The notes under the pieces were generated by a model. That model saw only the letters and a list, made by a program, of their open reading frames with translations. It was not told the DNA's origin and searched no databases. A program made the translations under genes and the position numbers. DNA of 64,000 bases, taken from assembly GCA_021769425.1 (NCBI GenBank), contig JAETSX010000008.1:62001-126000 (forward strand), written 5' to 3'. Positions within the stretch are counted from its first letter, which is position 1; the number at the start of each line of letters is the position of its first letter. This document shows positions 1-64,000 of the stretch, one piece after another. The DNA is from Eubacterium sp. (GTDB lineage: Bacteria; Bacillota; Clostridia; Lachnospirales; Lachnospiraceae).

Positions 1-486
<486 letters not shown>

Positions 487-508
487 TCAATTTCATAATA
501 AATTTCCA

Positions 509-815
509 TCATGTTTAGCCAATCATGCGACAGGCCGAATGGCCATCCAGCTATGGAAGTCGGAGACTTTCACAGTAAACCCTCATCATGCTCAGCCTGT
601 CGTGCGACGGGCCGCATGGCCATCCATGCTATGGAAGTCGGAGACTTTCATAGTAAACTTCCATCATGCTCAGCCTGCCGTTTGGCGGGCCGCATGGCCA
701 TCCATGCTATGGAAGTCGGAGACTTTCATAGTAAACTTCCATCATGCTCAGCCTGCCGTTTGGCGGGCCGAATGGCCATCCTACTATGGAAGTCGAAGAC
801 TTTCATAGTAAGAAT
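509..815. repeat. 78-bp tandem repeat, about four units, each with two hairpins
   Basis: The core ATGGAAGTCGGAGACTTTCA recurs at 553, 631 and 709, with a variant at 786, giving a 78, 78 and 77 bp period. Each unit has two inverted repeats: CTATGGAAGTC/GACTTTCATAG and GCCTGCC/GGCGGGC. Both close with a G-T wobble, so each could fold as RNA. All reading frames through it are open, which follows from the period being a multiple of 3 and is not evidence of coding. It occupies the pyrG-ftsH gap. Apart from this repeat and the ftsH promoter I see nothing in the 388-1013 gap. Confidence 0.85.
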
Positions 816-938
816 AAGAATCATCTTTCCGGTTACATACCGGATACTATTACTGGGAAGGATGAAAAACACGGGGCAATATTGAAAAATGTTTATAAAA
901 ACTTTAGAAATTGTTTCGGAAAGTTTCGGAGAATTGTA

Positions 939-967
939 TTGATTTTCAGAACAAATACACATATAAT
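939..967 (+). promoter_or_regulatory. Sigma-A type promoter for ftsH
   Basis: TTGATT (939-944) and TATAAT (962-967) are separated by exactly 17 bp. The ftsH start codon is 47 bp downstream with an AGGAGG site at about 1002. Confidence 0.7.
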
Positions 968-1013
968 TAAAGATGCTGTGAAACAGAACGTTGCAGCGTG
1001 CAGGAGGAAATAA

Positions 1014-3854
1014 ATGGAGAACAAAGGAAATAACAATAACAACGGTGGCAATAATAACGGCGGCAATAACAAGAACGGAATGACAATCATGATTTTCATT
1101 CTGGCTGCGCTGCTGGTGCTGTTTTTGACAAGTCTGCTGAATAGCTGCGCCAAGGACGCCACCAACAAGGAAATCACATATTCTGAATTTATTGATATGG
1201 TAGAGAAAGACAAGGTGGAATCCGTAACTTTCACATCCAGCAGAATCAACATTACTCCAAAGGGAGAGAATAAATTATACAGAATTACTTACTATACGGC
1301 AGAACTGAATGATGACACCCTGATTCCTCTGCTGAAAGAGCATAATGTCAAGTTCGGCGGAACCGTGGAAGATGTCTCCACCATGATTATGTGGAATATG
1401 TTAAGCTACATCCTTCCCCTGGCGCTGGTATGGATTCTGCTGTATTTTCTGATTTTCCGCAAGATGGGAAGCGGCGGAATGATGGGTGTGGGCAAGACCA
1501 CAGCGAAGGTCTATGTGGAGAAATCCACAGGCGTTACCTTTAAGGATGTGGCAGGGCAGGACGAAGCCAAGGAATCTCTGCAGGAAGTTGTGGATTTTCT
1601 GCACAATCCCAGGAAATATACGGATATCGGAGCGAAGCTTCCCAAGGGCGCGCTGTTGGTAGGCCCGCCCGGAACCGGGAAGACATTGCTGGCGAAGGCA
1701 GTGGCAGGTGAGGCGAAAGTGCCGTTTTTCTCTCTGGCAGGCTCTGATTTTGTGGAAATGTTTGTGGGCGTAGGCGCTTCCCGTGTCCGGGATTTGTTTA
1801 AAGAAGCTCAGAAACAGGCTCCATGCATTATTTTTATTGACGAAATTGACGCTATTGGTAAAAGCCGTGATACCAGGTACGGCGGCAACGACGAGAGAGA
1901 GCAGACCTTGAATCAGCTTCTGGCAGAGATGGACGGTTTTGACACATCCAAGGGATTGTTGATTCTGGCGGCTACCAACCGGCCGGAGGTGTTGGATAAG
2001 GCATTGCTGCGTCCGGGTCGTTTTGACCGGAGAATTATTGTGGACAAACCGGATTTGAAGGGAAGAGTGGAGACGCTGAAAGTCCATGCCAAGAATGTGT
2101 TGCTGGACGATTCTGTGGATTTGGACGCTATTGCGCTGGCAACCTCCGGGGCAGTAGGCTCTGATCTGGCCAATATGATTAACGAAGCGGCAATCAATGC
2201 GGTAAAGCAGGGAAGAAAATATGTAAACCAGAGCGATTTATTTGAATCTGTGGAAGTAGTCATTGCCGGAAAAGAAAAGAAAGACCGGATTATGGGACCG
2301 AAAGAGAAGAAAATGGTTGCCTATCATGAAGTGGGGCATGCACTGGTTACTGCGTTGCAGAAAGATGCAGAGCCGGTACAGAAGATTACCATTGTGCCAA
2401 GGACTATGGGCGCTCTGGGATACACCATGCAGGTGCCGGAGGAAGAGAAATTCCTTATGACCAAGAATGAGCTGGTGGCCCATCTTGTCACATACATGGG
2501 CGGGCGCGCGGCAGAAGAGATTGTATTTGATTCGGTAACTACCGGCGCTTCTAATGATATTGAGCAGGCAACGAAGATTGCCAGGGCCATGGTGACCCAG
2601 TACGGTATGTCAGAGAAGTTCGGTCTGATGGGCCTTGTAACCGTTGAGAGCCAGTATCTGGACGGAAGGGCCAGCTTAAACTGCGGGGAAGAGACGGCAG
2701 CCCAGATCGATCAGGAAGTTATGCGGATTCTGAAAGAAAGCTATGACGAGGCTACCCGTCTGCTTTTAGAGAACAGGGAGATCCTGGATAAGATTTCTCA
2801 GCATCTTTATGAGCATGAGACAATTACCGGCAAAGAATTTATGAAGATTTTCCGTGAATTAAAGGGAATACCGGAACCGGAGGAGAAGACAGAGGCAGAG
2901 AAAGCAGCCGAGAGTTTTCAGAAGGAGGGAGCCGGAAGCTGGGAAGCGAAGGAAGAGGCAGAGCCAAAAGAAGAAGTTCTGACAAAGCCGGAACCGGCAG
3001 GACAGGGACATATTGGAAGGACAGAGCCGCCGGCGGAAAGTCGTTTCCGGGAATCGGCAGGACAGGGGAATTCCCAGAAATCAGCGCCTGAAGTGGAGAT
3101 ACAGGAGGAAGAAATCCTGGTAAATACTCTGCGGGAAGAAGATTTGCCGCCGGAGGTTACCCGGATGGAAGAGACAGCTTCACTGGAGCCGCAGGAGCAA
3201 AAGGTAGAGTTGATTCCTGTCGCGGTAAATATGCCGAAAGTACAGAAATCTTCTGACGGGGCGGAAGCGTTCGAGCCAGTGGCTGCAGAGACCAAAGGGG
3301 AACCGGAGCCGGTCCCGTTGGAAGTGAAAGAAGAGGTCGGGCCGGTTACGTTAGAAGCATCCATTCCGGAAGCGAAGGAAGAAATCAGGCCGGTTACGTC
3401 AGAAGCATCCGCTTCGGAAGCGAAGAAAGAAGTCAGGCCGGTTACGTTAGAAGCATCCGCTTCGGAAGCGAAGGAAGAAGTCAGGCCGGTTACGTTAGAA
3501 GCATCCGATCCGGAAACAAAGGAGGGAGCTAAGCCGGTTGCTTTAGGGGCATCCACTCCGGAAGAATTGGGATTTTTCCCGGCCAAAAGGGGCAGCGGAA
3601 AGAAAGCAAAGAGCGTTCCAGCGAAAAAGGAAGAGTCGAGGCAGGAACAGCAGCCTGCCAAAGAAGAATCGCTGCAGGGAAAACAGCAGCCTGCCAAAGA
3701 AGGATCTGCATCTCCAAAGCGTGAACCCAAAGAAGAGGAGAAGACCGGCCGGGCCCAGATCCAGCCGGTGAAGGAAGAAAATCCGGAACCTGAGAAAACA
3801 GAACAGGAAGCAGAAGAAGATTATCTGGATCAACTGTTAAAGGAATTAAAGTAA
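1014..3854 (+). CDS. ftsH: ATP-dependent zinc metalloprotease FtsH with a long acidic repeat tail
   Basis: Membrane-anchored AAA+ protease that degrades misfolded and regulatory membrane proteins. An asparagine/glycine-rich N-terminus precedes TM1 (about residues 22-43). An external domain and TM2 (about 129-148) follow, then the AAA+ module with Walker A GPPGTGKT (217-224), Walker [10 protein letters not shown], the arginine-finger region [10 protein letters not shown], and the zinc site HEVGH (438-442). The conserved protein ends near residue 630. The remaining 310 or so residues are an acidic, Glu/Pro/Lys-rich tail with five 16-residue repeats. FtsH is usually 600-700 residues, so 946 is exceptional. 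The stop overlaps the uvrC start (TAATG). Confidence 0.97.
3327..3566 (+). repeat. 48-bp in-frame tandem repeat in the ftsH tail
   Basis: Five 16-codon units (residues 772-851) of the type [16 protein letters not shown]. The units are similar at DNA level as well, indicating recent tandem duplication rather than only convergent protein composition. Confidence 0.85.
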
Positions 3855-5743
3855 TGTTTGATATTCAGGAAGAATTGAAAAAGCTCCCCCAGAAGCCGGG
3901 AGTATATCTGATGCATGATAAGAACGATACCATTATTTATATTGGGAAGGCAGTCAGCCTGCGGAATCGGGTGCGGCAGTATTTTCGGCCCAGCCACAAT
4001 GAGGGATTGAAAAAGGACCAGATGGTAAGGCAGATTGAGCGGTTTGAATATATCATCACCGATTCCGAGCTGGAAGCCCTGATTTTAGAATGCAACCTGA
4101 TCAAAGAGCATCGGCCGAAATATAATACCATGCTGCGGGATGATAAGACGTACCCGTATATTAGAGTGACGCTGGGAGAGGATTTTCCCAGAGTCCTCTT
4201 TTCACGTCAGATGAAAAAAGACAAGTCCCGCTATTTCGGCCCATATACCAGTGCAGGGGCCGTCAAGGATACCATAGAGCTGATTCAGAAAATCTGCACA
4301 CTGCGCACCTGCAGCCGGTCTCTGCCTAAAGATATCGGAAAAGAAAGGCCCTGCCTGAATTACCATATCCATCAGTGCATGGCGCCCTGTCAGGGGAATA
4401 TCAGCAAAGAAGACTACCGCAGGCAGATCGGGAAAGCACTGGAGTTTCTCAACGGAAATTACCAGCCGGTGATCAAAGAGCTGGAAGAGAAGATGCAGGC
4501 CGCTTCCGAAGATATGAACTTTGAGAAAGCCATAGAATACCGGGAATTGTTAAAGGCAGTGAAGCAGATTGCCCAGAAGCAGAAAATTACCAGCTCCGAT
4601 CAGGAAGACAAGGATATTATCGCTGTGGCGGCGGATGAGGAGGACGCAGTGGTTCAGGTATTTTTCGTTCGGGACGGCAGGCTGATCGGAAGAGATCATT
4701 TCCATGTGAACATTGGCGGAGATGAGACTGCCAGACCCCAGATTCTTGCCACCTTTTTGAAACAGTTTTATTCGGGAACGCCCTTTATTCCCAGGGAGCT
4801 GATGATACAGGAAGAGATTGAGGAAGCGGAAGTAATTGAAGAATGGCTGAGCCAGAAACGGGGACAGAAAGTCTATCTTCGGGTTCCCAAGAAAGGAACC
4901 AAGGAAAAACTGGTGGAACTGGCGGCTCAGAATGCCGCGATGGCGCTGGCCCAGGATAAAGAGAAAATCAAGCGGGAAGAGGGAAGAACCATCGGCGCAT
5001 TAAAGGAAATTGGGAAGCTGCTGGATTTAGAGGACGTAAAACGCGTGGAAGCATATGATATTTCCAATATCAGCGGATTTGAAACGGTGGGTTCCATGGT
5101 GGTGTATGAGAAAGGAAAGCCCAAGCGGAGCGATTACCGCAAGTTTAAGCTGCGCACGGTAGAGGGGCCTGATGACTATGGATCCATGTATGAGGTGTTG
5201 ACCAGACGCTTTTCCCACGGTATGAAGGAGCAAAAAGAATTAAAGGAACGGAATCTGGAAAACGATTACGGAAGCTTTACACGTTTCCCGGATCTGATCA
5301 TGATGGACGGCGGAAAAGGGCAGGTGAATATTGCCCTTCGGGTGTTGGAGGAGCTGGGGCTTCATATTCCAGTATGCGGCATGGTAAAAGATGATAATCA
5401 CCGCACCCGCGGGTTATACTATCATAATCAGGAGATTCCCATTGACAGACATGGAGAGGGATTTAAACTGATTACCAGAATCCAGGACGAGGCTCACCGG
5501 TTTGCCATTGAATATCACAGATCCTTAAGAAGCAAGGAACAGGTGCACTCTGTATTGGATGATATTCCGGGAATCGGCGCTGCAAGAAGAAAGGCCCTGA
5601 TGCGAACCTTTCAGTCCCTGGATGAAATCCGGGAGGCAGATGTGGAGAAGCTGGCCGGGATTCCTTCCATGAATGAGCGGGCGGCAAGGGCAGTTTATGA
5701 ATTTTTCCATAAGGCCCATATTGAAGAAGAAGGGCAACTGTGA
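3854..5743 (+). CDS. uvrC: Excinuclease ABC subunit C
   Basis: UvrC makes both incisions flanking a DNA lesion in nucleotide excision repair, acting with UvrB. The 629 residues fit the family. The GIY-YIG nuclease domain is at the N-terminus (about 15-95, with [10 protein letters not shown] and IIYIGKA). A UVR UvrB-binding motif lies near 200-240, then the RNase H-like endonuclease (about 380-540, with [10 protein letters not shown]) and C-terminal helix-hairpin-helices around [15 protein letters not shown]. It is translationally coupled to ftsH by a 1-nt overlap. Confidence 0.97.
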
Positions 5744-5851
5744 TAAGATTTAGCTTGAGAGCGGAACATGACTGTCCGGCAGCAGAATGGATCATTGTTG
5801 TGTAAACGGCAGCTTTGCCCGGAAAATCCAACCGGAGAAAAGGAGACGCGG

Positions 5852-6796
5852 ATGAAAGGCGTAAGTGTAAAGAAAATAATTGAAAAAATGAATTTAAAGG
5901 TGCTGAATCCGGAGGTAGATATCCGGAACCGGAAAGTCACTACAGCAGAGGTTAACCGTCCGGCATTGCAGTTAACAGGGTATTTTGATTATTTTGAAAA
6001 AAGCAGAATAGAGATTATCGGCAGGGTGGAACATACTTATGTGCAGAGACTGAGTCAGGAGGAAAAGCTGGATGTCTATCGCAAATTTTTGTCCTACCAT
6101 GTCCCCTGTGTGATTTTCAGCAGAGATCTGGAACCGGATTCGGATTTTCTCAGGATTGCCACGGAGAATGACACTCCGATTCTGTCCACAGATTATGGAA
6201 CTTCCGCATTTATGGCGGAGCTGATCTATTATCTGGGCGAGGTGCTGGCGCCTTGTATCTCCATTCACGGAGTGCTGGTGGATGTTTATGGCGAAGGGCT
6301 TTTGATTATGGGAGAAAGCGGAATCGGCAAAAGCGAGGCGGCATTGGAGTTGATTCGCCGAGGACATCGCCTGGTCAGCGACGACGTGGTGGAAATCCGC
6401 AAAATCAACAAGCATACGCTGGTGGGCACGGCGCCGGATATTACCAGATATTTTATTGAGCTGCGGGGCGTGGGAATCATCGATGTGAAGACGCTCTACG
6501 GCGTGGAATGCGTAAAAGAGAAACAGAATATCGATCTGGTGATTAAGCTGGAAGACTGGAAGAAGGATAATGAATATGACAGACTGGGCATGGAAGAGGA
6601 ATACACGGAGTTTCTCGGCAATAAAGTGGTCTGCCATTCCCTTCCCATACGGCCGGGCCGTAACTTAGCTGTAATCTGTGAGTCGGCGGCCGTTAACCAC
6701 AGACAGAAGAAGATGGGTTATAATGCGGCAAAAGAGCTGTACCGCAGGGTGCAGGAGAACCTGCAGAAATCCGATGATGATGAACTGGAAGAATAA
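5852..6796 (+). CDS. hprK: HPr kinase/phosphorylase
   Basis: Phosphorylates and dephosphorylates Ser46 of HPr, the hub of carbon catabolite control in Firmicutes. The 314 residues match the family. Walker A GESGIGKS is at 154-161, the catalytic His at about 139, and the HprK signature ELRGVGIIDV follows. An in-frame upstream extension to 5768 exists, but the ATG at 5852 has an AAAAGGAGA site at the right distance and gives the family-typical N-terminus. It lies downstream of uvrC and upstream of the aminopeptidase in an apparent co-oriented operon. Confidence 0.96.
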   Translation: MKGVSVKKIIEKMNLKVLNPEVDIRNRKVTTAEVNRPALQLTGYFDYFEKSRIEIIGRVEHTYVQRLSQEEKLDVYRKFLSYHVPCVIFSRDLEPDSDFLRIATENDTPILSTDYGTSAFMAELIYYLGEVLAPCISIHGVLVDVYGEGLLIMGESGIGKSEAALELIRRGHRLVSDDVVEIRKINKHTLVGTAPDITRYFIELRGVGIIDVKTLYGVECVKEKQNIDLVIKLEDWKKDNEYDRLGMEEEYTEFLGNKVVCHSLPIRPGRNLAVICESAAVNHRQKKMGYNAAKELYRRVQENLQKSDDDELEE

Positions 6797-6878
6797 AAAT
6801 ATAGAAGCATAGATTATTTTGGAATTGACAGAAGAAGTGCGGATTGTTTTGGAAAATAATATTAGGAGGAAAAACGAG

Positions 6879-8273
6879 ATGGAAAGAAAAAATGCATGGA
6901 AGAAATATCCGGAAGGAAAGCGTGAGGAAATATTTGCTTTTGGAGAGAAATATAAGCAGTTTATTTCCGACTGCAAGACAGAACGGGAATGCGTCACAGA
7001 GCTGATTGCACAGGCAAAAACGGCGGGATTTGAGGATTTACAAGAGGTTCTGGCATCCGGAAGGACTCTTCAGGCAGGGGATAAAATTTACGCGGAAAAC
7101 ATGGGAAAGCTGCTGGCTTTGTTTGTTATCGGCAGACAGCCCTTAGAGAAAGGCATGAATATCCTTGGGGCTCACATTGATTCTCCAAGGTTAGATTTAA
7201 AACAGGTTCCTCTCTATGAAGATACGGAACTGGCTCTGCTGGATACCCACTATTACGGCGGCGTTAAGAAGTACCAGTGGGTAACTCTGCCTTTGGCCCT
7301 TCACGGCATTATCGTGAAAAAAGACGGAACCAAAGTGACGGTAAATATTGGGGAAAAAGACGATGATCCGGTATTCGGCGTCAGCGATCTGCTGATTCAC
7401 CTTTCCGCTGAGCAGATGGAGAAGAAAGCCTCCAAGGTTATTGAGGGAGAGAATCTGGATGTGTTAGTGGGCAGCATTCCCTTTGAAAGCGAGGCGGATG
7501 AGAAGAAGGCCAAAGAAACGGTGAAAGCAAATGTACTGAATCTCTTAAAAGAACAATACAATATAGAAGAAGAGGATTTCCTGTCTGCGGAAATTGAGGT
7601 GGTTCCGGCAGGAAAAGCAAGAGACTACGGTTTTGACCGCAGCATGATTATGGGATACGGACACGACGACAGAGTATGCGCTTATCCTTCCTTTGCGGCA
7701 TTGACAGAGGCAGGCGTCTGCGAGAAAACCAGCGTATGCCTGCTGGTAGATAAAGAAGAAATCGGAAGCGTAGGGGCAACCGGTATGGAATCACAGTTTT
7801 TTGCCTATACGGTGGCGGAGATTATGAACCAAATGGGAGGGTACGATCCGATTGTATTCAACCGTGCCATGACCAATTCCAAAGTTCTTTCCTCCGATGT
7901 AAGCGCAGCCTTTGATCCCCTGTATGCGTCCGTAATGGAGAAGAAAAATGCGGCCTATTTCGGAAACGGGCTGGTATTTAATAAATACACAGGTTCCAGA
8001 GGAAAGGGCGGCTCTAACGACGCCAACCCGGAATATATGGCGGAGCTTCGCAGGATTATGGATGATAACCATGTGTCCTTCCAGACCTCAGAGCTTGGCA
8101 AGGTAGATCAGGGAGGCGGCGGCACCATCGCATATATTCTGGCAAATTACAATATGTCTGTGATTGACAGCGGCGTGCCGGTGCTGAATATGCATGCGCC
8201 CTGGGAAATCATCAGTAAAGTGGATCTTTATGAAGCAAAATTGGGCTATACAGCATTTTTGAAAGAGGCTTAA
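6879..8273 (+). CDS. M18-family zinc aminopeptidase
   Basis: A cytosolic metallo-aminopeptidase of the M18 (aspartyl aminopeptidase, PepA/ApeB-like) family. Family landmarks include the metal-binding GAHIDSPRLDLK, HYYGGVKKYQW, GHDDRVCAYPS, VDKEEIGSVGATGMES and the C-terminal LNMHAPWEIISK. The start at 6879 is set by AGGAGGA at 6864; a TTG 20 codons upstream lacks a site. At 464 residues it is slightly longer than typical. The stop abuts murB: TAA is at 8271-8273 and the next start is at 8275. Confidence 0.93.
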   Translation: MERKNAWKKYPEGKREEIFAFGEKYKQFISDCKTERECVTELIAQAKTAGFEDLQEVLASGRTLQAGDKIYAENMGKLLALFVIGRQPLEKGMNILGAHIDSPRLDLKQVPLYEDTELALLDTHYYGGVKKYQWVTLPLALHGIIVKKDGTKVTVNIGEKDDDPVFGVSDLLIHLSAEQMEKKASKVIEGENLDVLVGSIPFESEADEKKAKETVKANVLNLLKEQYNIEEEDFLSAEIEVVPAGKARDYGFDRSMIMGYGHDDRVCAYPSFAALTEAGVCEKTSVCLLVDKEEIGSVGATGMESQFFAYTVAEIMNQMGGYDPIVFNRAMTNSKVLSSDVSAAFDPLYASVMEKKNAAYFGNGLVFNKYTGSRGKGGSNDANPEYMAELRRIMDDNHVSFQTSELGKVDQGGGGTIAYILANYNMSVIDSGVPVLNMHAPWEIISKVDLYEAKLGYTAFLKEA

Positions 8274-8274
8274 T

Positions 8275-9183
8275 GTGAAGGAAGAGTTTTTAAAACATCT
8301 GCAGAGGATTTTACAGGAGGATCAGTGGGCGTTAGAAGAGGACATGAGCAGCCATGTGACTTTCCGCACCGGAGGGCCGGCAGAGTATTATGTGCGGCCG
8401 AACCGGCGGCAGATTCAGCCGGTTCTTTCTCTGTGCAGCCGGTTTGACATTCCCTGGATGGTCATCGGCAACGGCAGCAACCTGCTGGTGGGAGATCGGG
8501 GCATTCGGGGACTGGTTATGGAAATCGGCAAAATGATGGATCAGATTTCCGTAAAGGGAGATTTGGTGACCGCGGAGGCGGGGGCGCTTCTGTCTTCTGC
8601 TGCCCGGTATGCCGCCAGAGAGAGTCTGACCGGCATGGAATTTGCTTCCGGAATTCCGGGAAGCATCGGCGGGGCAGTGGTAATGAACGCAGGGGCTTAC
8701 GGCGGCGAGATGAAGCAGATTATAAAGAGCGTAACAGTTCTGAATGAGGCCGGGCAGGAACGAGAGCTTGCGGCAGAAGAACTGGACCTGGGATACCGGC
8801 ACAGCTGCATTCCAGAGAATCATTGGATTGTGCTGGAGGCAAAACTGCAGCTTTCCAAAGGAAACCAGGAGGAAATCCTTGGCCGAATGGAGGAGCTGAA
8901 AAGCCAAAGAATGAAAAAACAGCCTTTGGAATATCCAAGCGCCGGCAGTGCTTTTAAGCGGCCCAAAGGGTATTTTGCTGGAAAATTAATTCAGGATGCA
9001 GGACTGAGGGGGTATCAGGTCGGGGGCGCTCAGGTTTCAGAAAAGCACTGCGGATTTGTCATCAATAAAGAAAAGGCTGTATCGAAAGATATCCGTCAGT
9101 TGATTGCAGATGTGCAGGATCAGGTGGAGGCGCAGTTTGGGGTGCGTCTGGAACCGGAAGTAAAATTCATAGGAGAATTTTAG
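8275..9183 (+). CDS. murB: UDP-N-acetylenolpyruvoylglucosamine reductase
   Basis: FAD enzyme that reduces UDP-GlcNAc-enolpyruvate to UDP-MurNAc in peptidoglycan synthesis. Seen are HVTFRTGGPAEYYV, the FAD-binding GNGSNLLV, GIPGSIGGAVVMNAGAYGGE and the catalytic-Ser region YPSAGSAFKRP, in 302 residues. The start must be GTG at 8275, because the ATG at 8273 runs into TGA at once. In many Firmicutes murB sits next to rapZ and whiA, as here. Confidence 0.96.
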   Translation: MKEEFLKHLQRILQEDQWALEEDMSSHVTFRTGGPAEYYVRPNRRQIQPVLSLCSRFDIPWMVIGNGSNLLVGDRGIRGLVMEIGKMMDQISVKGDLVTAEAGALLSSAARYAARESLTGMEFASGIPGSIGGAVVMNAGAYGGEMKQIIKSVTVLNEAGQERELAAEELDLGYRHSCIPENHWIVLEAKLQLSKGNQEEILGRMEELKSQRMKKQPLEYPSAGSAFKRPKGYFAGKLIQDAGLRGYQVGGAQVSEKHCGFVINKEKAVSKDIRQLIADVQDQVEAQFGVRLEPEVKFIGEF

Positions 9184-9211
9184 CCGGATGGAGCATTAGG
9201 GAGGATATGGA

Positions 9212-10087
9212 TTGAAATTTGTGATATTAACAGGAATGTCCGGCGCAGGTAAAAGCACGGCGTTGAAAATAATGGAAGATATCGGATATTTCTGTGTGGA
9301 TAATCTTCCAATTGCATTGATTGAGAAGTTTGCGGAACTGGTGAATGTGTCGGGAGGAGAGTTACAGAAAGCGGCTGTGGGGGTGGATATCCGCAGCGGC
9401 CAGGCATTGGATGAACTGCAGAATGTTCTGGACAGACTGAACCAGACAGAAATTGACTTTGACATCCTCTATCTGGATTCCGCCGATGAAGTTTTAGTAA
9501 AGAGATACAAAGAAACCAGGCGCACCCATCCCCTTGCGGCAGGGGAACGGGTGGACAAGGGCATACAGAAGGAACGGAGGAGGCTGGAATTTCTCAGGAA
9601 ACAGGCAGATTATATTGTGGATACCAGCAATATGCTGACCAGAGAATTGAAGGCGGAGTTAGAGAAGATTTTTGTGCAGAATCAGGATTACAAGAACCTG
9701 TTCGTCACCATAGTGTCTTTCGGGTTTAAATATGGCATACCTACCGATTCCGATTTGGTATTTGACGTCCGGTTTTTGCCGAATCCCTATTATGTGGAGG
9801 GGCTGCGGGCCAAAACCGGCAACGATAAAGAAATACAGGAGTATGTGATGAAATATCCGGAGGCCGGGCAGTTTCTGGATAAACTGGAAGAAATGATTAA
9901 ATTCCTGATTCCTTACTATATCACAGAGGGGAAAACAGCCCTTGTAATCAGCATCGGGTGCACCGGCGGAAAACACCGTTCCGTCACCCTGGCCAACGGC
10001 CTGTTTGAGCGGCTGAAACATCAGAAAGAATTTGGAATTAAGATTGACCACAGGGATATTCAGAAAGATGCGCTGCGCAATAAATAA
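9212..10087 (+). CDS. rapZ: RNase adapter / nucleotide-binding protein RapZ (YvcJ)
   Basis: P-loop protein of the YvcJ/RapZ family. In E. coli RapZ directs RNase E to the GlmZ sRNA; in Bacillus YvcJ affects competence. Walker A GMSGAGKS is at the N-terminus, followed by DNLP, the arginine-rich ETRRTHPL stretch and the C-terminal IGCTGGKHRSV. The start is TTG at 9212, placed 6 nt after GGGAGGA; the nearby ATG is out of frame. It is 291 residues long, typical for the family, and lies in the conserved murB-rapZ-whiA order. Confidence 0.95.
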   Translation: MKFVILTGMSGAGKSTALKIMEDIGYFCVDNLPIALIEKFAELVNVSGGELQKAAVGVDIRSGQALDELQNVLDRLNQTEIDFDILYLDSADEVLVKRYKETRRTHPLAAGERVDKGIQKERRRLEFLRKQADYIVDTSNMLTRELKAELEKIFVQNQDYKNLFVTIVSFGFKYGIPTDSDLVFDVRFLPNPYYVEGLRAKTGNDKEIQEYVMKYPEAGQFLDKLEEMIKFLIPYYITEGKTALVISIGCTGGKHRSVTLANGLFERLKHQKEFGIKIDHRDIQKDALRNK

Positions 10088-10110
10088 ATTTACAGCGGGA
10101 GGAAAGCGTT

Positions 10111-11070
10111 ATGTCTTTTTCCGGTCAGGTAAAGGAGGAACTGGTGCGCCAGGTTTCCGAGAGCAGGCATTGCCGGATTGCAGAGATTGCGGCAATTTTA
10201 AGTTTTGCGGGGAAAACAGAAGAGGCAGGCGGGGAGTGCATTCTGCGTATTTACACAGAGAATCTTCTGCTTGCCCGAAAATATTTTATTCTGATGAAAA
10301 AGACTTTTCAGGTTACATGCCGGATAGCCGTTCGGCAGAATATTTATCTCCACAAAACCAGAACCTTTGTGATTTCCCTGTTTGGGGAACAAGAGGTGAA
10401 ACGGGTGCTGCAGGCGGTCAAATGGCGGAATGAGAAAAATGAGGATATCCGGGTCAGAGAGCTGGTAAACGGCCTTCTGGTACAGAAATCCTGCTGCCGC
10501 AGGGCCTTTATCCGGGGGGCTTTCTTAAGTGCAGGCTCCATGAGCGATCCGGAAAAATCCTATCATTTTGAGATTGTCTGCACCGGAGAGGGGAAAGCCA
10601 GACAATTGATGGAGATTATCAACAGCTTTGAGATGGACGCCAAGGTTGTGATGCGCAAGAAAAATCATGTGGTATACTTAAAAGAAGGTTCTCAGATTGT
10701 GGATATGCTGAATATTATGGAAGCCCATGTGTCTTTGATGAATCTGGAGAATGTGCGGATCATAAAAGAAATGCGCAATTCTGTCAACCGTAAGGTGAAT
10801 TGTGAAACAGCGAATATCAACAAAACGGTCAGTGCGGCGGTGAAACAGTTAGAGGACATCAATTATATCAAAAACACCAGAGGATTGGACAGCCTGCCGG
10901 ACAATTTAAGGGAGATTGCGCTAGTGCGCCTGGAATATCCCCAGGCGCCGTTAAAAGAACTGGGCGCTTATTTAGAGCCGCCGGTAGGCAAATCCGGGGT
11001 GAACCACAGGCTGCGCAGGCTTTCTGATCTGGCGGAGGAACTCCGGCAGGCAGATCCAGGCATCGGATAA
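10111..11070 (+). CDS. whiA: DNA-binding protein WhiA
   Basis: WhiA combines a degenerate LAGLIDADG homing-endonuclease-like domain with a C-terminal helix-turn-helix. It affects cell division and, in actinomycetes, sporulation. The protein (319 residues) shows the family N-terminus SFSGQVKEELVRQ, the CCRRAFIRGAFLSAGSMSDPEKSYHFE segment of the first domain and the C-terminal LREIALVRLEYPQAPLKELG...VGKSGVNHRLRRL HTH. It closes the hprK-whiA gene run. Confidence 0.95.
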   Translation: MSFSGQVKEELVRQVSESRHCRIAEIAAILSFAGKTEEAGGECILRIYTENLLLARKYFILMKKTFQVTCRIAVRQNIYLHKTRTFVISLFGEQEVKRVLQAVKWRNEKNEDIRVRELVNGLLVQKSCCRRAFIRGAFLSAGSMSDPEKSYHFEIVCTGEGKARQLMEIINSFEMDAKVVMRKKNHVVYLKEGSQIVDMLNIMEAHVSLMNLENVRIIKEMRNSVNRKVNCETANINKTVSAAVKQLEDINYIKNTRGLDSLPDNLREIALVRLEYPQAPLKELGAYLEPPVGKSGVNHRLRRLSDLAEELRQADPGIG

Positions 11071-11118
11071 GGGACAATGATTTCGCGGGCGTGGATGGAA
11101 GCGGAGTAATAATTTATA

Positions 11119-11155
11119 CTATATATCTGGCATTAAATAATTGCCAGATATATAG
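11119..11155. repeat. Perfect inverted repeat (hairpin) after whiA
   Basis: CTATATATCTGGCA and TGCCAGATATATAG form a perfect 14-bp stem around a 9-nt AT-rich loop. There is no clear downstream T-run, so terminator function is uncertain. Confidence 0.6.
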
Positions 11156-11172
11156 CCCCTCCGTGGGGATGC

Positions 11173-11219
11173 GCACTCGCGCGAATATGTATATGCCGCA
11201 AAGCGGCCGCGCTCGGCGC
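11173..11219. repeat. Dispersed 47-bp structured element, copy A
   Basis: Contains GCCGC-AAA-GCGGC nested inside CGCG/CGCG pairing and ends CGCGCTCGGCGC. A homologous copy at 37161-37207 keeps the same pairings with compensatory base changes. It lies in the whiA-lipid kinase gap. Confidence 0.6.
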
Positions 11220-11220
11220 A

Positions 11221-11249
11221 GCTGCACGGCAAATCTTTTTGCCGTGCAG
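11221..11249. terminator. Strong hairpin before the lipid kinase gene
   Basis: CTGCACGGCAAA and TTTGCCGTGCAG form a 12-bp stem. The T-run lies in the loop rather than after the stem. It may be a terminator-like or leader hairpin; it sits about 28 bp before the ATG at 11278. Confidence 0.4.
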
Positions 11250-11277
11250 TATAACAGACGGAAAATTAGGAGGAATT

Positions 11278-12186
11278 ATGGAAAGAAGGAGACTTTTATT
11301 CGTATTTAACCCTTTTTCCGGAAAGGGCCAGATAAAAAGTAAGCTGTTTGAGGTTGTGGATCAGTTTGTAAAAAGCGGATATGAGGTTACAGTTTATCCA
11401 ACCCAGAAGCCCCAGGATGCCATGGAACTGGTGAAAGAACGGGCCGGGGAATATGAACTGGTGGTATGCAGCGGCGGAGACGGTACGTTAGATGAAGTGG
11501 TGACAGGCATGATGCGCCGGGAGAGGAAGACGCCCATCGGCTATATTCCAGCAGGCAGCACCAATGATTTTGCCAATTCCCTGGGGCTTCCCAGGGGCAT
11601 GGAGCTGGCAGCGGAAACTGCAGTAAACGGGACTCCTTTTTCCTGTGATGTGGGAAAGTTTAATGAAGATTATTTTGTCTATATCGCGGCTTTCGGGCTG
11701 TTTACCGATGTATCCTACGCCACCAGCCAGGAGCTGAAGAACCGGATTGGGCATATTGCATATATTCTGGAGGGGATGAAACGGCTTCCTTCCATACAGT
11801 CTTATCATCTTCAGGTTACCTGGGAGGGGCAGACCATTGAAGATGAATTTATCTACGGCATGGTGACAAATTCCACGTCTGCCGGAGGGTTTAAAAATAT
11901 TACCGGGAAAAATGTCCGGTTGGACGACGGACTGTTTGAGGTCACTTTAATCCGTATGCCCAAAAATCCCATAGAGCTGAATGAAATTATCGGCAGCCTT
12001 ACGAATCTCATTGACAATACGGATTCCATCTATACCTTTAAGACAGACAGCCTGTTTATCAGAAGCTTAGAAGAGATTCCCTGGACGCTGGACGGGGAAT
12101 ACGGGGGAACCCACAGCGAGGTGGAAATCCAGAATCAAAAGCAGGCCATACAAATTATGGTAAAAAACTCAGAATTATCTATATAA
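11278..12186 (+). CDS. DagK/YegS-family lipid kinase
   Basis: Member of the diacylglycerol kinase catalytic-domain family, which phosphorylates diacylglycerol or related lipids at the inner membrane face. The N-terminal FNPFSGKGQ, nucleotide-binding CSGGDGTLDEVVTGM and GSTNDFANSLG motifs are typical, and the beta-sandwich C-terminal domain contains DGEYGG. The start at 11278 follows TTAGGAGG. The protein has 302 residues. The exact lipid substrate cannot be read from the sequence. Confidence 0.92.
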   Translation: MERRRLLFVFNPFSGKGQIKSKLFEVVDQFVKSGYEVTVYPTQKPQDAMELVKERAGEYELVVCSGGDGTLDEVVTGMMRRERKTPIGYIPAGSTNDFANSLGLPRGMELAAETAVNGTPFSCDVGKFNEDYFVYIAAFGLFTDVSYATSQELKNRIGHIAYILEGMKRLPSIQSYHLQVTWEGQTIEDEFIYGMVTNSTSAGGFKNITGKNVRLDDGLFEVTLIRMPKNPIELNEIIGSLTNLIDNTDSIYTFKTDSLFIRSLEEIPWTLDGEYGGTHSEVEIQNQKQAIQIMVKNSELSI

Positions 12187-12343
12187 GTCCTTTTCTTTTT
12201 GGGAAAAATGCGGTAAAATGTAAACAGTATTTGTCCATGGGCTGCATTTTGTATTGAATCCCGCCTTAGAACGCAGCCCGGGGCAGATCTATATGAAATT
12301 TAGGAGCGTTCCCCAGACAGGGAACAGAAATGGAGGAAGAGAA

Positions 12344-13210
12344 ATGTTAGTATCTGCAAAAGAAATGTTACAGAAAGCAAAAGCAGGACACTATGCTGTG
12401 GGCCAGTTCAACATCAACAATCTGGAGTGGACAAAATCTATCTTACTTACTGCACAGGAATTGAATTCACCGGTGATTCTGGGCGTATCCGAAGGCGCTG
12501 GAAAGTACATGGCCGGCTACAAGACTGTAGTAGGAATGGTAAAGGGTATGTTGGAAGAGCTGAACATCACAGTTCCCGTAGCAATCCATCTGGATCACGG
12601 CAGCTATGAAGGATGCCTGAAATGCGTAGAAGCAGGATTTTCTTCTATCATGTTTGACGGTTCCCATTATCCAATTGATGAGAATGTAGAGAAGACCAAA
12701 GAGCTGGTGAAAATTGCTCATGACAAGGGAATGTCTATCGAGGCAGAAGTAGGCTCCATCGGCGGAGAAGAAGACGGCGTGATCGGTGCAGGAGAATGTG
12801 CAGATCCTAACGAGTGCAAGGCAATTGCAGACCTGGGCGTTGATATGCTGGCAGCAGGCATCGGCAATATCCACGGCAAATATCCGGAGAACTGGGCAGG
12901 CTTAAGCTTTGAGACATTGGATGCAGTTCAGCAGAAAACGGGCGATATGCCTTTAGTGCTTCACGGCGGCACCGGTATCCCGGAAGATATGATCAAGAAA
13001 GCAATTTCTTTGGGCGTAGCTAAGATTAATGTAAATACAGAGTGCCAGCTTTCCTTCGCTGCAGCTACCAGAAAGTACATCGAAGAAGGCAAAGATCAGC
13101 AGGGCAAAGGATTTGACCCGAGAAAATTGCTGGCTCCCGGCGCAGAAGCAATCAAGGCGACTGTAAAAGAGAAGATGGAATTATTCGGCTCTGTAGGCAA
13201 GGCAGAATAA
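12344..13210 (+). CDS. fba: Class II fructose-bisphosphate aldolase
   Basis: Zinc-dependent glycolytic aldolase interconverting fructose-1,6-bisphosphate with DHAP and GAP. The protein (288 residues) has the zinc ligands in HLDHGS and the later VLHGGTGIP, the SIMFDGSHYP motif, EAEVGSIGGEEDG and NVNTECQ near the phosphate site. The ATG at 12344 is preceded by GGAGGAAGA; an in-frame ATG at 12254 lacks a site and adds 30 atypical residues. A small GTTCCC/GGGAAC hairpin lies just upstream. Confidence 0.95.
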   Translation: MLVSAKEMLQKAKAGHYAVGQFNINNLEWTKSILLTAQELNSPVILGVSEGAGKYMAGYKTVVGMVKGMLEELNITVPVAIHLDHGSYEGCLKCVEAGFSSIMFDGSHYPIDENVEKTKELVKIAHDKGMSIEAEVGSIGGEEDGVIGAGECADPNECKAIADLGVDMLAAGIGNIHGKYPENWAGLSFETLDAVQQKTGDMPLVLHGGTGIPEDMIKKAISLGVAKINVNTECQLSFAAATRKYIEEGKDQQGKGFDPRKLLAPGAEAIKATVKEKMELFGSVGKAE

Positions 13211-13392
13211 TTTTTAAGACTCTTTTCTCATGTTATTTTGGGAATGCCGTTGTCTATTTTTTATAAAAATAAGGCGGAAATGGAATAAATTTATCCGAAA
13301 TAGCAAAAAATAAAATATTTCTAAAAATTCTATTGCTTTTTTCGAAAAAGTAGAGTATCTTATTACCAGACAGAAAATAAACGATAGAACAA

Positions 13393-13430
13393 GGGTGTTC
13401 CAAGAGGCTTGGAATGCCCTTTTTTTGGAA
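13393..13430 (+). terminator. Attenuator-like hairpin and T-run in the glnN leader
   Basis: GGGTGTTCCAAG pairs with CTTGGAATGCCC (12 bp, two wobbles) around a 3-nt loop and is followed by seven T. It ends only about 12 nt before the glutamine synthetase start, with the ribosome-binding site GGAAAGGA right after the T-run. This position suggests premature termination control of glnN, though it could also terminate fba read-through. Confidence 0.6.
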
Positions 13431-13441
13431 AGGATGAGAAT

Positions 13442-15556
13442 ATGAGCGAATACTATAACGTAGCGGAAATCTTCGGGGAAAACGTATTTAATGACGCGGT
13501 GATGCAGGAGCGGCTGCCCAAGAAGGTTTACAAAAGGCTGAAAGACGTCATCAGCGAAGGAAGGGAATTGGATCTGGAAACTGCAGACGTAGTTGCCCAT
13601 GAGATGAAGGAATGGGCCATTGAAAAAGGGGCCACCCACTATACCCACTGGTTCCAGCCTTTGACAGGCGTAACGGCGGAGAAGCATGATTCCTTTATTA
13701 CAGCGCCTATGCCCAATGGAAAAGTGCTGATGAGCTTTTCCGGAAAAGAACTAATCAAAGGCGAACCGGACGCTTCATCTTTCCCCTCCGGCGGTCTTAG
13801 GGCAACCTTTGAAGCAAGGGGCTATACCGCCTGGGACTGCACTTCGCCGGCATTTGTAAGACAGGATGCAGCGGGGGCAACGCTATGTATCCCTACCGCT
13901 TTCTGTTCCTATACCGGAGAGGCTCTGGATCAGAAAACGCCTCTTCTGCGCTCCATGGAAGCAATCAATGCCCAGTCCATCCGTCTGCTGCGTCTGTTCG
14001 GCAATACCACTTCCAAAAGAGTAACGCCCTCTGTGGGACCGGAGCAGGAATATTTTCTGGTTGACCGGCAGAAATATTTAAAGAGAAAAGATTTAATTTT
14101 TACCGGACGCACGTTGTTCGGCGCAATGCCTCCCAAGGGGCAGGAAATGGATGACCACTATTTCGGCGCCATCCGGGAACGGATTGCGGCGTATATGAAG
14201 GATGTGAACAAAGAACTGTGGAAGCTGGGAGTCAGCGCCAAGACCCAGCATAACGAAGTGGCTCCGGCACAGCACGAACTTGCGCCCATTTATGCAGAGG
14301 CCAATATTGCAGTGGACCACAATCAGCTTGTGATGGAAACCTTAAAGAAAGTGGCCGGCCGCCACGGAATGACCTGTCTCCTGCATGAAAAACCCTTTGC
14401 AGGGGTCAACGGTTCCGGCAAGCACAACAACTGGTCTATCACCACAGATGACGGTATCAATATGTTGGATCCGGGCAAAACCCCTCATGACAACATCCAG
14501 TTCCTTCTTGTGCTGACTTGTATTCTGAAGGCGGTGCACAAACATGCGGATCTGCTTCGGGAATCTGCTGCAGATGCAGGAAATGATCACAGATTAGGGG
14601 CAAATGAAGCGCCTCCCGCTATTATTTCCATTTTCCTGGGAGAACAGCTTCAGGATGTGCTGACCCAGTTAATCAGCACCGGGGAGGCTACCAGAAGCCT
14701 TAAGGGAGAAGTGCTGCAGACAGGCGTAAAGACACTGCCGGATTTCATGAAGGACGCCACAGACCGGAACCGTACCTCACCCTTTGCATTTACCGGCAAT
14801 AAATTTGAATTCCGTATGGTTGGATCCAATGATTCCATTGCAGCGCCCAACGTTGTATTGAATACCATTGTGGCAGAAGCATTCTCGGACGCCTGCGATG
14901 TGCTGGAAAAGGCTGATGATTTCGAGATGGCTGTCCATGATCTGATTAAAAGGCAGGCCATTGAGCACCAGGATATTGTCTTTAACGGAAACGGCTATTC
15001 CCCGGAATGGGTGGAAGAAGCAGAGCGCAGAGGGCTTCCAAATATCACCAATATGGTGGATGCAGTTCCGGCCCTTACTACAGAAAAGGCAATTGCGCTG
15101 TTTGAAAAATTCAATGTGTTTACCAAAGCCGAGTTAGAGTCCAGAAGTGAAATTCACTATGAGAACTATGCAAAGGCCATTAATATAGAAGCCCGGGCAA
15201 TGATTGACATGGCAGGCAAGCAGATTATTCCGGCTGTCATTAAATACACCACAGCCCTTGCCAACTCCATCAATTCCGTAAAAGCTGCCTGTGAGGCTGA
15301 CTTAAGCGTCCAGACCGGACTGTTGACAGAAGTTTCCGCTCTTTTAGCTGAAACCAAGGCAGCCTTAACCAGACTCACCGAGGCCGTAGAAAAAGCCTAT
15401 GCAATGCCTCAGGGCAGAGAGCAGGCCGTATGCTACCGCGACGACGTTAAAACAGCCATGGACGCGCTCCGCGCTCCGGTAGATAAACTGGAAATGATCG
15501 TGGACAAAGAAATGTGGCCTATGCCGTCTTACGGAGATTTGATTTTTGAAGTATAA
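13442..15556 (+). CDS. glnN: Type III glutamine synthetase
   Basis: Assimilates ammonia by ATP-dependent amidation of glutamate. The length of 704 residues, against about 450 for type I, marks the GSIII family. Motifs include [20 protein letters not shown], the GPEQEYF catalytic strand, [29 protein letters not shown] and [18 protein letters not shown]. The ATG at 13442 is set by GGAAAGGA. It sits next to the ammonium transporter, consistent with coordinated nitrogen control. Confidence 0.96.
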
Positions 15557-15573
15557 TACTGCAGAAAGGGAGG

Positions 15574-15608
15574 ATGCCAGGTAACCTCTCCGTCACCTGG
15601 CATTTATT
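15574..15608 (+). terminator. Terminator after glnN
   Basis: ATGCCAGGT (15574-15582) and ACCTGGCAT (15595-15603) form a 9-bp stem followed by TTATT, 18 bp after the stop codon. Confidence 0.7.
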
Positions 15609-15760
15609 ATGAAAAAGTTTATTCAAATAGTAACTTGTAATTACTTGTGATTGTCATTTGTTATGATTTTATTATATGCGGAAGAAATGAAGTTTCCGTG
15701 TTGATGAAATGAAACTTTTTTGAATCTAAAATGAATAATCTGTGAACAGAAAAAAGTAAT

Positions 15761-15816
15761 AAACGGTATTTTTGTCGGACCACAACGCTGTGGAAAACGG
15801 GAAAAGTACCGTTTTT
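15761..15816 (+). terminator. Structured attenuator leader of amt
   Basis: AAAACGG (15794-15800) and CCGTTTT (15809-15815) plus T's form a compact terminator. Immediately upstream is CCAC-AACGCT-GTGG (15780-15793), a hairpin with a six-base loop carrying A at position 1 and G at position 4, the pattern known for ANTAR-protein RNA targets. An alternative longer pairing AAACGGTA/TACCGTTT (15761-15814) would enclose both. No second hexaloop was found, so the ANTAR reading is inference. Confidence 0.5.
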
Positions 15817-15852
15817 TATATACATATAAATTGATTACAGGGAGGAATTATT

Positions 15853-17604
15853 ATGACAGAAGAAACAATTGTAAGCCTGGTCAGCGAGCATACCTTCGGC
15901 ATCTGGTTTTTAATCGGAGCCGCGCTGGTGTTTTGGATGCAGGCCGGCTTTGCCATGGTGGAGGCAGGTTTTACCCGAGCAAAGAACAGCGGCAATATTT
16001 TAATGAAGAACCTGATGGATTTCTGTATTGGAACGGTGATGTTTATTCTGATTGGATTTTCCCTATTGCTGGGAGAAGATTGGATGGGCCTTATTGGGAA
16101 ACCGGGATTTGATATCTTTACTGCATATCAGGAATTTGATTTTTCAAATTTTGTATTTAACCTGGTGTTCTGCGCCACCACAGCCACTATCGTATCCGGG
16201 GCCATGGCAGAGCGGACGAAATTTCTGTCCTACTGCATTTATTCCGGAGTGATTTCCGCATTGATTTATCCCATTGAGGCTCACTGGATTTGGGGCGGCG
16301 GATGGCTGGCGCAGATAGGATTTCATGATTTTGCAGGCTCCTGCGCCATCCATATGACAGGCGGTATTTCCGCGCTGATTGGGGCCAAAATCCTGGGGCC
16401 GCGGATTGGGAAATTTACAACGGACAAAAACGGAAAGGTTATCAAAGTCAATGCATTTCCGGGGCACAATCTTCCTCTGGGATGCCTGGGATGTTTTATC
16501 CTCTGGTTTGGCTGGTACGGATTTAACGGCGCTGCAGCCACAAGCATTCCCCAGCTTGGCTCTATCTTTTTAACCACAACCATTGCGCCGGCTGTAGCCA
16601 CTGTGGTTTGTATGGTATTTACCTGGGTGAAATTCGGCAAACCGGATGTTTCCATGTGCCTGAATGCATCACTGGCAGGTCTGGTGGGAATTACCGCTCC
16701 CTGTGACGTGACAGATGCCTTCGGCGCGCTGGCGGTGGGAATTGTGTCGGGACTCTTGGTGGTATTCGGCGTATGGTTTTTGGATTACAAGCTCCATGTG
16801 GATGATCCGGTGGGCGCCGTTGCCGTACATTGCCTGAACGGAATCTGGGGAACGCTGGCGGTGGGACTGTTTGCCACTTCCTCTGCGCCGGGAAATGAGG
16901 TGAACGGTCTGTTTTACGGCGGCGGATTCCATCAGCTTGGACTGCAGGTTTTGGGAGTTTTGGCAGTGGGAATCTGGACCGCGGTTACCATTACTATTGC
17001 ATTTCTGGCAATCCGGGCAACGATCGGACTTCGGGTGACCGAGGAGGAGGAAATTGTGGGCCTGGATTCCACAGAACATGGAATTGCTTCCGCTTATTCC
17101 GGATTCAGCATCATGGATGTGTCCAACACCATGACCATGGACATCAACGAAAATACCAATCTGGGCACACCGGAGTATGAACATGCTTCCCAGGCCGTAA
17201 GGGACGCGGCAGTTCCGGTGACAATGGCGCCGGGCATAGGCACGGGCAGCGGTATGTACAAGGTTACAATTGTGGCGAAGCTGTCCCGGTATGACAAGCT
17301 GAGAAAGGCCATGAATGAGCTGGGCGTTACGGGAATGACCGTTACCCAGGTAATGGGATGCGGAATCCAGAGAGGCGCCGGAGAGAAATATAGAGGCGTG
17401 GAAATGGACGCTACTTTGCTTCCTAAGGTAAAGCTGGAGATTATTGTAGGCAATATTCCAGTAGAAAAAGTGATTGAGGCGGCAAAGAAAACCCTGTATA
17501 CAGGACACATTGGAGACGGCAAGATCTTTGTGTATGAAGTGGCAAAGGTTGTGAAGATCCGCACCGGTGAGGAGGATCTGGACGCTCTCTTGGATGTAGA
17601 ATAA
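15853..17604 (+). CDS. amt: Ammonium transporter fused to a C-terminal P-II domain
   Basis: The N-terminal part (about 1-405) is an Amt channel with about 11 membrane segments, including FWMQAGFAMVEAGFTRAKN, HMTGGISALIGA and AVHCLNGIWGTLAVGLF. After a cytosolic linker of about 60 residues comes a complete P-II (GlnB/GlnK) domain (468-583): MYKVTIVAKLSRYDKLRKA, YRGVEMDATLLPKVKLEI and HIGDGKIFVYEVAKVVKIRTGEE. P-II proteins normally bind Amt as separate trimers to block transport; here the sensor is covalently attached. The usual uridylylated tyrosine (Tyr51) is Met in this T-loop. The ATG follows CAGGGAGG. Confidence 0.95.
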   Translation: MTEETIVSLVSEHTFGIWFLIGAALVFWMQAGFAMVEAGFTRAKNSGNILMKNLMDFCIGTVMFILIGFSLLLGEDWMGLIGKPGFDIFTAYQEFDFSNFVFNLVFCATTATIVSGAMAERTKFLSYCIYSGVISALIYPIEAHWIWGGGWLAQIGFHDFAGSCAIHMTGGISALIGAKILGPRIGKFTTDKNGKVIKVNAFPGHNLPLGCLGCFILWFGWYGFNGAAATSIPQLGSIFLTTTIAPAVATVVCMVFTWVKFGKPDVSMCLNASLAGLVGITAPCDVTDAFGALAVGIVSGLLVVFGVWFLDYKLHVDDPVGAVAVHCLNGIWGTLAVGLFATSSAPGNEVNGLFYGGGFHQLGLQVLGVLAVGIWTAVTITIAFLAIRATIGLRVTEEEEIVGLDSTEHGIASAYSGFSIMDVSNTMTMDINENTNLGTPEYEHASQAVRDAAVPVTMAPGIGTGSGMYKVTIVAKLSRYDKLRKAMNELGVTGMTVTQVMGCGIQRGAGEKYRGVEMDATLLPKVKLEIIVGNIPVEKVIEAAKKTLYTGHIGDGKIFVYEVAKVVKIRTGEEDLDALLDVE

Positions 17605-17613
17605 AGAATAAAA

Positions 17614-17641
17614 AAAGGATCTCCTTCGGGGGATTCTTTTT
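17614..17641 (+). terminator. Terminator after amt
   Basis: AAAGGATCTCC-TTCG-GGGGATTCTTT: an 11-bp stem with G-T wobbles, a UUCG tetraloop and a T-run, 10 bp after the stop. Confidence 0.75.
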
Positions 17642-17764
17642 GTTGTTCAGAGACAGCAGTCTGTCTTTTGCAAATGGACGGAGGGAAAAGGTGAAAATAT
17701 CTGGATTTTTCGGCGCAAACGGATTATAATGGACAAAAGGCGTATTCAACAGGAGGATTGAGAT

Positions 17765-18793
17765 ATGGAAAATAATCTGTTGTTTGTCAACCAGAATGAA
17801 GACATTATTCAGGAATTTCTGACAGCTATGGAGGGGCGGAAGGGGAATCTTGTCATTGATACGGCGGACAGCGGGCTGGAGGCGGCTTACCTGCTGAAGA
17901 AAAAGAAATATAAGGTGATAGTCACAGGGCTGGATCTTCCGACTTATGATGGCTCCAAAGTGATAGAATACATGAACCGCAATTATCCGGAAACCGTATG
18001 CATAGTATATACCTGGAGGCTGGAGCTTGCGCATCTGCGGCTTTTGATTAATGAGAGGAACGTATTCCGGATTTTTCAAAGGCCTGTAAAGTATCATAAA
18101 TTGTATGACGCCGTTATGGAGGGAATCGTAAAATACGACCATCGTGAGATCGATGCGCTGAATCGGCGCGAAATGGAACAGGAATTGAGGAAAAAATCCC
18201 TGCAGGCAGCGGAATTGAGGAGAGTGACAGAAGAAAGAGACTGGAATTGGGAGCGGGAAGAACTGGTGAAGTTTCTGTCTTCCCTGATGAATGTATTCCT
18301 TCATGATATTAAGTCTGAGCTGCCGGGAAAGGGAAAATGGCAGCTTGCCCGGTATGAAAAGAAACTGATTTTCTGGCTTCTGGAACAGGAACGATCACCT
18401 TTGAAGAGCCTGGAAGAAGTGAAAAAGGATATTTGCGGCAGATTTCTCCATCCGGAATATAATCAAAAAGTGGAAATCCGGCTGGACGAGGGAGCAGGAA
18501 CGCCCTCTCAGGAGTTTTGCAACAGCCTGCATTTCATTGTATGGCTCCTTCTTACAAGGTTTGTGATGATTTCTTCCGTTTATGATGTCCAGGTAATTTT
18601 GATTCCCATGGGTCAGGAGCGATTTCGTGTGCGGGTGGAAGGCGTATTTCCGGAGGGCGTCTGGGGTACGGCTCATGAAGAGATGACGGCGCGGGTGATG
18701 ACCAGTGTAACCCAGACGATCTTAGAATGCTTTGCCCAGCGTTTTACTCAGAGCATCGGCGATGAAAAAGTTATTTACTATATGGAACTGTAA
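17765..18793 (+). CDS. Response-regulator-like protein with an unrecognised output region
   Basis: Residues 1-125 look like a CheY-type receiver: a putative phospho-acceptor Asp in VTGLDLPTYDG and a C-terminal KP-equivalent that reads QRP, with Arg instead of the invariant Lys. A charged helical linker (about 135-165) follows, then about 175 residues I cannot assign; I see no HTH, ANTAR, LytTR or GGDEF motif. A TATAAT at 17725 and a gap after the amt terminator suggest its own promoter. Its position after amt-P-II suggests a role in nitrogen signalling, which is inference only. Confidence 0.6.
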   Translation: MENNLLFVNQNEDIIQEFLTAMEGRKGNLVIDTADSGLEAAYLLKKKKYKVIVTGLDLPTYDGSKVIEYMNRNYPETVCIVYTWRLELAHLRLLINERNVFRIFQRPVKYHKLYDAVMEGIVKYDHREIDALNRREMEQELRKKSLQAAELRRVTEERDWNWEREELVKFLSSLMNVFLHDIKSELPGKGKWQLARYEKKLIFWLLEQERSPLKSLEEVKKDICGRFLHPEYNQKVEIRLDEGAGTPSQEFCNSLHFIVWLLLTRFVMISSVYDVQVILIPMGQERFRVRVEGVFPEGVWGTAHEEMTARVMTSVTQTILECFAQRFTQSIGDEKVIYYMEL

Positions 18794-18814
18794 ATTTATA
18801 TTGCGATACACAGG

Positions 18815-18863
18815 AAATGCAGGAGCGCCCAGTTTGTTGAAAGAGGGCGCTCCTGCATTTTAG
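18815..18863. terminator. Bidirectional terminator
   Basis: A perfect 16-bp stem, AAATGCAGGAGCGCCC (18815-18830) and GGGCGCTCCTGCATTT (18845-18860), with T-runs in both directions. It lies between the convergent response-regulator gene and the PBP gene. Confidence 0.9.
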
Positions 18864-18898
18864 TCTGTATTCAGAGTATAAAAATCACTTTCATGAAA

Positions 18899-21628
18899 TC
18901 AGGGATTTTCTTTTGGCATGTCATCTTCCCCGCCGTTCTCTCCAGGGGCAGTGTCCTCCGGCGGTATGATATTATCATTTTCTTCCGGCAGCTGGTCTTC
19001 CGGTGATTTGTCATCTTCCGTTTTATCACTGGTATGTTCCTGGTCATCCTTATTGGGTTTGCCGGTGTTTTCTTCCGGGGTTTCAGGAATCTCCACCGGC
19101 GGGATTTCCGGAATCACAGAAGCGGCAGTATGGACTGTGCAGTAATTCTCCTGTGACAGAGAATCCGACAGCAGGAAAGGTCCGTCTTCCGTATTCGGAG
19201 AGCCGCCTACAATATAGATGCCGCCCTGTCTGTTTTCCTGAGGACAGAACTCATTTGCCAGCATACCGGAAGCCGTGCAGATGGTGGCGCTTACGTGATG
19301 ATCACAGTACTCGGTGGGGACAGTTCCGGCGGCAAAAAATTCTGTTTCCACCATACTCCCTCTGGGATCTGCATCGCACAGGCCTTCCACTGCCAGTTTG
19401 CCGGATTTTTTGCATACGGCGGCGGTGGTGATGCCCTCCGGCTGGGTAAAGTCTTTGTATTCCAGATTTTCATGAATCCTTCCCATAATATTGCGCCAGA
19501 GTGTTTTGGGGTTGGAAGTCAGCGCACTGTCCTGGGGGGTGTTGTCGTCGTATCCGCACCAGACAGAACAGGTGTAGTAAGGGGTAAATCCGGCAAATAA
19601 TGCGTCCCTGTTTTTGGTGGTGGTTCCTGTTTTGCCTGCGATGGGCATGTTCCCGAAGTTCACTGCGCCTCCGGTTCCCACTGTGATCACATCCTGCATG
19701 GCGGAAGTCAGCAGGAATGCGGTGCTTTCTTTCAGTACCGTATGGGTTTCCTGGGTATTGTCAATCAGCACATTGCCGTTGTGATCCAGAATCCTGGTAT
19801 AAAACCGGGGTTTTGTGTAGGTTCCGCCGTCGGCAATGGTGGCATAGGCGGCAGTCAGTTCCAGATTGGTAACGCCCTGGGTAATTCCGCCTAAGGCTAA
19901 AGATTGTACAATATCATCGTCTGTCAGGGTGGTAAAGCCAAAGTTTGTCAGATAATCATAACCGGTTTGGGGAGAAATATCTGTCAGAGTTTTGACGGTT
20001 ACCACGTTGATGGATTTGGTAATGGCATAGCGGATGGTGGTGAATCCCCGGTAATTATTGTCATAGTTGCGCAGGGAGGTTCCGTTGGCGTATGAAAAGG
20101 GCGCGTCGTCCTGGACGGTAGCCAGCGTCATTCCAGCGGTGTCTAAAGCCGGGGCGTAGGCGGCAAGAACCTTGAACGTAGAGCCGGGCTGCCTTGTGGT
20201 GTCTGTGGCCCGGTTCAGGGTACGGCTTCCGCTTTTGTCGCCTCTTCCTCCCACAATCGCCTTAATGTCTCCGGTATATTGATCCATAATGGTGACGGCC
20301 GCCTGAGGCTGCAGGGTAAACACCACAGATTCCCCGCCTTCCACAATAGTGTCCCCCGGCTCCATAATTTCTGCTTTGTAAGCGTCGATGGCTGCCTGTG
20401 CTTCTTCCTGGCTGGGAAAATTAAGGGAGTAATCCGGGTTGGAAGCGCTGTAATAGGAAATCATGGTCTGGTCGCTGTAGTTTTTCATGGCGCCGTCTCT
20501 GGACTCCACTGTCAGCCGGTAGGAAAAGGAGTACTGGGGCGCTGTGGAATAATTCTCCTGATTATTGACTTCTTCATCACAAATCTGCTGAATTCCCATG
20601 TCCTGGGTAGATTCGATGGTAAGGCCGCTGTTATAAAGAGCCTTGTAAGCCTGGGTATCGGTATATCCTTTTTTCTCCACAAGATCTCTGGCCACCTGGT
20701 CAATGACCGCATCTACGAAATAAGAGTTGGGGTTGTCAGAGGCGTATTCGATATTTACCTGCTGAATGCGGGAATAAACATCATCTTTTAAAGCTTCGTC
20801 GTATTCTTTGTCCGTAATGTAGTTCTGGTCTCTCATATTTTTCAGAACCAGTTTCCGCCGTTTGTCATTTTCCTTGGGATGGCTGACCGGATTGTAGGCG
20901 GAAGGATTCTTAGTGATTCCGGCGATTACCGCTCCTTCCGAAAGGGTCAGCTCGGAAACGTCTTTGCCGAAATAACGGCGGGAAGCGGACTGTACGCCCA
21001 AAGTATTCTGCCCCAGATTGATAGTGTTTAAATAATTTTCAAGCACCCATTCCTTGGATTTTACCTTGCTCAGCTCTATGGCAAGATACTGTTCCTGGAT
21101 TTTCCTTTTTACCTTTTCAATGCCGGATTGGTTGGTCCAGCCCTCAAATACGTTGTTTTTCAAAAGCTGCTGGGTGATGGTGCTGGCGCCCTGGCTGAAA
21201 TGAAATCCATTGGCGATGCCGGTAAAGCCCGCCCGGATAATTCCTTTTAAATCAATGCCGTTGTGTTCATAGAACCGTTCGTCTTCAATGGCCACAAAGG
21301 CATGCTGAAGATCTTCGGGAATCTCGTCCAGCGTCACATACACCCGGTTGGAGCCGGAAGCCACCAGTTTGGCAGTCTGATTGCCCTGATTGTCCAGCAC
21401 TACAGACAGATAGCCGGTGGGGGTGGGGTCAATATCGGAAATATCCGGGGCAGAGTCAATAATGCCCTTGAAAACCCCGATTCCTGCACAGCCGCCGATA
21501 ACAATAGCCGCTAAGAAACAGATCAGCAGTGTTTTAAAGAAAATTACTGAAAATTTCCTGCGTATCAGCGAGGCTGTGGAAGTAAGCTGCTTTTCTTTTC
21601 GCGATACGCCCTTTTTTCCATAATTCAT
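18899..21628 (-). CDS. Class A penicillin-binding protein (PBP1A family)
   Basis: Bifunctional peptidoglycan glycosyltransferase/transpeptidase, 909 residues. A cytoplasmic basic N-terminus precedes one TM segment (about 30-52). The GT51 domain shows EDERFYEHNGIDLKGI and GASTITQQLLKN. The transpeptidase domain shows the SxxK site in QPGSTFK and KTGTT. It ends with an acidic Pro/Glu/Asp-rich extracellular tail (about 835-909). The start at 21628 has AAAGGAGG upstream on the minus strand. The roughly 320-bp gap to 21949 holds AT-rich sequence and a plausible plus-strand promoter (TTGTGG 21815, TAAAAT 21839). Confidence 0.95.
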   Translation of the reverse strand: MNYGKKGVSRKEKQLTSTASLIRRKFSVIFFKTLLICFLAAIVIGGCAGIGVFKGIIDSAPDISDIDPTPTGYLSVVLDNQGNQTAKLVASGSNRVYVTLDEIPEDLQHAFVAIEDERFYEHNGIDLKGIIRAGFTGIANGFHFSQGASTITQQLLKNNVFEGWTNQSGIEKVKRKIQEQYLAIELSKVKSKEWVLENYLNTINLGQNTLGVQSASRRYFGKDVSELTLSEGAVIAGITKNPSAYNPVSHPKENDKRRKLVLKNMRDQNYITDKEYDEALKDDVYSRIQQVNIEYASDNPNSYFVDAVIDQVARDLVEKKGYTDTQAYKALYNSGLTIESTQDMGIQQICDEEVNNQENYSTAPQYSFSYRLTVESRDGAMKNYSDQTMISYYSASNPDYSLNFPSQEEAQAAIDAYKAEIMEPGDTIVEGGESVVFTLQPQAAVTIMDQYTGDIKAIVGGRGDKSGSRTLNRATDTTRQPGSTFKVLAAYAPALDTAGMTLATVQDDAPFSYANGTSLRNYDNNYRGFTTIRYAITKSINVVTVKTLTDISPQTGYDYLTNFGFTTLTDDDIVQSLALGGITQGVTNLELTAAYATIADGGTYTKPRFYTRILDHNGNVLIDNTQETHTVLKESTAFLLTSAMQDVITVGTGGAVNFGNMPIAGKTGTTTKNRDALFAGFTPYYTCSVWCGYDDNTPQDSALTSNPKTLWRNIMGRIHENLEYKDFTQPEGITTAAVCKKSGKLAVEGLCDADPRGSMVETEFFAAGTVPTEYCDHHVSATICTASGMLANEFCPQENRQGGIYIVGGSPNTEDGPFLLSDSLSQENYCTVHTAASVIPEIPPVEIPETPEENTGKPNKDDQEHTSDKTEDDKSPEDQLPEENDNIIPPEDTAPGENGGEDDMPKENP

Positions 21629-21949
21629 TGGTAAACCTCCTTTACAAAAAACGCAACAATACGATCCGTGAAAAATTACCCATATTTATAATAGGTAGTA
21701 TCTGATTTATCACCGCAAATTAACCATTAGAATCTATTTGATATACTGTGTAAGGAAAAACTTTCACAATATTATATCAAAAAAAAATTGCGAAATAAAG
21801 AAAAATTTTGTGACTTGTGGAATTACCGGCAAATATGTTAAAATAAGAGGCAGCAGGAGTATGCCTGAAAATGATTTTCCCGGAATATTGATCCGTCTCT
21901 TGGGAGAATGATTTTCAAACATATCTCAGAAGGCCGGCAAAGGGAGGAA

Positions 21950-22597
21950 ATGGCGTCAGTGAAAACGTTATATCAGGGCGGAAGCGGTGAAATTGTGGAA
22001 AAAAAATCACGTTTCATCGCAACCACGGAGAAAATTGAAACGGAAGAAGAGGCATTGGCATTTATCGGAAGAATGAAAAAGCAGTATTGGGATGCAAGAC
22101 ATAACTGCTATGCTTTTGTTGCCGGAAAGCAGCATAATCTGCAGCGGTGCAGCGATGACGGGGAACCTGCCGGCACAGCAGGGCGCCCTATGCTGGATGT
22201 GCTTCTGCGGGAGGATATTCACAATATTGCCGTGGTGGTGACAAGGTATTTCGGCGGGACGCTGCTGGGAACCGGAGGGTTGGTGCGGGCTTACCAGAAG
22301 GCAGTGCAGTCGGGGCTTAAAAACAGCATCCTGATCGAAAAAATGCAGGGGAGGCTTCTTACCGTGGAGTGTGATTACAATACCATTGGGAAAATCCAGT
22401 ATATACTGGCGCAGAAGCAGATAACGGCTGTTGATACCAGTTATACGGACAAAGTGGTGACAGAGGTGATGGCGCCCATAGAACAATTGCAGCAGCTTCA
22501 GCAGGAAATTACAGAAGGAACCAGCGGAACAGCGTGTTTTCAGGTGGGAGAGCCTGCAGAATTTGCTGTAATTGACGGAAAAATAAAAATTTTTTAA
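21950..22597 (+). CDS. YigZ/IMPACT-family protein
   Basis: Conserved UPF0029/IMPACT-family protein, whose bacterial role is unsettled. The N-terminal domain carries EKKSRFIATTEKIETEEEA, WDARHNCYAFV, CSDDGEPAGTAGRPML and VVVTRYFGGTLLGTGGLVRAYQ, followed by a small C-terminal ferredoxin-like domain. Start choice is uncertain: the ATG at 21950 is only 2 nt after GGGAGG, while an in-frame GTG at 21959 has an 11-nt gap and gives a family-like MKTLYQGGSG start. Confidence 0.9.
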   Translation: MASVKTLYQGGSGEIVEKKSRFIATTEKIETEEEALAFIGRMKKQYWDARHNCYAFVAGKQHNLQRCSDDGEPAGTAGRPMLDVLLREDIHNIAVVVTRYFGGTLLGTGGLVRAYQKAVQSGLKNSILIEKMQGRLLTVECDYNTIGKIQYILAQKQITAVDTSYTDKVVTEVMAPIEQLQQLQQEITEGTSGTACFQVGEPAEFAVIDGKIKIF

Positions 22598-22614
22598 AAA
22601 ATATAAAAAAATGC

Positions 22615-22643
22615 TTGCATTTCTGTCAGAACTCGTATATAAT
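22615..22643 (+). promoter_or_regulatory. Promoter of tRNA-Gln
   Basis: TTGCAT (22615-22620) and TATAAT (22638-22643) with a 17-bp spacer, 18 bp before the mature tRNA 5' end. Confidence 0.85.
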
Positions 22644-22661
22644 ACATTTTGTTGAAAACAA

Positions 22662-22733
22662 TGGCCCATCGCCAAACGGTAAGGCAACGGACTCTGACTC
22701 CGTCATTTCAAGGTTCGAATCCTTGTGGGCCAG
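22662..22733 (+). tRNA. tRNA-Gln (anticodon CTG)
   Basis: Cloverleaf: acceptor TGGCCCA pairs with TGGGCCA, the anticodon loop is ACTCTGACT with anticodon CTG, the T-arm contains GGTTCGAATCC and the discriminator is G. The 3' CCA is not encoded. It stands alone, not in a tRNA cluster. Confidence 0.95.
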
Positions 22734-22738
22734 TTGGG

Positions 22739-22766
22739 AACCCATCACAGAGTGTGATGGGTTTTT
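22739..22766 (+). terminator. Terminator of tRNA-Gln
   Basis: AACCCATCACA-GAG-TGTGATGGGTT followed by TTT: a perfect 11-bp stem directly after the tRNA. Confidence 0.9.
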
Positions 22767-22802
22767 ATCATATATACAGAAAGTTTGAAGTGGGAGGAAA
22801 CT

Positions 22803-23513
22803 ATGTACCGTTTTGAAAGCAGAGTTCGTTACAGTGAAGTGGACAGCAAAGGAACTATTAAGATGAATTCTATTCTGGATTATTTTCAGGACTGCAGTTC
22901 TTTTCAGGCGGAAGAAATAGGCGTGGGCCTGGATTATATGGCAGAGAAACATGTGGTCTGGGTATTGACCTGCTGGCAGGTGGAGTTTAAGCGTTATCCT
23001 TCGTTTGGAGAAAAAATCCAGGTCAGCACATGGCCCTATGATTTTAAAGGATTTTTCGGCTACCGCAATTACGCCATGAAAGGAGAAGGAGAAGAACTTC
23101 TGGCATGTGCCAATTCCGTTTGGGCGCTGCTGGATTTGGAGAGCAAAAAACCTGTCAGGGTGCCGCAGGAGATGGCAGACGCCTATGAATTTTTTCCCAG
23201 GCTTCCCATGGAACCTACATCCAGGAAGGTGGCTCTGCGGGAGGGGATGGAGCCGCAGGAGCCCTTTCCCGTGCACAAATATCACATTGACACCAATCAG
23301 CATGTCAATAATGGAAAATACATCTGCATGGCCCAGGAATATCTGCCTCAGGGATTTCACGCCGGCAGAATGAAGGCGGAATATCGGAAAGCGGCTGTAT
23401 ATGGAGATATGATATATCCCTACGTCATTCAGGGAGAGGACAAAATCACCGTAAGTCTGGCAGATGCCCAGAGCAATCCTTATGCGGTGATAGAATTGGA
23501 GGAAGAAGTATGA
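22803..23513 (+). CDS. Acyl-ACP thioesterase
   Basis: Hotdog-fold thioesterase of the plant FatA/FatB-like bacterial family, expected to release fatty acids from acyl carrier protein. The catalytic-region motif HKYHIDTNQHVNNGKYI, with the typical Asn and His, lies at about 158-174. The first half carries RYSEVDSKGTIKMNSILDYFQD, and HVVWVLTCWQVEFKRYP follows. 236 residues; the start at 22803 follows GGGAGGAAA. The last bases overlap the next gene (ATGA). Confidence 0.9.
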   Translation: MYRFESRVRYSEVDSKGTIKMNSILDYFQDCSSFQAEEIGVGLDYMAEKHVVWVLTCWQVEFKRYPSFGEKIQVSTWPYDFKGFFGYRNYAMKGEGEELLACANSVWALLDLESKKPVRVPQEMADAYEFFPRLPMEPTSRKVALREGMEPQEPFPVHKYHIDTNQHVNNGKYICMAQEYLPQGFHAGRMKAEYRKAAVYGDMIYPYVIQGEDKITVSLADAQSNPYAVIELEEEV

Positions 23514-24346
23514 TTCGGTTAGGAGAAAAGCAAAGTCTTATAGTGGTTAAGCAGGTGGAATTCGGCGTTTATCTGGCAGAGCGGGAAGGGGACGAAACAA
23601 GAGTTCTGCTTCCGGCCAAGCAGGCGCCTGAGGGAACGCAGCTGGGAGATCGGGTAGAAGTATTTGTCTACAAGGATTCTAAAGATCGGATGATTACCAC
23701 CACCCGGGAGCCGAAACTTAAGATGGGGGAGGTGAAAGCCCTTACCGTCATATCTGTACAGGGCATCGGCGCGTTTTTGGACTGGGGCCTGGAAAAAGAT
23801 TTATTTCTTCCATATAAAGAGCAAATCGGCAAAGTACGGGAACAGGATGAAATACTGGTAAGGCTGTATGCCGATAAAAGCAGGCGGCTCTGTGCCAGCA
23901 TGAGAGACCTCTATGATATGCTGGACACAGATTCTCCTTATCAGGCAGGAGATACGGTTCAGGGACGCATCTATGAGTTCAGTGATAATTTCGGCGCATT
24001 TGTGGCAGTGGATGATCGTTACTCCGCCTTGATTCCCCGGCATGAGGATCACAGCTTTCTTCGGATCGGAGACTGCATCAATGCCAGGGTAAGCGGCGTA
24101 AAGCCGGACGGGAAACTGGATCTGACTCTGCGGGAAAAAGCCTATGTGCAGATGAATCAGGATGCCCTACAGGTGCTGGAGCTGTTGGAACAATATGGAG
24201 GCGTTCTTCCCTTTACGGATAAAGCTTCCCCGGAGCTGATTATGCAGGAAGCCAGAATGAGTAAAAATGCATTTAAACGGGCGGTGGGGCGTCTGTACAA
24301 AGAAAGACAGATAGAAATCACAAAAGAAAATATCCGAAAATTATAG
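23510..24346 (+). CDS. S1-domain RNA-binding protein, CvfB-like
   Basis: A 278-residue protein built from S1/OB-type domains (about 1-65, 70-140 and 145-220) and a C-terminal winged-helix-like segment (KRAVGRLYKERQIEITKENI), the layout of CvfB/YitL. In Staphylococcus CvfB binds RNA and affects virulence gene expression. LGDRVEVFVYKDSKDR and IGAFLDWGLEKDLFLPYKEQ are family-typical. Translationally coupled to the thioesterase by a 4-bp overlap. Confidence 0.88.
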   Translation: MIRLGEKQSLIVVKQVEFGVYLAEREGDETRVLLPAKQAPEGTQLGDRVEVFVYKDSKDRMITTTREPKLKMGEVKALTVISVQGIGAFLDWGLEKDLFLPYKEQIGKVREQDEILVRLYADKSRRLCASMRDLYDMLDTDSPYQAGDTVQGRIYEFSDNFGAFVAVDDRYSALIPRHEDHSFLRIGDCINARVSGVKPDGKLDLTLREKAYVQMNQDALQVLELLEQYGGVLPFTDKASPELIMQEARMSKNAFKRAVGRLYKERQIEITKENIRKL

Positions 24347-24356
24347 GAGGGGCGCG

Positions 24357-25346
24357 ATGTCTGAAAACAAAGGCGTAAATCGAATTTTTCTGCTGACGGT
24401 GATCCTTTATGTAGGGGTGAGTTATGCATTAAGCTTCTTATCGGCGTTTGTGCCGGCTTTTCGAAACATGTCGAATTATGTTTCTATCCTGATTTCTCAG
24501 ATGCTGGTATTTGTGCCGGGATTCTGGTATCTCAGGAAGGTTTCCCATTCTGCCCCTGAGGCGGTGCAGGGCGGAGGAATTCTCCAGTTGATCCCTTATC
24601 GGAAAATCAATATCGGCACCATAGCGCTGGTGGTGGTGTGCACTTACTTGATGTACCCTCTGATTATTGTGCTGAATGCCATTTCCATGATTTTTACCAC
24701 TTCAGGAACGGAGGCTGTGCTGGACATGATGCAGGGGCAGAATTTTTTTCTCAGTCTGCTGTTTACAGCAGTGATGCCGGCCTGTGTGGAAGAGTTCTTG
24801 TTTCGGGGCCTGCTGTTTCAGACTTATAAAAAGAGCAGGATGCTTCCGGCGATTCTGCTGACCGGATTTTTGTTCGGCTGTATGCATATGAACTTGAACC
24901 AGTTCGTCTATGCTTTCGCCCTTGGCATATATCTGGCATTTCTGGCAGAAGCCACCGGCAGTATTTTCAGTTCCATGATTGCCCATTTCACGCTGAACGC
25001 CACCAGCGTGGTAATGAGTTTTCTCTTACCCATCCTGTATGACATGGCGGGCTTAGACCCAAATATGCAGGTGCAGGCAGGAGGCTATGCCTCCACCATG
25101 GAGAGCAGCGAGCTTCTGATGTTTCTGATGGGAATCACAGTCTGGGCGATTGTTGCAGTAGGCGCCACCTGCGGCGCAGTGGGAATCTATATCGCCATCT
25201 GCAAAATCAACCATCGCTGGGACTACGTCAAAGGAATGTTTTCAAAAGGAACGAAAGAAAGGATTATTACAGTTCCCCTGATAATCGCCGTTATAATCTG
25301 TTTTGTTGTAATGGGGATGCGCATTTATATAGAAAGAATGGGATAG
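24357..25346 (+). CDS. CPBP-family intramembrane glutamic protease
   Basis: Polytopic membrane protein (329 residues, about 8 TM segments) of the CPBP/Abi (CAAX-like) family. Catalytic motifs are EEFLFRGLL at about residue 144, with the following His-containing helices CMHMNLNQF and AHFTLNA. Substrate unknown. An AGGAGGGG site precedes the ATG, and the gene follows the S1 protein by 10 bp, so the three genes from 22803 form an operon. Confidence 0.88.
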   Translation: MSENKGVNRIFLLTVILYVGVSYALSFLSAFVPAFRNMSNYVSILISQMLVFVPGFWYLRKVSHSAPEAVQGGGILQLIPYRKINIGTIALVVVCTYLMYPLIIVLNAISMIFTTSGTEAVLDMMQGQNFFLSLLFTAVMPACVEEFLFRGLLFQTYKKSRMLPAILLTGFLFGCMHMNLNQFVYAFALGIYLAFLAEATGSIFSSMIAHFTLNATSVVMSFLLPILYDMAGLDPNMQVQAGGYASTMESSELLMFLMGITVWAIVAVGATCGAVGIYIAICKINHRWDYVKGMFSKGTKERIITVPLIIAVIICFVVMGMRIYIERMG

Positions 25347-25415
25347 AATAAGTACAAAGCAGGCAATCCCGGATTTTCATCCGTTCTTCGGAGATAAACA
25401 TTTTGTTTCAATATA

Positions 25416-25480
25416 AAAAGCCCGGGGCTGCAGCAGAAAAGAATATTCCAGATACTCTTTTTGCAGCAGCCCCGGCCGGG
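25416..25480 (-). terminator. Terminator of yjfB
   Basis: Read on the minus strand, CCGGGGCTGC and GCAGCCCCGG pair, with further AAAAGA/TCTTTT pairing in the arm, followed by CTTTTTATA. Confidence 0.75.
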
Positions 25481-25483
25481 AAA

Positions 25484-25660
25484 TCAGATGGAAATATCAA
25501 TATTTCCGCCGATATGGGGGTTTACAGACTGTTCCATGAGTTTAATCATGGAATCCCCCATGGTTTCCATCGTATCCAGTTGTTTGCTCAGCATAATAGT
25601 TCCGACGTCGTTGTTGACGCTGGTCATGCTGAGGGCAGTTGATAAAGAAGCAATATCCAT
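25484..25660 (-). CDS. YjfB-family putative motility protein
   Basis: A 58-residue peptide, MDIASLSTALSMTSV..., matching the YjfB family that often accompanies flagellar genes; its molecular role is unknown. The start at 25660 is chosen because GGAAAGGAGG lies just upstream on the minus strand and homologues begin MDIA. No flagellar genes are in this window. Confidence 0.75.
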   Translation of the reverse strand: MDIASLSTALSMTSVNNDVGTIMLSKQLDTMETMGDSMIKLMEQSVNPHIGGNIDISI

Positions 25661-25790
25661 ACTCGTGCCTCCTTTCCTATATTTGGGAACCATGCAAAAA
25701 GTTTTGCACAGTTTTGCAGGGAAATGACCCTACTCTTTATTATGGCACGGGACACAGGAAAAATCAATATCAGATAAGCAGGAGGTTCAT

Positions 25791-26720
25791 ATGATGTATG
25801 ACGTAATTATTTTAGGAAGCGGCCCGGCGGGCTTAAGCGCTGCGATTTATGCACAGAGGGCAAGGTTAAGCGCCTTAATAATAGAAGAAAAGCCTATGAG
25901 CGGAGGCCAGATTCTGGATACCTACGAAGTGGATAATTATCCGGGGCTTCCGGGAGTGACCGGATTTGAAATGGGGCAGAAATTCCGTGCCCATGCGGAT
26001 AAGCTGGGAGCCGAGGTGGTAAATGCCCAGGTGCTTGAAGTGAAATTAGAAGAGGAGAAAAAGGTGGTTGTCACTGCAAAGGGCAATTATGAAGCAAAGA
26101 GCCTGATTATTGCAACGGGAGCCAGACACCGAAAACTGGGAGTGCCCGGAGAAGACAAACTGGTGGGAATGGGAGTGTCCTACTGCGCCACCTGCGACGG
26201 AGCGTTTTTCAGGGGAAAGACCGTGGCGGTGGCAGGCGGCGGAGACGTGGCTTTGGAAGATGCATTATTTCTGGCCCGGGGCTGTGAGAAGGTTTACCTG
26301 ATTCACAGAAGAGATGAATTCCGGGGAGCAGGGATCCTGCAGGAACGGGTAAGGAATACGCCCAATATTGAATTGGCGCTGAACAGCAACTTAATTTCCA
26401 TTCAGGGAGAAAATGAGGTTTCGTCGATTATTGTCCATAACCACAAAGAGAATACCGACAGGGAGCTTACGGTGCAGGGGGTGTTTATTGCAGTGGGAAT
26501 TGAGCCTAATTCCGGGGCGGTAAAGAACCTGGTGGCCCAGGATGCCCAAGGGTATATTGTGGCCGGCGAGGATACAAAGACCAGCGCGGAAGGCGTATTT
26601 GCAGCGGGAGATGTGAGGACCAAGCAGCTTCGGCAGGTGCTGACAGCGGCTGCTGACGGGGCTAATGCAGTGACCTCAGCAGAGAAATATATTACCGAAA
26701 AAATAAATAATATTTCATAA
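25791..26720 (+). CDS. trxB: Thioredoxin reductase
   Basis: FAD/NADPH enzyme that reduces thioredoxin. N-terminal FAD motif GSGPAGLSAAIYA, redox-active CATC (in SYCATCDGAFF, about 132-139), NADPH motif GGGDVALEDA and C-terminal GVFAAGDVRTK. The length of 309 fits the low-Mr family. AGGAGG precedes the ATG. A candidate promoter TTGCAG/TATTAT (25714/25738, 18-bp spacer) lies in the gap divergent from yjfB. Confidence 0.96.
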   Translation: MMYDVIILGSGPAGLSAAIYAQRARLSALIIEEKPMSGGQILDTYEVDNYPGLPGVTGFEMGQKFRAHADKLGAEVVNAQVLEVKLEEEKKVVVTAKGNYEAKSLIIATGARHRKLGVPGEDKLVGMGVSYCATCDGAFFRGKTVAVAGGGDVALEDALFLARGCEKVYLIHRRDEFRGAGILQERVRNTPNIELALNSNLISIQGENEVSSIIVHNHKENTDRELTVQGVFIAVGIEPNSGAVKNLVAQDAQGYIVAGEDTKTSAEGVFAAGDVRTKQLRQVLTAAADGANAVTSAEKYITEKINNIS

Positions 26721-26778
26721 CAATACAATAATGACAAGATCAGAGCAAATATTGCAACTTTTTTGTAAAAGATTACGG

Positions 26779-26807
26779 TTGACATAAACAGCCCTCCTTG
26801 CTATAAT
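26779..26807 (+). promoter_or_regulatory. Consensus sigma-A promoter for the NlpC/P60 gene
   Basis: TTGACA (26779-26784) and TATAAT (26802-26807) are perfect hexamers with a 17-bp spacer, predicting strong constitutive transcription. The untranslated leader is about 85 nt. Confidence 0.92.
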
Positions 26808-26900
26808 AAATCCTGTAATAAATTTGTAACATATGAAGAATCCTATCAGGACTTCACGCTTTATAGAAGATTATGGGTTAAAATGGAGGGTATTATTATT

Positions 26901-28133
26901 ATGAACAGGAATTCAATTAGAAAAGCAACAACATGTTGTTTGACTGCAGCAGTGGTATTGACTGGAAGTTCTTTTGTGTCTCACGCAGCAGTAAGCGCTG
27001 GAGCAGGCGATCTGATTTCAGCAGCTACAGAAGCGCCGGCAGATAATAATAAGAAAGTGGATACAGCATCAGAAAATAATAATGCAACCGCAGGCGTAAC
27101 CGAGATTTTTGCGAATTCTCTGGCGCCCAGACAGGAAGCGATTGATACAGGCGCAGCGCAGGAAGAAGCTGAGGCTCCTGTTAAGACAGAATACGACGAC
27201 ATTGCGATTGCGCAGGTTGACAATTATGTAAATGTACGTTCCGCAGCCAGTGAAGAAGGAGAAGTGCTGGGTAAGTTATATAATAACTCTGCCTGTACCG
27301 TACTTGGAACCGAGGGCGACTGGTATAAGATTCATTCCGGTAATGTGGAAGGCTACATCAAGGCGGAGTTCCTCGTATTAGGAGACGCAGAACTGGCTAA
27401 GTCTGTGGGATACAGAGTAGCGGATGTAACTACAGATACATTGAATGTCCGTGCAGATTCCAGTACCGAAGCTGAATTGCTGGGACAGGTTCCTCAGGGA
27501 GAAGAACTCAGCGTAGTGGAAGAGAAGGACGGCTGGGTAAAGGTAGCAATTGAAGAAGGCGACGGCTGGGTATCCAGTGAGTTCGTAGATTGCAGCACAC
27601 ATTATGTAGTGGCAGAGTCCAAAGAAGAAGAGGAAGCGCGTCTTAAGAAAGAAGAAGAGGAGCGTAAGGCAGCAGAGGAAGCAGCAAGAAGGGCTACCAG
27701 AAGCAAATCTTCTAACTCAGGTTCTTCCAGTTCAGGTTCCTCAGAGTCCACTTCCGGAGAGAGCAGAAGCTATGCTCCCCCAAGCGGCGGAAGCGGACAG
27801 GCAGTTGCAGATTATGCATGCCAGTTTGTCGGCAATCCCTATGTATACGGCGGGACAAGCCTGACCAACGGCGCTGACTGCTCCGGATTTGTAATGAGTG
27901 TATATGCAGCATTCGGCGTTGGCCTGCCTCATTCCTCCAGCGCACTGGCAGGAGTGGGATACGGCGTAAGCACAGACGCAATGCAGCCTGGTGATATTGT
28001 ATGCTACAGCGGTCACGTTGGAATCTATATCGGCGGAGATACCATTGTACATGCTAGTACCGAAGCAACTGGCATTAAGTATACTTCTCCGGCAGCATAC
28101 AGACCGATTGTTGCAGTAAGAAGAATTTTCTAA
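26901..28133 (+). CDS. Secreted NlpC/P60 endopeptidase with two SH3 domains
   Basis: Cell-wall hydrolase expected to cleave peptide stems of peptidoglycan. A signal peptide (about 1-31, cleavage near SHAAVS) is followed by two bacterial SH3 domains (about 100-155 and 170-235, with NVRSAASEEGEVLGKL and NVRADSSTEAELLGQV). Next come a Glu/Lys-rich helix, a Ser/Gly-rich linker and the NlpC/P60 domain (about 300-410). The catalytic Cys is in GADCSGFV, with His in GHVGIYIG. The ATG at 26901 has GGAGG 11 nt upstream. Confidence 0.93.
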   Translation: MNRNSIRKATTCCLTAAVVLTGSSFVSHAAVSAGAGDLISAATEAPADNNKKVDTASENNNATAGVTEIFANSLAPRQEAIDTGAAQEEAEAPVKTEYDDIAIAQVDNYVNVRSAASEEGEVLGKLYNNSACTVLGTEGDWYKIHSGNVEGYIKAEFLVLGDAELAKSVGYRVADVTTDTLNVRADSSTEAELLGQVPQGEELSVVEEKDGWVKVAIEEGDGWVSSEFVDCSTHYVVAESKEEEEARLKKEEEERKAAEEAARRATRSKSSNSGSSSSGSSESTSGESRSYAPPSGGSGQAVADYACQFVGNPYVYGGTSLTNGADCSGFVMSVYAAFGVGLPHSSSALAGVGYGVSTDAMQPGDIVCYSGHVGIYIGGDTIVHASTEATGIKYTSPAAYRPIVAVRRIF

Positions 28134-28162
28134 GAGTATTACATAGACAGTGGCAGAGAAGA

Positions 28163-28199
28163 AACTGCCGGGAAATGATTCATTTCCCGGCAGTTTTTT
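28163..28199 (+). terminator. Terminator after the NlpC/P60 gene
   Basis: AACTGCCGGGAAATGA pairs with TCATTTCCCGGCAGTT around a single base, followed by TTTTTT. A 16-bp perfect stem. Confidence 0.92.
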
Positions 28200-28220
28200 C
28201 TCTGTTGCCGGAGTAATAGA

Positions 28221-28312
28221 TATACCCGTGAGCGAAATCATTTGCCGAAAGATCTTTCACAGTTTTGAGAAAAAAGCAAATGATTTGGCAAATAAGTATG
28301 CTCGTGAGTATA
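28221..28312. repeat. 92-bp palindromic dispersed element, copy 1
   Basis: Begins TATACCCGTGAG and ends CTCGTGAGTATA (near-inverse termini). Internally AAATCATTTG pairs with CAAATGATTT. A copy of identical length with 4 differences is at 33350-33441. It is non-coding and follows a strong terminator. Confidence 0.8.
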
Positions 28313-28448
28313 AAATTCCGGGATCAGGATATAAAAAGTCTCACAATTCCTTCAATTTTCTAAAATAATTTTTATGAGAATATGACGAAAAATACCGGAT
28401 CCCGGAAGCGAAAAAAAAAGTGCACAAAGTTGTGGGGATAAACAAAAA

Positions 28449-28547
28449 TTATCCAAAAGTTATCAACATAAAAAGATGACAAAAAATCCAAAAATGTGAG
28501 TTATACACAGAGTTATCCACATTATCCACAAAAATTCGTGTGAATAA
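28449..28547. promoter_or_regulatory. DnaA-box cluster
   Basis: Four sites match TTATNCACA: 28501 (TTATACACA), 28513 and 28522 (both TTATCCACA, directly abutting) and 28539-28547 on the minus strand (TTATTCACA). Two near matches are at 28449 (TTATCCAAA) and 28460 (TTATCAACA). An AT-rich tract follows (about 28555-28665). dnaA and dnaN are not present. This cluster and the 92-bp element account for most of the 640-bp non-coding region 28134-28776. Confidence 0.75.
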
Positions 28548-28705
28548 CCTGGTTTACATAGTAGGAAAAAGAAACATTTGTTTTGTGAAGTTGTGATAAA
28601 ATTGAGGATTTCCGGAAAAAATAAAAAAAAGTATTGACTTTTTAAAAGACAAAAAAAACCTAATCCGAGACAAAAATGTCAGTTAATTTCCATTGGAAAG
28701 GGTGG

Positions 28706-28734
28706 TTGAAAAAGTTTCCTGCATTTGGTATACT
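28706..28734 (+). promoter_or_regulatory. Promoter of the WecG/TagA-like gene
   Basis: TTGAAA (28706-28711) and TATACT (28729-28734) with a 17-bp spacer, 43 bp before the ATG. The DnaA-box cluster ends about 160 bp upstream. Confidence 0.75.
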
Positions 28735-28776
28735 TCTAAAAGTACATTTATATTCGAGAGTAGAAACGGGTGTTAT

Positions 28777-29454
28777 ATGATTAAGAAATTGGAAATACTG
28801 GGAATGGCTCTGGATAATGATACGGTAGAGGAAGCGATGGTTCGGGTGGAAGGATTTCTGAACAGTACCATGATGAATACCATAGAGGCCATTTCCATGG
28901 ATACGTTGGTAAAAACCCAGGAAGATGACAGGCTGAAAGCATGTATCGAACAACTGGATTTGTCAGTCATCAGGGATAAGGAGATTCTAAAGGCCGCCGG
29001 CGAGACCTCCAGACAGCGGATTCAGGAGACTGTGAACAATGATTTTTTTAAAGAGTTTGCGAGGCGTGCTTCCGGGAACCGGCGGGCGGTATTTTTGCTG
29101 GGAGAGACCAAAGAGCAGCTTGACGCTCTGCGGGAATTTCTGGCGGAACATTACAGCGGAATTCAGGTGGCGGGATGCTTTGGGCTGGCGGACTGCACCG
29201 GAGATTATGATATGGTGATTAATGAAATCAACATTGCGGAACCTGATGTTATCATGTCGGCGCTTGCAGCGCCGGAACAGGAATATTTTTTACAGGACAA
29301 CCGGGAAAAATTGAACGCCAAAATTTGGTACGGGCTGGGGGAAGTGTATTCAGACAAAAAGGTTGTGTCTGAAGTGGCAGGATTTGCCAGAAAGCTGATC
29401 CAGAAAGGCGTGATGCACAGTATGATTTCACGTTATAATAAGAAAGAAGAATGA
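28777..29454 (+). CDS. WecG/TagA/CpsF-like (GT26) protein, divergent
   Basis: A 225-residue protein related to the GT26 N-acetylmannosaminyl/glucosyltransferases. Features include the N-terminal ILGMALDNDT, an Asp in the region where TagA proteins have PDG (here IRDKEI), GNRRAVFLLGETKEQLD and the late ALAAPEQEYFL, which keeps the conserved Gln. The usual PDGIG loop is lost and the basic C-terminal membrane-targeting tail is absent or reduced, so activity is uncertain. The ATG at 28777 fits the promoter; its ribosome site is weak. It sits in an apparent pair with the YitT gene 10 bp downstream. Confidence 0.6.
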   Translation: MIKKLEILGMALDNDTVEEAMVRVEGFLNSTMMNTIEAISMDTLVKTQEDDRLKACIEQLDLSVIRDKEILKAAGETSRQRIQETVNNDFFKEFARRASGNRRAVFLLGETKEQLDALREFLAEHYSGIQVAGCFGLADCTGDYDMVINEINIAEPDVIMSALAAPEQEYFLQDNREKLNAKIWYGLGEVYSDKKVVSEVAGFARKLIQKGVMHSMISRYNKKEE

Positions 29455-29463
29455 GGTAAAAGG

Positions 29464-30345
29464 ATGAACAGACTGTTAGCTTACAGGCGGACGCCGGTAT
29501 TTTTGTATCTGGTAATTATTGCAGGAACAGGATTGCTTGCATTTGCCATAAAGTGCATTTTTGATCCTATCAGCCTTGTAACCGGAGGATTTACCGGCAT
29601 TTCCATTCTTATGAAAGACTTGTCGGGGGTGTTCTATGAGGGCGGAATCCCTCTCTGGTTCGCCAATCTTGCATTAAACCTTCCGGTATTTTTGTTGGCA
29701 TGGAAGATTAAGGGCAAGCGGTTTATCGGACGGACAGCCATTGCAACGGCGCTTCTTTCCGGCTGGCTGTATGTGATACCGGAGCTGGATTTTGTCAGCG
29801 GAGATTATATTCTGGCTGCCTTATTCGGGGGAACCATTTCCGGTATTGCCATGGGAATGATTCTCTGGGCGGACGCCACCACCGGAGGGACGGAAATGGT
29901 AGGCGCACTGATACAGTGCAGATTAAAACATTATTCCGTGGCGCAGATTATGCAGGTTTTGGACGGATTGGTTGTACTGGCAGGACTGTATGTCTTTGGC
30001 CTGCGCCCCTCTATGTATGCCATTGTGTCGATTTTTATAACCTCAAAGGTGACGGATACTATTTTGGAAGGTATGAAGTTTTCAAAAGCCGCTTACATTA
30101 TTACCGATAAATACGAAGAGGTATCCAGAATGATTATGGAAACCCTGGATCGGGGCGTTACAGGATTAGAGGCCAGGGGCATGTATTCCGGTGAGAAAAA
30201 ATGCATGCTGTATTGTGTGGTGTCCAAGAAGGAGATTGTCCAGTTAAAGGAGCTGGTGCATCAGGTTGACCTGAACGCATTTGTGATTGTAGGGGATGTG
30301 AGGGAAGTTTTGGGAGAGGGATTTATTGAGCATTACAGGGGCTGA
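29464..30345 (+). CDS. YitT-family membrane protein (DUF2179 C-terminal domain)
   Basis: A 293-residue protein with about 5-6 membrane segments in the first 200 residues and a soluble C-terminal DUF2179 domain (about 205-290, with SKAAYIITDKYEEVSRMIM, GVTGLEARGMYSGEKK and DVREVLGEGF). Function is not established for this family. It follows the GT26-like gene closely. Confidence 0.85.
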   Translation: MNRLLAYRRTPVFLYLVIIAGTGLLAFAIKCIFDPISLVTGGFTGISILMKDLSGVFYEGGIPLWFANLALNLPVFLLAWKIKGKRFIGRTAIATALLSGWLYVIPELDFVSGDYILAALFGGTISGIAMGMILWADATTGGTEMVGALIQCRLKHYSVAQIMQVLDGLVVLAGLYVFGLRPSMYAIVSIFITSKVTDTILEGMKFSKAAYIITDKYEEVSRMIMETLDRGVTGLEARGMYSGEKKCMLYCVVSKKEIVQLKELVHQVDLNAFVIVGDVREVLGEGFIEHYRG

Positions 30346-30400
30346 CAGGTAATTTGTGTACTATGCCTATGAAAAAAATGGAGGAAATTTAAAAAAAATT

Positions 30401-30444
30401 GAGGAAATGCATAAAAAAATATGGATTTCCTCTTTCTTTTTTTG
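30401..30444 (+). terminator. Terminator after the YitT gene
   Basis: GAGGAAAT (30401-30408) and ATTTCCTC (30425-30432) form the stem, followed by TTTCTTTTTTT. Confidence 0.75.
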
Positions 30445-30471
30445 TGCTTTTGCATTAAAATACATATTAAG

Positions 30472-30500
30472 TTGTTTTGTTTTCCCAAAATACATACAAT
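30472..30500 (+). promoter_or_regulatory. Promoter of the CdaR-type regulator
   Basis: TTGTTT (30472-30477) and TACAAT (30495-30500) with a 17-bp spacer, leaving a leader of about 145 nt. The 305-bp gap 30346-30650 otherwise holds only the YitT terminator. Confidence 0.6.
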
Positions 30501-30650
30501 AGAATTGTGAAAGTTGTATAGGAATTATTGCACATAAGGAACTGTTGTGAAAGAACAAGCGGTCTTTAAGGACAGCTCCTGAGAAAGAAAAATGGAGAAC
30601 TGCCAGAAGGAAAACGGCGCAGGAGAAGGAAAAGAAAAGGAGTGGAGCAC

Positions 30651-31739
30651 ATGATTTCGAATCAGATACTTCAGAACACGATTGACGGGCTGAAAGGAAT
30701 TACCAGAATTGATTTATGTATTATTGATACGGAAGGCAAAGTATTGGCGGCAACTTTTCAGGATGCGGACAGTTATGTGGCGGCGGCTCTGGCATTTATG
30801 GAATCTCCGGCGGACAGCCAGGTGTTTTTGGGATGCCAGTTTTTTAAAGTGTTTGACGAACATCAGTTGGAATATATATTGCTTGCCAATGGGGACAGTG
30901 ATGATGTTTATATGGTAGGAAAGATCGCCAGTTTTCAGATACAGAATCTGCTGGTGGCGTATAAAGAGCGTTTTGATAAAGATAATTTTGTGAAAAATCT
31001 GCTGTTGGACAACTTGCTTCTGGTGGATATTTATAACCGGGCCAAGAAGCTGCATATTGATACAGAGGCCAGGCGGGTGGTATTTATTGTGGAAACCAAC
31101 CGGGAAAAGGACGGCAATGAACTGGAAAAGGTGCGTAGCCTGCTAGGAGGCAAGTCTAGAGACTTTATCACGGCGGTGGATGAGAAAAATATTATCGTTG
31201 TGAAGGAAGTGATGGAAAATGAGGGGTATGAAGAACTGAACCGGACGGCGGAAGTGATCTTAAGCATGTTCCACGGCGGAGACGATCTGGATATACACAT
31301 TGCTTACGGCACCATCGTCAATGAAATCAAAGAGGTTTCCCGTTCCTATAAGGAAGCCAGAATGGCTCTGGATGTAGGGAAGATTTTCTTTGAGGAACGC
31401 CATGTCAATGCATATTCCACCCTGGGGATTGGGCGTTTGATTTATCAGCTTCCCATTCCGCTGTGCAAAATGTTTATCAAGGAAATTTTTGACGGCAAAT
31501 CTCCGGATGAATTTGACGAGGAGACCCTTATCACCATAAATAAATTTTTTGAGAACAGTCTGAATGTATCGGAAACTTCCAGACAATTGTACATCCACCG
31601 GAATACCCTGGTGTACCGGCTGGATAAGCTTCAAAAGAGCACCGGCCTGGATTTGCGGGTGTTTGAAGACGCGATTACTTTTAAAATTGCCCTGATGGTT
31701 GTAAAGTACATGAAGTATATGGAATCTTTGGATTATTAA
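30651..31739 (+). CDS. CdaR/PucR-type transcriptional regulator
   Basis: A 362-residue regulator with an N-terminal ligand-type region (LKGITRIDLCIIDTEGKVLAAT), a middle GGDEF-like CdaR segment (about 140-270, HIAYGTIVNEIKEVSRSYKEA) and a C-terminal PucR HTH (about 305-360, NVSETSRQLYIHRNTLVYRLDKL). Such proteins regulate sugar-diacid, purine or amino acid catabolism; the target is not evident here. The ATG at 30651 is preferred over GTG 30642 because AAAGGAG is 8 nt upstream. The ftsEX pair follows. Confidence 0.85.
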   Translation: MISNQILQNTIDGLKGITRIDLCIIDTEGKVLAATFQDADSYVAAALAFMESPADSQVFLGCQFFKVFDEHQLEYILLANGDSDDVYMVGKIASFQIQNLLVAYKERFDKDNFVKNLLLDNLLLVDIYNRAKKLHIDTEARRVVFIVETNREKDGNELEKVRSLLGGKSRDFITAVDEKNIIVVKEVMENEGYEELNRTAEVILSMFHGGDDLDIHIAYGTIVNEIKEVSRSYKEARMALDVGKIFFEERHVNAYSTLGIGRLIYQLPIPLCKMFIKEIFDGKSPDEFDEETLITINKFFENSLNVSETSRQLYIHRNTLVYRLDKLQKSTGLDLRVFEDAITFKIALMVVKYMKYMESLDY

Positions 31740-31755
31740 GCTAGGAGAGAATTCG

Positions 31756-32439
31756 ATGATAAAACTTGAAAATGTCAGTAAAGCATATTCTGCGGGAATT
31801 CCTGCATTAAATGATGTGAGCTTGTATATTGAACCGGGAGAATTTGTTTTTGTGGTGGGGGACAGCGGTTCCGGCAAATCCACCCTGATAAAATTACTGT
31901 TAAAGGAATTGGAGCCCACAAAGGGAAGCATTTCCATTAATAATCAGAAGCTTGGGAATATCCGCCATAAGGATATTCCAAGATTCCGGCGGAATATCGG
32001 CGTGGTGTTCCAGGATTTCAGGCTGTTAAAGGATCGGAATGTCTACGAAAATGTGGCATTTGCCCAAAGGGCTGTGGGAACGCCGGTGAAAATCATGCGC
32101 AGAAAGGTTCCGGCAGTCCTGTCCATGGTGGGCCTGGCTGCCAAGTACAAATCTTATCCCAAGGAAATCTCCGGAGGGGAACAGCAGAGGGTGGCCATTG
32201 CAAGGGCTTTGGTAAATGAGCCCAGGATTCTTCTTGCGGACGAGCCGACCGGTAATCTGGACGCTCACAACGCCTGGGAAATTATGAAACTGCTGGAGGA
32301 AATCAACCAGAGAGGCACCACGGTTCTGGTGGTGACCCACAATTTGGACATTGTAAAGGCCATGAAGAAGCGTGTCATTACAATGAAGAAAGGCGTTGTC
32401 ATTTCAGATGAACGGATAGGTGATTTTTATGAGGATTAG
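31756..32439 (+). CDS. ftsE: Cell-division ABC transporter ATPase FtsE
   Basis: ATPase of the FtsEX complex, which activates septal peptidoglycan hydrolases at the division or elongation site. 227 residues with Walker A GDSGSGKS, the Q-loop VFQDFRLL, signature SGGEQQR and Walker [19 protein letters not shown] precedes the start. The 3' end overlaps ftsX by 11 bp. Confidence 0.96.
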
Positions 32440-33337
32440 TACGTTCTGGTATACGTTAAGACAGGGAGCGAAGAATATCTGGAAAAACAAAATGTTTTCC
32501 CTGGCTTCCATTGCAACCATGTCGGCCTGTATTTTTCTTTTCGGCATTTTTTATTCTGTAGTGGTGAATTTCCAGAGTATCGTGCGGGAAGTGGAGTCCG
32601 GGGTTGCCGTTACGGTTTTTTTTGAGGACGGAGCCACCCAGGAACAGATAGACGCCATCGGAGAGCAGATTGGAAAACGGGTGGAAGTGTCGGAAAAGGT
32701 CTTTGTATCTGCAGAGGCGGCCTGGGAGAATTTTCAGAAAATATATTTCAAAGGGGCGGAGGATATGGCGGAGGGGTTTGCGGAGGACAATCCCCTGGCT
32801 AATTCCGCCCATTACGAGGTCTATATGAATGACATTTCCATGCAGGAATCCCTGGTTACGTTTGTTCAGTCTTTAGACGGGGTCAAGGAGGTAAAAAGCT
32901 CGGATCTGGCGGCCCATACCCTGACAGATTTTAACCGTTTGATTGGCTATGTGTCAGCGGGGATTATCCTGATTCTGCTGTGTGTGGCAGTATTTTTGAT
33001 CAGCAATACCGTTACCATCGGAATTGCAGTCCGCCGGGAGGAAATTGCCATTATGAAATTAATCGGCGCGACGGATTACTTTGTGCGGGCGCCTTTTATT
33101 GTGGAGGGAATTTTGATTGGCCTCATCGGTTCTGCCCTTCCTCTTTTGGTGTTATATCAGATGTATCGGAGAATTATTGTATATGTGGGTGAAAAATTCC
33201 TCTGGTTAAGCGGAGTGCTGGAATTTCTGCCGGTAAATAAAGTGTTTTCCACCCTGGTTCCGGTGGGGCTGATTCTCGGAGTGGGAATCGGATTTTTAGG
33301 AAGCCGCCTGACTATCCGCAAACATTTGAACGTTTAG
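32429..33337 (+). CDS. ftsX: Cell-division protein FtsX
   Basis: Permease-like partner of FtsE: four TM segments with a large extracellular loop after TM1 (about 50-165) that in the family contacts amidase activators. 302 residues; the N-terminal FWYTLRQGAKNIWKNKMFSLASI is typical. The ATG at 32429 follows AGGTGA within ftsE; the in-frame GTG at 32420 is less likely. The secreted NlpC/P60 hydrolase and the downstream S41 protease are possible envelope partners, by inference only. Confidence 0.95.
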   Translation: MRISTFWYTLRQGAKNIWKNKMFSLASIATMSACIFLFGIFYSVVVNFQSIVREVESGVAVTVFFEDGATQEQIDAIGEQIGKRVEVSEKVFVSAEAAWENFQKIYFKGAEDMAEGFAEDNPLANSAHYEVYMNDISMQESLVTFVQSLDGVKEVKSSDLAAHTLTDFNRLIGYVSAGIILILLCVAVFLISNTVTIGIAVRREEIAIMKLIGATDYFVRAPFIVEGILIGLIGSALPLLVLYQMYRRIIVYVGEKFLWLSGVLEFLPVNKVFSTLVPVGLILGVGIGFLGSRLTIRKHLNV

Positions 33338-33349
33338 GGATCAGCGGCA

Positions 33350-33441
33350 TATACCCGTGAGAGAAATCATTTGCCGACAGATCTTTCACAGCTTTGAGAA
33401 AAAAGCAAATGATTTGGCAAATAAGTATGCTCATGAGTATA
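33350..33441. repeat. 92-bp palindromic dispersed element, copy 2
   Basis: Same length and layout as 28221-28312: TATACCCGTGAG at the left end, CTCATGAGTATA at the right end (a better inverse pair than copy 1), AAATCATTTG/CAAATGATTT inside. It starts 12 bp after the ftsX stop and ends just before a TATAAT at 33470. Confidence 0.8.
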
Positions 33442-33514
33442 AGTTCATGAGAAAGACATAATTATTTGATATAATATGCAGAAATCAGGTTGCAGAAAAG
33501 AGGAATCACAGATT

Positions 33515-34783
33515 ATGGACAATCAGGAATATTTTGAACCGCCCAGGAAACAGAAATCGAATTTTGGCAAAGGAGTTGCAGTGGGAGCGCTTGCGACGCT
33601 GCTTGCAGTTACTTTGGCGGCCGGAGGAATCTGGCTGGGCGTCAGCGCCGGCTTTCGGAAAAATACGCTCTCTCAAAAGGAAGACAGCAGCAGGGAAGCG
33701 GTTTCTGAAAAAAGCGTGGAGAAGAAATCCGGTGAAATTGCGGATTTGATTGATCAGTATTACTATGAAGAGGTGGATGAGGAAGCGCTGGTGGAAGGCA
33801 TGTACGCCGGAATGGTGGATGGACTGGGAGATCCCTATTCTGCCTATTACACGGCGGAAGAGTACCGTTCCCTTACCGAAAGCACCAGCGGAGTTTATTA
33901 TGGAATCGGTGCGGTGCTGACTCAGAACATCAATACGAAAATTGTCACAATTCTCCATGTTTACCCGGGAACTCCGGCAGAAGAAGCGGGAGTGAAGGAC
34001 GGAGACGTAATTGTAAAGGTGGGGGACATTGAAGGAGACAGCATGGAGCTGTCAGAGCTGGTGACTCATATTAAAGGAGAAGAAGGCACAACGGTGCATC
34101 TGGAACTGCTGCGCAGCGGTGAGAAGGAGCATATCGAACTGGATGTAAAGCGGCGCCAGATTGAGGTGCCTACGGTGCAGCATCAGATGCTGGAAGGTCA
34201 GGTTGGATTTATTCAGATTACGGAGTTTTCTGAGTCTACGCCGGAACAGTTTCAGGAGGCCTGGAATGATCTGGAAGGACAGGGCATGGAGTCCGTCATT
34301 GTGGATTTGCGGGATAATCCGGGCGGAGTGCTTCAGTCTGTGTGTGCAATGTTAGACGCGATTCTGCCGGAGGGGCTGCTGGTGTATACGGAGGACAAAT
34401 ATGGAAACCGCTCTGAGTACAAATCAGACGCAAAATGCGTGAATCTTCCCATGGCGGTATTAATTAACGGCAACAGCGCCAGCGCATCAGAAATTTTTGC
34501 AGGGGCCATCAAGGATTATGAACACGGAACGCTGATTGGAACCACGTCTTTTGGAAAAGGCATTGTTCAGACGATTATTCCCATGGAGGACGGAAGCGCC
34601 GTGAAGGTGACTATGGCAAAATATTTTACGCCCAAGGGAAATTATATCCACGGAGTGGGCATTGAACCGGATATCCAGCTGGAGTATCAGTATCAGGAGG
34701 AGGCAGAGGGCGAGGAATATAATCCATTGCATGACAATCAGGTATTAAAGGCTCTGGAGACGCTCCAAAAGGGAGAAAAATAG
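33515..34783 (+). CDS. S41-family C-terminal processing peptidase (CtpA/CtpB-like)
   Basis: Membrane-anchored serine protease: a short cytoplasmic N-terminus, one TM segment (about 22-45), a PDZ domain (about 125-210, with TPAEEAGVKDGDVIVKVG) and the S41 catalytic domain. The catalytic Ser lies in NGNSASASEIFAGA and the Lys in TSFGKGIVQ. 422 residues. The start at 33515 is favoured: the alternative at 33476 directly abuts the probable -10 TATAAT (33470-33475), so it would lie upstream of the transcript start. Envelope or sporulation signalling roles are known in the family. Confidence 0.92.
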   Translation: MDNQEYFEPPRKQKSNFGKGVAVGALATLLAVTLAAGGIWLGVSAGFRKNTLSQKEDSSREAVSEKSVEKKSGEIADLIDQYYYEEVDEEALVEGMYAGMVDGLGDPYSAYYTAEEYRSLTESTSGVYYGIGAVLTQNINTKIVTILHVYPGTPAEEAGVKDGDVIVKVGDIEGDSMELSELVTHIKGEEGTTVHLELLRSGEKEHIELDVKRRQIEVPTVQHQMLEGQVGFIQITEFSESTPEQFQEAWNDLEGQGMESVIVDLRDNPGGVLQSVCAMLDAILPEGLLVYTEDKYGNRSEYKSDAKCVNLPMAVLINGNSASASEIFAGAIKDYEHGTLIGTTSFGKGIVQTIIPMEDGSAVKVTMAKYFTPKGNYIHGVGIEPDIQLEYQYQEEAEGEEYNPLHDNQVLKALETLQKGEK

Positions 34784-34793
34784 CGAATAATGA

Positions 34794-34822
34794 TTGACCT
34801 GGCGCTTTAAATAAGGTAAGAT
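34794..34822 (+). promoter_or_regulatory. Promoter of the FIST gene
   Basis: TTGACC (34794-34799) and TAAGAT (34817-34822) with a 17-bp spacer, about 50 bp before the GTG start. Confidence 0.75.
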
Positions 34823-34873
34823 AGTAATGTCAGAATTTCTATATATTTGATTTATACAGAAAGGGATAACGAA

Positions 34874-35929
34874 GTGAAACAGTTTTATGGTATGAGCCAG
34901 AAGGGAGATTTGAAGGAAGCAGTCAAGGGGCTGAAAAGCCCTCAGATGATTTTGCTGATGTCAAATGAGGGACAGTTTGAAGCGCATGTGCGTCAATTAG
35001 AAGAGCTTTTTCCCGGTGTGCCCAGTATCGGGTGCATCGGAATGAGTTATGATACCAGAGTGGTGGAAAAAGGTGTGGGTCTGGTTGCATTTTATGATGG
35101 CATTTCTGCGGCAGCCGATGTGTTGGAAGAAGTGTCCGTGATGCCGGTGAAATACATTGAACGGCTGCAGAGGGATGTGGAGAGAGTGGATGCTTCCAGG
35201 AATGACACTATCTGCCTGGATTTTTGTTCCGGTAACGACGCCTGTGCATTGACTACGGTATACAGTGTGCTAAAGCACAGGGGCATTTCACTGGTGGGAG
35301 GCACCGGCGACGCAGGAAAAGTGTCGGCTAACGGGAAGATTTATGAGGATGCGGTGGCCTATGCCCTGATCAAGAACCGGGGAGGACGGGTGAAGGCGTA
35401 TAAGGAAAATATCTATCATAAGATGGGAAATTACCGTTTTATTGCGTCTAAGACCAACAGAGCCAAATATGTGATCGGAGAATTAAATGGGAAGCCTGCC
35501 AAGCAGGTATATCAGAGTATTTTGAAAGTAACGGAACAGCAGATTACCAGCCAGACGTTTAAGAATCCCTTTGGAAGGATTGACGGGGATGAAACCTGCA
35601 TCATATCCATTAAAGAAGTGGATGGAAATGCACTTGCCTGTTTCAGGCAGGTGAATGACTCGGATGTGCTGATTCTTCTGGAACTGGGAGATTACAAGGG
35701 CATTGTAAAAAATACCATTCAGACTATTCAGCGGGACTTTCCGAAGATTTCCGGCGTATTTTCCGTGAACTGTCTGTTTCGGTATCTGATGTTCAGCGAA
35801 AACCATTACATGCAGGAATATCTGCTGGATATGGGAACTCTTGGTAATCATGCAGGTCTGGTTGGATACGGGGAGCACTATAACAACCGGTTTGTCAACC
35901 AGTCTATGACCTGTGTGGTATTTGAGTAA
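34874..35929 (+). CDS. FIST-domain sensory protein
   Basis: A 351-residue soluble protein with FIST N (about 15-190; MILLMSNEG, PSIGCIGMSYD, GTGDAGKV) and FIST C (about 215-340; FKNPFGRIDGDETCIISIKEVDG, FSVNCLFRYLMF). FIST domains are predicted small-molecule sensors. GTG at 34874 is chosen because AAAGGG lies 9 nt upstream. It is followed after 12 bp by a cytosolic chemotaxis-transducer protein, suggesting a sensor and output split between two proteins. Confidence 0.85.
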   Translation: MKQFYGMSQKGDLKEAVKGLKSPQMILLMSNEGQFEAHVRQLEELFPGVPSIGCIGMSYDTRVVEKGVGLVAFYDGISAAADVLEEVSVMPVKYIERLQRDVERVDASRNDTICLDFCSGNDACALTTVYSVLKHRGISLVGGTGDAGKVSANGKIYEDAVAYALIKNRGGRVKAYKENIYHKMGNYRFIASKTNRAKYVIGELNGKPAKQVYQSILKVTEQQITSQTFKNPFGRIDGDETCIISIKEVDGNALACFRQVNDSDVLILLELGDYKGIVKNTIQTIQRDFPKISGVFSVNCLFRYLMFSENHYMQEYLLDMGTLGNHAGLVGYGEHYNNRFVNQSMTCVVFE

Positions 35930-35941
35930 AGGGGGAAAAAG

Positions 35942-36877
35942 ATGCTATTTGCCAAAAAAGGTCCCAAAAAGGCCGTGAAAAAACAGAAGAAGGGTCTTTA
36001 TCCCGTATTATATGTAATGGAAAGCTTGAAAGGATATCACACAGAACTTGTGCAGAAAGAAGTGAATTCTCTGCAGGAATTAAGCGTGGTAAGCAAATCC
36101 TTCGATCAGGTGCTTCACGAATCAGAGAATTTTCAGGAACGGCTGCAGGATTTTGGAGATACCTTTTCCAGTATCAATCAGGCGTCCGGACAGTTTACAG
36201 AAGTGAAAAGCGAGATTGCCCAGTCGGTGAGTCAGGCCCAGAACGGTGTGGAGGAACTAAAGAACAGTTCCCGGGAAGTGGAGTCTCATTTTGGGGAAAT
36301 GGAACACACCTTCGGAGATTTCATGGAAGCTGTGAAGAATATCAAGAAGTGCACCGGCAAGATTGTAACGATTGCCGATCAGACCAATATGCTTGCGCTG
36401 AACGCCACCATAGAGGCAGCCAGAGCCGGCGAACAGGGCAAAGGATTTGCTGTAGTGGCAGTGGAAGTAAAGGCATTGGCAGATGAGATCAAGAAGCTTG
36501 TGGCCGAGGTAAATGCCAGCATTGGAGATGTGGAGCAGGGGACAGATAAGCTGAATGAGAGCATCAGCGCTTCCCAGCAGGCATTGGAAGCAAGCATTGA
36601 CAAAGTCAATGATACATATGAGATGTTTGATAAGATTACCCAGGCAGCAGAAGGAGCGGAGACGGTGCAGGAGGAGATTTCCGACGTCATTGACCAGTCC
36701 AGTTCATCACTGCAGTCTCTGTGCGGATTTTTTGATCAGACCAGGGAGCATTATCAGAAGGTGATGGAGCATATTGAGTATGCCAGCAAGTTGGGAACTA
36801 CCAAGAGCGCTATGTTTGAGGACATTGATCTTATGATGTCTCAGATACCGCCTATCATAGAGGAATACAATCAGTAA
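35942..36877 (+). CDS. Cytosolic methyl-accepting-type transducer
   Basis: A 311-residue protein with no membrane segment, periplasmic domain or HAMP. A basic N-terminus precedes long coiled coil. The conserved MCP hairpin tip, [20 protein letters not shown] followed by GKGFAVVA, is at about 145-175. It would contact CheA/CheW in the cytosol. Its partner by position is the FIST protein. The C-terminal region (about 260-311) is not part of the standard signalling domain. Confidence 0.85.
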
Positions 36878-36886
36878 CAGTTGTGA

Positions 36887-36913
36887 TTGACAATAGAATG
36901 AAAATCATATAAT
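36887..36913 (+). promoter_or_regulatory. Probable promoter of the thi operon
   Basis: TTGACA (36887-36892) and TATAAT (36908-36913) with a short 15-bp spacer, directly before the TPP aptamer. Confidence 0.5.
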
Positions 36914-36929
36914 ATTAGCATTGATCACA

Positions 36930-37013
36930 GAACGCAGAGGGACCGCAGGCGCGGTTGAGAAGGTTAAAACCTGACTCTTTGAACCTGTCAGTTAATACTG
37001 TCGTAGGGAGCGT
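36930..37013 (+). promoter_or_regulatory. TPP riboswitch aptamer
   Basis: Thi-box landmarks are in order: ACGCAGAGGG, then GGTTGAGAAGG (the CUGAGA-like element), ACTCTTTGAACCTG and GTTAATACTGTCGTAGGGAGCGT. Terminal ACGC/GCGT can form P1. TPP binding is expected to favour the downstream terminator and repress the thi operon. Confidence 0.93.
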
Positions 37014-37034
37014 AACTATTCAGAAGATTCAGAA

Positions 37035-37061
37035 GGCGCTCGTATACAGGAGCGTCTTTTT
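37035..37061 (+). terminator. Expression-platform terminator of the TPP riboswitch
   Basis: GGCGCTC (37035-37041) and GAGCGTC (37050-37056) followed by TTTTT. It lies 22 bp after the aptamer and 276 bp before thiC. Confidence 0.8.
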
Positions 37062-37160
37062 ATCTTATAAGAAAGACCTTGTTACTGTGAGGCACTAAAG
37101 TCTATGATTTCCTATGATATAAAAATATTATGCGCAGGGTCTGCCCCAGCGAAGCGAGGA

Positions 37161-37207
37161 TACTCGCACGAAGGGTATGATGTCGCTAAAGCGACCGTGC
37201 TCGGCGC
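37161..37207. repeat. Dispersed 47-bp structured element, copy B
   Basis: GTCGC-TAAA-GCGAC nested in GCACG/CGTGC and ending GTGCTCGGCGC. Relative to copy A (11173-11219), both stems changed on both strands so pairing is kept. It sits in the 459-bp gap 36878-37336, between the riboswitch terminator and thiC. Confidence 0.6.
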
Positions 37208-37336
37208 GGCAAACCGTTCAAGTCCCTTATGAGTGAGGGATTAGGGGAAGTTGAGGTGGGTTTGCCCACTTTGTTACAAGGATTTGCCAAGGCGTCTCAG
37301 ATGTCCAAAGAGCAGGACAATAAGGAGGATTATATA

Positions 37337-38641
37337 ATGAGAGAATATGCAACGCAGATGGAAGCGGCCCGCAAGGGCATTGTAACGGAAGAATTGAAGA
37401 AAGTGGCGGCCAAGGAGCGGATGACGCCGGAAGAACTGATGCCGCTGGTGGCAGAGGGGAAGGTGGCAATCTGTGCCAACAAGAACCATACCTGCATTGA
37501 TCCGGAAGGAGTAGGTTCCATGCTGCGCACCAAAATCAACGTGAATCTGGGAGTGTCCAGAGACTGTAAGGACTATGACGTGGAAATGGAAAAAGTCATG
37601 GAAGCAGTAAATCTGGGGGCTCATGCCATTATGGATCTGTCTTCTCACGGGGATACCATTCCATTTCGGAGAAAGCTGACGTCAGAATGCCCCGCTATGA
37701 TAGGAACCGTGCCGGTGTATGATTCCGTCATTCATTATCAGAGAGATCTTGCCACATTGACGGCCAAAGATTTCATTGATGTGGTCAGGCTTCATGCAGA
37801 AGACGGCGTAGACTTTGTAACGCTGCACTGCGGCATTACCAGAAAAACCATTGAGCAGATTAAAAAACATAAACGGAAAATGAATATTGTATCCAGAGGC
37901 GGCTCTCTGGTGTTTGCCTGGATGAGTATGACAGGGGAAGAAAATCCCTTTTATGAGTATTTTGACGAAATTCTGGAAATCTGCCGGGAATATGATGTTA
38001 CCATTTCTCTGGGAGACGCATGCCGTCCGGGCTGTCTGGCGGACGGATCGGATGTGTGCCAGATAGAAGAGCTGGTGCGCCTGGGAGAACTGACCAAGCG
38101 GGCCTGGGAAAAGGATGTGCAGGTGATGGTGGAAGGACCGGGACATATGCCCATGGATCAGATTGCAGCCAATATGAAACTGCAGCAGACGATCTGCATG
38201 GGCGCTCCTTTCTATGTGCTGGGACCCATTGTGACAGATATTGCGCCGGGATATGACCATATTACCTCAGCCATCGGCGGAGCCATTGCAGCGCAGAACG
38301 GCGCAGCTTTTCTGTGCTATGTAACGCCGGCAGAGCATTTGGCGCTGCCCAATGTGGAGGATGTCAGGCAGGGAATTATGGCTTCTAAGATTGCAGCCCA
38401 TGCGGCGGACATTGCAAAGGGCGTCAGAGGAGCCAGAGAGCTGGATGATAAAATGGCAGACGCAAGGCGTGCCTTAGACTGGGAAGCTCAGTGGGAATGC
38501 GCCATGGATCCTGAGACAGCAAAGAAAATCCGGGAAGACCGAAAGCCTGAACATGATGACACCTGTTCCATGTGCGGGAAATTCTGTGCCGTGAGGAGCA
38601 TGAACAAAGCGCTGTCCGGAGAGTATATTGATATTTTGTAA
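37337..38641 (+). CDS. thiC: Phosphomethylpyrimidine synthase ThiC
   Basis: Radical-SAM-type enzyme that converts AIR to HMP-P, the pyrimidine moiety of thiamine. 434 residues. Motifs include [39 protein letters not shown] and the C-terminal [4Fe-4S] motif [15 protein letters not shown] sets the start at 37337; in-frame upstream codons have no site. It heads the riboswitch-controlled operon. Confidence 0.97.
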
Positions 38642-38654
38642 TATGGGAGGACAT

Positions 38655-39173
38655 ATGAAGGTAAATATTAGAAAACTGGCGGTTGCGGGCATGATGACTG
38701 CCCTGGGCGTCAGCCTGTCGGCATTTTCCATTCCTATAGGGGCTTCCAGGTGTTTTCCCATCCAGCATCTTTTAAATGTGCTGGCCGGAGTTTTTCTGGG
38801 GCCCTCCTATGCCGTGGGATTTGCGTTTTCCACTGCGCTGATCCGGAATTTGATGGGGACAGGAAGCCTTTTGGCATTTCCGGGCAGTATGGCAGGGGCC
38901 TTTCTGGGAGCTGTTCTGTTTCGGTATACGGGAAAGATATGGACTAATTTTTTAGGGGAAATTCTGGGGACAGGCATCATCGGAGGAATGCTTTGTTATC
39001 CCATTGCCAGCCTGCTGTTGGGCAACCAAGAAGCTGCGCTGTTTACCTATGTGCTTCCTTTCTTCATCAGTACGGCTGGGGGATGCATTTTGGCGGCAGT
39101 TTTGCTTGGCGCCATGTACCGATCCGGTGCAGTTCCTTATCTGCAGGGAATGCTGAAAGGGACAGAGCAGTGA
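38655..39173 (+). CDS. thiW: ThiW, thiazole-specific ECF transporter S component
   Basis: A 172-residue polytopic protein (about 5-6 TM segments) with the ThiW signature GASRCFPIQHLLNVLAGVFLGP. ThiW is the predicted substrate-binding component for hydroxyethylthiazole uptake with a shared ECF energising module, which is not in this window. The ATG at 38655 follows GGGAGGA. The stop overlaps the thiM GTG. Confidence 0.93.
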   Translation: MKVNIRKLAVAGMMTALGVSLSAFSIPIGASRCFPIQHLLNVLAGVFLGPSYAVGFAFSTALIRNLMGTGSLLAFPGSMAGAFLGAVLFRYTGKIWTNFLGEILGTGIIGGMLCYPIASLLLGNQEAALFTYVLPFFISTAGGCILAAVLLGAMYRSGAVPYLQGMLKGTEQ

Positions 39174-40156
39174 AGGCAAGGAATCTGAGAGGAAATTTGT
39201 TTGGATATGCGCCGGAGCAGATTGCGGAGATATTTGTAAGAATCCGGGCCCGGAACTATCTGGTTCATATGATTCCCAATACAGTTTCCGCCGCTTTGTG
39301 TGCAGACGGTCTGGCTGCGTTGGGAGCCCGGCCCCTGATGGCGGTAGCTACGGAGGAAATGCCGGAGATTGTATCTCAGGCGGACGGATGCGTGATTAAT
39401 TTGGGGCAGCTGACGAAAGAAAAACAGAAAGCGGCCAAACTTGCGCTGATGCAGGGGACAGAAACAGGCAGGCCGCTTGTGTTGGATCCGGTGGGCTGCG
39501 GCGCCTCTCAGTTTCGGATGCAGGCAGTGCAGGAGCTTTTGGAACTGTCCTGGCAGGGAATTCTTAAGGGAAACCGTTCAGAACTGTACAGTATTCAGCA
39601 GAGGAAGCTGACCAGGGAGGGAATAGATTCCTTAGAAGAACGCTCTTTGGTCCGTCAGATTCCCCCAGGCAGAGTATATCTGGTCACCGGAAAAACCGAT
39701 GAGATTTTGTGGGAGGGCGAAACCATACAGATTCCTCACAGAGCGGTGAGCCGTTGGAACATAGTAGGCGCCGGGTGCCTGGCAGGAGCAGTGACAGGGG
39801 CATGCTGCTGCGCAGCCGCAGAACTGATAGAAGAATCGTCAGGAAGCAGAGGCAATACGGTTGAAGAACAGAAAAAAGAGTTGTCAGGAGACAGAGGAGA
39901 TACGGTTGAAGAACTGACAAAAAAATCGTCAGGATTTTGCAGCAATATTGCGGAAAGAAAAGTACAGAGCGCGGCAGGTCTAAAGGATAATGCGCTGCAG
40001 TCCCTGAAATTAGCCGCTGTATCAGCTTCTCTGGGCATGTCATTTGCGTTGGAACAGGCAGGTATGACCGAAGGATACGGAGCGGCCAAAGTTGCGTTGC
40101 TGAACGCCCTGAGCCTATTATCTGATACGAATTTTTTAGACTGGATGATCATATAA
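39170..40156 (+). CDS. thiM: Hydroxyethylthiazole kinase with a repeat insertion
   Basis: Phosphorylates salvaged hydroxyethylthiazole. Motifs include VHMIPNTVSAALCADGLAALGARP, LDPVGCGAS, GNRSE and the anion-hole-type VGAGCLAGA. The start is GTG at 39170, overlapping the thiW stop (GTGA). At 328 residues it is about 55-60 longer than usual: an insertion at about 219-275, just after the active-site helix, carries three degenerate 15-residue repeats (SSGSRGNTVEEQKKE type, 45 bp each). Whether the enzyme remains active cannot be told from sequence. Confidence 0.93.
   Translation: MKARNLRGNLFGYAPEQIAEIFVRIRARNYLVHMIPNTVSAALCADGLAALGARPLMAVATEEMPEIVSQADGCVINLGQLTKEKQKAAKLALMQGTETGRPLVLDPVGCGASQFRMQAVQELLELSWQGILKGNRSELYSIQQRKLTREGIDSLEERSLVRQIPPGRVYLVTGKTDEILWEGETIQIPHRAVSRWNIVGAGCLAGAVTGACCCAAAELIEESSGSRGNTVEEQKKELSGDRGDTVEELTKKSSGFCSNIAERKVQSAAGLKDNALQSLKLAAVSASLGMSFALEQAGMTEGYGAAKVALLNALSLLSDTNFLDWMII
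39824..39994 (+). repeat. 45-bp in-frame tandem repeat inside thiM
   Basis: Two well-matched 45-bp units beginning TCGTCAGGA / TTGTCAGGA and sharing the segment ATACGGTTGAAGAAC, plus a third diverged unit. The reading frame is preserved. Confidence 0.75.
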
Positions 40157-40217
40157 AAGCAAGCATATTACAGAGCCAAAACGAATCATCTTTAAATTGT
40201 AACGAAAGGAGAACCAA

Positions 40218-40835
40218 ATGAAAAAGTGGCTATACCTGATTGCGGACTTTTCCTACGGAGAAGCTAAAATAGAAGCCGTCTTGAAGGCCGGAGCGGACTA
40301 TATTCAGCTTCGTGAGAAAGATATTTCTTCCGCTGAATACCTGCTGCGGGCCAAAAGGCTGCGGGAAATGACGGACAAATACCGTACCAGGCTGATTATT
40401 AACGATCGGCTGGACATTGCTCTGTTAAGCGGGGCGGACGGAGTCCATTTAGGGCAGGAAGATGTTCCTGTGAAGGATGCCAGAAAGCTTCTGGGAGCCC
40501 AGGGAATTATCGGAGCCACCGCCAAAACGCCGGAGCAGGCAAAACAGGCCATGGAGGATGGGGCAGATTATCTGGGCAGCGGCGCTTGGTTTTTTACTGA
40601 GACAAAGAAAGATGCTGTCCCTATTTCAGAAGAGACGTATCGGCGAATTCTGCAGTCTGCGCCCATTCCCAATGTGGCGGTGGGGGGAATCAATGCAGAG
40701 AATTGCAGGAAGCCCCTTTCTCTGGGAGCCAGCGGACTGGCAATTTCAGCAGGAATTCTGAAAGCCGAAGATCCCGGAGCGGAAACCGTTAAGATACGCC
40801 AGTTGTTAGAGCAGGCAGAAGCGGCGGTTCTGTAA
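40218..40835 (+). CDS. thiE: Thiamine-phosphate synthase
   Basis: Joins HMP-PP and HET-P to give thiamine phosphate. 205-residue TIM barrel with YIQLREKD, LIINDRLDIALLSGADGVHLGQED and GSGAWFFTETKKDA (substrate-loop region), then NVAVGGINAEN. The ATG follows AAAGGAG. It is in the thi operon 61 bp after thiM. Confidence 0.95.
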   Translation: MKKWLYLIADFSYGEAKIEAVLKAGADYIQLREKDISSAEYLLRAKRLREMTDKYRTRLIINDRLDIALLSGADGVHLGQEDVPVKDARKLLGAQGIIGATAKTPEQAKQAMEDGADYLGSGAWFFTETKKDAVPISEETYRRILQSAPIPNVAVGGINAENCRKPLSLGASGLAISAGILKAEDPGAETVKIRQLLEQAEAAVL

Positions 40836-40881
40836 TCCGGAGAGAGCCGTAAAACGAATCTGCAGAAACGGAGGAATGAAT

Positions 40882-41682
40882 GTGAAAACAGTGCTTACAA
40901 TAGCGGGAAGCGACTGCAGCGGCGGCGCCGGCATTCAGGCGGATTTAAAGACCATTGCGGCCCATGGCCTGTATGGAGAAAGCGTGATTACTGCATTGAC
41001 AGCGCAGAATACAATGGGGGTAGCGGAGATTGTGCCGGTATCCCCTGATTTTTTAGAGAAACAGTTGGAATGCGTCTTTACGGATATCGTGCCGGATGCT
41101 GTGAAGCTGGGCATGATCCCGGGAATTTCCCAGATGAAAGCCATAAAAAAAAGCCTGGAATACTGGCAGGCAAAGCATGTGGTGATGGACACAGTTATGG
41201 TGTCCACCAGCGGCAGGAATCTGATGGAACCGGAGGCTCTGTCTTATTATCAGAAAGAACTGCTTCCCCTGGCGGAGATTTATACCCCCAACTTGCCGGA
41301 AGCGGAGCTGTTGTTGAAAACAACTATAAAAACAAAGGAAGAAAGGGTTGCGGCGGCAAGGGAGTTTGCGTTACAATACAAGGGTGTGTTATATTTAAAG
41401 GGCGGCCATGACGAATCTTTTGCAGATGATTTACTGTACCTGGAAGGCGAGCCACTGTGGATTTCCGGCGCGCATATTGACAATTCCAATACGCATGGGA
41501 CAGGGTGCACCCTGTCTTCTGCCATTGCCTGCGGGCTTGCCCAGGGGTTTGGAAAGGAAGAAAGCGCAAGAATGGCGAAAGAGTATATTACCGGGGCTAT
41601 TGCAGACGGAATGAATCTTGGAAAGGGAAATGGGCCGCTGAACCATATGTACCGGATCAACTGCCGTTTTCCTGAAACCTAA
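40882..41682 (+). CDS. thiD: Hydroxymethylpyrimidine/phosphomethylpyrimidine kinase
   Basis: Phosphorylates HMP and HMP-P for thiamine synthesis. TIAGSDCSGGAGIQADLKT at the N-terminus and NTHGTGCTLSSAIA near the C-terminus are the ThiD signatures. The start is placed at GTG 40882, 7 nt after GGAGG (40870-40874). The in-frame ATG at 40876 is only 1 nt from the site and is unlikely. 266 residues. It closes the thi operon. Confidence 0.95.
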   Translation: MKTVLTIAGSDCSGGAGIQADLKTIAAHGLYGESVITALTAQNTMGVAEIVPVSPDFLEKQLECVFTDIVPDAVKLGMIPGISQMKAIKKSLEYWQAKHVVMDTVMVSTSGRNLMEPEALSYYQKELLPLAEIYTPNLPEAELLLKTTIKTKEERVAAAREFALQYKGVLYLKGGHDESFADDLLYLEGEPLWISGAHIDNSNTHGTGCTLSSAIACGLAQGFGKEESARMAKEYITGAIADGMNLGKGNGPLNHMYRINCRFPET

Positions 41683-41768
41683 CGGGCAGCATGGAGAAGA
41701 TACTGTGCAGACATAAAGAAGTGCGGCAGCAGTCCATCATGGCGATTACAGGAAAGGAGATTTTGCAG

Positions 41769-42647
41769 ATGAAGAAGAAATTACTGTTATTTGGATTGGG
41801 AATCTGTCTGCTGTTTACTGCCTGTTCCGGGAAAAATACAGCAGAAAATACTAAAAAGCAGGAAGAAAAGACGGACGATAAGCAGGAAACAAAGACAGAT
41901 GAAGAAGAAAAAGAGGAAGAAAAGAAAACGGATTTTGCAGAGGAAGCCGGGGTGGAATTGACCAAGGCTCCGGAAGTGACATTTGTGGATTATTCTGAAG
42001 ATATTACAGATGAGACAAGCGGCGCGCTGCTTCTTTCTGTTACGGAAAACAGCCCTGTGGTTTCCATTCCGGAAAATGAAGCTGCAGCCGAGAAAATAAA
42101 TATGGCTTTTGAGCAAAAGCATGCGGAAGCACAGGCTTATATTGAGGAAGATGCAGAACTGGCAAGGAGCGCCTATGAGGAATTGTCAGAGGAAGAGAAA
42201 AAAGATTGGACAGGTTATGGATACGGAGCCACTTACAAGATGGTCTATTCTTCCACGAAGATTTTAAGTATTGAGTCCCAGAATTATCAGTGGCAGGGAA
42301 CGCCCCATCCCAATACCTGGACTTCATCTTACTGTTTTGACGCCTCTACCGGAAAACTTCTGTCATTGTCAGATATTTTTACGGATCAGGCAGAGGCCGG
42401 AAAAATTGTGGAAGAGCATATTTTGAAAAAAATTACGGAAGAACCGTATAAAGACGGGCTGCTGGAAGATTATGAAAGCTTTGTGCCGGATGTTCTGACA
42501 GAGGATGTATTTTATTTGAATGACAAAGGTCTGGTAGTGATCTGCAATCCCTATATGCTGACCGCTTATGCAACAGGCGTCATTGAGATTGAGGTGCCTT
42601 ATGATGCATTGAAAGATGTGATGAATGAGAGGTATATGTTGAAATAA
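41769..42647 (+). CDS. DUF4163/DUF3298-type lipoprotein
   Basis: A signal peptide with lipobox (LLFTACSG) predicts lipidation at Cys19 or so. A Lys/Glu/Asp-rich linker (about 22-60) leads to a domain resembling DUF4163/DUF3298 as in RsiV and PdaC (SQNYQWQGTPHPNTWTSSY, GKLLSLSDIFTD, EIEVPYDALKDVM). These domains bind peptidoglycan or lysozyme in some homologues. The start at 41769 follows GGAAAGGAG. 292 residues. The NUDIX gene starts 2 bp after its stop. Confidence 0.8.
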   Translation: MKKKLLLFGLGICLLFTACSGKNTAENTKKQEEKTDDKQETKTDEEEKEEEKKTDFAEEAGVELTKAPEVTFVDYSEDITDETSGALLLSVTENSPVVSIPENEAAAEKINMAFEQKHAEAQAYIEEDAELARSAYEELSEEEKKDWTGYGYGATYKMVYSSTKILSIESQNYQWQGTPHPNTWTSSYCFDASTGKLLSLSDIFTDQAEAGKIVEEHILKKITEEPYKDGLLEDYESFVPDVLTEDVFYLNDKGLVVICNPYMLTAYATGVIEIEVPYDALKDVMNERYMLK

Positions 42648-42649
42648 TT

Positions 42650-43141
42650 ATGGGAAAATCAAATTTAACAACCCTTTGCTACATCGAACGGGACGGGAAA
42701 TATCTGATGCTCCATCGGATAAAAAAAGAGCAGGATGTCAATAGGGATAAATGGATTGGAATCGGCGGGCATTTTGAACCGGGAGAAAGCCCGGAAGAAT
42801 GTCTGCTGCGGGAAGTGAAAGAAGAGACCGGGCTGACTCTGACCGGTTATGCTTTCCGGGGGTTTATTACCTTTTCCGCAGAGGGATGGCCAGTAGAATA
42901 CATGTGTCTTTATACAGCGGATAGTTTTGAGGGGACACTGACAGAATGCGATGAGGGGACGCTGGAATGGATAGAAAAAGAGCAGGCGCTTTCTTTGAAT
43001 ATCTGGGAGGGCGATAAGATATTTTTTCGGCTGTTGTTGGCGGATGCGCCCTTTTTCTCATTGAAACTCAGTTATGAAGGCGACAGGCTGACAGAGGCTG
43101 TGCTGGATGGACGGAGACTGGAGGATAAAAAATTATTCTGA
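42650..43141 (+). CDS. NUDIX hydrolase (MutT-like)
   Basis: A 163-residue NUDIX pyrophosphatase. The Nudix box is GHFEPGESPEECLLREVKEE followed by TG, matching GX5EX7REUXEEXGU. Sequence resembles the 8-oxo-dGTP diphosphatase type (LCYIERDGKYLMLHRIKK). The exact substrate is uncertain. It converges with and overlaps the downstream minus-strand glycosylase gene by 9 bp. Confidence 0.88.
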   Translation: MGKSNLTTLCYIERDGKYLMLHRIKKEQDVNRDKWIGIGGHFEPGESPEECLLREVKEETGLTLTGYAFRGFITFSAEGWPVEYMCLYTADSFEGTLTECDEGTLEWIEKEQALSLNIWEGDKIFFRLLLADAPFFSLKLSYEGDRLTEAVLDGRRLEDKKLF

Positions 43142-43870
43142 TTCTGAGTAAAATTCACCTGTATTTGACCGACGGAGTAACAGATAGGGTTCTGTGGCCT
43201 GTTTCCAGTAGTCTGTCAGCCGTTCCAGATTCCAGGCGGCATTGGCAGGGCTGGTGGAAGGAAGTTTCTGTATGGAGGCATACGGAGAAAGGCCGTCTGT
43301 CAGCGGATGGGCTCCACCGGAATCTGCCGGAGAAGAGCCGCCTGTCAGAGAAAGGCGACTGTCGGAATCTGCCGGAGAAGAGCCGTCTGTCAGAGAAAGG
43401 CGACTGCCGGAATCTGCCGGAGAAGAGCCGCCTGTCAAAGAAAGGCTCCCGCCGGAATCTGCCGGAGAAGCCGTCAGCATGGGCACGGTGTATTTTTTGT
43501 AAAGTTCACATGCTTTGCTGCCGTTTCCGAAGACAGCCTGAATGGAGGCCTGCCTCAGCAGGCCGGGGATATCGGCAGGAACTACATTGCGGATGCTGCT
43601 GTCGGAAGAGCCGATAATGTCACAGCTTAAAATAACGTCCCAGAGGGCGATGCCATGGGACAGCAGAAAATGCTTTTTTTCCGGAATAGACTCAGGAACC
43701 GGTTCGCCGGTGATGGCGGCCAGAACCTTCCAGAATCGGTTCTGGGGATGACCGTAGTAAAAATGCTGTTCTCTGGACTTTACGGAAGGAAAGGTGCCCA
43801 GAATCAGGATTTTGGAGTCTTTCTGAAAAACAGGATCAAATTCGTGGGTGAGCCTTTGATATTCTGACAT
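43133..43870 (-). CDS. Mug/deoxyinosine-type DNA glycosylase with a repeat insertion
   Basis: DNA-repair glycosylase of the uracil-DNA-glycosylase superfamily (DNA-deoxyinosine glycosylase annotation group). It shows ILGTFPSVKSREQHFYYGHPQNRFW, GIALWDVILSC, FGNGSKA and LPSTSPANAAW. At 245 residues it is about 60 too long. Residues 135-194 are four exact-length 15-residue repeats (SPADSGGSLSLTGGS type) placed between the penultimate strand and the conserved LPSTSPAN catalytic-loop motif. The start at 43870 is the first Met of the conserved N-terminus. Confidence 0.85.
   Translation of the reverse strand: MSEYQRLTHEFDPVFQKDSKILILGTFPSVKSREQHFYYGHPQNRFWKVLAAITGEPVPESIPEKKHFLLSHGIALWDVILSCDIIGSSDSSIRNVVPADIPGLLRQASIQAVFGNGSKACELYKKYTVPMLTASPADSGGSLSLTGGSSPADSGSRLSLTDGSSPADSDSRLSLTGGSSPADSGGAHPLTDGLSPYASIQKLPSTSPANAAWNLERLTDYWKQATEPYLLLRRSNTGEFYSESE
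43289..43468 (-). repeat. 45-bp in-frame tandem repeat inside the glycosylase gene
   Basis: Four consecutive 45-bp units (residues 135-194), highly similar at DNA level. On the plus strand the repeated segment reads AATCTGCCGGAGAAGAGCCG. Confidence 0.9.
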
Positions 43871-43908
43871 GGGGTGGATCCTTTCTGTGCAGGTTCTGCA
43901 ACAGTTCC

Positions 43909-45927
43909 TTACTTTTTTAACGAAAACCGGCTGATCAGTCCTTTTAAATTCTGTGCCTGATTTGCCAATTCTTCGCTGGAAGATGCGCTTTCCCGTGCAG
44001 TCATGGAATTGGTGGTAACTGCGTCAGACATCTGTTCGAACCCTGTATTAATCTGCTCAATGGCTGCGGCCTGTTCTCTTGCCGCTTCTGCGATTTCTGC
44101 AATAATGCCGTTAATTTCACTGGTGTTGTTTACTACGTGAGTGAGAGACTCGGCTGTCTCATTGGCAATATTTGTACCGTTCTCCACCGTTTCAATGGAT
44201 TGTAAAATTAACTGTGCCGTGTTCTGCGCTGCTTTTGCGCTTTCTTCTGCGAGGCTGCGCACCTCCTCCGCAACAACAGAGAATCCTCTTCCGGCTTCTC
44301 CGGCCCGGGCCGCTTCTATGGCGGCATTTAAGGACAGCAGGTTGGTCTGTTCTGCAATATCCTCAATATTTTTGATAATGTCGCTGATTTTGGCAGAACC
44401 GGCTTTGATATCGGCCATGGCGTTAATCATGGACTGCATCTGCAGGTTGCAGGTTTCTACGTTTTTCTCAGCCTCCAGAGAACGCAGGTTTGCCAGGGAA
44501 GCATTATCTGCCGTGAGCCTTACCTGTTCGGAGACATTTGCAATGCTTGCGGTAAGCTCTTCTAACACGCTTGCCTGATCGGTGGTGCTGTCTGCCAGGT
44601 TTTTGGCGCCCTGAGAAGTGCCGTCTGAGTGATCTGCCACAAGATCAGCAGCGCTGTTCATCTGTGTCATGGTTTCGTTGAGGGAACTCACAATGGTGTC
44701 AATGGATTCCTTTAAGCTGACAAAATCTCCGGTGAAGTTGGCTTCTGTCTGAATGTCCAGATTTCCGTCCGACAACTGTGCGAGCACCCTGGTAATATCA
44801 GAAATATACAGATTCAGGCTCTGGATGGTATCATTGAGGTTATTGGAGAGAATCGTAAGCTCATTTCCGGTGTTTATGATTTCAACCGGTGTTTTTAAAT
44901 CGCCTTCGGCAAGTTTCACCAGACGTTCTGTCACAGAATCCACCGGATGAATAATGTCTTTGATTTTGCGCGCCGTCAGGGAAATATTGACCGCTAAAAG
45001 CAGGATGCCGATGATGCTGTTGACAAGTACGGAAATCAAAACTATGGATGTAAATTCCCGGTTCGGCGCAGTAATAATCAGACGCCAGTCCTCGTGGCCT
45101 TTTACCGGGCAGTAAGCTGCAAACATGCTTTTGCCGTTCTGCCGGTAGGTGATGGTGCCTGATTCAGCGCTGGAAAGGATCTTTTCAGTTGCCTTTGCCA
45201 GGGAAGGGTTTTTCCCGTCCGTCTGGGAAATGGCATTGGATTGATCTGCGATTTTCTGTGGATCTTTATGGAAAATAACAGTGCCTTCTTTATTGATAAT
45301 ATAGGCGTGTCCTGTTTTGCCGAATGTGATTTCTCCGATTTTATCATTGACAGAGGCAACCAGATCCACAATATAGACAGTGCCGACAATTTTGTCGTCG
45401 TTGTAAACCGGTGCGCCGCTTATAATGATGATATCGCCGTTGAGGCGGTTGATAATCGGCTCGCCTACAAAGACATCCCCTTTGGAGGCTGTCTGGAAAT
45501 GAAGCTGGTCATTAAAGTCGAAATCCCCATAATTGGAATAGCCCTGTCCGTTCAGTTCCACAAATCCTACTTCATCATAATTATTCTGGGAACGGACATT
45601 TTCCATGGCTTCTAATTTTTCCTCCTTGGATGCGCCGGTATCCCGGATGGTTTCTAAAGAAGCCACATTCAGTGCATTTACTTCCAAAGTGTGCAGCGTC
45701 TGTTCTACGGCGGAAGAGGTTGAGTTTAACGCCACATTTGCCATTTCATGAAGTGTGTTCATATTACTGAAATACATAAATATGCCGGATACAACAATTA
45801 GTGTGATGACTGACAGCAGAAACAGGCGCGTGACCTGTGAAATCAGAAGTTTCTGAAGGCTCTGGTTCTGATTTTGCTTCTTTTCCGTCTTTGCCGGTTT
45901 GGAAATTTGTTTTTTCATCTTTTTCAT
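43909..45927 (-). CDS. Membrane methyl-accepting chemotaxis protein with Cache domain
   Basis: 672-residue chemoreceptor with TM1 (about 33-54), an extracellular dCache-type domain (about 60-285, with [21 protein letters not shown]), TM2 (about 292-315), HAMP and a cytoplasmic signalling domain. The hairpin tip is [20 protein letters not shown] followed by [18 protein letters not shown]. The Cache ligand cannot be inferred. The start at 45927 has AGGAGG on the minus strand. Confidence 0.94.
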
Positions 45928-46011
45928 CTTTGGCCTCCTGTTTTTTGTCAGTTCCAGGCTGAGCGAAAAGCTGCGGCCCTCCGAACGGAACTGTTCAAAT
46001 CCTCTGAATTC

Positions 46012-46040
46012 AGCATAGCATTTCAGGGGTGTGCTGTCAA
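46012..46040 (-). promoter_or_regulatory. Promoter of the Cache chemoreceptor gene
   Basis: On the minus strand TTGACA (46040-46035) and TATGCT (46017-46012) with a 17-bp spacer. This is sigma-A-like, not the flagellar sigma-D pattern. Confidence 0.65.
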
Positions 46041-46103
46041 TGTGAAATCTTGCCCAGCAATATTTTCAGACGCGCCGGGTATCGGAGATTTTCCCTTCAA
46101 CAG

Positions 46104-46132
46104 TTGCAAAGTTTGGCAAATCCCTTTATAAT
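46104..46132 (+). promoter_or_regulatory. Promoter of the exonuclease gene
   Basis: TTGCAA (46104-46109) and TATAAT (46127-46132) with a 17-bp spacer, 28 bp before the start codon. Confidence 0.75.
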
Positions 46133-46159
46133 CAATCTGTAACAGAAGGGAGAAAAGCA

Positions 46160-46834
46160 ATGGTGAAAAACAGAGGAAAACGGCTGACCAGATATACAGA
46201 AGATTATGTGGTATTTGATTTGGAGACCACAGGAATCCGGCAGGGATTTGATCGGATTATAGAAATATCCGCTGTAAAAGTGCGCAGCCATAAAGTGACG
46301 GAGCGATACACAACGCTGGTAGATCCTGAAATGCATATTCCAAAAGGGGCGACGGCAGTTAACGGCATTACGGACGATATGGTAAAAGATGCGCCGAAGA
46401 TGAAAGAGGCTGTTCAGGGGTTTTTGAATTTTATTGGAAATGACATTCTGGTGGGCCACAATATCCATACCTTTGATTTGAATTTTATTTGTGACGCAGC
46501 TATGGAAACTCTTGGGGCGGAAGTGAACAATGATTACATAGACACTCTTTATCTGTCAAGAAAATGCCTGCCTCAGCTTTCCCATCACAGATTGACGGAT
46601 GTAGCGGAGTATTTCGGGCTCGGCACAGAGGGTGCGCATCGTGCCCTGAACGACTGTATCATGAATCAGAGCTGCTATGAAGAACTGGGGAAGATTCTGC
46701 AGAAAATACAGCCGGTTTCTTCGGATATCCGCTGTCCGCTGTGCGGCGCAGAGATGGTAAGACGCAGCGGAAAATACGGGGAATTTTACGGATGCAGCAA
46801 TTTTCCGGGCTGCCGGGGAACCAGGAAACGATAG
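46160..46834 (+). CDS. DnaQ-like 3'-5' exonuclease with a topoisomerase-type zinc finger
   Basis: 224-residue DEDDh exonuclease: ExoI VFDLETTG, ExoII GHNIHTFDLNFI and ExoIII HRALNDC. After the nuclease (about 1-180) comes a four-Cys zinc finger (CPLC, then about 15 residues, then CSNFPGC; about 191-222) of the type found at the C-terminus of topoisomerase I/III. The DNA topoisomerase III gene is two genes downstream. The start has AAGGGAG upstream. Confidence 0.88.
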   Translation: MVKNRGKRLTRYTEDYVVFDLETTGIRQGFDRIIEISAVKVRSHKVTERYTTLVDPEMHIPKGATAVNGITDDMVKDAPKMKEAVQGFLNFIGNDILVGHNIHTFDLNFICDAAMETLGAEVNNDYIDTLYLSRKCLPQLSHHRLTDVAEYFGLGTEGAHRALNDCIMNQSCYEELGKILQKIQPVSSDIRCPLCGAEMVRRSGKYGEFYGCSNFPGCRGTRKR

Positions 46835-46870
46835 CAGTTTGACCCAAATACCGCATGTTTGGTGAGAAGT

Positions 46871-47030
46871 AAGGAACTGTCCCAAAATAACTTCCCATAT
46901 TCCTTGTCTTTTTCTCCGCTTGCATCGTTCAACAATCAGTTACATAGCCCGCTATGCGCCCGATTGTTGAACAATGCCATCGAAGAAAAATCCTGCGGGC
47001 TATCGGGAAGTTATTTCGGGACAGTTCCTA
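46871..47030. repeat. Approximately 158-bp palindromic element
   Basis: Ends are a near-perfect inverted repeat: AGGAACTGTCCC...CTTCCC at the left and GGGAAG...GGGACAGTTCCT at the right, about 25 bp each. Nested pairs inside are GTTCAACAATC/GATTGTTGAAC and ATAGCCCGC/GCGGGCTAT. No credible ORF inside. It is likely a non-autonomous mobile or fold-back element located between the exonuclease and the small gene at 47052. Confidence 0.75.
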
Positions 47031-47051
47031 AGAGCAGGGAAGGAGAACAGA

Positions 47052-47279
47052 ATGTTTGGAAGAAAGAAAAGACAGCATACGGAAATAAAACCTTATAACC
47101 CCACAAGGCAGATACCCGTCATCCGTGCCAGCATCTGCACCGGAGAACAGGTGGCCGGATTTAAAGACAAAGAAAGCGGGAAATTTGAGGAGGCCATGTT
47201 AATCCGGGGCGAAGGAGATCTGCAGGAATTCTGCAGCCGTTATGAGGTAAACAGGGAAGATATTAAGAAAGTGTGGTAG
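47052..47279 (+). CDS. Small conserved-looking protein of unknown function
   Basis: 75 residues beginning MFGRKKRQHTEIKPYNPT, with one notable segment IRASICTGEQVAGFKDKESG followed by KFEEAMLIRGEGDLQEF. I do not recognise a family with confidence. AAGGAG lies 9 nt before the ATG, and the stop is 4 bp before topB, so it is probably cotranscribed and translated. In-frame codons upstream of 47052 run into the palindromic element and are ignored. Confidence 0.75.
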   Translation: MFGRKKRQHTEIKPYNPTRQIPVIRASICTGEQVAGFKDKESGKFEEAMLIRGEGDLQEFCSRYEVNREDIKKVW

Positions 47280-47283
47280 CGAA

Positions 47284-49503
47284 ATGAAATCATTAGTGAT
47301 TGCAGAAAAACCAAGTGTGGGCAGAGATATTGCCAGGGTGCTGGGATGCAGCAAAGGCGGCAATGGATTTCTGGAAGGAAAAGATTATGTGGTGACCTGG
47401 GCGCTGGGACATCTGGTGGAGCTCTCCGATCCGGAAAGCTACGGGGAACAGTGGAAAACCTGGAAAATGGAAACGCTGCCCATGATGCCCCAGAAACTGG
47501 AAATCCAGGTGATTAAGAAAACCGGAAAGCAGTACCAGACAGTAAAGACTCAGATGTACCGCAAGGATGTGGGTGAGATTATCATCGCCACCGACGCAGG
47601 CCGGGAAGGCGAACTGGTGGCCCGCTGGATTATCAAGAAGGCAGGCGTCAGAAAGCCTATGAAGCGGCTGTGGATTTCTTCTGTGACAGATAAGGCCATC
47701 CGGCAGGGGTTTGCCCATCTGAAAGATGCAGGAGAATACCAGAAATTATATGAAGCCGCCGTAGCCCGTGCAGAAGCGGACTGGCTGGTGGGACTGAATG
47801 CCACCAGGGCCCTTACGGTCAAGCATAATGCACAGCTTTCCTGCGGCAGAGTCCAGACGCCTACCCTTGCCATTATTGCCAAACGGGAGGCTCTGATTCG
47901 GGAATTTAAACCCCAGCCTTATTACAGTCTGAAAGTAAAGGGAAATGGAATCTGGTTTCACTGGAGAACGGAGCATAACGGCGCAACTGTCGGTTCCCGG
48001 GAAGAAATCACAAAAATCAGCGATAAAGTGAGAAACAGCGCCGGAGTGGTAGAGGATGTGAGGAAAAAACAGCAGAAATCTTATGCGCCGCTTTTGTATG
48101 ATCTGACTTCTCTGCAGCAGGACGCCAACAGGCTCTACGGCTTTTCCGCCAAGCAGACGCTGGATTATATGCAGCGTCTCTACGAACATTATAAGGCAGT
48201 CACTTATCCCAGAACAGATTCCAGATATTTGACGCAGGATCTTGTGGAGACGCTGCCGGAACGGATCAAAGCCTGCCGGGGCGGAGTCTACGGGCCGATC
48301 TGCGCGAAATTGCTGAAATCTCCCATAAAGGGAAATAAATCTTTTGTGGATGACAAGAAAGTTTCCGATCATCATGCCATTATTCCCACGGAGCAGGGCG
48401 TCAGCCTCAGCGAACTGGAATATGGAGAGCGGAAAATCTATGAGCTGGTGATTTCCCGGTTCCTGGCGGTTCTGCTTCCGCCCTGCGAGTATGAACAGAC
48501 AGAAGTGACGGCGGTCTGCGAAGGGGAGCGTTTTACGGCAAAAGGGAAAATTGTCCGTTATCCCGGCTGGCAGGAAATCAGAAGCCTTCAGAAAGAGGAA
48601 GGGGCATTCCAGGAGGAATCAGAAGAGGAGCTGTGGGAAAAGGGAAGCAGCAGAGAGGAAATCCTGGATCAGATGCCGGAATTTACCAAAGGACAGAAAA
48701 TTCTGTTCGGTGAGGGAAACATCAGCGAAGGAAAAACAAAGCCGCCGCTGCCCTTTACCGAAGCTACGCTGCTTGCCGCCATGGAAAATCCTGTGAAATA
48801 TATGGAAAGCGCAGATAAAAGCTTAAAAAAGACATTGGGAGAAACGGGAGGTTTGGGAACGGTGGCCACCCGGGCCGACATCATTGAAAAGCTTTTTAAC
48901 AGCTTTATGCTAGAAAAGAAAGATCAGTACATTCATCTGACCTCCAAGGGCAGGCAGGTGTTGGAGTTAGCGCCAAAGGGCCTGACTTCCCCGGAACTGA
49001 CAGCGAAATGGGAACAGGAGCTTTCCGATATTGCCTGCGGAAAAGCCAAAAAGAAAGATTTTGAGGCGAAAATCCGAAGTTATACGGCAGATATTGTCGG
49101 AGATATTAAAGCTTCTTCCAAAACTTACCGGCATGACAATCTGACAGGAAAGAAATGCCCGGAATGCGGCAGGCTGCTTTTAGAAGTCAATCACAAAAAC
49201 GGCCGGATGCTGGTATGCCAGGACCGGGAATGCGGCTACCGAAAGACTTTGTCAAAAATCACCAATGCCCGCTGCCCCCAGTGCCATAAAAAAATGGAAC
49301 TGGTAGGAGAAGGGGAGCAGAGGCGTTTTACCTGTGCCTGCGGATATCGGGAGAAGCTTTCCGCCTTTGAGAAGCGGAAAAAAGAAAATGGCGGCGGAGT
49401 GTCCAAAAAAGATGTGAACCGCTATATGAATAAGATGAGACAGGAGGCAAAGGAACCGGTCAACAATGCTTTTGCCGATGCCCTTGCCAAAATAAAGTTA
49501 TAA
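47284..49503 (+). CDS. topB: DNA topoisomerase III
   Basis: Type IA topoisomerase, 739 residues. The Toprim domain is at the N-terminus (LVIAEKPSVGRDIARVLG, TDAGREGELVARWI). The active-site Tyr is in VTYPRTDSRYL (about residue 320). The GGLGTVATRADIIEKL segment is conserved. The C-terminal part has Cys clusters (CPECGRLL, CQDRECGYR, CPQCHKK, CACGYREK) forming zinc ribbons. TopB-like enzymes are common both on chromosomes and on conjugative elements; no conjugation genes are nearby. Confidence 0.95.
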   Translation: MKSLVIAEKPSVGRDIARVLGCSKGGNGFLEGKDYVVTWALGHLVELSDPESYGEQWKTWKMETLPMMPQKLEIQVIKKTGKQYQTVKTQMYRKDVGEIIIATDAGREGELVARWIIKKAGVRKPMKRLWISSVTDKAIRQGFAHLKDAGEYQKLYEAAVARAEADWLVGLNATRALTVKHNAQLSCGRVQTPTLAIIAKREALIREFKPQPYYSLKVKGNGIWFHWRTEHNGATVGSREEITKISDKVRNSAGVVEDVRKKQQKSYAPLLYDLTSLQQDANRLYGFSAKQTLDYMQRLYEHYKAVTYPRTDSRYLTQDLVETLPERIKACRGGVYGPICAKLLKSPIKGNKSFVDDKKVSDHHAIIPTEQGVSLSELEYGERKIYELVISRFLAVLLPPCEYEQTEVTAVCEGERFTAKGKIVRYPGWQEIRSLQKEEGAFQEESEEELWEKGSSREEILDQMPEFTKGQKILFGEGNISEGKTKPPLPFTEATLLAAMENPVKYMESADKSLKKTLGETGGLGTVATRADIIEKLFNSFMLEKKDQYIHLTSKGRQVLELAPKGLTSPELTAKWEQELSDIACGKAKKKDFEAKIRSYTADIVGDIKASSKTYRHDNLTGKKCPECGRLLLEVNHKNGRMLVCQDRECGYRKTLSKITNARCPQCHKKMELVGEGEQRRFTCACGYREKLSAFEKRKKENGGGVSKKDVNRYMNKMRQEAKEPVNNAFADALAKIKL

Positions 49504-49505
49504 AA

Positions 49506-49526
49506 CAGTGAAAATATTATTCACTG
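49506..49526 (-). terminator. Terminator of the second membrane chemoreceptor gene
   Basis: CAGTGAA and TTCACTG form the stem across the stop codon of the minus-strand gene, followed on that strand by TTTTA. Confidence 0.6.
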
Positions 49527-51550
49527 AGTTCAAATTTCTGAACCATCTGATTCAGCATCTCAGCCTGGGAAGCCAGTTCCTCGGAGGTGGCGGAAGTTTC
49601 CTGGGAAGCTGCGGAATTGTCCTGGATTCCATGGGCAATTTCCTCAATTCCCATTCGGAGCTGGTTCATGTTTTCCGCCTGTGCCGCTGCGCTTTCCGCC
49701 GTTTCCTGTATCATTTTATTCACATTGCCGATGGCGGCGACAGATTCTTTCAGGGATTCCATAGCGCTGCCGGCAATGGCGTTTCCCTTGCGGATTTCTT
49801 CCATTGAGATTCCGATCAATTCTTTGGTGGTATTTGCCGCTTCAGAGCTTTCTAACGCCAGCTTTCCGATTTCGTCTGCAACTACAGCGAAGCCTTTTCC
49901 CGCTTCACCTGCACGGGCAGCTTCGATGGAGGCGTTTAAGGAAAGCAAATTAGTCTGTGAAGCAATATCCTCAATAGTCTGGATGATACCTACAACTTGC
50001 TGGGATGTCTCATGTATCTTGTCCATGGCATCCATCATTTGCTTCATTTTTTCCTGGTTTTCTTCAATGATTGCAGCAGCCTGTTCGGTTGCCTTTGCGG
50101 ACGCTTCTGCTTCCTTGCGGCTGTTATCCACCTGTTCTGCAACTGTAGCGGTGGTAGCGGTAAGCTGTTCAATGGAAGCGGCCTGCTGTTCCGCCCCTTC
50201 TGCCAGAATCTGGGAGGCGGATGCAAGCTCAGAAGCCCCAACGGATACGTGCTGGGAACTTTCGTTGATTCCTACCATAACCTGATTCATGGAATCGGAA
50301 ATATTGAGAAGGGCGGTTTTTATCTTCTGGAATTCACCCACATAATCATTTTTCAGGCTGATGTTCAGATTCCCATTGGCAACCTGCGCCAGCACGTCCG
50401 CTGTTTCGTCAATGTATACAATATATTCTTTCAGACGGCTGACGGTTTTTTGGATGGATTCGCCCAGCTCTCCGATTTCGTCTTCACTTGTAACCTGAAG
50501 GTTTACATTCAGATCCCCGGCTGCAAGCTGCTGTGCAGTCTGGTTCAGATCCAGAATGGGTTTGGTCAGGCTGGCAGAGCTTTTCCGGATGCTGAATGCT
50601 ATCAGGGTGATTCCAGCCGCAAAAATAAGAATCAGCGCAAGAACCATTGCAACCAGCGTTGCATAATATTCAGAAGAGGGCAGGCAGCTGAGCGCCATAT
50701 ATCCGGTATCTCCGGCATGCTGCAGGGAGCCGTATTTGGTGACGCCGTCTGTTTGGTATTTCAGGAATTCGTTCTTTCCGGATTCAATTGCATTTGTAAC
50801 ATTTTCTGATATGTTTATGTCCCTGATATTTTTCTGGATGATGTCGTTCTGGGGATGGTAGACGAACATGCCGTCTTCCGATAACAGCAGAATGTATCCC
50901 TTGCGGCCGATTTTATATTCGCTCATAATTTTAGTCATATGGTCCAGGGTGATATCCATGCCCACTGCCCCCAGAATATCTCCGGTCACATCGTCATAAA
51001 CCGGCGCCGCTGCGCTTAAAACCATTTTCCCGTTGGTGGAATCCACATAGGGTTCTGTTAAAATGGTTTGTTCTGTCTCAATGCAGCTGTACCAGCTCCG
51101 GCTTGTAATGTCCCATGCTTCCTCATTGGTCAGGCCGTCGGACTGCAGAAAGGAACTTGCGTCCAGATCAGAAATCCATACTGCCATAACATTCTCAGAA
51201 TCGGTGGCGGCAATGTTTGACAGATTGTTTAAAACAGCATCCTTCTGCGCTGCCTGACCGATATTGCCGCCGGCTTTTGTTTCCCGCATGACCTGTTTGA
51301 TTTCCGGATTGGCGGCAAGCTGTTCTACGCTTTTGGTATATTGTTCCAAAAATCCAGTTAACTGGTTTGCAGTTGCATTGGATTCCTGAATCAGCTCTGT
51401 TTTTCTGGCTGAAATGCTCAGCCATGCTACCATGCAGATTGCAACCGCCGCTATCAGCAGAAATACTAAGATAACGCTTCCGCCAATCTGGCGGAGTATT
51501 TCATCTGCAATTCGTTTCTTTGAAATTGATGCATTCTTCTTTTGTCTCAT
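49517..51550 (-). CDS. Membrane methyl-accepting chemotaxis protein with dCache domain
   Basis: 677-residue chemoreceptor: TM1 (about 20-43), an extracellular dCache_1-type domain (about 50-290, with [28 protein letters not shown] and [12 protein letters not shown]), TM2 (about 295-318), HAMP and signalling domain with tip [20 protein letters not shown] followed by [15 protein letters not shown]. The WDxxxRxWY arrangement resembles Cache domains that bind amino acids in other receptors; ligand assignment here is inference. ATG at 51550 is set by GGAGG 8 nt upstream. Confidence 0.94.
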
Positions 51551-51734
51551 TCCATAAACCTCCAAATGTAAACCAAATCATTCTGTTTTTTTCTATTATA
51601 GACCTATTTACTGATTAGTACAACGAAAATTTAAATCCTGGGAACGGTCCGGGACTGGAAATAAATTCCTTGAACAAAAAAGCAGGATGGTTTACTGTGG
51701 CATTTTGGCTGAATACAGCAAGTTTTGAAGCATT

Positions 51735-51764
51735 GTCATAACTATGGCAAATCATTCATACATT
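51735..51764 (+). promoter_or_regulatory. Sigma-E-like promoter of the truncated spoIIID copy
   Basis: GTCATAAC (51735-51742), a 14-bp spacer and CATACATT (51757-51764) match the mother-cell sigma-E pattern (-10 CATACAnT). The spacing and -10 are identical to those before the intact spoIIID. Confidence 0.7.
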
Positions 51765-51793
51765 ATAAAAAAACAATGTATGAGGGAATTTCG

Positions 51794-51925
51794 TTGAAAG
51801 GGTACATAGAGGAACGGGCGGTTAATATCGCTAATTATATAATTGAGGAAAATGCTACGGTGAGGCAGACGGCGAAAAAATTTGGAATTAGCAAGAGTAC
51901 GGTACATATAGTTATAACAAAATAG
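51794..51925 (+). pseudogene. Truncated spoIIID copy (43 codons)
   Basis: TTG start with GAGGGA 6 nt upstream. Residues 1-38 are identical to the intact SpoIIID at 62737, through the HTH residues KFGISKSTVH. The last five codons diverge (IVITK) and end in TAG, so the recognition helix is cut short and the C-terminal half is missing. Sixteen of the first 38 codons differ synonymously from the intact copy, so the duplication is old or the copies come from different lineages. The region upstream, including the sigma-E-like promoter, is also duplicated. Confidence 0.85.
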
Positions 51926-51958
51926 AATGGTTTATATGGAAAATAATATAAATATCGG

Positions 51959-52003
51959 AAGCCATCTCTTAGAATATCAAAGGTATTCAGAGATGGCTTT
52001 ATT
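51959..52003 (+). terminator. Hairpin after the truncated spoIIID
   Basis: AAGCCATCTCT pairs with AGAGATGGCTT with further inner pairing (GAATA/TATTC), followed by TATT. Confidence 0.65.
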
Positions 52004-52022
52004 ACTGCCACATGGAAATTGA

Positions 52023-52051
52023 TTGTGAAATAGAGCGGGATAGGGTATAAT
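52023..52051 (+). promoter_or_regulatory. Promoter of the AAA-ATPase gene
   Basis: TTGTGA (52023-52028) and TATAAT (52046-52051) with a 17-bp spacer. It predicts a roughly 165-nt leader containing three CCTGAG motifs (about 52056, 52107 and 52160). Confidence 0.75.
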
Positions 52052-52221
52052 ATGCCCTGAGAAGAGACCATATGGCTTAAGGAGGGGCCTGCCGAATGAG
52101 AGGATGCCCTGAGGGTCTTTTGCAGTCACCAATGAAGTAGATTGAAGTGGGAGGAGTCCTGAGGGCGCGTACCAGGGAAATTATGGCATTTGGAAATCAG
52201 TATTAGATGGAGGCGGCAGTG

Positions 52222-53919
52222 ATGAATAAAGCGTTACCGATTGGTGTGGAAAACTTTAAGGATATTATGGAGTCCGGTTATTACTATATAGATAAATCAT
52301 TATTGATAAAAGAATTGTTGGACTTGAGAGGAAAAGTGAATTTATTTACTCGGCCAAGACGTTTTGGAAAGACGTTAAATCTCAGTATGCTTAGGTATTT
52401 TTTTGAGGATACGGGTGACGCGGTGAAAAATGAGGAGAATAAATTGCTTTTCCAGGATTTGAAGATTATGGAACAAGGCAAAGAGTATGAAAAACACATG
52501 GGAGGGTATCCGGTTATCAACCTGACATTGAAATCAGCGAAACAGCCAACCTTTGAATCGGCATACAGCAAGATGAAGAGAGCAGTCGCAGATGAGTTCC
52601 AGAGGCATCAGGATATATTAGCCAATGAAAAAATTAGTGAAGAAGATAAGAAGCTCTTCCAAAAAATTGCAGATCGGAGGGCAGAATATGATGATTATTC
52701 CGGAGCATTGGAATTTCTAAGCAAATGCCTTCACCAGGCGACGGATAAGAAGACAGTGATTTTGATAGATGAATATGATGTGCCGCTTGAAAATGCTTAT
52801 TTTCGAGGATTTTATGAGGAAATGGTGGATTTTATCCGCTCATTATTTGAGTCTGCGCTGAAGACGAATCAGCATTTACAGTTTGCAGTTATTACCGGAT
52901 GTCTGCGGATTTCAAAGGAGAGTATATTTACGGGACTGAATCATCTGAATATTATTTCTGTGCTTGATAAAAAATACAGTGAGCATTTTGGATTTACAGA
53001 ACAGGAAGTTCTTCAGATGATGTCCTATTATGAAGTGGAAACCCGTTTTTCAACAATGAAAGAGTGGTATGACGGATACTTATTTGGGGATACAGAAGTT
53101 TATAATCCGTGGAGTGTGATCAAGTTTTTGTATGATTTGTATTCAGATGTAGATGCATTTCCCCATCCCTATTGGATCAATACCAGCTCCAATGACATTA
53201 TCAAGGATCTGGTTGCAAGGGCTGACCGGGAAATGAAAGGGCAGATGGAACTGCTTTTAGGCGGTGGAACCTTAGACATTCAGGTTCATGAGGAAGTTAC
53301 CTATGGAGATATGCACAGTAATCAGGAGAGCCTGTGGAATTTCCTTTATTTTACGGGATATCTGACAAAAGAAAGTGAATATTTTAAGGAAGCGTCTATT
53401 TTTTTGCGAGTGCGGATTCCAAATGTAGAAGTGAGGACGATTTATCAGAATACCATTTTAAATTGGATGAAGGACGTCATAAAAAAGGAGGATTTCCGTG
53501 ATCTGTATCAGGCGATGGAAGACGGAAATGCCCAGAAGATGGCGGATATCTTGAATGGGCAGCTTTTCCGTACAATCAGCTTCTATGACAGTGCAGAAAA
53601 CTTTTATCATGGATTCCTGACAGGGATATTAAGTCAGAGTGAAAATTATTTGGTGAAATCAAATCGTGAGTCAGGCAACGGCCGTTCTGATATCATGGTG
53701 CGGAGTCCTTCGCTGCGGGGCAGGTCTTTTATTTTGGAAGTAAAGGTGTCGGATTCGATTGATGATTTGGAGCGGGATGCGAAAGAGGCATTGCAGCAGA
53801 TATATGACAGGAAATACGCGGAGGAATTACGGACAGAGGGGTATCGCAGGATAGATTGTTATGGGGTGTCTTTTTTCCGGAAAGACTGTGAGGTCCGATT
53901 TGGGAAAGGGGAAAATTAA
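52222..53919 (+). CDS. AAA-ATPase-like protein with PD-(D/E)XK nuclease-like C-terminus
   Basis: 565-residue member of the AAA-ATPase-like/DUF1703 family, abundant in gut Clostridia and Bacteroidetes. The N-terminal P-loop variant [17 protein letters not shown] (about 34-50) follows [13 protein letters not shown]. Walker B-like [11 protein letters not shown] is near 180. The C-terminal domain has the nuclease-like motif [21 protein letters not shown]. Function is not established; a mobile or defence-related role is often guessed. The ATG at 52222 has GGAGG 8 nt upstream. Confidence 0.85.
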
Positions 53920-53996
53920 TCCTATTTGCAGTACTGCTCTGTAAAAATTCTTTGATGCTTATTTCCTCTCCTGAAAAACTGGTTTATTACTCCGGC

Positions 53997-54093
53997 GGGC
54001 ATCAAGCCGGGCAGCCGCGCTGGCGCGGATATTTGGCGGCTGCCGCGAGGGTCGAATACTCTGCAGCTCCGCTGCATTGCAAGTTTAATGCCC
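53997..54093. repeat. Nested palindromic intergenic element
   Basis: Outer pair GGGCAT (53997) and ATGCCC (54088-54093). An inner 9-bp pair GGCAGCCGC (54010-54018) and GCGGCTGCC (54036-54044), plus a small CTGCAGCTCCGCTGCA palindrome. The right end overlaps the last codons of the minus-strand lipoprotein gene. Confidence 0.6.
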
Positions 54094-55098
54094 CATCAGC
54101 TTGCTGCGAGAGAGTTGACTTGACAAATAGGCATTAATTCGTATCTGGACATTTTTCTGCAAATTGCGATAAAAGAACTGATAGTCATACAGATGATAAA
54201 TACCGTTTTCAAATATATCAAGTCCGGCAGGATATTCCTCAGGCGTTACATCTGTTACCTTTAATGTGCCTCGGACATCATCAATGTATGCGCCTGTAAG
54301 ATTGTTGATTTCTTTCACAATATTGCCATCATAATCTGTAAAGCATGCGCCGAGATTAAGACTTTTGTCTGCAATAGCTGAATCTGTCTTCCAGTTAAGA
54401 GGATTGATTGCAAGGGTTTTTGTTCCCTTCGGAACAGGAAGGGAATGGTCAATGCTCTCTGCTTCACTGTTGAAGGATATAATCACTCCTGTATCGCTTT
54501 CGCCTTCGGCAAATTTCAATTGCGGATACTCCCGGGTTTCTTCTTCCGTAATACGCCAACCGATTGCGTAGCAGGCGATTAGCTGATCTTGTATCTTCTC
54601 ATCCTTGAAGAGCTCCTTCATAAGCCTGATACACATATCTGCTCCTTGTGAAAATCCTGCGAGAATAATCGGTCTGCCGTCGTTACAGGTTTCATAATAA
54701 TACTCAAAAGCATTCTTAACATCATCAAATGCAAGTTCAAGATACTGCTCACGGTCACTGGTTTCCATTGCGTAAACATTCAATCCCACCTGCCGATAAT
54801 ACGGCGCAAAGAAACGGCTGTCACGGTCATAGATTTCTTTTTCCATATTAGTTGCGCCGAGGAAGTCTGCTTTTGTATCCTCATCTGTAAGCTCCATATT
54901 GTATGAGTCATCTGAGCCAAAATACACAGTGGGACACACAAAAAAAACGTCTGCTGTCGTGTCTGTTGTATCCGTTTCAAAATATGACCAGTTTGAGTTA
55001 TCAGAATAGTCAGTTGCATTTGTTTGATTTGAGCAGCCTGAAAGACTGATTGAAAGAATCAATATAAAAGTCAAGGGAACTATCAATATTTTTTTCAT
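54085..55098 (-). CDS. DUF3089-type alpha/beta-hydrolase lipoprotein
   Basis: 337 residues. A signal peptide with lipobox (ISLSGC) predicts a surface lipoprotein. The body resembles DUF3089 lysophospholipase-like hydrolases: ADVFFVCPTVYFG near the N-terminus, the nucleophile elbow GFSQGADM, and the late YQFFYRNLQKNVQIRINAYL. The substrate is unknown. The start at 55098 gives a canonical MKKILI signal peptide; the upstream in-frame ATG at 55110 sits almost on top of the AGAAAGG site. Confidence 0.82.
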   Translation of the reverse strand: MKKILIVPLTFILILSISLSGCSNQTNATDYSDNSNWSYFETDTTDTTADVFFVCPTVYFGSDDSYNMELTDEDTKADFLGATNMEKEIYDRDSRFFAPYYRQVGLNVYAMETSDREQYLELAFDDVKNAFEYYYETCNDGRPIILAGFSQGADMCIRLMKELFKDEKIQDQLIACYAIGWRITEEETREYPQLKFAEGESDTGVIISFNSEAESIDHSLPVPKGTKTLAINPLNWKTDSAIADKSLNLGACFTDYDGNIVKEINNLTGAYIDDVRGTLKVTDVTPEEYPAGLDIFENGIYHLYDYQFFYRNLQKNVQIRINAYLSSQLSRSKLMGH

Positions 55099-55156
55099 AT
55101 TTACGACCATACCTTTCTGCTTTGTTACATCAATGAAATTGGATTCAGAAATCCTT

Positions 55157-56473
55157 TCATATTTTCAGCGTCACATCTACATAAAACTCCGAGCCGCTAT
55201 TGGAAGCCTGTGCCGATCCACCGTATTTTTCCGCGGCGGTAGCGATGGAAATAAGTCCGGTTCCTTTCCCGCCATGCTTTGTGGAACGATAGCCATCCTT
55301 CCCCTTTTGTACCTTGCCGTCAAAACTGTTGGTGGAAACGATGTACAGCCTGTTGCCGTGGCGAATCTCCGTGGTCAGACAGAAATAGCGCCTGTTTTTC
55401 GGTATGGTAAGGCATCCGTCAATGGCGTTTTCCATCAGGTTCCCAAACAGGGAAGCCATGTCAAGCTCGGCGGCAGGCAGCGGTTCCGGCAGCTCAATGC
55501 GCCAGTCCGTGTCTATGCCTGCAGAAACAGCCATTTCGTAGTAATAACCAAACAGCGCGTTCAATGCTGCATTGGCGCAGAAGTTTACAGGCGTGTTTTC
55601 AGAAAGGCTGATTTCATATTCTGCAAGGTGTGACCGGATGCTGCCGATATCGCCTTCTTCCGCAAGGGAGGAAAGCAGGTGTATGGAATGGCGGAAGTCG
55701 TGGCGCAGCCTGGCAGTCTGGCGCATATGCTCCTGCAGTGTCCGGTACTGACGGGACTGCATCTCAAGGAGCTGGGTGTGTTCCTTCAGTCTGGCATGAT
55801 CCAGTATGACCGTCGTACCCCAGTAGAAAAGCAGGTAGATTGCTGTAAGGAACGTAAACAGACACCCCTCTAACAGTGGGAAAAGGTAAAACATGCGCCC
55901 GGTATGGAGAGTGCGGTAGGACTTGGGGACAGCAAATATATTGAAAATAAGGAATACCGCAGACAATGCGACTGTCGAGTACCATATTTTCGGGAGGTCC
56001 AGGCAGTCAACCATCTGGAAAAAATATCGGCAGGCCGGCCATGCGAAAGAGGCTGCGACCAGGCAGGAAAGCCCAAGCCGGAAAAAAGCCGCTTCCATGG
56101 AGAAATCTGGAGCGCCAGACAATGGGTGCAGGTAAGAGTCAAAGGCATAGGCAAACTGCGCCGGGAAGGTCTGTACGGCACAGACGCCCACATAGACGGC
56201 AAGGCACTTTGACAGGCTGGCCGTTACGGTGCGGCGGTATAGGAAAAAGAACAGGATGAGGGACGGCAGGAGGATGACGTTTGCCTCAACCCGCAGCATG
56301 GCGCAGAGACATGAGCAAAGAAAAGCGTATGGAAGCAGGACAGCCGTGCATAGCGCGGCCGTCTTAACTGGTGTGTGCCTCATCTGGTTCTTCATTGTAT
56401 AGTAGCAGGATGCCGCAAAAGGCAGCAGTATCAAAAACTGTGGCAGCGCCGACAGCCATCTGTTCATATCCAT
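55157..56473 (-). CDS. GHKL-type sensor histidine kinase
   Basis: 438 residues. About six membrane segments (1-205) lead to a cytosolic kinase core. The phospho-acceptor region is LRHDFRHSIHLLSSLAEE, the N-box is GNLMENAIDGC, and the ATP-lid region is KHGGKGTGLISIATAAEKYGG. This is the AgrC-like arrangement that partners LytTR regulators. It overlaps the response regulator gene by 10 bp. It has no obvious 5TMR_LYT or GAF domain, so it differs from BtsS/LytS sensors. Confidence 0.92.
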   Translation of the reverse strand: MDMNRWLSALPQFLILLPFAASCYYTMKNQMRHTPVKTAALCTAVLLPYAFLCSCLCAMLRVEANVILLPSLILFFFLYRRTVTASLSKCLAVYVGVCAVQTFPAQFAYAFDSYLHPLSGAPDFSMEAAFFRLGLSCLVAASFAWPACRYFFQMVDCLDLPKIWYSTVALSAVFLIFNIFAVPKSYRTLHTGRMFYLFPLLEGCLFTFLTAIYLLFYWGTTVILDHARLKEHTQLLEMQSRQYRTLQEHMRQTARLRHDFRHSIHLLSSLAEEGDIGSIRSHLAEYEISLSENTPVNFCANAALNALFGYYYEMAVSAGIDTDWRIELPEPLPAAELDMASLFGNLMENAIDGCLTIPKNRRYFCLTTEIRHGNRLYIVSTNSFDGKVQKGKDGYRSTKHGGKGTGLISIATAAEKYGGSAQASNSGSEFYVDVTLKI

Positions 56474-57249
56474 GTTCGGTCTCCCTTTCTGATGCCGTTT
56501 GGCACAGGGCGTCCGGCAAAGTGCGCCTGGCGCTCACGTATCTTCCTGAAATTGTAATCCCTCGCTGCCTGCTCAATTTTCAGGCGGTCCCGTACACGGA
56601 TCGGAAACTGTGCACCATTTTCCAGTATGCAGCAGTTGTCTCCAAATTCAAGGATGTAATCGGCATTTATGGTGATTCCTTTGTTGACGGGAAGAAAGCG
56701 GGCGTCTCTGCCGGTCAGATCCAAGAATTCCGTCATGGTCATGCGGCAGCGCAGCTTTCCCCCATCTGTAAGGACGATGTCAAGGTAATGTGCGTCCGTG
56801 GCAACGGACGCAACTTCGTCAAGGAATATCTGGACGGTTTTCCTGTCGCTTATCACCTCTATGTATTTCTGCGGCGGGGGAAGCACTCCCAGAATATCCG
56901 TGAGAACCCCAAAGATGCGCTGTGGAGAGAAAGGCTTGGTGATATATTCAAAGGCGTGGCAGGAGAAGGCGTCCGGCATAAAATCCATACTGGAGGTTAA
57001 AAAGACGAGGATGCACTTGTTATCTAAGCTCCGCATTTTCAGTGCGGCTGCAACGCCATCTATGCCGTCCATGTATATGTCCATGAAGACGGCAGAAAAG
57101 CCACCGTTTTTAAATGCCTCAAGGAATGCCTCCCCATTTAAGAATGGAACAATTTCCATCTGACAGCAGCGCCCTGCGCCAAAGTCGCGGATAAGCTCTG
57201 CCATCTCGTCCAGACATTTCTGTTCATCATCCACTAAAGCGATCTTCAA
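56464..57249 (-). CDS. LytTR-family response regulator
   Basis: 261 residues: a receiver domain (about 1-120; VDDEQKCLDEM, phospho-acceptor Asp in VFMDIYMDGIDG, Lys in YITKPF) and a C-terminal LytTR DNA-binding domain (about 135-235; VASVATDAHYLDIVLTDGG, FLPVNKGITINADYI). It forms an operon with the histidine kinase and is transcribed divergently from the lipoprotein-cstA-alkylsulfatase group. The start follows TGAGGTGA on the minus strand. Confidence 0.93.
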   Translation of the reverse strand: MKIALVDDEQKCLDEMAELIRDFGAGRCCQMEIVPFLNGEAFLEAFKNGGFSAVFMDIYMDGIDGVAAALKMRSLDNKCILVFLTSSMDFMPDAFSCHAFEYITKPFSPQRIFGVLTDILGVLPPPQKYIEVISDRKTVQIFLDEVASVATDAHYLDIVLTDGGKLRCRMTMTEFLDLTGRDARFLPVNKGITINADYILEFGDNCCILENGAQFPIRVRDRLKIEQAARDYNFRKIRERQAHFAGRPVPNGIRKGDRTWI

Positions 57250-57287
57250 ATCGGTTTCACCTCAATTCCATATAAAAATCTAATATA

Positions 57288-57316
57288 AACATAGCACAAA
57301 AAAAGTCATTTTTCAA
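57288..57316 (-). promoter_or_regulatory. Promoter of the two-component operon
   Basis: On the minus strand TTGAAA (57316-57311) and TATGTT (57293-57288) with a 17-bp spacer. Confidence 0.6.
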
Positions 57317-57353
57317 ACCTGTCAATCATCAATTTTCAAATTATAAGAACCCG

Positions 57354-57388
57354 ATTGACGTTCTTGCCAGAAAATTGACGTTCTTGCC
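57354..57388. promoter_or_regulatory. Putative LytTR operator: direct repeat
   Basis: ATTGACGTTCTTGCC occurs twice (57354-57368 and 57374-57388) with a 20-bp period, two helical turns, as expected for tandem LytTR binding. It ends about 30 bp before the -10 TATAAT (57418) of the plus-strand operon, a position that suits activation. Confidence 0.75.
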
Positions 57389-57417
57389 AAAATGCTTTTT
57401 TTATTTGCCGGAAGATG

Positions 57418-57423
57418 TATAAT
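57418..57423 (+). promoter_or_regulatory. -10 element of the lipoprotein-cstA operon
   Basis: TATAAT with only a poor -35 (CTTTTT, 57395-57400), consistent with an activator-dependent promoter next to the LytTR repeats. Confidence 0.6.
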
Positions 57424-57492
57424 AGGAAAAGTTTTGTACCTATTGACAACGGCGTTTCATACGATACGTTCACAAAATTTAGGAGGAATTCT

Positions 57493-58215
57493 ATGAAAAA
57501 GAGATTATTTTCTGTCATGATTATTGTATTTATGGCAGCTATACTTGCCGGCTGTGCAAAAGGAGGTGAAACGGCAAAATCTCCCGAAGAACTTTATCGG
57601 GACGCGGTCAGAGATGCGGCTTTTGCCGATGATGACGAAATATTGCCGTTGGTATCGCTTGTGGAAAGTGACCCAATGACTACATGGCAAAATGGCAAGG
57701 CGCTGCTTCTTACCTGGCACAATTACCCTGAAAGTTATCCTGAGGGCGAAACTGTTACCATTGAGTGGGGGCCGGTGTGGGTGTTTACCGATAAAGAAAT
57801 AGCCTCCCATGCTGAGGAATTGCAAAAGGCAGATGATGCCCAGGCACGGTTAAAGCAGATCATTTCGTTTGCTCCTGATTCCGAACATTCCACTGTAACA
57901 GGTCTTTGGGTAGACCCCAAAAACGTAAAGCGCCCGGCTTATCAAAGCGATCCAACCATTGAGGATATGTCCAACAGCTTTGATGAAAACGTTGACGAGG
58001 ATTTTAAGTCCTGGTTTGATGATAACACGCTGTGGTCGTATTTTTATGGTGAATATCCGTGGACAAGGCTTGGATATACCTACGATTGGGCGGATAATGA
58101 CACGGAATACGGAATGACGGAATTCATTGTGGAGGACGGCGCCGAGGTGACCGTGGAATTCACCGAAACTACAGAGGAATTTTTAAACAGAATTACCAAT
58201 GACAAGGAAGGATAA
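57493..58215 (+). CDS. Lipoprotein of unknown function
   Basis: 240 residues. The signal peptide ends with lipobox ILAGC. The mature part is acidic and Trp/Asp-rich (ESYPEGETVTIEWGPVWVFTDKE, YPWTRLGYTYDWADNDTEYG). I do not recognise a family. The start at 57493 is set by TTAGGAGG. It is the first gene after the LytTR repeats and lies 21 bp before cstA, so it may assist the transporter or the sensor at the cell surface; this is inference. Confidence 0.8.
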   Translation: MKKRLFSVMIIVFMAAILAGCAKGGETAKSPEELYRDAVRDAAFADDDEILPLVSLVESDPMTTWQNGKALLLTWHNYPESYPEGETVTIEWGPVWVFTDKEIASHAEELQKADDAQARLKQIISFAPDSEHSTVTGLWVDPKNVKRPAYQSDPTIEDMSNSFDENVDEDFKSWFDDNTLWSYFYGEYPWTRLGYTYDWADNDTEYGMTEFIVEDGAEVTVEFTETTEEFLNRITNDKEG

Positions 58216-58236
58216 CAAAAGGCAGGGTTTGATCAT

Positions 58237-59946
58237 ATGAATGGATTTATTATCATTATTCTGGCAGCTGTGGTTCTGGTCAGCGCTTATATGATTTATG
58301 GCCGCTATCTGGTAAAAAAGTGGGGAATTGATCCCGATGCAAAGACGCCCGCTTACACCGAAGAGGATGGGGTGGACTATGTGCCCGCAGACACAAATGT
58401 GGTCTTTGGCCATCAGTTTGCGTCGATTGCCGGCGCTGCCCCAATTACCGGTCCTATTCAGGCTGCGGTGTTCGGCTGGCTTCCGGCATTGCTTTGGATT
58501 TTGATCGGCGGTGTGTTCTTTGGTGCAGTACAGGACTTCGCTGCCATGTACGCGTCGGTAAAAAATAAAGGGAGATCCATTGGTTATATCATCGAAAAGT
58601 ATATTGGCAGGACTGGAAAACGTCTGTTTTTGATTTTTGTGTGGCTGTTTTCTATTTTAGTCATCGCTGCTTTTGCAGATGTCGTGGCAAGTACGTTTCA
58701 GGGATTTGACGAAGAAGGGGTGAAAATAGCAGCAGATGGGGCGGTGGCGACTACATCCATACTGTTTATTGTATTTGCGGTTGGGCTCGGATTTTTTCTG
58801 AAAAACACCAGCTTCCATGCAGGAATCAACACGCTTGCGGCAATTCTGCTATTGGTGGCTGCCATTGTGATTGGTATAAATGCGCCAGTTTATTTCAGCC
58901 GTGAGTTCTGGCTTATGTTTGTATTTGTTTATATTTTAATTGCCTGCGTTACTCCGGTGTGGGCGCTGCTTCAGCCGAGGGATTACTTAAACAGCTATTT
59001 GCTGATTGCAATGATGCTTATGGCATTTATTGGAATTATTGTTTACCGTCCGGCAATGAATCTGGCGCCGTTTACTTCTTTTATGCTCGTCAATGAAGAG
59101 GCGGGGACGGTCTCTTATTTGTTCCCGGTTCTGTTTGTGACGATTGCCTGCGGTGCGGTATCAGGGTTCCATGCACTGGTATCCTCCGGAACCGCTTCCA
59201 AGCAGATTAAAAATGAAAAGGCAATGCTTCCGGTATCGTACGGAGCAATGCTGCTGGAGAGCTTTCTGGCTGTAATCGCACTGGTCAGCGTTGGTTTTGC
59301 GGCAACAGCCGAAGGGCTTCCTACGGGAACGCCTGCACAGATATTTGCCACATCAATTTCCATTTTTCTGACAAAATTAGGGTTGCCGCAGAGTGTTTCG
59401 TATACGTTAATCACATTGGCGGTATCTGCGTTTGCTCTAACCAGTCTGGATTCGGTTGCCCGTGTAGGAAGGCTTTCCCTGCAAGAGTTTTTTATGGAAG
59501 AAGACAGAGAAATGGGACGGGCCGCGAAGGTATTTGGAAATAAGTGGACGGCAACCGTTCTAACCCTGGCGCTGGCATTTCTTCTTGCAAAAGTCGGCTA
59601 TGAAAGCATCTGGCCGCTGTTTGGTTCTGCAAACCAGTTGTTATCTGCGCTGGCGCTCATTTCCTGTGCCGTATTTTTAAAGAAAACCAAGCGTCAGGGC
59701 ATGATGCTCTGGGGACCGATGTTTCTTATGATGGCTGTTACTTTCACGGCAATTGTTCTGAAAATCAAGGAATTGGTTACTTCTCTTTGCAGGGAGTTTG
59801 ATTCTGGGAATGCGATTCAGCTCGTATTCGCCATTTTGTTGCTGATTCTGGGCGTCATGGTGGCGGTAGAAGGGCTGCAGAAACTCTTTTGTCCAGGTTT
59901 TCGGAAGCCCCAAGAAATAAAATCTGAAGATTCTGAGAAATTATAA
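58237..59946 (+). CDS. cstA: CstA-family carbon starvation/pyruvate transporter
   Basis: 569-residue polytopic membrane protein with the CstA hallmarks YGRYLVKKWGIDPDAKTPA, GHQFASIAGAAPITGPIQAA, SGFHALVSSGTASKQI and LTSLDSVARVGRLSLQEF. CstA/BtsT proteins import pyruvate or peptides. In E. coli the LytTR system BtsSR controls btsT, so the adjoining GHKL/LytTR pair is a plausible regulator. The ATG follows AAAGGCAGGG. Confidence 0.93.
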   Translation: MNGFIIIILAAVVLVSAYMIYGRYLVKKWGIDPDAKTPAYTEEDGVDYVPADTNVVFGHQFASIAGAAPITGPIQAAVFGWLPALLWILIGGVFFGAVQDFAAMYASVKNKGRSIGYIIEKYIGRTGKRLFLIFVWLFSILVIAAFADVVASTFQGFDEEGVKIAADGAVATTSILFIVFAVGLGFFLKNTSFHAGINTLAAILLLVAAIVIGINAPVYFSREFWLMFVFVYILIACVTPVWALLQPRDYLNSYLLIAMMLMAFIGIIVYRPAMNLAPFTSFMLVNEEAGTVSYLFPVLFVTIACGAVSGFHALVSSGTASKQIKNEKAMLPVSYGAMLLESFLAVIALVSVGFAATAEGLPTGTPAQIFATSISIFLTKLGLPQSVSYTLITLAVSAFALTSLDSVARVGRLSLQEFFMEEDREMGRAAKVFGNKWTATVLTLALAFLLAKVGYESIWPLFGSANQLLSALALISCAVFLKKTKRQGMMLWGPMFLMMAVTFTAIVLKIKELVTSLCREFDSGNAIQLVFAILLLILGVMVAVEGLQKLFCPGFRKPQEIKSEDSEKL

Positions 59947-59947
59947 T

Positions 59948-60015
59948 ATTACTCCGCCTTGCATATGAAGATTTGTTCTGCGTAATCTACTGCGATATTT
60001 AACCGCCGGAGTAAT
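59948..60015. repeat. Inverted repeat flanking the cstA-alkylsulfatase gap
   Basis: ATTACTCCG (59948-59956) and CGGAGTAAT (60007-60015) are a perfect 9-bp pair with a 50-bp separation. The role is unclear: it could be an mRNA structure separating cstA from the sulfatase gene, or an operator. Confidence 0.45.
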
Positions 60016-60036
60016 ACACAATTAAGGAGGAAAATT

Positions 60037-62148
60037 ATGTTCAACAAGAAAAAACGTGCTGCCTGTGCCGCGATTTTGCTGGCAGCCTCTTCTGTTTTCT
60101 GCGCATGTGCGCAGACAAAACAGGACACTGCTGCAATATCAAACAATGAAACAACCTCTGAAAAATCAGCGGAAACTGCTATTGAGGAAGATATGTCAAA
60201 AGACAACGAAAAGGTTTCTTTTAACACGGATGTAAAAGATGCAACTGAATTCACGGCAGAAGCAAATAACGCCGTTTATGAGCTGCTGGACTTTTCCGAT
60301 GAACAGGAGCGTGAGTTTGCACAGAAAGGTTTCCTTTCGGCTCCAGACAACCTTGTCATCAAGTCAGAAGACGGAACCGTGGTATGGAGTCAGGATGCCT
60401 ATAGCTTTGCCAAGGATAACGATGCTCCGGATAGCGCAAATCCAAGCCTCTGGCGTAATACACAGCTCAATGCGCTCTATGGATTGTTTGAAGTGATAGA
60501 TGGAATTTACCAGGTTCGGGGATATGATGTGGCGAATCTTACGTTTGTCCGCGGAGAGAAAGGATGGATTGTATTCGACTGTACTACAAGCATAGAGACT
60601 GCTGAGGCAGGGCTTGCATTGTTCAGGGAGAAATTCAGTGATGCCAAAATCTCCGCTGTCGTCATCAGCCATGCCCATATCGATCATTACGGGGGCATCG
60701 GTGGCTTAGTAACACAGGAAGATCTGGCAGATCCCTCGCTAAGCCTGGAAGAACAGGCAGCCTCCGGTAAAACCCTCCTGATTGTGCCGGAAGGATTTGA
60801 GAAAGCAGTCATGGAGGAAAACGTCTTTGCTGGAAACGCTATGAAGCGCAGAAGCAATTACCAATACGGCTCGCTTCTGGAAAAAGGGGAGCAGGGCAGT
60901 CTTTCTGTGGGAATCGGCCTTACTACGTCTGGCGGAACAACTTCATATTTATCTCCAACCTATGAGGTGACGGATGATATTTTTGAGGCAACGGTAGACG
61001 GCGTTGATATGGTATTCCAGCTCACCCCGGGTACAGAATCCCCGGCAGAAATGAATACATACCTGCCCGGGTACAAGGCGCTCTGGATGGCGGAAAACTG
61101 CACTGGCACCATGCACAACCTTTATACACTGCGCGGTGCAGAGGTGAGGGATGCCAATGCATGGGCACAGTATATCATGGAAGCAGAGGCACAGTTTGGA
61201 GAGGAAGCGGAGGTTGTGTTCCAGTCGCATAATTGGCCGCATTGGGGCAATGACGTAATCAATGAATACCTCTTAAATACAGCGTCTGTCTATAAATATA
61301 TCTATTCCCAGACGCTTCAGTACATCAATGAGGGCTATACTTCAACTGAGATTGCAAATATGATATCTTTACCCGCAGATTTGGAAAAGGTCTGGTACAC
61401 ACGTCAGTATTACGGCACATTGGAACATAACGTAAAGGCTATTTACCAGAAATATATGGGGTGGTATGACGCAAATCCGATTCACCTGGATGAACTTGAA
61501 CCTAGCGAATGTGCCAGGAAAATGGTGGAATATCTAGGTGATACGGACGCAGTCCTTGCAAAAGCAAAGGAAGATTTCGACAAAGGCGAATACCAGTGGG
61601 TTGCCCAGATTACCAATACTATCGTCTATGCAGATCCGGACAATGAAAATGCTCGTTACCTTTGTGCAGATGCTTTGGAACAGCTTGGATACCAGGCCGA
61701 ATCCGGGGCATGGAGGAATGCTTATCTGACCGCCGCCTATGAGCTGCGCCATGGAACAGGCGACTATCCTCAAACAAGCGCAGGAGGAACAGGCGCTACA
61801 TCATTCGGCATGAGCACGGAGACAATGTTGGATTATCTCGGAATCTGTCTCGATGCTAAGAAGATGGAAGACCAGAATCTTACCATTCTTCTGCAAATCA
61901 CGGATGAAGACAGCCAGTACCTTGTACAGATAAACCACGGCGTGCTTTTATATTCTAAGGATACACATAGTGTAGAACCAGATGTAACCATCAAGACAAA
62001 ACGCGTTGGTATTCTGGGAATTGCACGGGGGAGCAGTGAATTGATGGACGCTAATTTTGAATCTGTGGAAGGAAACAAAGATGTTATTGAAACTCTGACT
62101 GGAAATTTAGCAGAGTTCCCATCATACTTTAATATTATAGAGCCATAA
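60037..62148 (+). CDS. Metallo-beta-lactamase-fold alkylsulfatase
   Basis: 703 residues, SdsA1/BDS1-type linear alkylsulfatase. An N-terminal signal sequence ends in a Cys-rich CACAQ, possibly a lipoprotein. The metal site SHAHIDHYGG is near 209, with further family motifs NWPHWGNDVINEYL, the dimerisation-domain YQKYMGWYDANPIHLDELEPSE and an SCP2-like C-terminal domain (about 580-703). It would release sulfate from alkyl sulfate esters outside the cell. AAGGAGG precedes the ATG. Confidence 0.9.
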   Translation: MFNKKKRAACAAILLAASSVFCACAQTKQDTAAISNNETTSEKSAETAIEEDMSKDNEKVSFNTDVKDATEFTAEANNAVYELLDFSDEQEREFAQKGFLSAPDNLVIKSEDGTVVWSQDAYSFAKDNDAPDSANPSLWRNTQLNALYGLFEVIDGIYQVRGYDVANLTFVRGEKGWIVFDCTTSIETAEAGLALFREKFSDAKISAVVISHAHIDHYGGIGGLVTQEDLADPSLSLEEQAASGKTLLIVPEGFEKAVMEENVFAGNAMKRRSNYQYGSLLEKGEQGSLSVGIGLTTSGGTTSYLSPTYEVTDDIFEATVDGVDMVFQLTPGTESPAEMNTYLPGYKALWMAENCTGTMHNLYTLRGAEVRDANAWAQYIMEAEAQFGEEAEVVFQSHNWPHWGNDVINEYLLNTASVYKYIYSQTLQYINEGYTSTEIANMISLPADLEKVWYTRQYYGTLEHNVKAIYQKYMGWYDANPIHLDELEPSECARKMVEYLGDTDAVLAKAKEDFDKGEYQWVAQITNTIVYADPDNENARYLCADALEQLGYQAESGAWRNAYLTAAYELRHGTGDYPQTSAGGTGATSFGMSTETMLDYLGICLDAKKMEDQNLTILLQITDEDSQYLVQINHGVLLYSKDTHSVEPDVTIKTKRVGILGIARGSSELMDANFESVEGNKDVIETLTGNLAEFPSYFNIIEP

Positions 62149-62227
62149 CAGCATGATAAAGAAGTGTGAATACGTAACCTGAATTTTGGCTCACGATCTC
62201 TTTGGTGGGAAAAGCCATTTTAAAAGC

Positions 62228-62505
62228 TTATCCGGCTTGTGCAGCGTATTGCTTCTGTATGAGTTTTATGGTTTCCAGGTTGACGCCCTGCCCTCTTAGG
62301 AATTGAATGGTATGTTCTGGATTGAGGGCAACAGGCTTTTGTTTCATAGGATGGACTGCGGCTTCATAGCCATCCGGGTGGAAATCCCCGTTATTTGCCA
62401 GCATGTGGAAAATGCTGGCAAGCATCATCCTTGCAATGGCAACGATTGATTTTTTCTTTCTGCGTCACTTTGCAAGAAGCGGATATTTAATCCTCCATGG
62501 TCAGG
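62228..62505 (-). pseudogene. IS110-type transposase C-terminal remnant
   Basis: The minus strand encodes KKKSIVAIARMMLASIFHML followed by ANNGDFHPDGYEAA, resembling the C-terminus of IS110/IS116/IS902 transposases. The frame continues upstream through IKYPLLAK but is broken by TGA at 62465-62467, where a Trp codon would fit. No N-terminal half or catalytic DEDD domain is present. It lies directly before the intact spoIIID, in the 62149-62736 gap. Confidence 0.5.
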
Positions 62506-62676
62506 AATAGGAGCTTGGGGATGTCCAGATGTTTGCGTTCGAGTGGATGGATAAGGTCTGAGAAATAATGGAAAAGAACCGGAAAAGAGAAGTGGCCAGG
62601 CATAAAAAGCTATCAGACAATACTATCATGGAACTTTTAGAGTTATGATGACAATACTGTCAAAATAAACGCCGTT

Positions 62677-62706
62677 GTCATAACTGATGCTAATCCTTCA
62701 TACATT
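62677..62706 (+). promoter_or_regulatory. Sigma-E-like promoter of spoIIID
   Basis: GTCATAAC (62677-62684), a 14-bp spacer and CATACATT (62699-62706). spoIIID is a known sigma-E target in Bacillus. Confidence 0.8.
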
Positions 62707-62736
62707 ATAAAAAAAGCAATGTATGAGGGATTTTCG

Positions 62737-62997
62737 TTGAAAGGATATATAGAAGAGCGTGCCGTTAATATTGCCAATTATATCATCGAGGAGAATGCTA
62801 CTGTGCGGCAGACGGCAAAAAAGTTTGGAATCAGCAAGAGTACGGTACATAAAGATGTAACAGAACGTCTTGCGCAGATCAATCCGGCCATGGCAGCCCA
62901 GGCCAGGAAAGTTCTGGATGTGAATAAATCGGAAAGGCACATTCGGGGCGGACTGGCAACCCGGGAGAAATACCTGCATCAAAGAGGAATTGTCTGA
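62737..62997 (+). CDS. spoIIID: Sporulation transcription factor SpoIIID
   Basis: 86-residue mother-cell regulator acting between sigma-E and sigma-K. MKGYIEERAVNIANYI, HTH TVRQTAKKFGISKSTVHKDV, then the C-terminal HIRGGLATREKY basic region. The start is TTG at 62737 with GAGGGA 6 nt upstream. The in-frame ATG at 62719 would lie only about 7 nt after the predicted transcript start and has no site. A truncated duplicate is at 51794. Confidence 0.95.
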   Translation: MKGYIEERAVNIANYIIEENATVRQTAKKFGISKSTVHKDVTERLAQINPAMAAQARKVLDVNKSERHIRGGLATREKYLHQRGIV

Positions 62998-63020
62998 AAA
63001 TCTGCGGAAAGTATGGGAAG

Positions 63021-63060
63021 TGCAGAGAATTCCGGAAAGCATGAAAAGTCTGCATTTTTT
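63021..63060 (+). terminator. Probable terminator after spoIIID
   Basis: TGCAGA (63021-63026) and TCTGCA (63049-63054) followed by TTTTTT; a short stem with a 22-nt loop. Confidence 0.5.
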
Positions 63061-63144
63061 GGAAGATTAAAATACATCAATAAAACTGATTAAAATTATC
63101 ACTATACAAGAAAGGAAATCTGTGTTAAGATAAAGTCCGTGAAA

Positions 63145-63468
63145 AGCGAAGAAGAGGAAGAGTAGCTGCAGAGAAACTTACAGAGAGCCATGGTGCGGTG
63201 GAACATGGCAGGGACAATGCAGGGAACTGGCCTTGGAGCTTCCGGCTGAAATTTTTCTGTACAGCAGTGTCTGAGGAATTAAGAATCACTGCGCTATACA
63301 GGAGAGAAACGGTAAGTCAGGACGGGTTCTCCCGTTACAGAGACAGGCATGAAAGTGCTGATGAGAGCATGTGAACACATGAAGCAGAGTGGTAACGCGC
63401 AAGATGATATTGTCTTTCGTCTCTATGATCCCTTTTGGAAGCGGATGGTAGGGACGGAAGATTTTTTG
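63145..63468 (+). promoter_or_regulatory. T-box leader of leuA
   Basis: Stem I landmarks GAAGAGTAG and CAGAGAGCC (63181) are followed about 200 nt later by the T-box core AGAGTGGTAACGCGC (63386-63400). A terminator stem (about 63412-63430 with 63443-63461) is followed by TTTTTT. A Leu codon CTG at 63227-63229 is a candidate specifier, not proven. Uncharged tRNA binding should allow read-through into leuA. This accounts for most of the 521-bp gap 62998-63518. Confidence 0.85.
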
Positions 63469-63518
63469 GTTGAAATTATTTTGCCTGCCCTTTAATTTAT
63501 AAAAATGGAGGACTGAGA

Positions 63519-64000
63519 ATGAAGAATTTTGAGAAATACGAAAGACAATATTTTATGCCGCCTGAGGTAACCTATGACTGGGTAAAAAAAGAATACATTA
63601 CAGCCCCCCCTGTCTGGTGCAGCGTAGATTTGAGAGATGGGAACCAGGCTCTGATTGAACCCATGAGTCTGGAGGAAAAGCTGGAATTCTTCCAATTGCT
63701 GGTAGACGTGGGATTTAAGGAAATTGAAGTGGGTTTTCCGGCGGCGTCTGAGACAGAATATAATTTCATGAGGGCCCTGATTGAACGGAATATGATACCG
63801 GACGACGTTACCGTGCAGGTGCTGACCCAGGCCAGAGAGCATATTATCCGCAAAACCTTTGAAGCGGTGGAAGGAGCGCCCCATGCCGTTGTGCACCTTT
63901 ATAATTCTACGTCCCTGGCGCAGCGGGAGCAGGTGTTTAAAAAGAGCAAAGAGGAAATCAGGGATATTGCAGTCAGCGGTGCGGAATTGTTAAAAAAGCT
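63519..64000 (+). CDS. leuA: 2-isopropylmalate synthase, N-terminal part (runs off the window)
   Basis: First committed enzyme of leucine synthesis: condenses acetyl-CoA with 2-oxoisovalerate. The first 160 codons show [20 protein letters not shown] (metal and substrate site), [18 protein letters not shown] and VVHLYNSTS, which fit the longer LeuA form. GGAGGA precedes the ATG. The T-box upstream supports amino acid control. The rest lies beyond the window. Confidence 0.93.

Follow-up and report, generated by a model that had tools for sequence, protein, structure and literature searches.

A duplicated spoIIID start in a Eubacterium sp. genome as the probable dead remains of an LSR element family that inserts in spoIIID

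Introduction

In the skin element of sigK in B. subtilis and C. difficile, a large serine recombinase (LSR) element splits a mother-cell sporulation gene and excision rejoins it. In C. difficile, vegetative cells as well as both compartments are reported to produce the skin LSR, and it is a small factor, CD1234, controlled by sigma E and SpoIIID, that sets the timing (PMC5025042). The elements gin in gerE (B. cereus), vfbin in spoVFB, SP-beta in spsM and yin in yabG are placed by the available portions of their accounts in the same class, defined by a site-specific recombinase, att sites and a split sporulation gene (PMC5595907, PMC10747680, PMC6957869); in gin, as with spoIIID, the split gene encodes a small regulator. 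Those portions contain no mention of a split spoIIID and no description of tandem relics beside a restored gene, and a literature search found no report of a skin-type element in spoIIID.

Two further systems concern elements that have lost integration genes. As far as the accessible text of the report goes, Dehalococcoides ssrA islands, which have a Ccr-related serine recombinase, lie in tandem at one gene and are bounded by copies of the gene end, and islands without integration genes were read as possible cis-mobilizable, accreted elements (PMC3146451). CIMEs are described, in the part of the account available, as having lost integration genes while keeping att sites and accreting in tandem (PMC5704250).

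Here we analyzed a 64,000-nucleotide window of a Eubacterium sp. genome (Lachnospiraceae), in which the start of spoIIID is present twice. Relatives with a split spoIIID resemble the skin systems; the window differs from skin in its target, spoIIID, in having no LSR and in having an intact gene. Whereas in the islands described in the accessible ssrA text the repeat is 20 bp long and comes from the 3' end of an RNA gene, here a promoter and 44 codons of a sporulation gene are repeated and a split-gene state exists alongside; compared with CIMEs as described above, what remains of att sites in the window is a decayed attL, the right end resembles attB and no true attR was found. We consider it probable, at about 0.82, that the window holds the dead remains of an LSR-element family inserting in spoIIID codon 44, the gene having been restored with a foreign-type 5' half.

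Results

Pairwise comparison of the repeat copies placed the duplicated block at 51733-51922 and 62675-62865, with 88% identity in the repeat alignment over 51733-51773/62675-62715 and 86% over 51767-51922/62710-62865. An earlier note on this DNA, made from the sequence alone, had described a repeat of about 190 bp spanning the spoIIID promoter and 5' end, and the comparison bears it out, including the shared -10 and 14-nt spacer. The left, native half is preceded by a sigma-E-like promoter and 5' UTR (51733-51775, plus strand; GTCATAAC - 14 nt - CATACATT), a block that relatives likewise have ahead of their N-halves and intact genes. Both copies have in common the -10-like CATACATT and the spacer length; the sigma-E-like promoter of the intact gene was assigned by comparison to 62675-62718, plus strand. 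Codons 7-44 differ between left and right by 16 synonymous and no non-synonymous changes. With the TTG start (51794/62737) assumed, the first 38 codons hold 16 differences, all synonymous, as had been counted before, and an in-frame ATG upstream of it (51776/62719) adds one, I/F at codon 5. From codon 45 onward the similarity is lost and the left frame stops at 51925, the collapse that the note had reported. A 19-nt identical run containing the att core TACAT (51903-51907, 62846-62850) ends at this break point.

The left copy is an orphan relic of the spoIIID 5' half (51776-51925, plus strand; alternative start TTG 51794), with 49 aa matching SpoIIID 1-49 before its stop, and occurs in the same truncated form in split relatives. 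It runs into a decayed attL, formed by the core at 51903-51907 and an element arm (51903-51935, plus strand). This tail is the same as in relatives, and comparison with eight other arms revealed two changed positions, both invariant in those eight. By sequence comparison, then, the left copy is a spoIIID 5' half ending in the attL-like site of a spoIIID-specific LSR element. A chance repeat was rejected because this tailed half-gene also forms the left end of elements in relatives. A simple tandem or dispersed duplication of spoIIID with a truncated left copy and no mobile element would account for a promoter and first codons in two copies in one genome, but is contradicted by the ending of the left copy in the element arm seen in split relatives and in phage attP, and we regard it as highly improbable.

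Analysis of the genus revealed spoIIID split at the same codon in 7 of 29 genomes, with an LSR in 7/7. In an order-level sample of 392 genomes, both halves were found in at least 35, a lower bound because the 50 genomes re-searched had been hand-picked, for weak or double matches, from the 274 matched; 35 of these 50 held both halves and 12 held one half only (G271, G067 and G345 were left out of the split count, and G290 was counted despite an extra divergent full paralogue). At 25 of 31 order loci with a 3' half, an LSR lay directly 5' on the same strand; it lay elsewhere in the element at two and four were without one. A chemoreceptor gene separates LSR and 3' half in G004/G027, and the halves lie on opposite strands in G102 and G259. 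Joining at codon 44/45 gave an open spoIIID in 29/29 pairs, these being the split genomes, out of 42, for which both halves had been fetched. One genome, G405, is without the usual core. Within the genus, codon differences numbered 297 synonymous against 16 non-synonymous for N-halves and 443 against 68 for C-halves.

The split relatives thus show a single split site with both halves, an LSR inside and a frame restored on joining, and their live-looking spoIIID elements resemble skin-type elements whose target gene is new. This gives good support to the earlier suggestion of a decayed insertion, with skin and SP-beta as parallels: relatives hold LSR elements at the same codon, and the window keeps the left end of one. 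When 245 class genomes, part of them belonging to the order, were searched with C-halves alone, three short frames stood among the matches listed: two with an LSR upstream (G476 and G487, 36% and 42% identical) and one ending at a contig edge (G593). All three are probable splits that fall short of proof. Among solved structures, only two short recombinase chains matched the LSR, in its N-terminal domain.

Four unintegrated IMG/VR phage contigs (L197-L200, three of them near-identical) carry an LSR beside an uninterrupted attP. They are 50-119 kb long, with phage replication, tail or terminase matches, and their LSR belongs to the same family (69-72% identical). The attP of L198-L200 was symmetric at 19 of 24 positions (0/1000 shuffles); L197 was left out of the scoring because its core reads TGCAT. 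The window protein at 52207-53919 has a homologue with 75% identity in L198, where it is the product of the second gene downstream of attP. The phages thus resemble the element family in LSR, attP and this homologue, and differ from the window, where no phage replication, tail or terminase domain was found among the Pfam matches of proteins between the repeats. A strict attP pattern gave no match in viral contigs or the 392 genomes, since the pattern excluded the L198 sequence and genomes hold the integrated form. Plasmid and phage collections held no LSR match at ≥60% identity; the best, at 56.6%, was MT838016, a human faecal contig labelled phage. Read by eye, its LSR is followed by the spoIIID 3' half, so it was set aside as a chromosome-element junction.

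Pfam searches and comparison identified the genes between the repeats. The left-end cargo is an AAA-ATPase_like plus PD-(D/E)XK protein (52207-53919, plus strand). A DUF3089 protein (54085-55110, minus strand) and a GHKL histidine kinase and response regulator pair (55157-57249, minus strand) form a cassette also present in G012, after its 5' half, and in G018, upstream of its intact gene. A protein without Pfam match (57415-58215, plus strand) and the CstA carbon starvation protein (58237-59946, plus strand; no match in G012) are common to G018, as is an alkyl-sulfatase family metallo-beta-lactamase-fold protein (60037-62148, plus strand), which adjoins the intact spoIIID of G018. The open frame at 62228-62428 (minus strand), labelled an IS110-type remnant in the earlier note, gave no Pfam match and no second copy in its own genome.

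A whole-genome search with the element recombinase gave a best-scoring match of 30% identity and, elsewhere, a 73-aa piece at 48%; none of the 24 matches was on the window's contig, and none of the element type was found in 51926-62675 at E 0.01, in keeping with the note's remark that no integrase is visible. No attR was found at the segment, whose right junction is attB-like, and spoIIID is not split, the intact gene occupying 62719-62997. Of the skin-like features tested (a split gene, an own recombinase, and attL plus attR with a shared core), the segment therefore shows none in full; it shares with cis-mobilizable or accretion relics the loss of integration genes, and of its att sites a mutated attL is retained opposite the attB-like right end. 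Judged on its letters, the window is a dead derivative, with neither LSR nor attR, a mutated attL and an intact spoIIID. The note had raised excision of the 11 kb as a point to test, and direct repeats do flank accessory genes as in a living skin-like element; the features just listed speak against this, and live excision in the window strain was rejected as extremely unlikely. The note's refuting case, which included the absence of an empty-site allele among relatives, does not hold, as G023 has the order topB-chemoreceptor-spoIIID-leuA.

Comparison with spoIIID genes of the genus revealed that the right copy is a mosaic. Its 5' half (codons 1-44, 62719-62850, plus strand) is of the G013/G022/G003/G020 type, not native, while its 3' half (62851-62997, plus strand), which adjoins leuA, is native, nearest G023/G015. 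A two-parent fit, G013 then G023, left 23 mismatches versus 41 or 34 with one parent, with a breakpoint at nt 138-140 (105-154 allowing one mismatch more) and the att core at nt 127-131; the alternative parents G022/G015 gave 24 mismatches and a breakpoint at nt 99-110. A permutation test, chosen after the data had been seen, gave 2/500, and the intact spoIIID of G013 itself showed a mosaic gain of 10, compared with 11 for the right copy. The 5' half of the intact gene looks imported and joined to a native 3' half near the att core, which supports the note's option of recombination with a relative's DNA, and we infer a restoring step that gave the window lineage its intact spoIIID.

That step could have been homologous recombination alone, between a G012-like split chromosome and an intact G018-like or clade-A chromosome, with one crossover in the cassette that they share and another within, or to the right of, the spoIIID 3' half. 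G012 has the order N-half-AAA remnant-DUF3089-HK-RR and, on another contig, LSR-C-half-leuA; G018 has DUF3089-HK-RR-unnamed protein-CstA-MBL-intact spoIIID and no N-half match, and the window cassette is 82-90% identical to it in nucleotides. However, the best breakpoint falls near the att core, not anywhere in the 3' half and leuA, the 5' half of G018 is itself native, and relics beside intact genes are seen again, with different cargo, in other genera. We consider this route possible at rather less than even odds; it would vary the restoring step, not the element origin.

Of 80 named loci, 7 have a relic beside an intact gene, as do 8 of 18 genomes chosen mostly for double matches, with a maximum of five relics in G341. 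In most of 13 aligned relic loci, similarity starts near the promoter and ends at codon 44, as read by eye. Relic and intact copies differ at 0-24 of 114 nt, and 5' halves are therefore often imported. These observations, the relic array and the mosaic junction near the att core would fit elements capped at their right end by a sigma-E promoter and the first 44 codons; insertion at the core would keep spoIIID intact and push the old 5' half aside as a relic, with an LSR perhaps acting in trans. Against this, no LSR-bearing capped element was found and the phage attP has no cap. Nor is the duplicated block fixed, since similarity in L044 reaches 110 nt or more upstream and the L077 relic no longer has a promoter. 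An attL-like and an attB site are, to our knowledge, not a usual pair of substrates for LSRs. Capping, also a variant of the restoring step, is a tentative explanation, more doubtful than probable.

Besides the LSR, the elements tend to encode a conserved small protein of 55-80 aa, in this respect like skin with its CD1234, as far as the available text describes it. A sigma-E-like motif, fitted after the sequences had been seen, precedes this candidate directionality factor in 15 of 27 loci (excluding L199, L200, L205 and L074 as duplicates or a relic locus). In G121 and G132, whose elements are complete, no such candidate was found, and scanning 16 elements for a general sigma-E pattern yielded a single, unconvincing hit. 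As the target is spoIIID, the factor could not depend on SpoIIID. A TAACAGAACG-like site lies before the LSR in 13/29 and a strict sigma-A box in 7/29; that the LSR represses its own promoter through this site is only a lead.

Discussion

Sequence comparison shows that an LSR-element family inserting in codon 44 of spoIIID exists, that its LSR usually adjoins the 3' half, that its att sites have the core TACAT in common, that its attP occurs in unintegrated phage contigs and that the split halves join in frame. In relatives, the element would be cut out in the mother cell, and the gene rejoined, by the LSR, probably together with a small directionality factor whose expression depends on sigma E; we infer both this excision and its sigma-E timing, and spore formation in split relatives probably needs DNA cutting. 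In the window lineage, the native 5' half would have been left behind with its attL tail (51733-51935) beside the element gene at 52207-53919, and the LSR end lost. The intact spoIIID would then have arisen when a promoter and foreign-type 5' half became linked, at the att core or close to it, with the native 3' half. Such a step, recurrent in other genera, could repeat and give arrays of relics.

A broader reading, which we place somewhat below an even chance as a whole, is that spoIIID of Lachnospirales is a developmental recombination hotspot of phages and derived elements, with split and relic states. In the split state, the LSR and a sigma-E-driven small factor would have to rebuild spoIIID in the mother cell. 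In the relic state, elements with their own promoter and 44 codons would enter without breaking the gene, stack in tandem and swap spoIIID 5' halves between species at the att core; the window would be a single-relic case with an imported 5' half.

SpoIIID has a key regulatory role in the mother cell. In split genomes, annotation might score its gene as broken or missing. The combination of attP, attB and LSR lends itself to direct testing in E. coli. The series from split gene through relic plus intact gene to relic array lets host escape from skin-like dependence be studied, an escape not found in the portions of the literature on comparable systems available to us. If the hotspot reading is true, the switch that starts late mother-cell transcription would itself be a DNA rearrangement. 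If many gut Lachnospirales have a two-piece spoIIID, their sporulation depends on a phage-type recombinase, which would bear on spore transmission between hosts and perhaps on the failure of some gut isolates to sporulate in culture.

A spoIIID relic beside the intact gene

The duplication of the spoIIID start described in the earlier note was recovered: positions 51733-51922 and 62675-62865 of the window are 86-88% identical. Counted from the TTG starts at 51794 and 62737, the first 38 codons show differences at 16 positions, every one synonymous as had been stated, and similarity between the copies declines past codon 44, in agreement with the loss of likeness reported there. The two SpoIIID matches of the window genome cover residues 1-49 and 1-92, the latter corresponding to the intact gene at 62719-62997. 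Among 29 same-genus genomes, the window's counted, 21 carry only intact spoIIID and seven carry a split gene; the window genome alone has a half plus a whole. Over 1000 compared bases, eleven of the retrieved relatives agree with named public records, among them Petralouisia muris NM01_1-7b (Lachnospiraceae, Lachnospirales); the window probably derives from this genus or a close one. Ordinary duplication as the origin of the two copies was excluded, because the left copy ends in the element arm that terminates the 5' halves of the split relatives. Two positions of the window arm are changed that are invariant in eight other arms compared; in all, 4 of its 24 positions are unlike the consensus, and in other arms 0 to 6 are. 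The window is a dead member of an element family that targets spoIIID.

Split spoIIID in the genus

In the seven split genomes, one piece extends to residue ~50 and the other runs from residue ~34-41 onward. The halves lie on one contig, 6-21 kb apart, in five genomes, and on separate contigs in the remaining two. All seven encode a large serine recombinase (LSR) of about 508-532 aa; that of locus L115, the one examined, contains Resolvase, Recombinase and zinc-ribbon Pfam domains. At all seven loci leuA lies downstream of the 3' half, and in five the LSR gene is immediately 5' of that half. In genomes G004 and G027 (loci L112, L113), a chemoreceptor gene stands between the LSR and the 3' half. 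This gene, a neighbour of spoIIID in other genus members, is here part of the element, so that excision would take it away too. The empty site proposed as a check, a single spoIIID between the chemoreceptor gene and leuA, was found in genome G023, with the order topB-chemoreceptor-spoIIID-leuA. The draft genome G017 holds two full-length spoIIID genes, on contigs C108 and C131.

Attachment sites

The 5' halves terminate near AGTACGGTACAT, after which comes an arm resembling ATGGTAGTAACAAAATAGAACGGT, and the 3' halves start after CGTTC...ACAAC..TACAT or close variants. Virtual attP sites, assembled from both ends of seven elements, were symmetric around one common point at 13 to 17 of 24 pairs, a symmetry matched by 0/1000 shuffles in five elements, 4/1000 in G012 and 22/1000 in G014. 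The attB-like site of the window has a symmetry score of 9, equalled by 733 of 1000 shuffles. The centre of symmetry falls between C and A of TACAT, within the His44 codon, and we infer it to be the crossover point. Upstream of LSR genes (e.g. at loci L159, L187 and L192), a promoter-like TTTACA-TATAAT precedes TAACAGAACG, which copies the right arm of attB; this placement suggests that the LSR may bind its own promoter.

Spread across the order

A SpoIIID match was present in 274 of 392 genomes of the order. Re-searching 50 of these order genomes gave both halves in 35, one half in 12 and neither case in three; the 35 comprise 15 with the halves on one contig and strand, two on one contig but opposite strands, and 18 on two contigs. 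In the two opposite-strand cases, G102 (L175, L176) and G259 (L177), rejoining would need inversion, not excision. An LSR gene (product 46-87% identical) lies directly upstream on the same strand in 25 of 31 fetched loci with a 3' half; in the other six, the LSR is elsewhere in the element (two) or is absent or unrelated (four). Beyond the order, an LSR precedes at least two more 3' halves among the matches listed. In genome G290, a divergent full SpoIIID-like gene (57%; L160:18133-18384) adjoins the split one.

Joining the halves at codon 44/45 gave an open frame in 29/29 pairs. Across the seven genus splits (21 pairwise comparisons, non-independent), 297 synonymous and 16 non-synonymous codon differences were counted in the N-halves, and 443 and 68 in the C-halves; this excess fits selection acting on both halves as components of a functional gene.

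The LSR tree probably distributes the genus over four positions (three groups with SH-aLRT 84-99, and G024 in an open fork), and the LSR of G280 from family f17 clusters with that of G384 from family f1 (SH-aLRT 98). Identity is 73-82% for the LSRs and 63-68% for SpoIIID in the 15 closest cross-family pairs, each of which matches f1 with G189 (f17). From these placements and identities, the elements seem to move and to have struck spoIIID codon 44 repeatedly.

Candidate control of excision

A protein of 55-80 aa is present in the 27 loci taken forward, phage contigs among them; the examples searched had no Pfam or NCBIfam match, and the complete elements of G121 and G132 yielded no such protein. 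Its gene is preceded in 15/27 loci by a CTATTT-like sequence, 12-15 nt and CATA (shuffles: mean 0.14, maximum 2, for a pattern fitted to these same related sequences). This would represent a sigma-E-like promoter ahead of a putative directionality factor, a reading modelled on C. difficile CD1234 (PMC5025042).

An unintegrated phage form

Four contigs from IMG/VR, L197-L200 (50-119 kb), encode an LSR of this family (69-72% identical), immediately followed by an attP, with no SpoIIID match within the 21.5 kb examined of each. L198, L199 and L200 were counted as one phage type because their gene layout and attP are alike; this attP is symmetric at 19/24 positions (0/1000 shuffles). Phage DNA polymerase families were detected on L197 and L198, tail-type matches on L197, an anaerobic ribonucleotide reductase on L198, and a terminase match in one of the four records (L200). 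Downstream of attP in L198, the second gene has a product that is 75% identical, over nearly its full length, to that of the window gene at 52207-53919. The public record MT838016 (L201), labelled Bacteriophage sp., contains an LSR gene and then a spoIIID 3' half, and its sequence reads as an element-chromosome junction.

Origin of the intact copy

A tree built on 132 nt, which has no support values, joins the left copy with G024 and G014, next G023, G018 and G028, and the right copy's 5' half with G013 and G022. The left flank (topB, chemoreceptor) is closest to G023, and the 3' half of the right copy with its downstream DNA to G015 and G023. The best two-parent fit of the right copy left 23 mismatches with a breakpoint at nt 138-140 (single parents, 41 or 34); an alternative pair left 24, with a breakpoint at nt 99-110. 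The att core occupies nt 127-131. The two-parent gain of 11 is the highest of 21 genes, followed by 10 for G013, and was reached in 2/500 permutations in a post hoc test. Of the intact genus genes with a gain of at least 2, 8/15 are best split at nt 105-155, in the region of the att core (post hoc, non-independent), hinting that 5' halves may have been swapped repeatedly.

The cassette at 54085-62148 matches G018, in which it precedes an intact spoIIID; a 5' half was not found in G018. In G012, its first part sits after a 5' half, and no CstA match was found there.

Relics beside intact genes elsewhere

Upstream 5' halves with attL-like tails occur at 7 of 80 named intact loci, L049 having two, and in 8 of 18 further genomes a 5'-half match precedes the gene on its own contig and strand (decayed in G109 and G142). 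In G341, five such matches, two decayed, span 48 kb upstream of one intact spoIIID (L214-L216, G341:C1:115000-166000); by eye from translations, the cargo of this array includes CRISPR-Cas-like, TRAP-transporter-like and CoA-transferase-like genes. In most of 13 aligned loci, the repeated block, judged by eye, runs from near the promoter to codon 44; it extends at least 110 nt further upstream in L044, and the L077 relic is without promoter. Of 114 nt, 0-24 differ between a non-decayed relic and the intact copy.

No LSR or factor match was found in 11 of the 15 relic loci scanned, among them the window, in which no integrase had been visible to the earlier note; L091 and G172 gave weak matches only. 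A 25-aa LSR scrap immediately precedes the intact copy in G109, and L074 retains the candidate factor, so restored spoIIID genes seem to follow LSR elements.

Discussion

Sporulation genes reported as split, in the passages searched of open-access papers, are sigK, spoVFB, spoVR, spsM, gerE and yabG. spoIIID was not found among them there; targets of this kind may appear in the supplement to a survey of LSRs (PMC10083194). Likewise, no description of a spoIIID-targeting element family was found in the open-access literature searched. In a comparison of two Anaerostipes hadrus strains with unlike sporulation outcomes, spoIIID is reported among the genes that differ (PMC12888040). The main interest lies in the element family rather than in the window itself.
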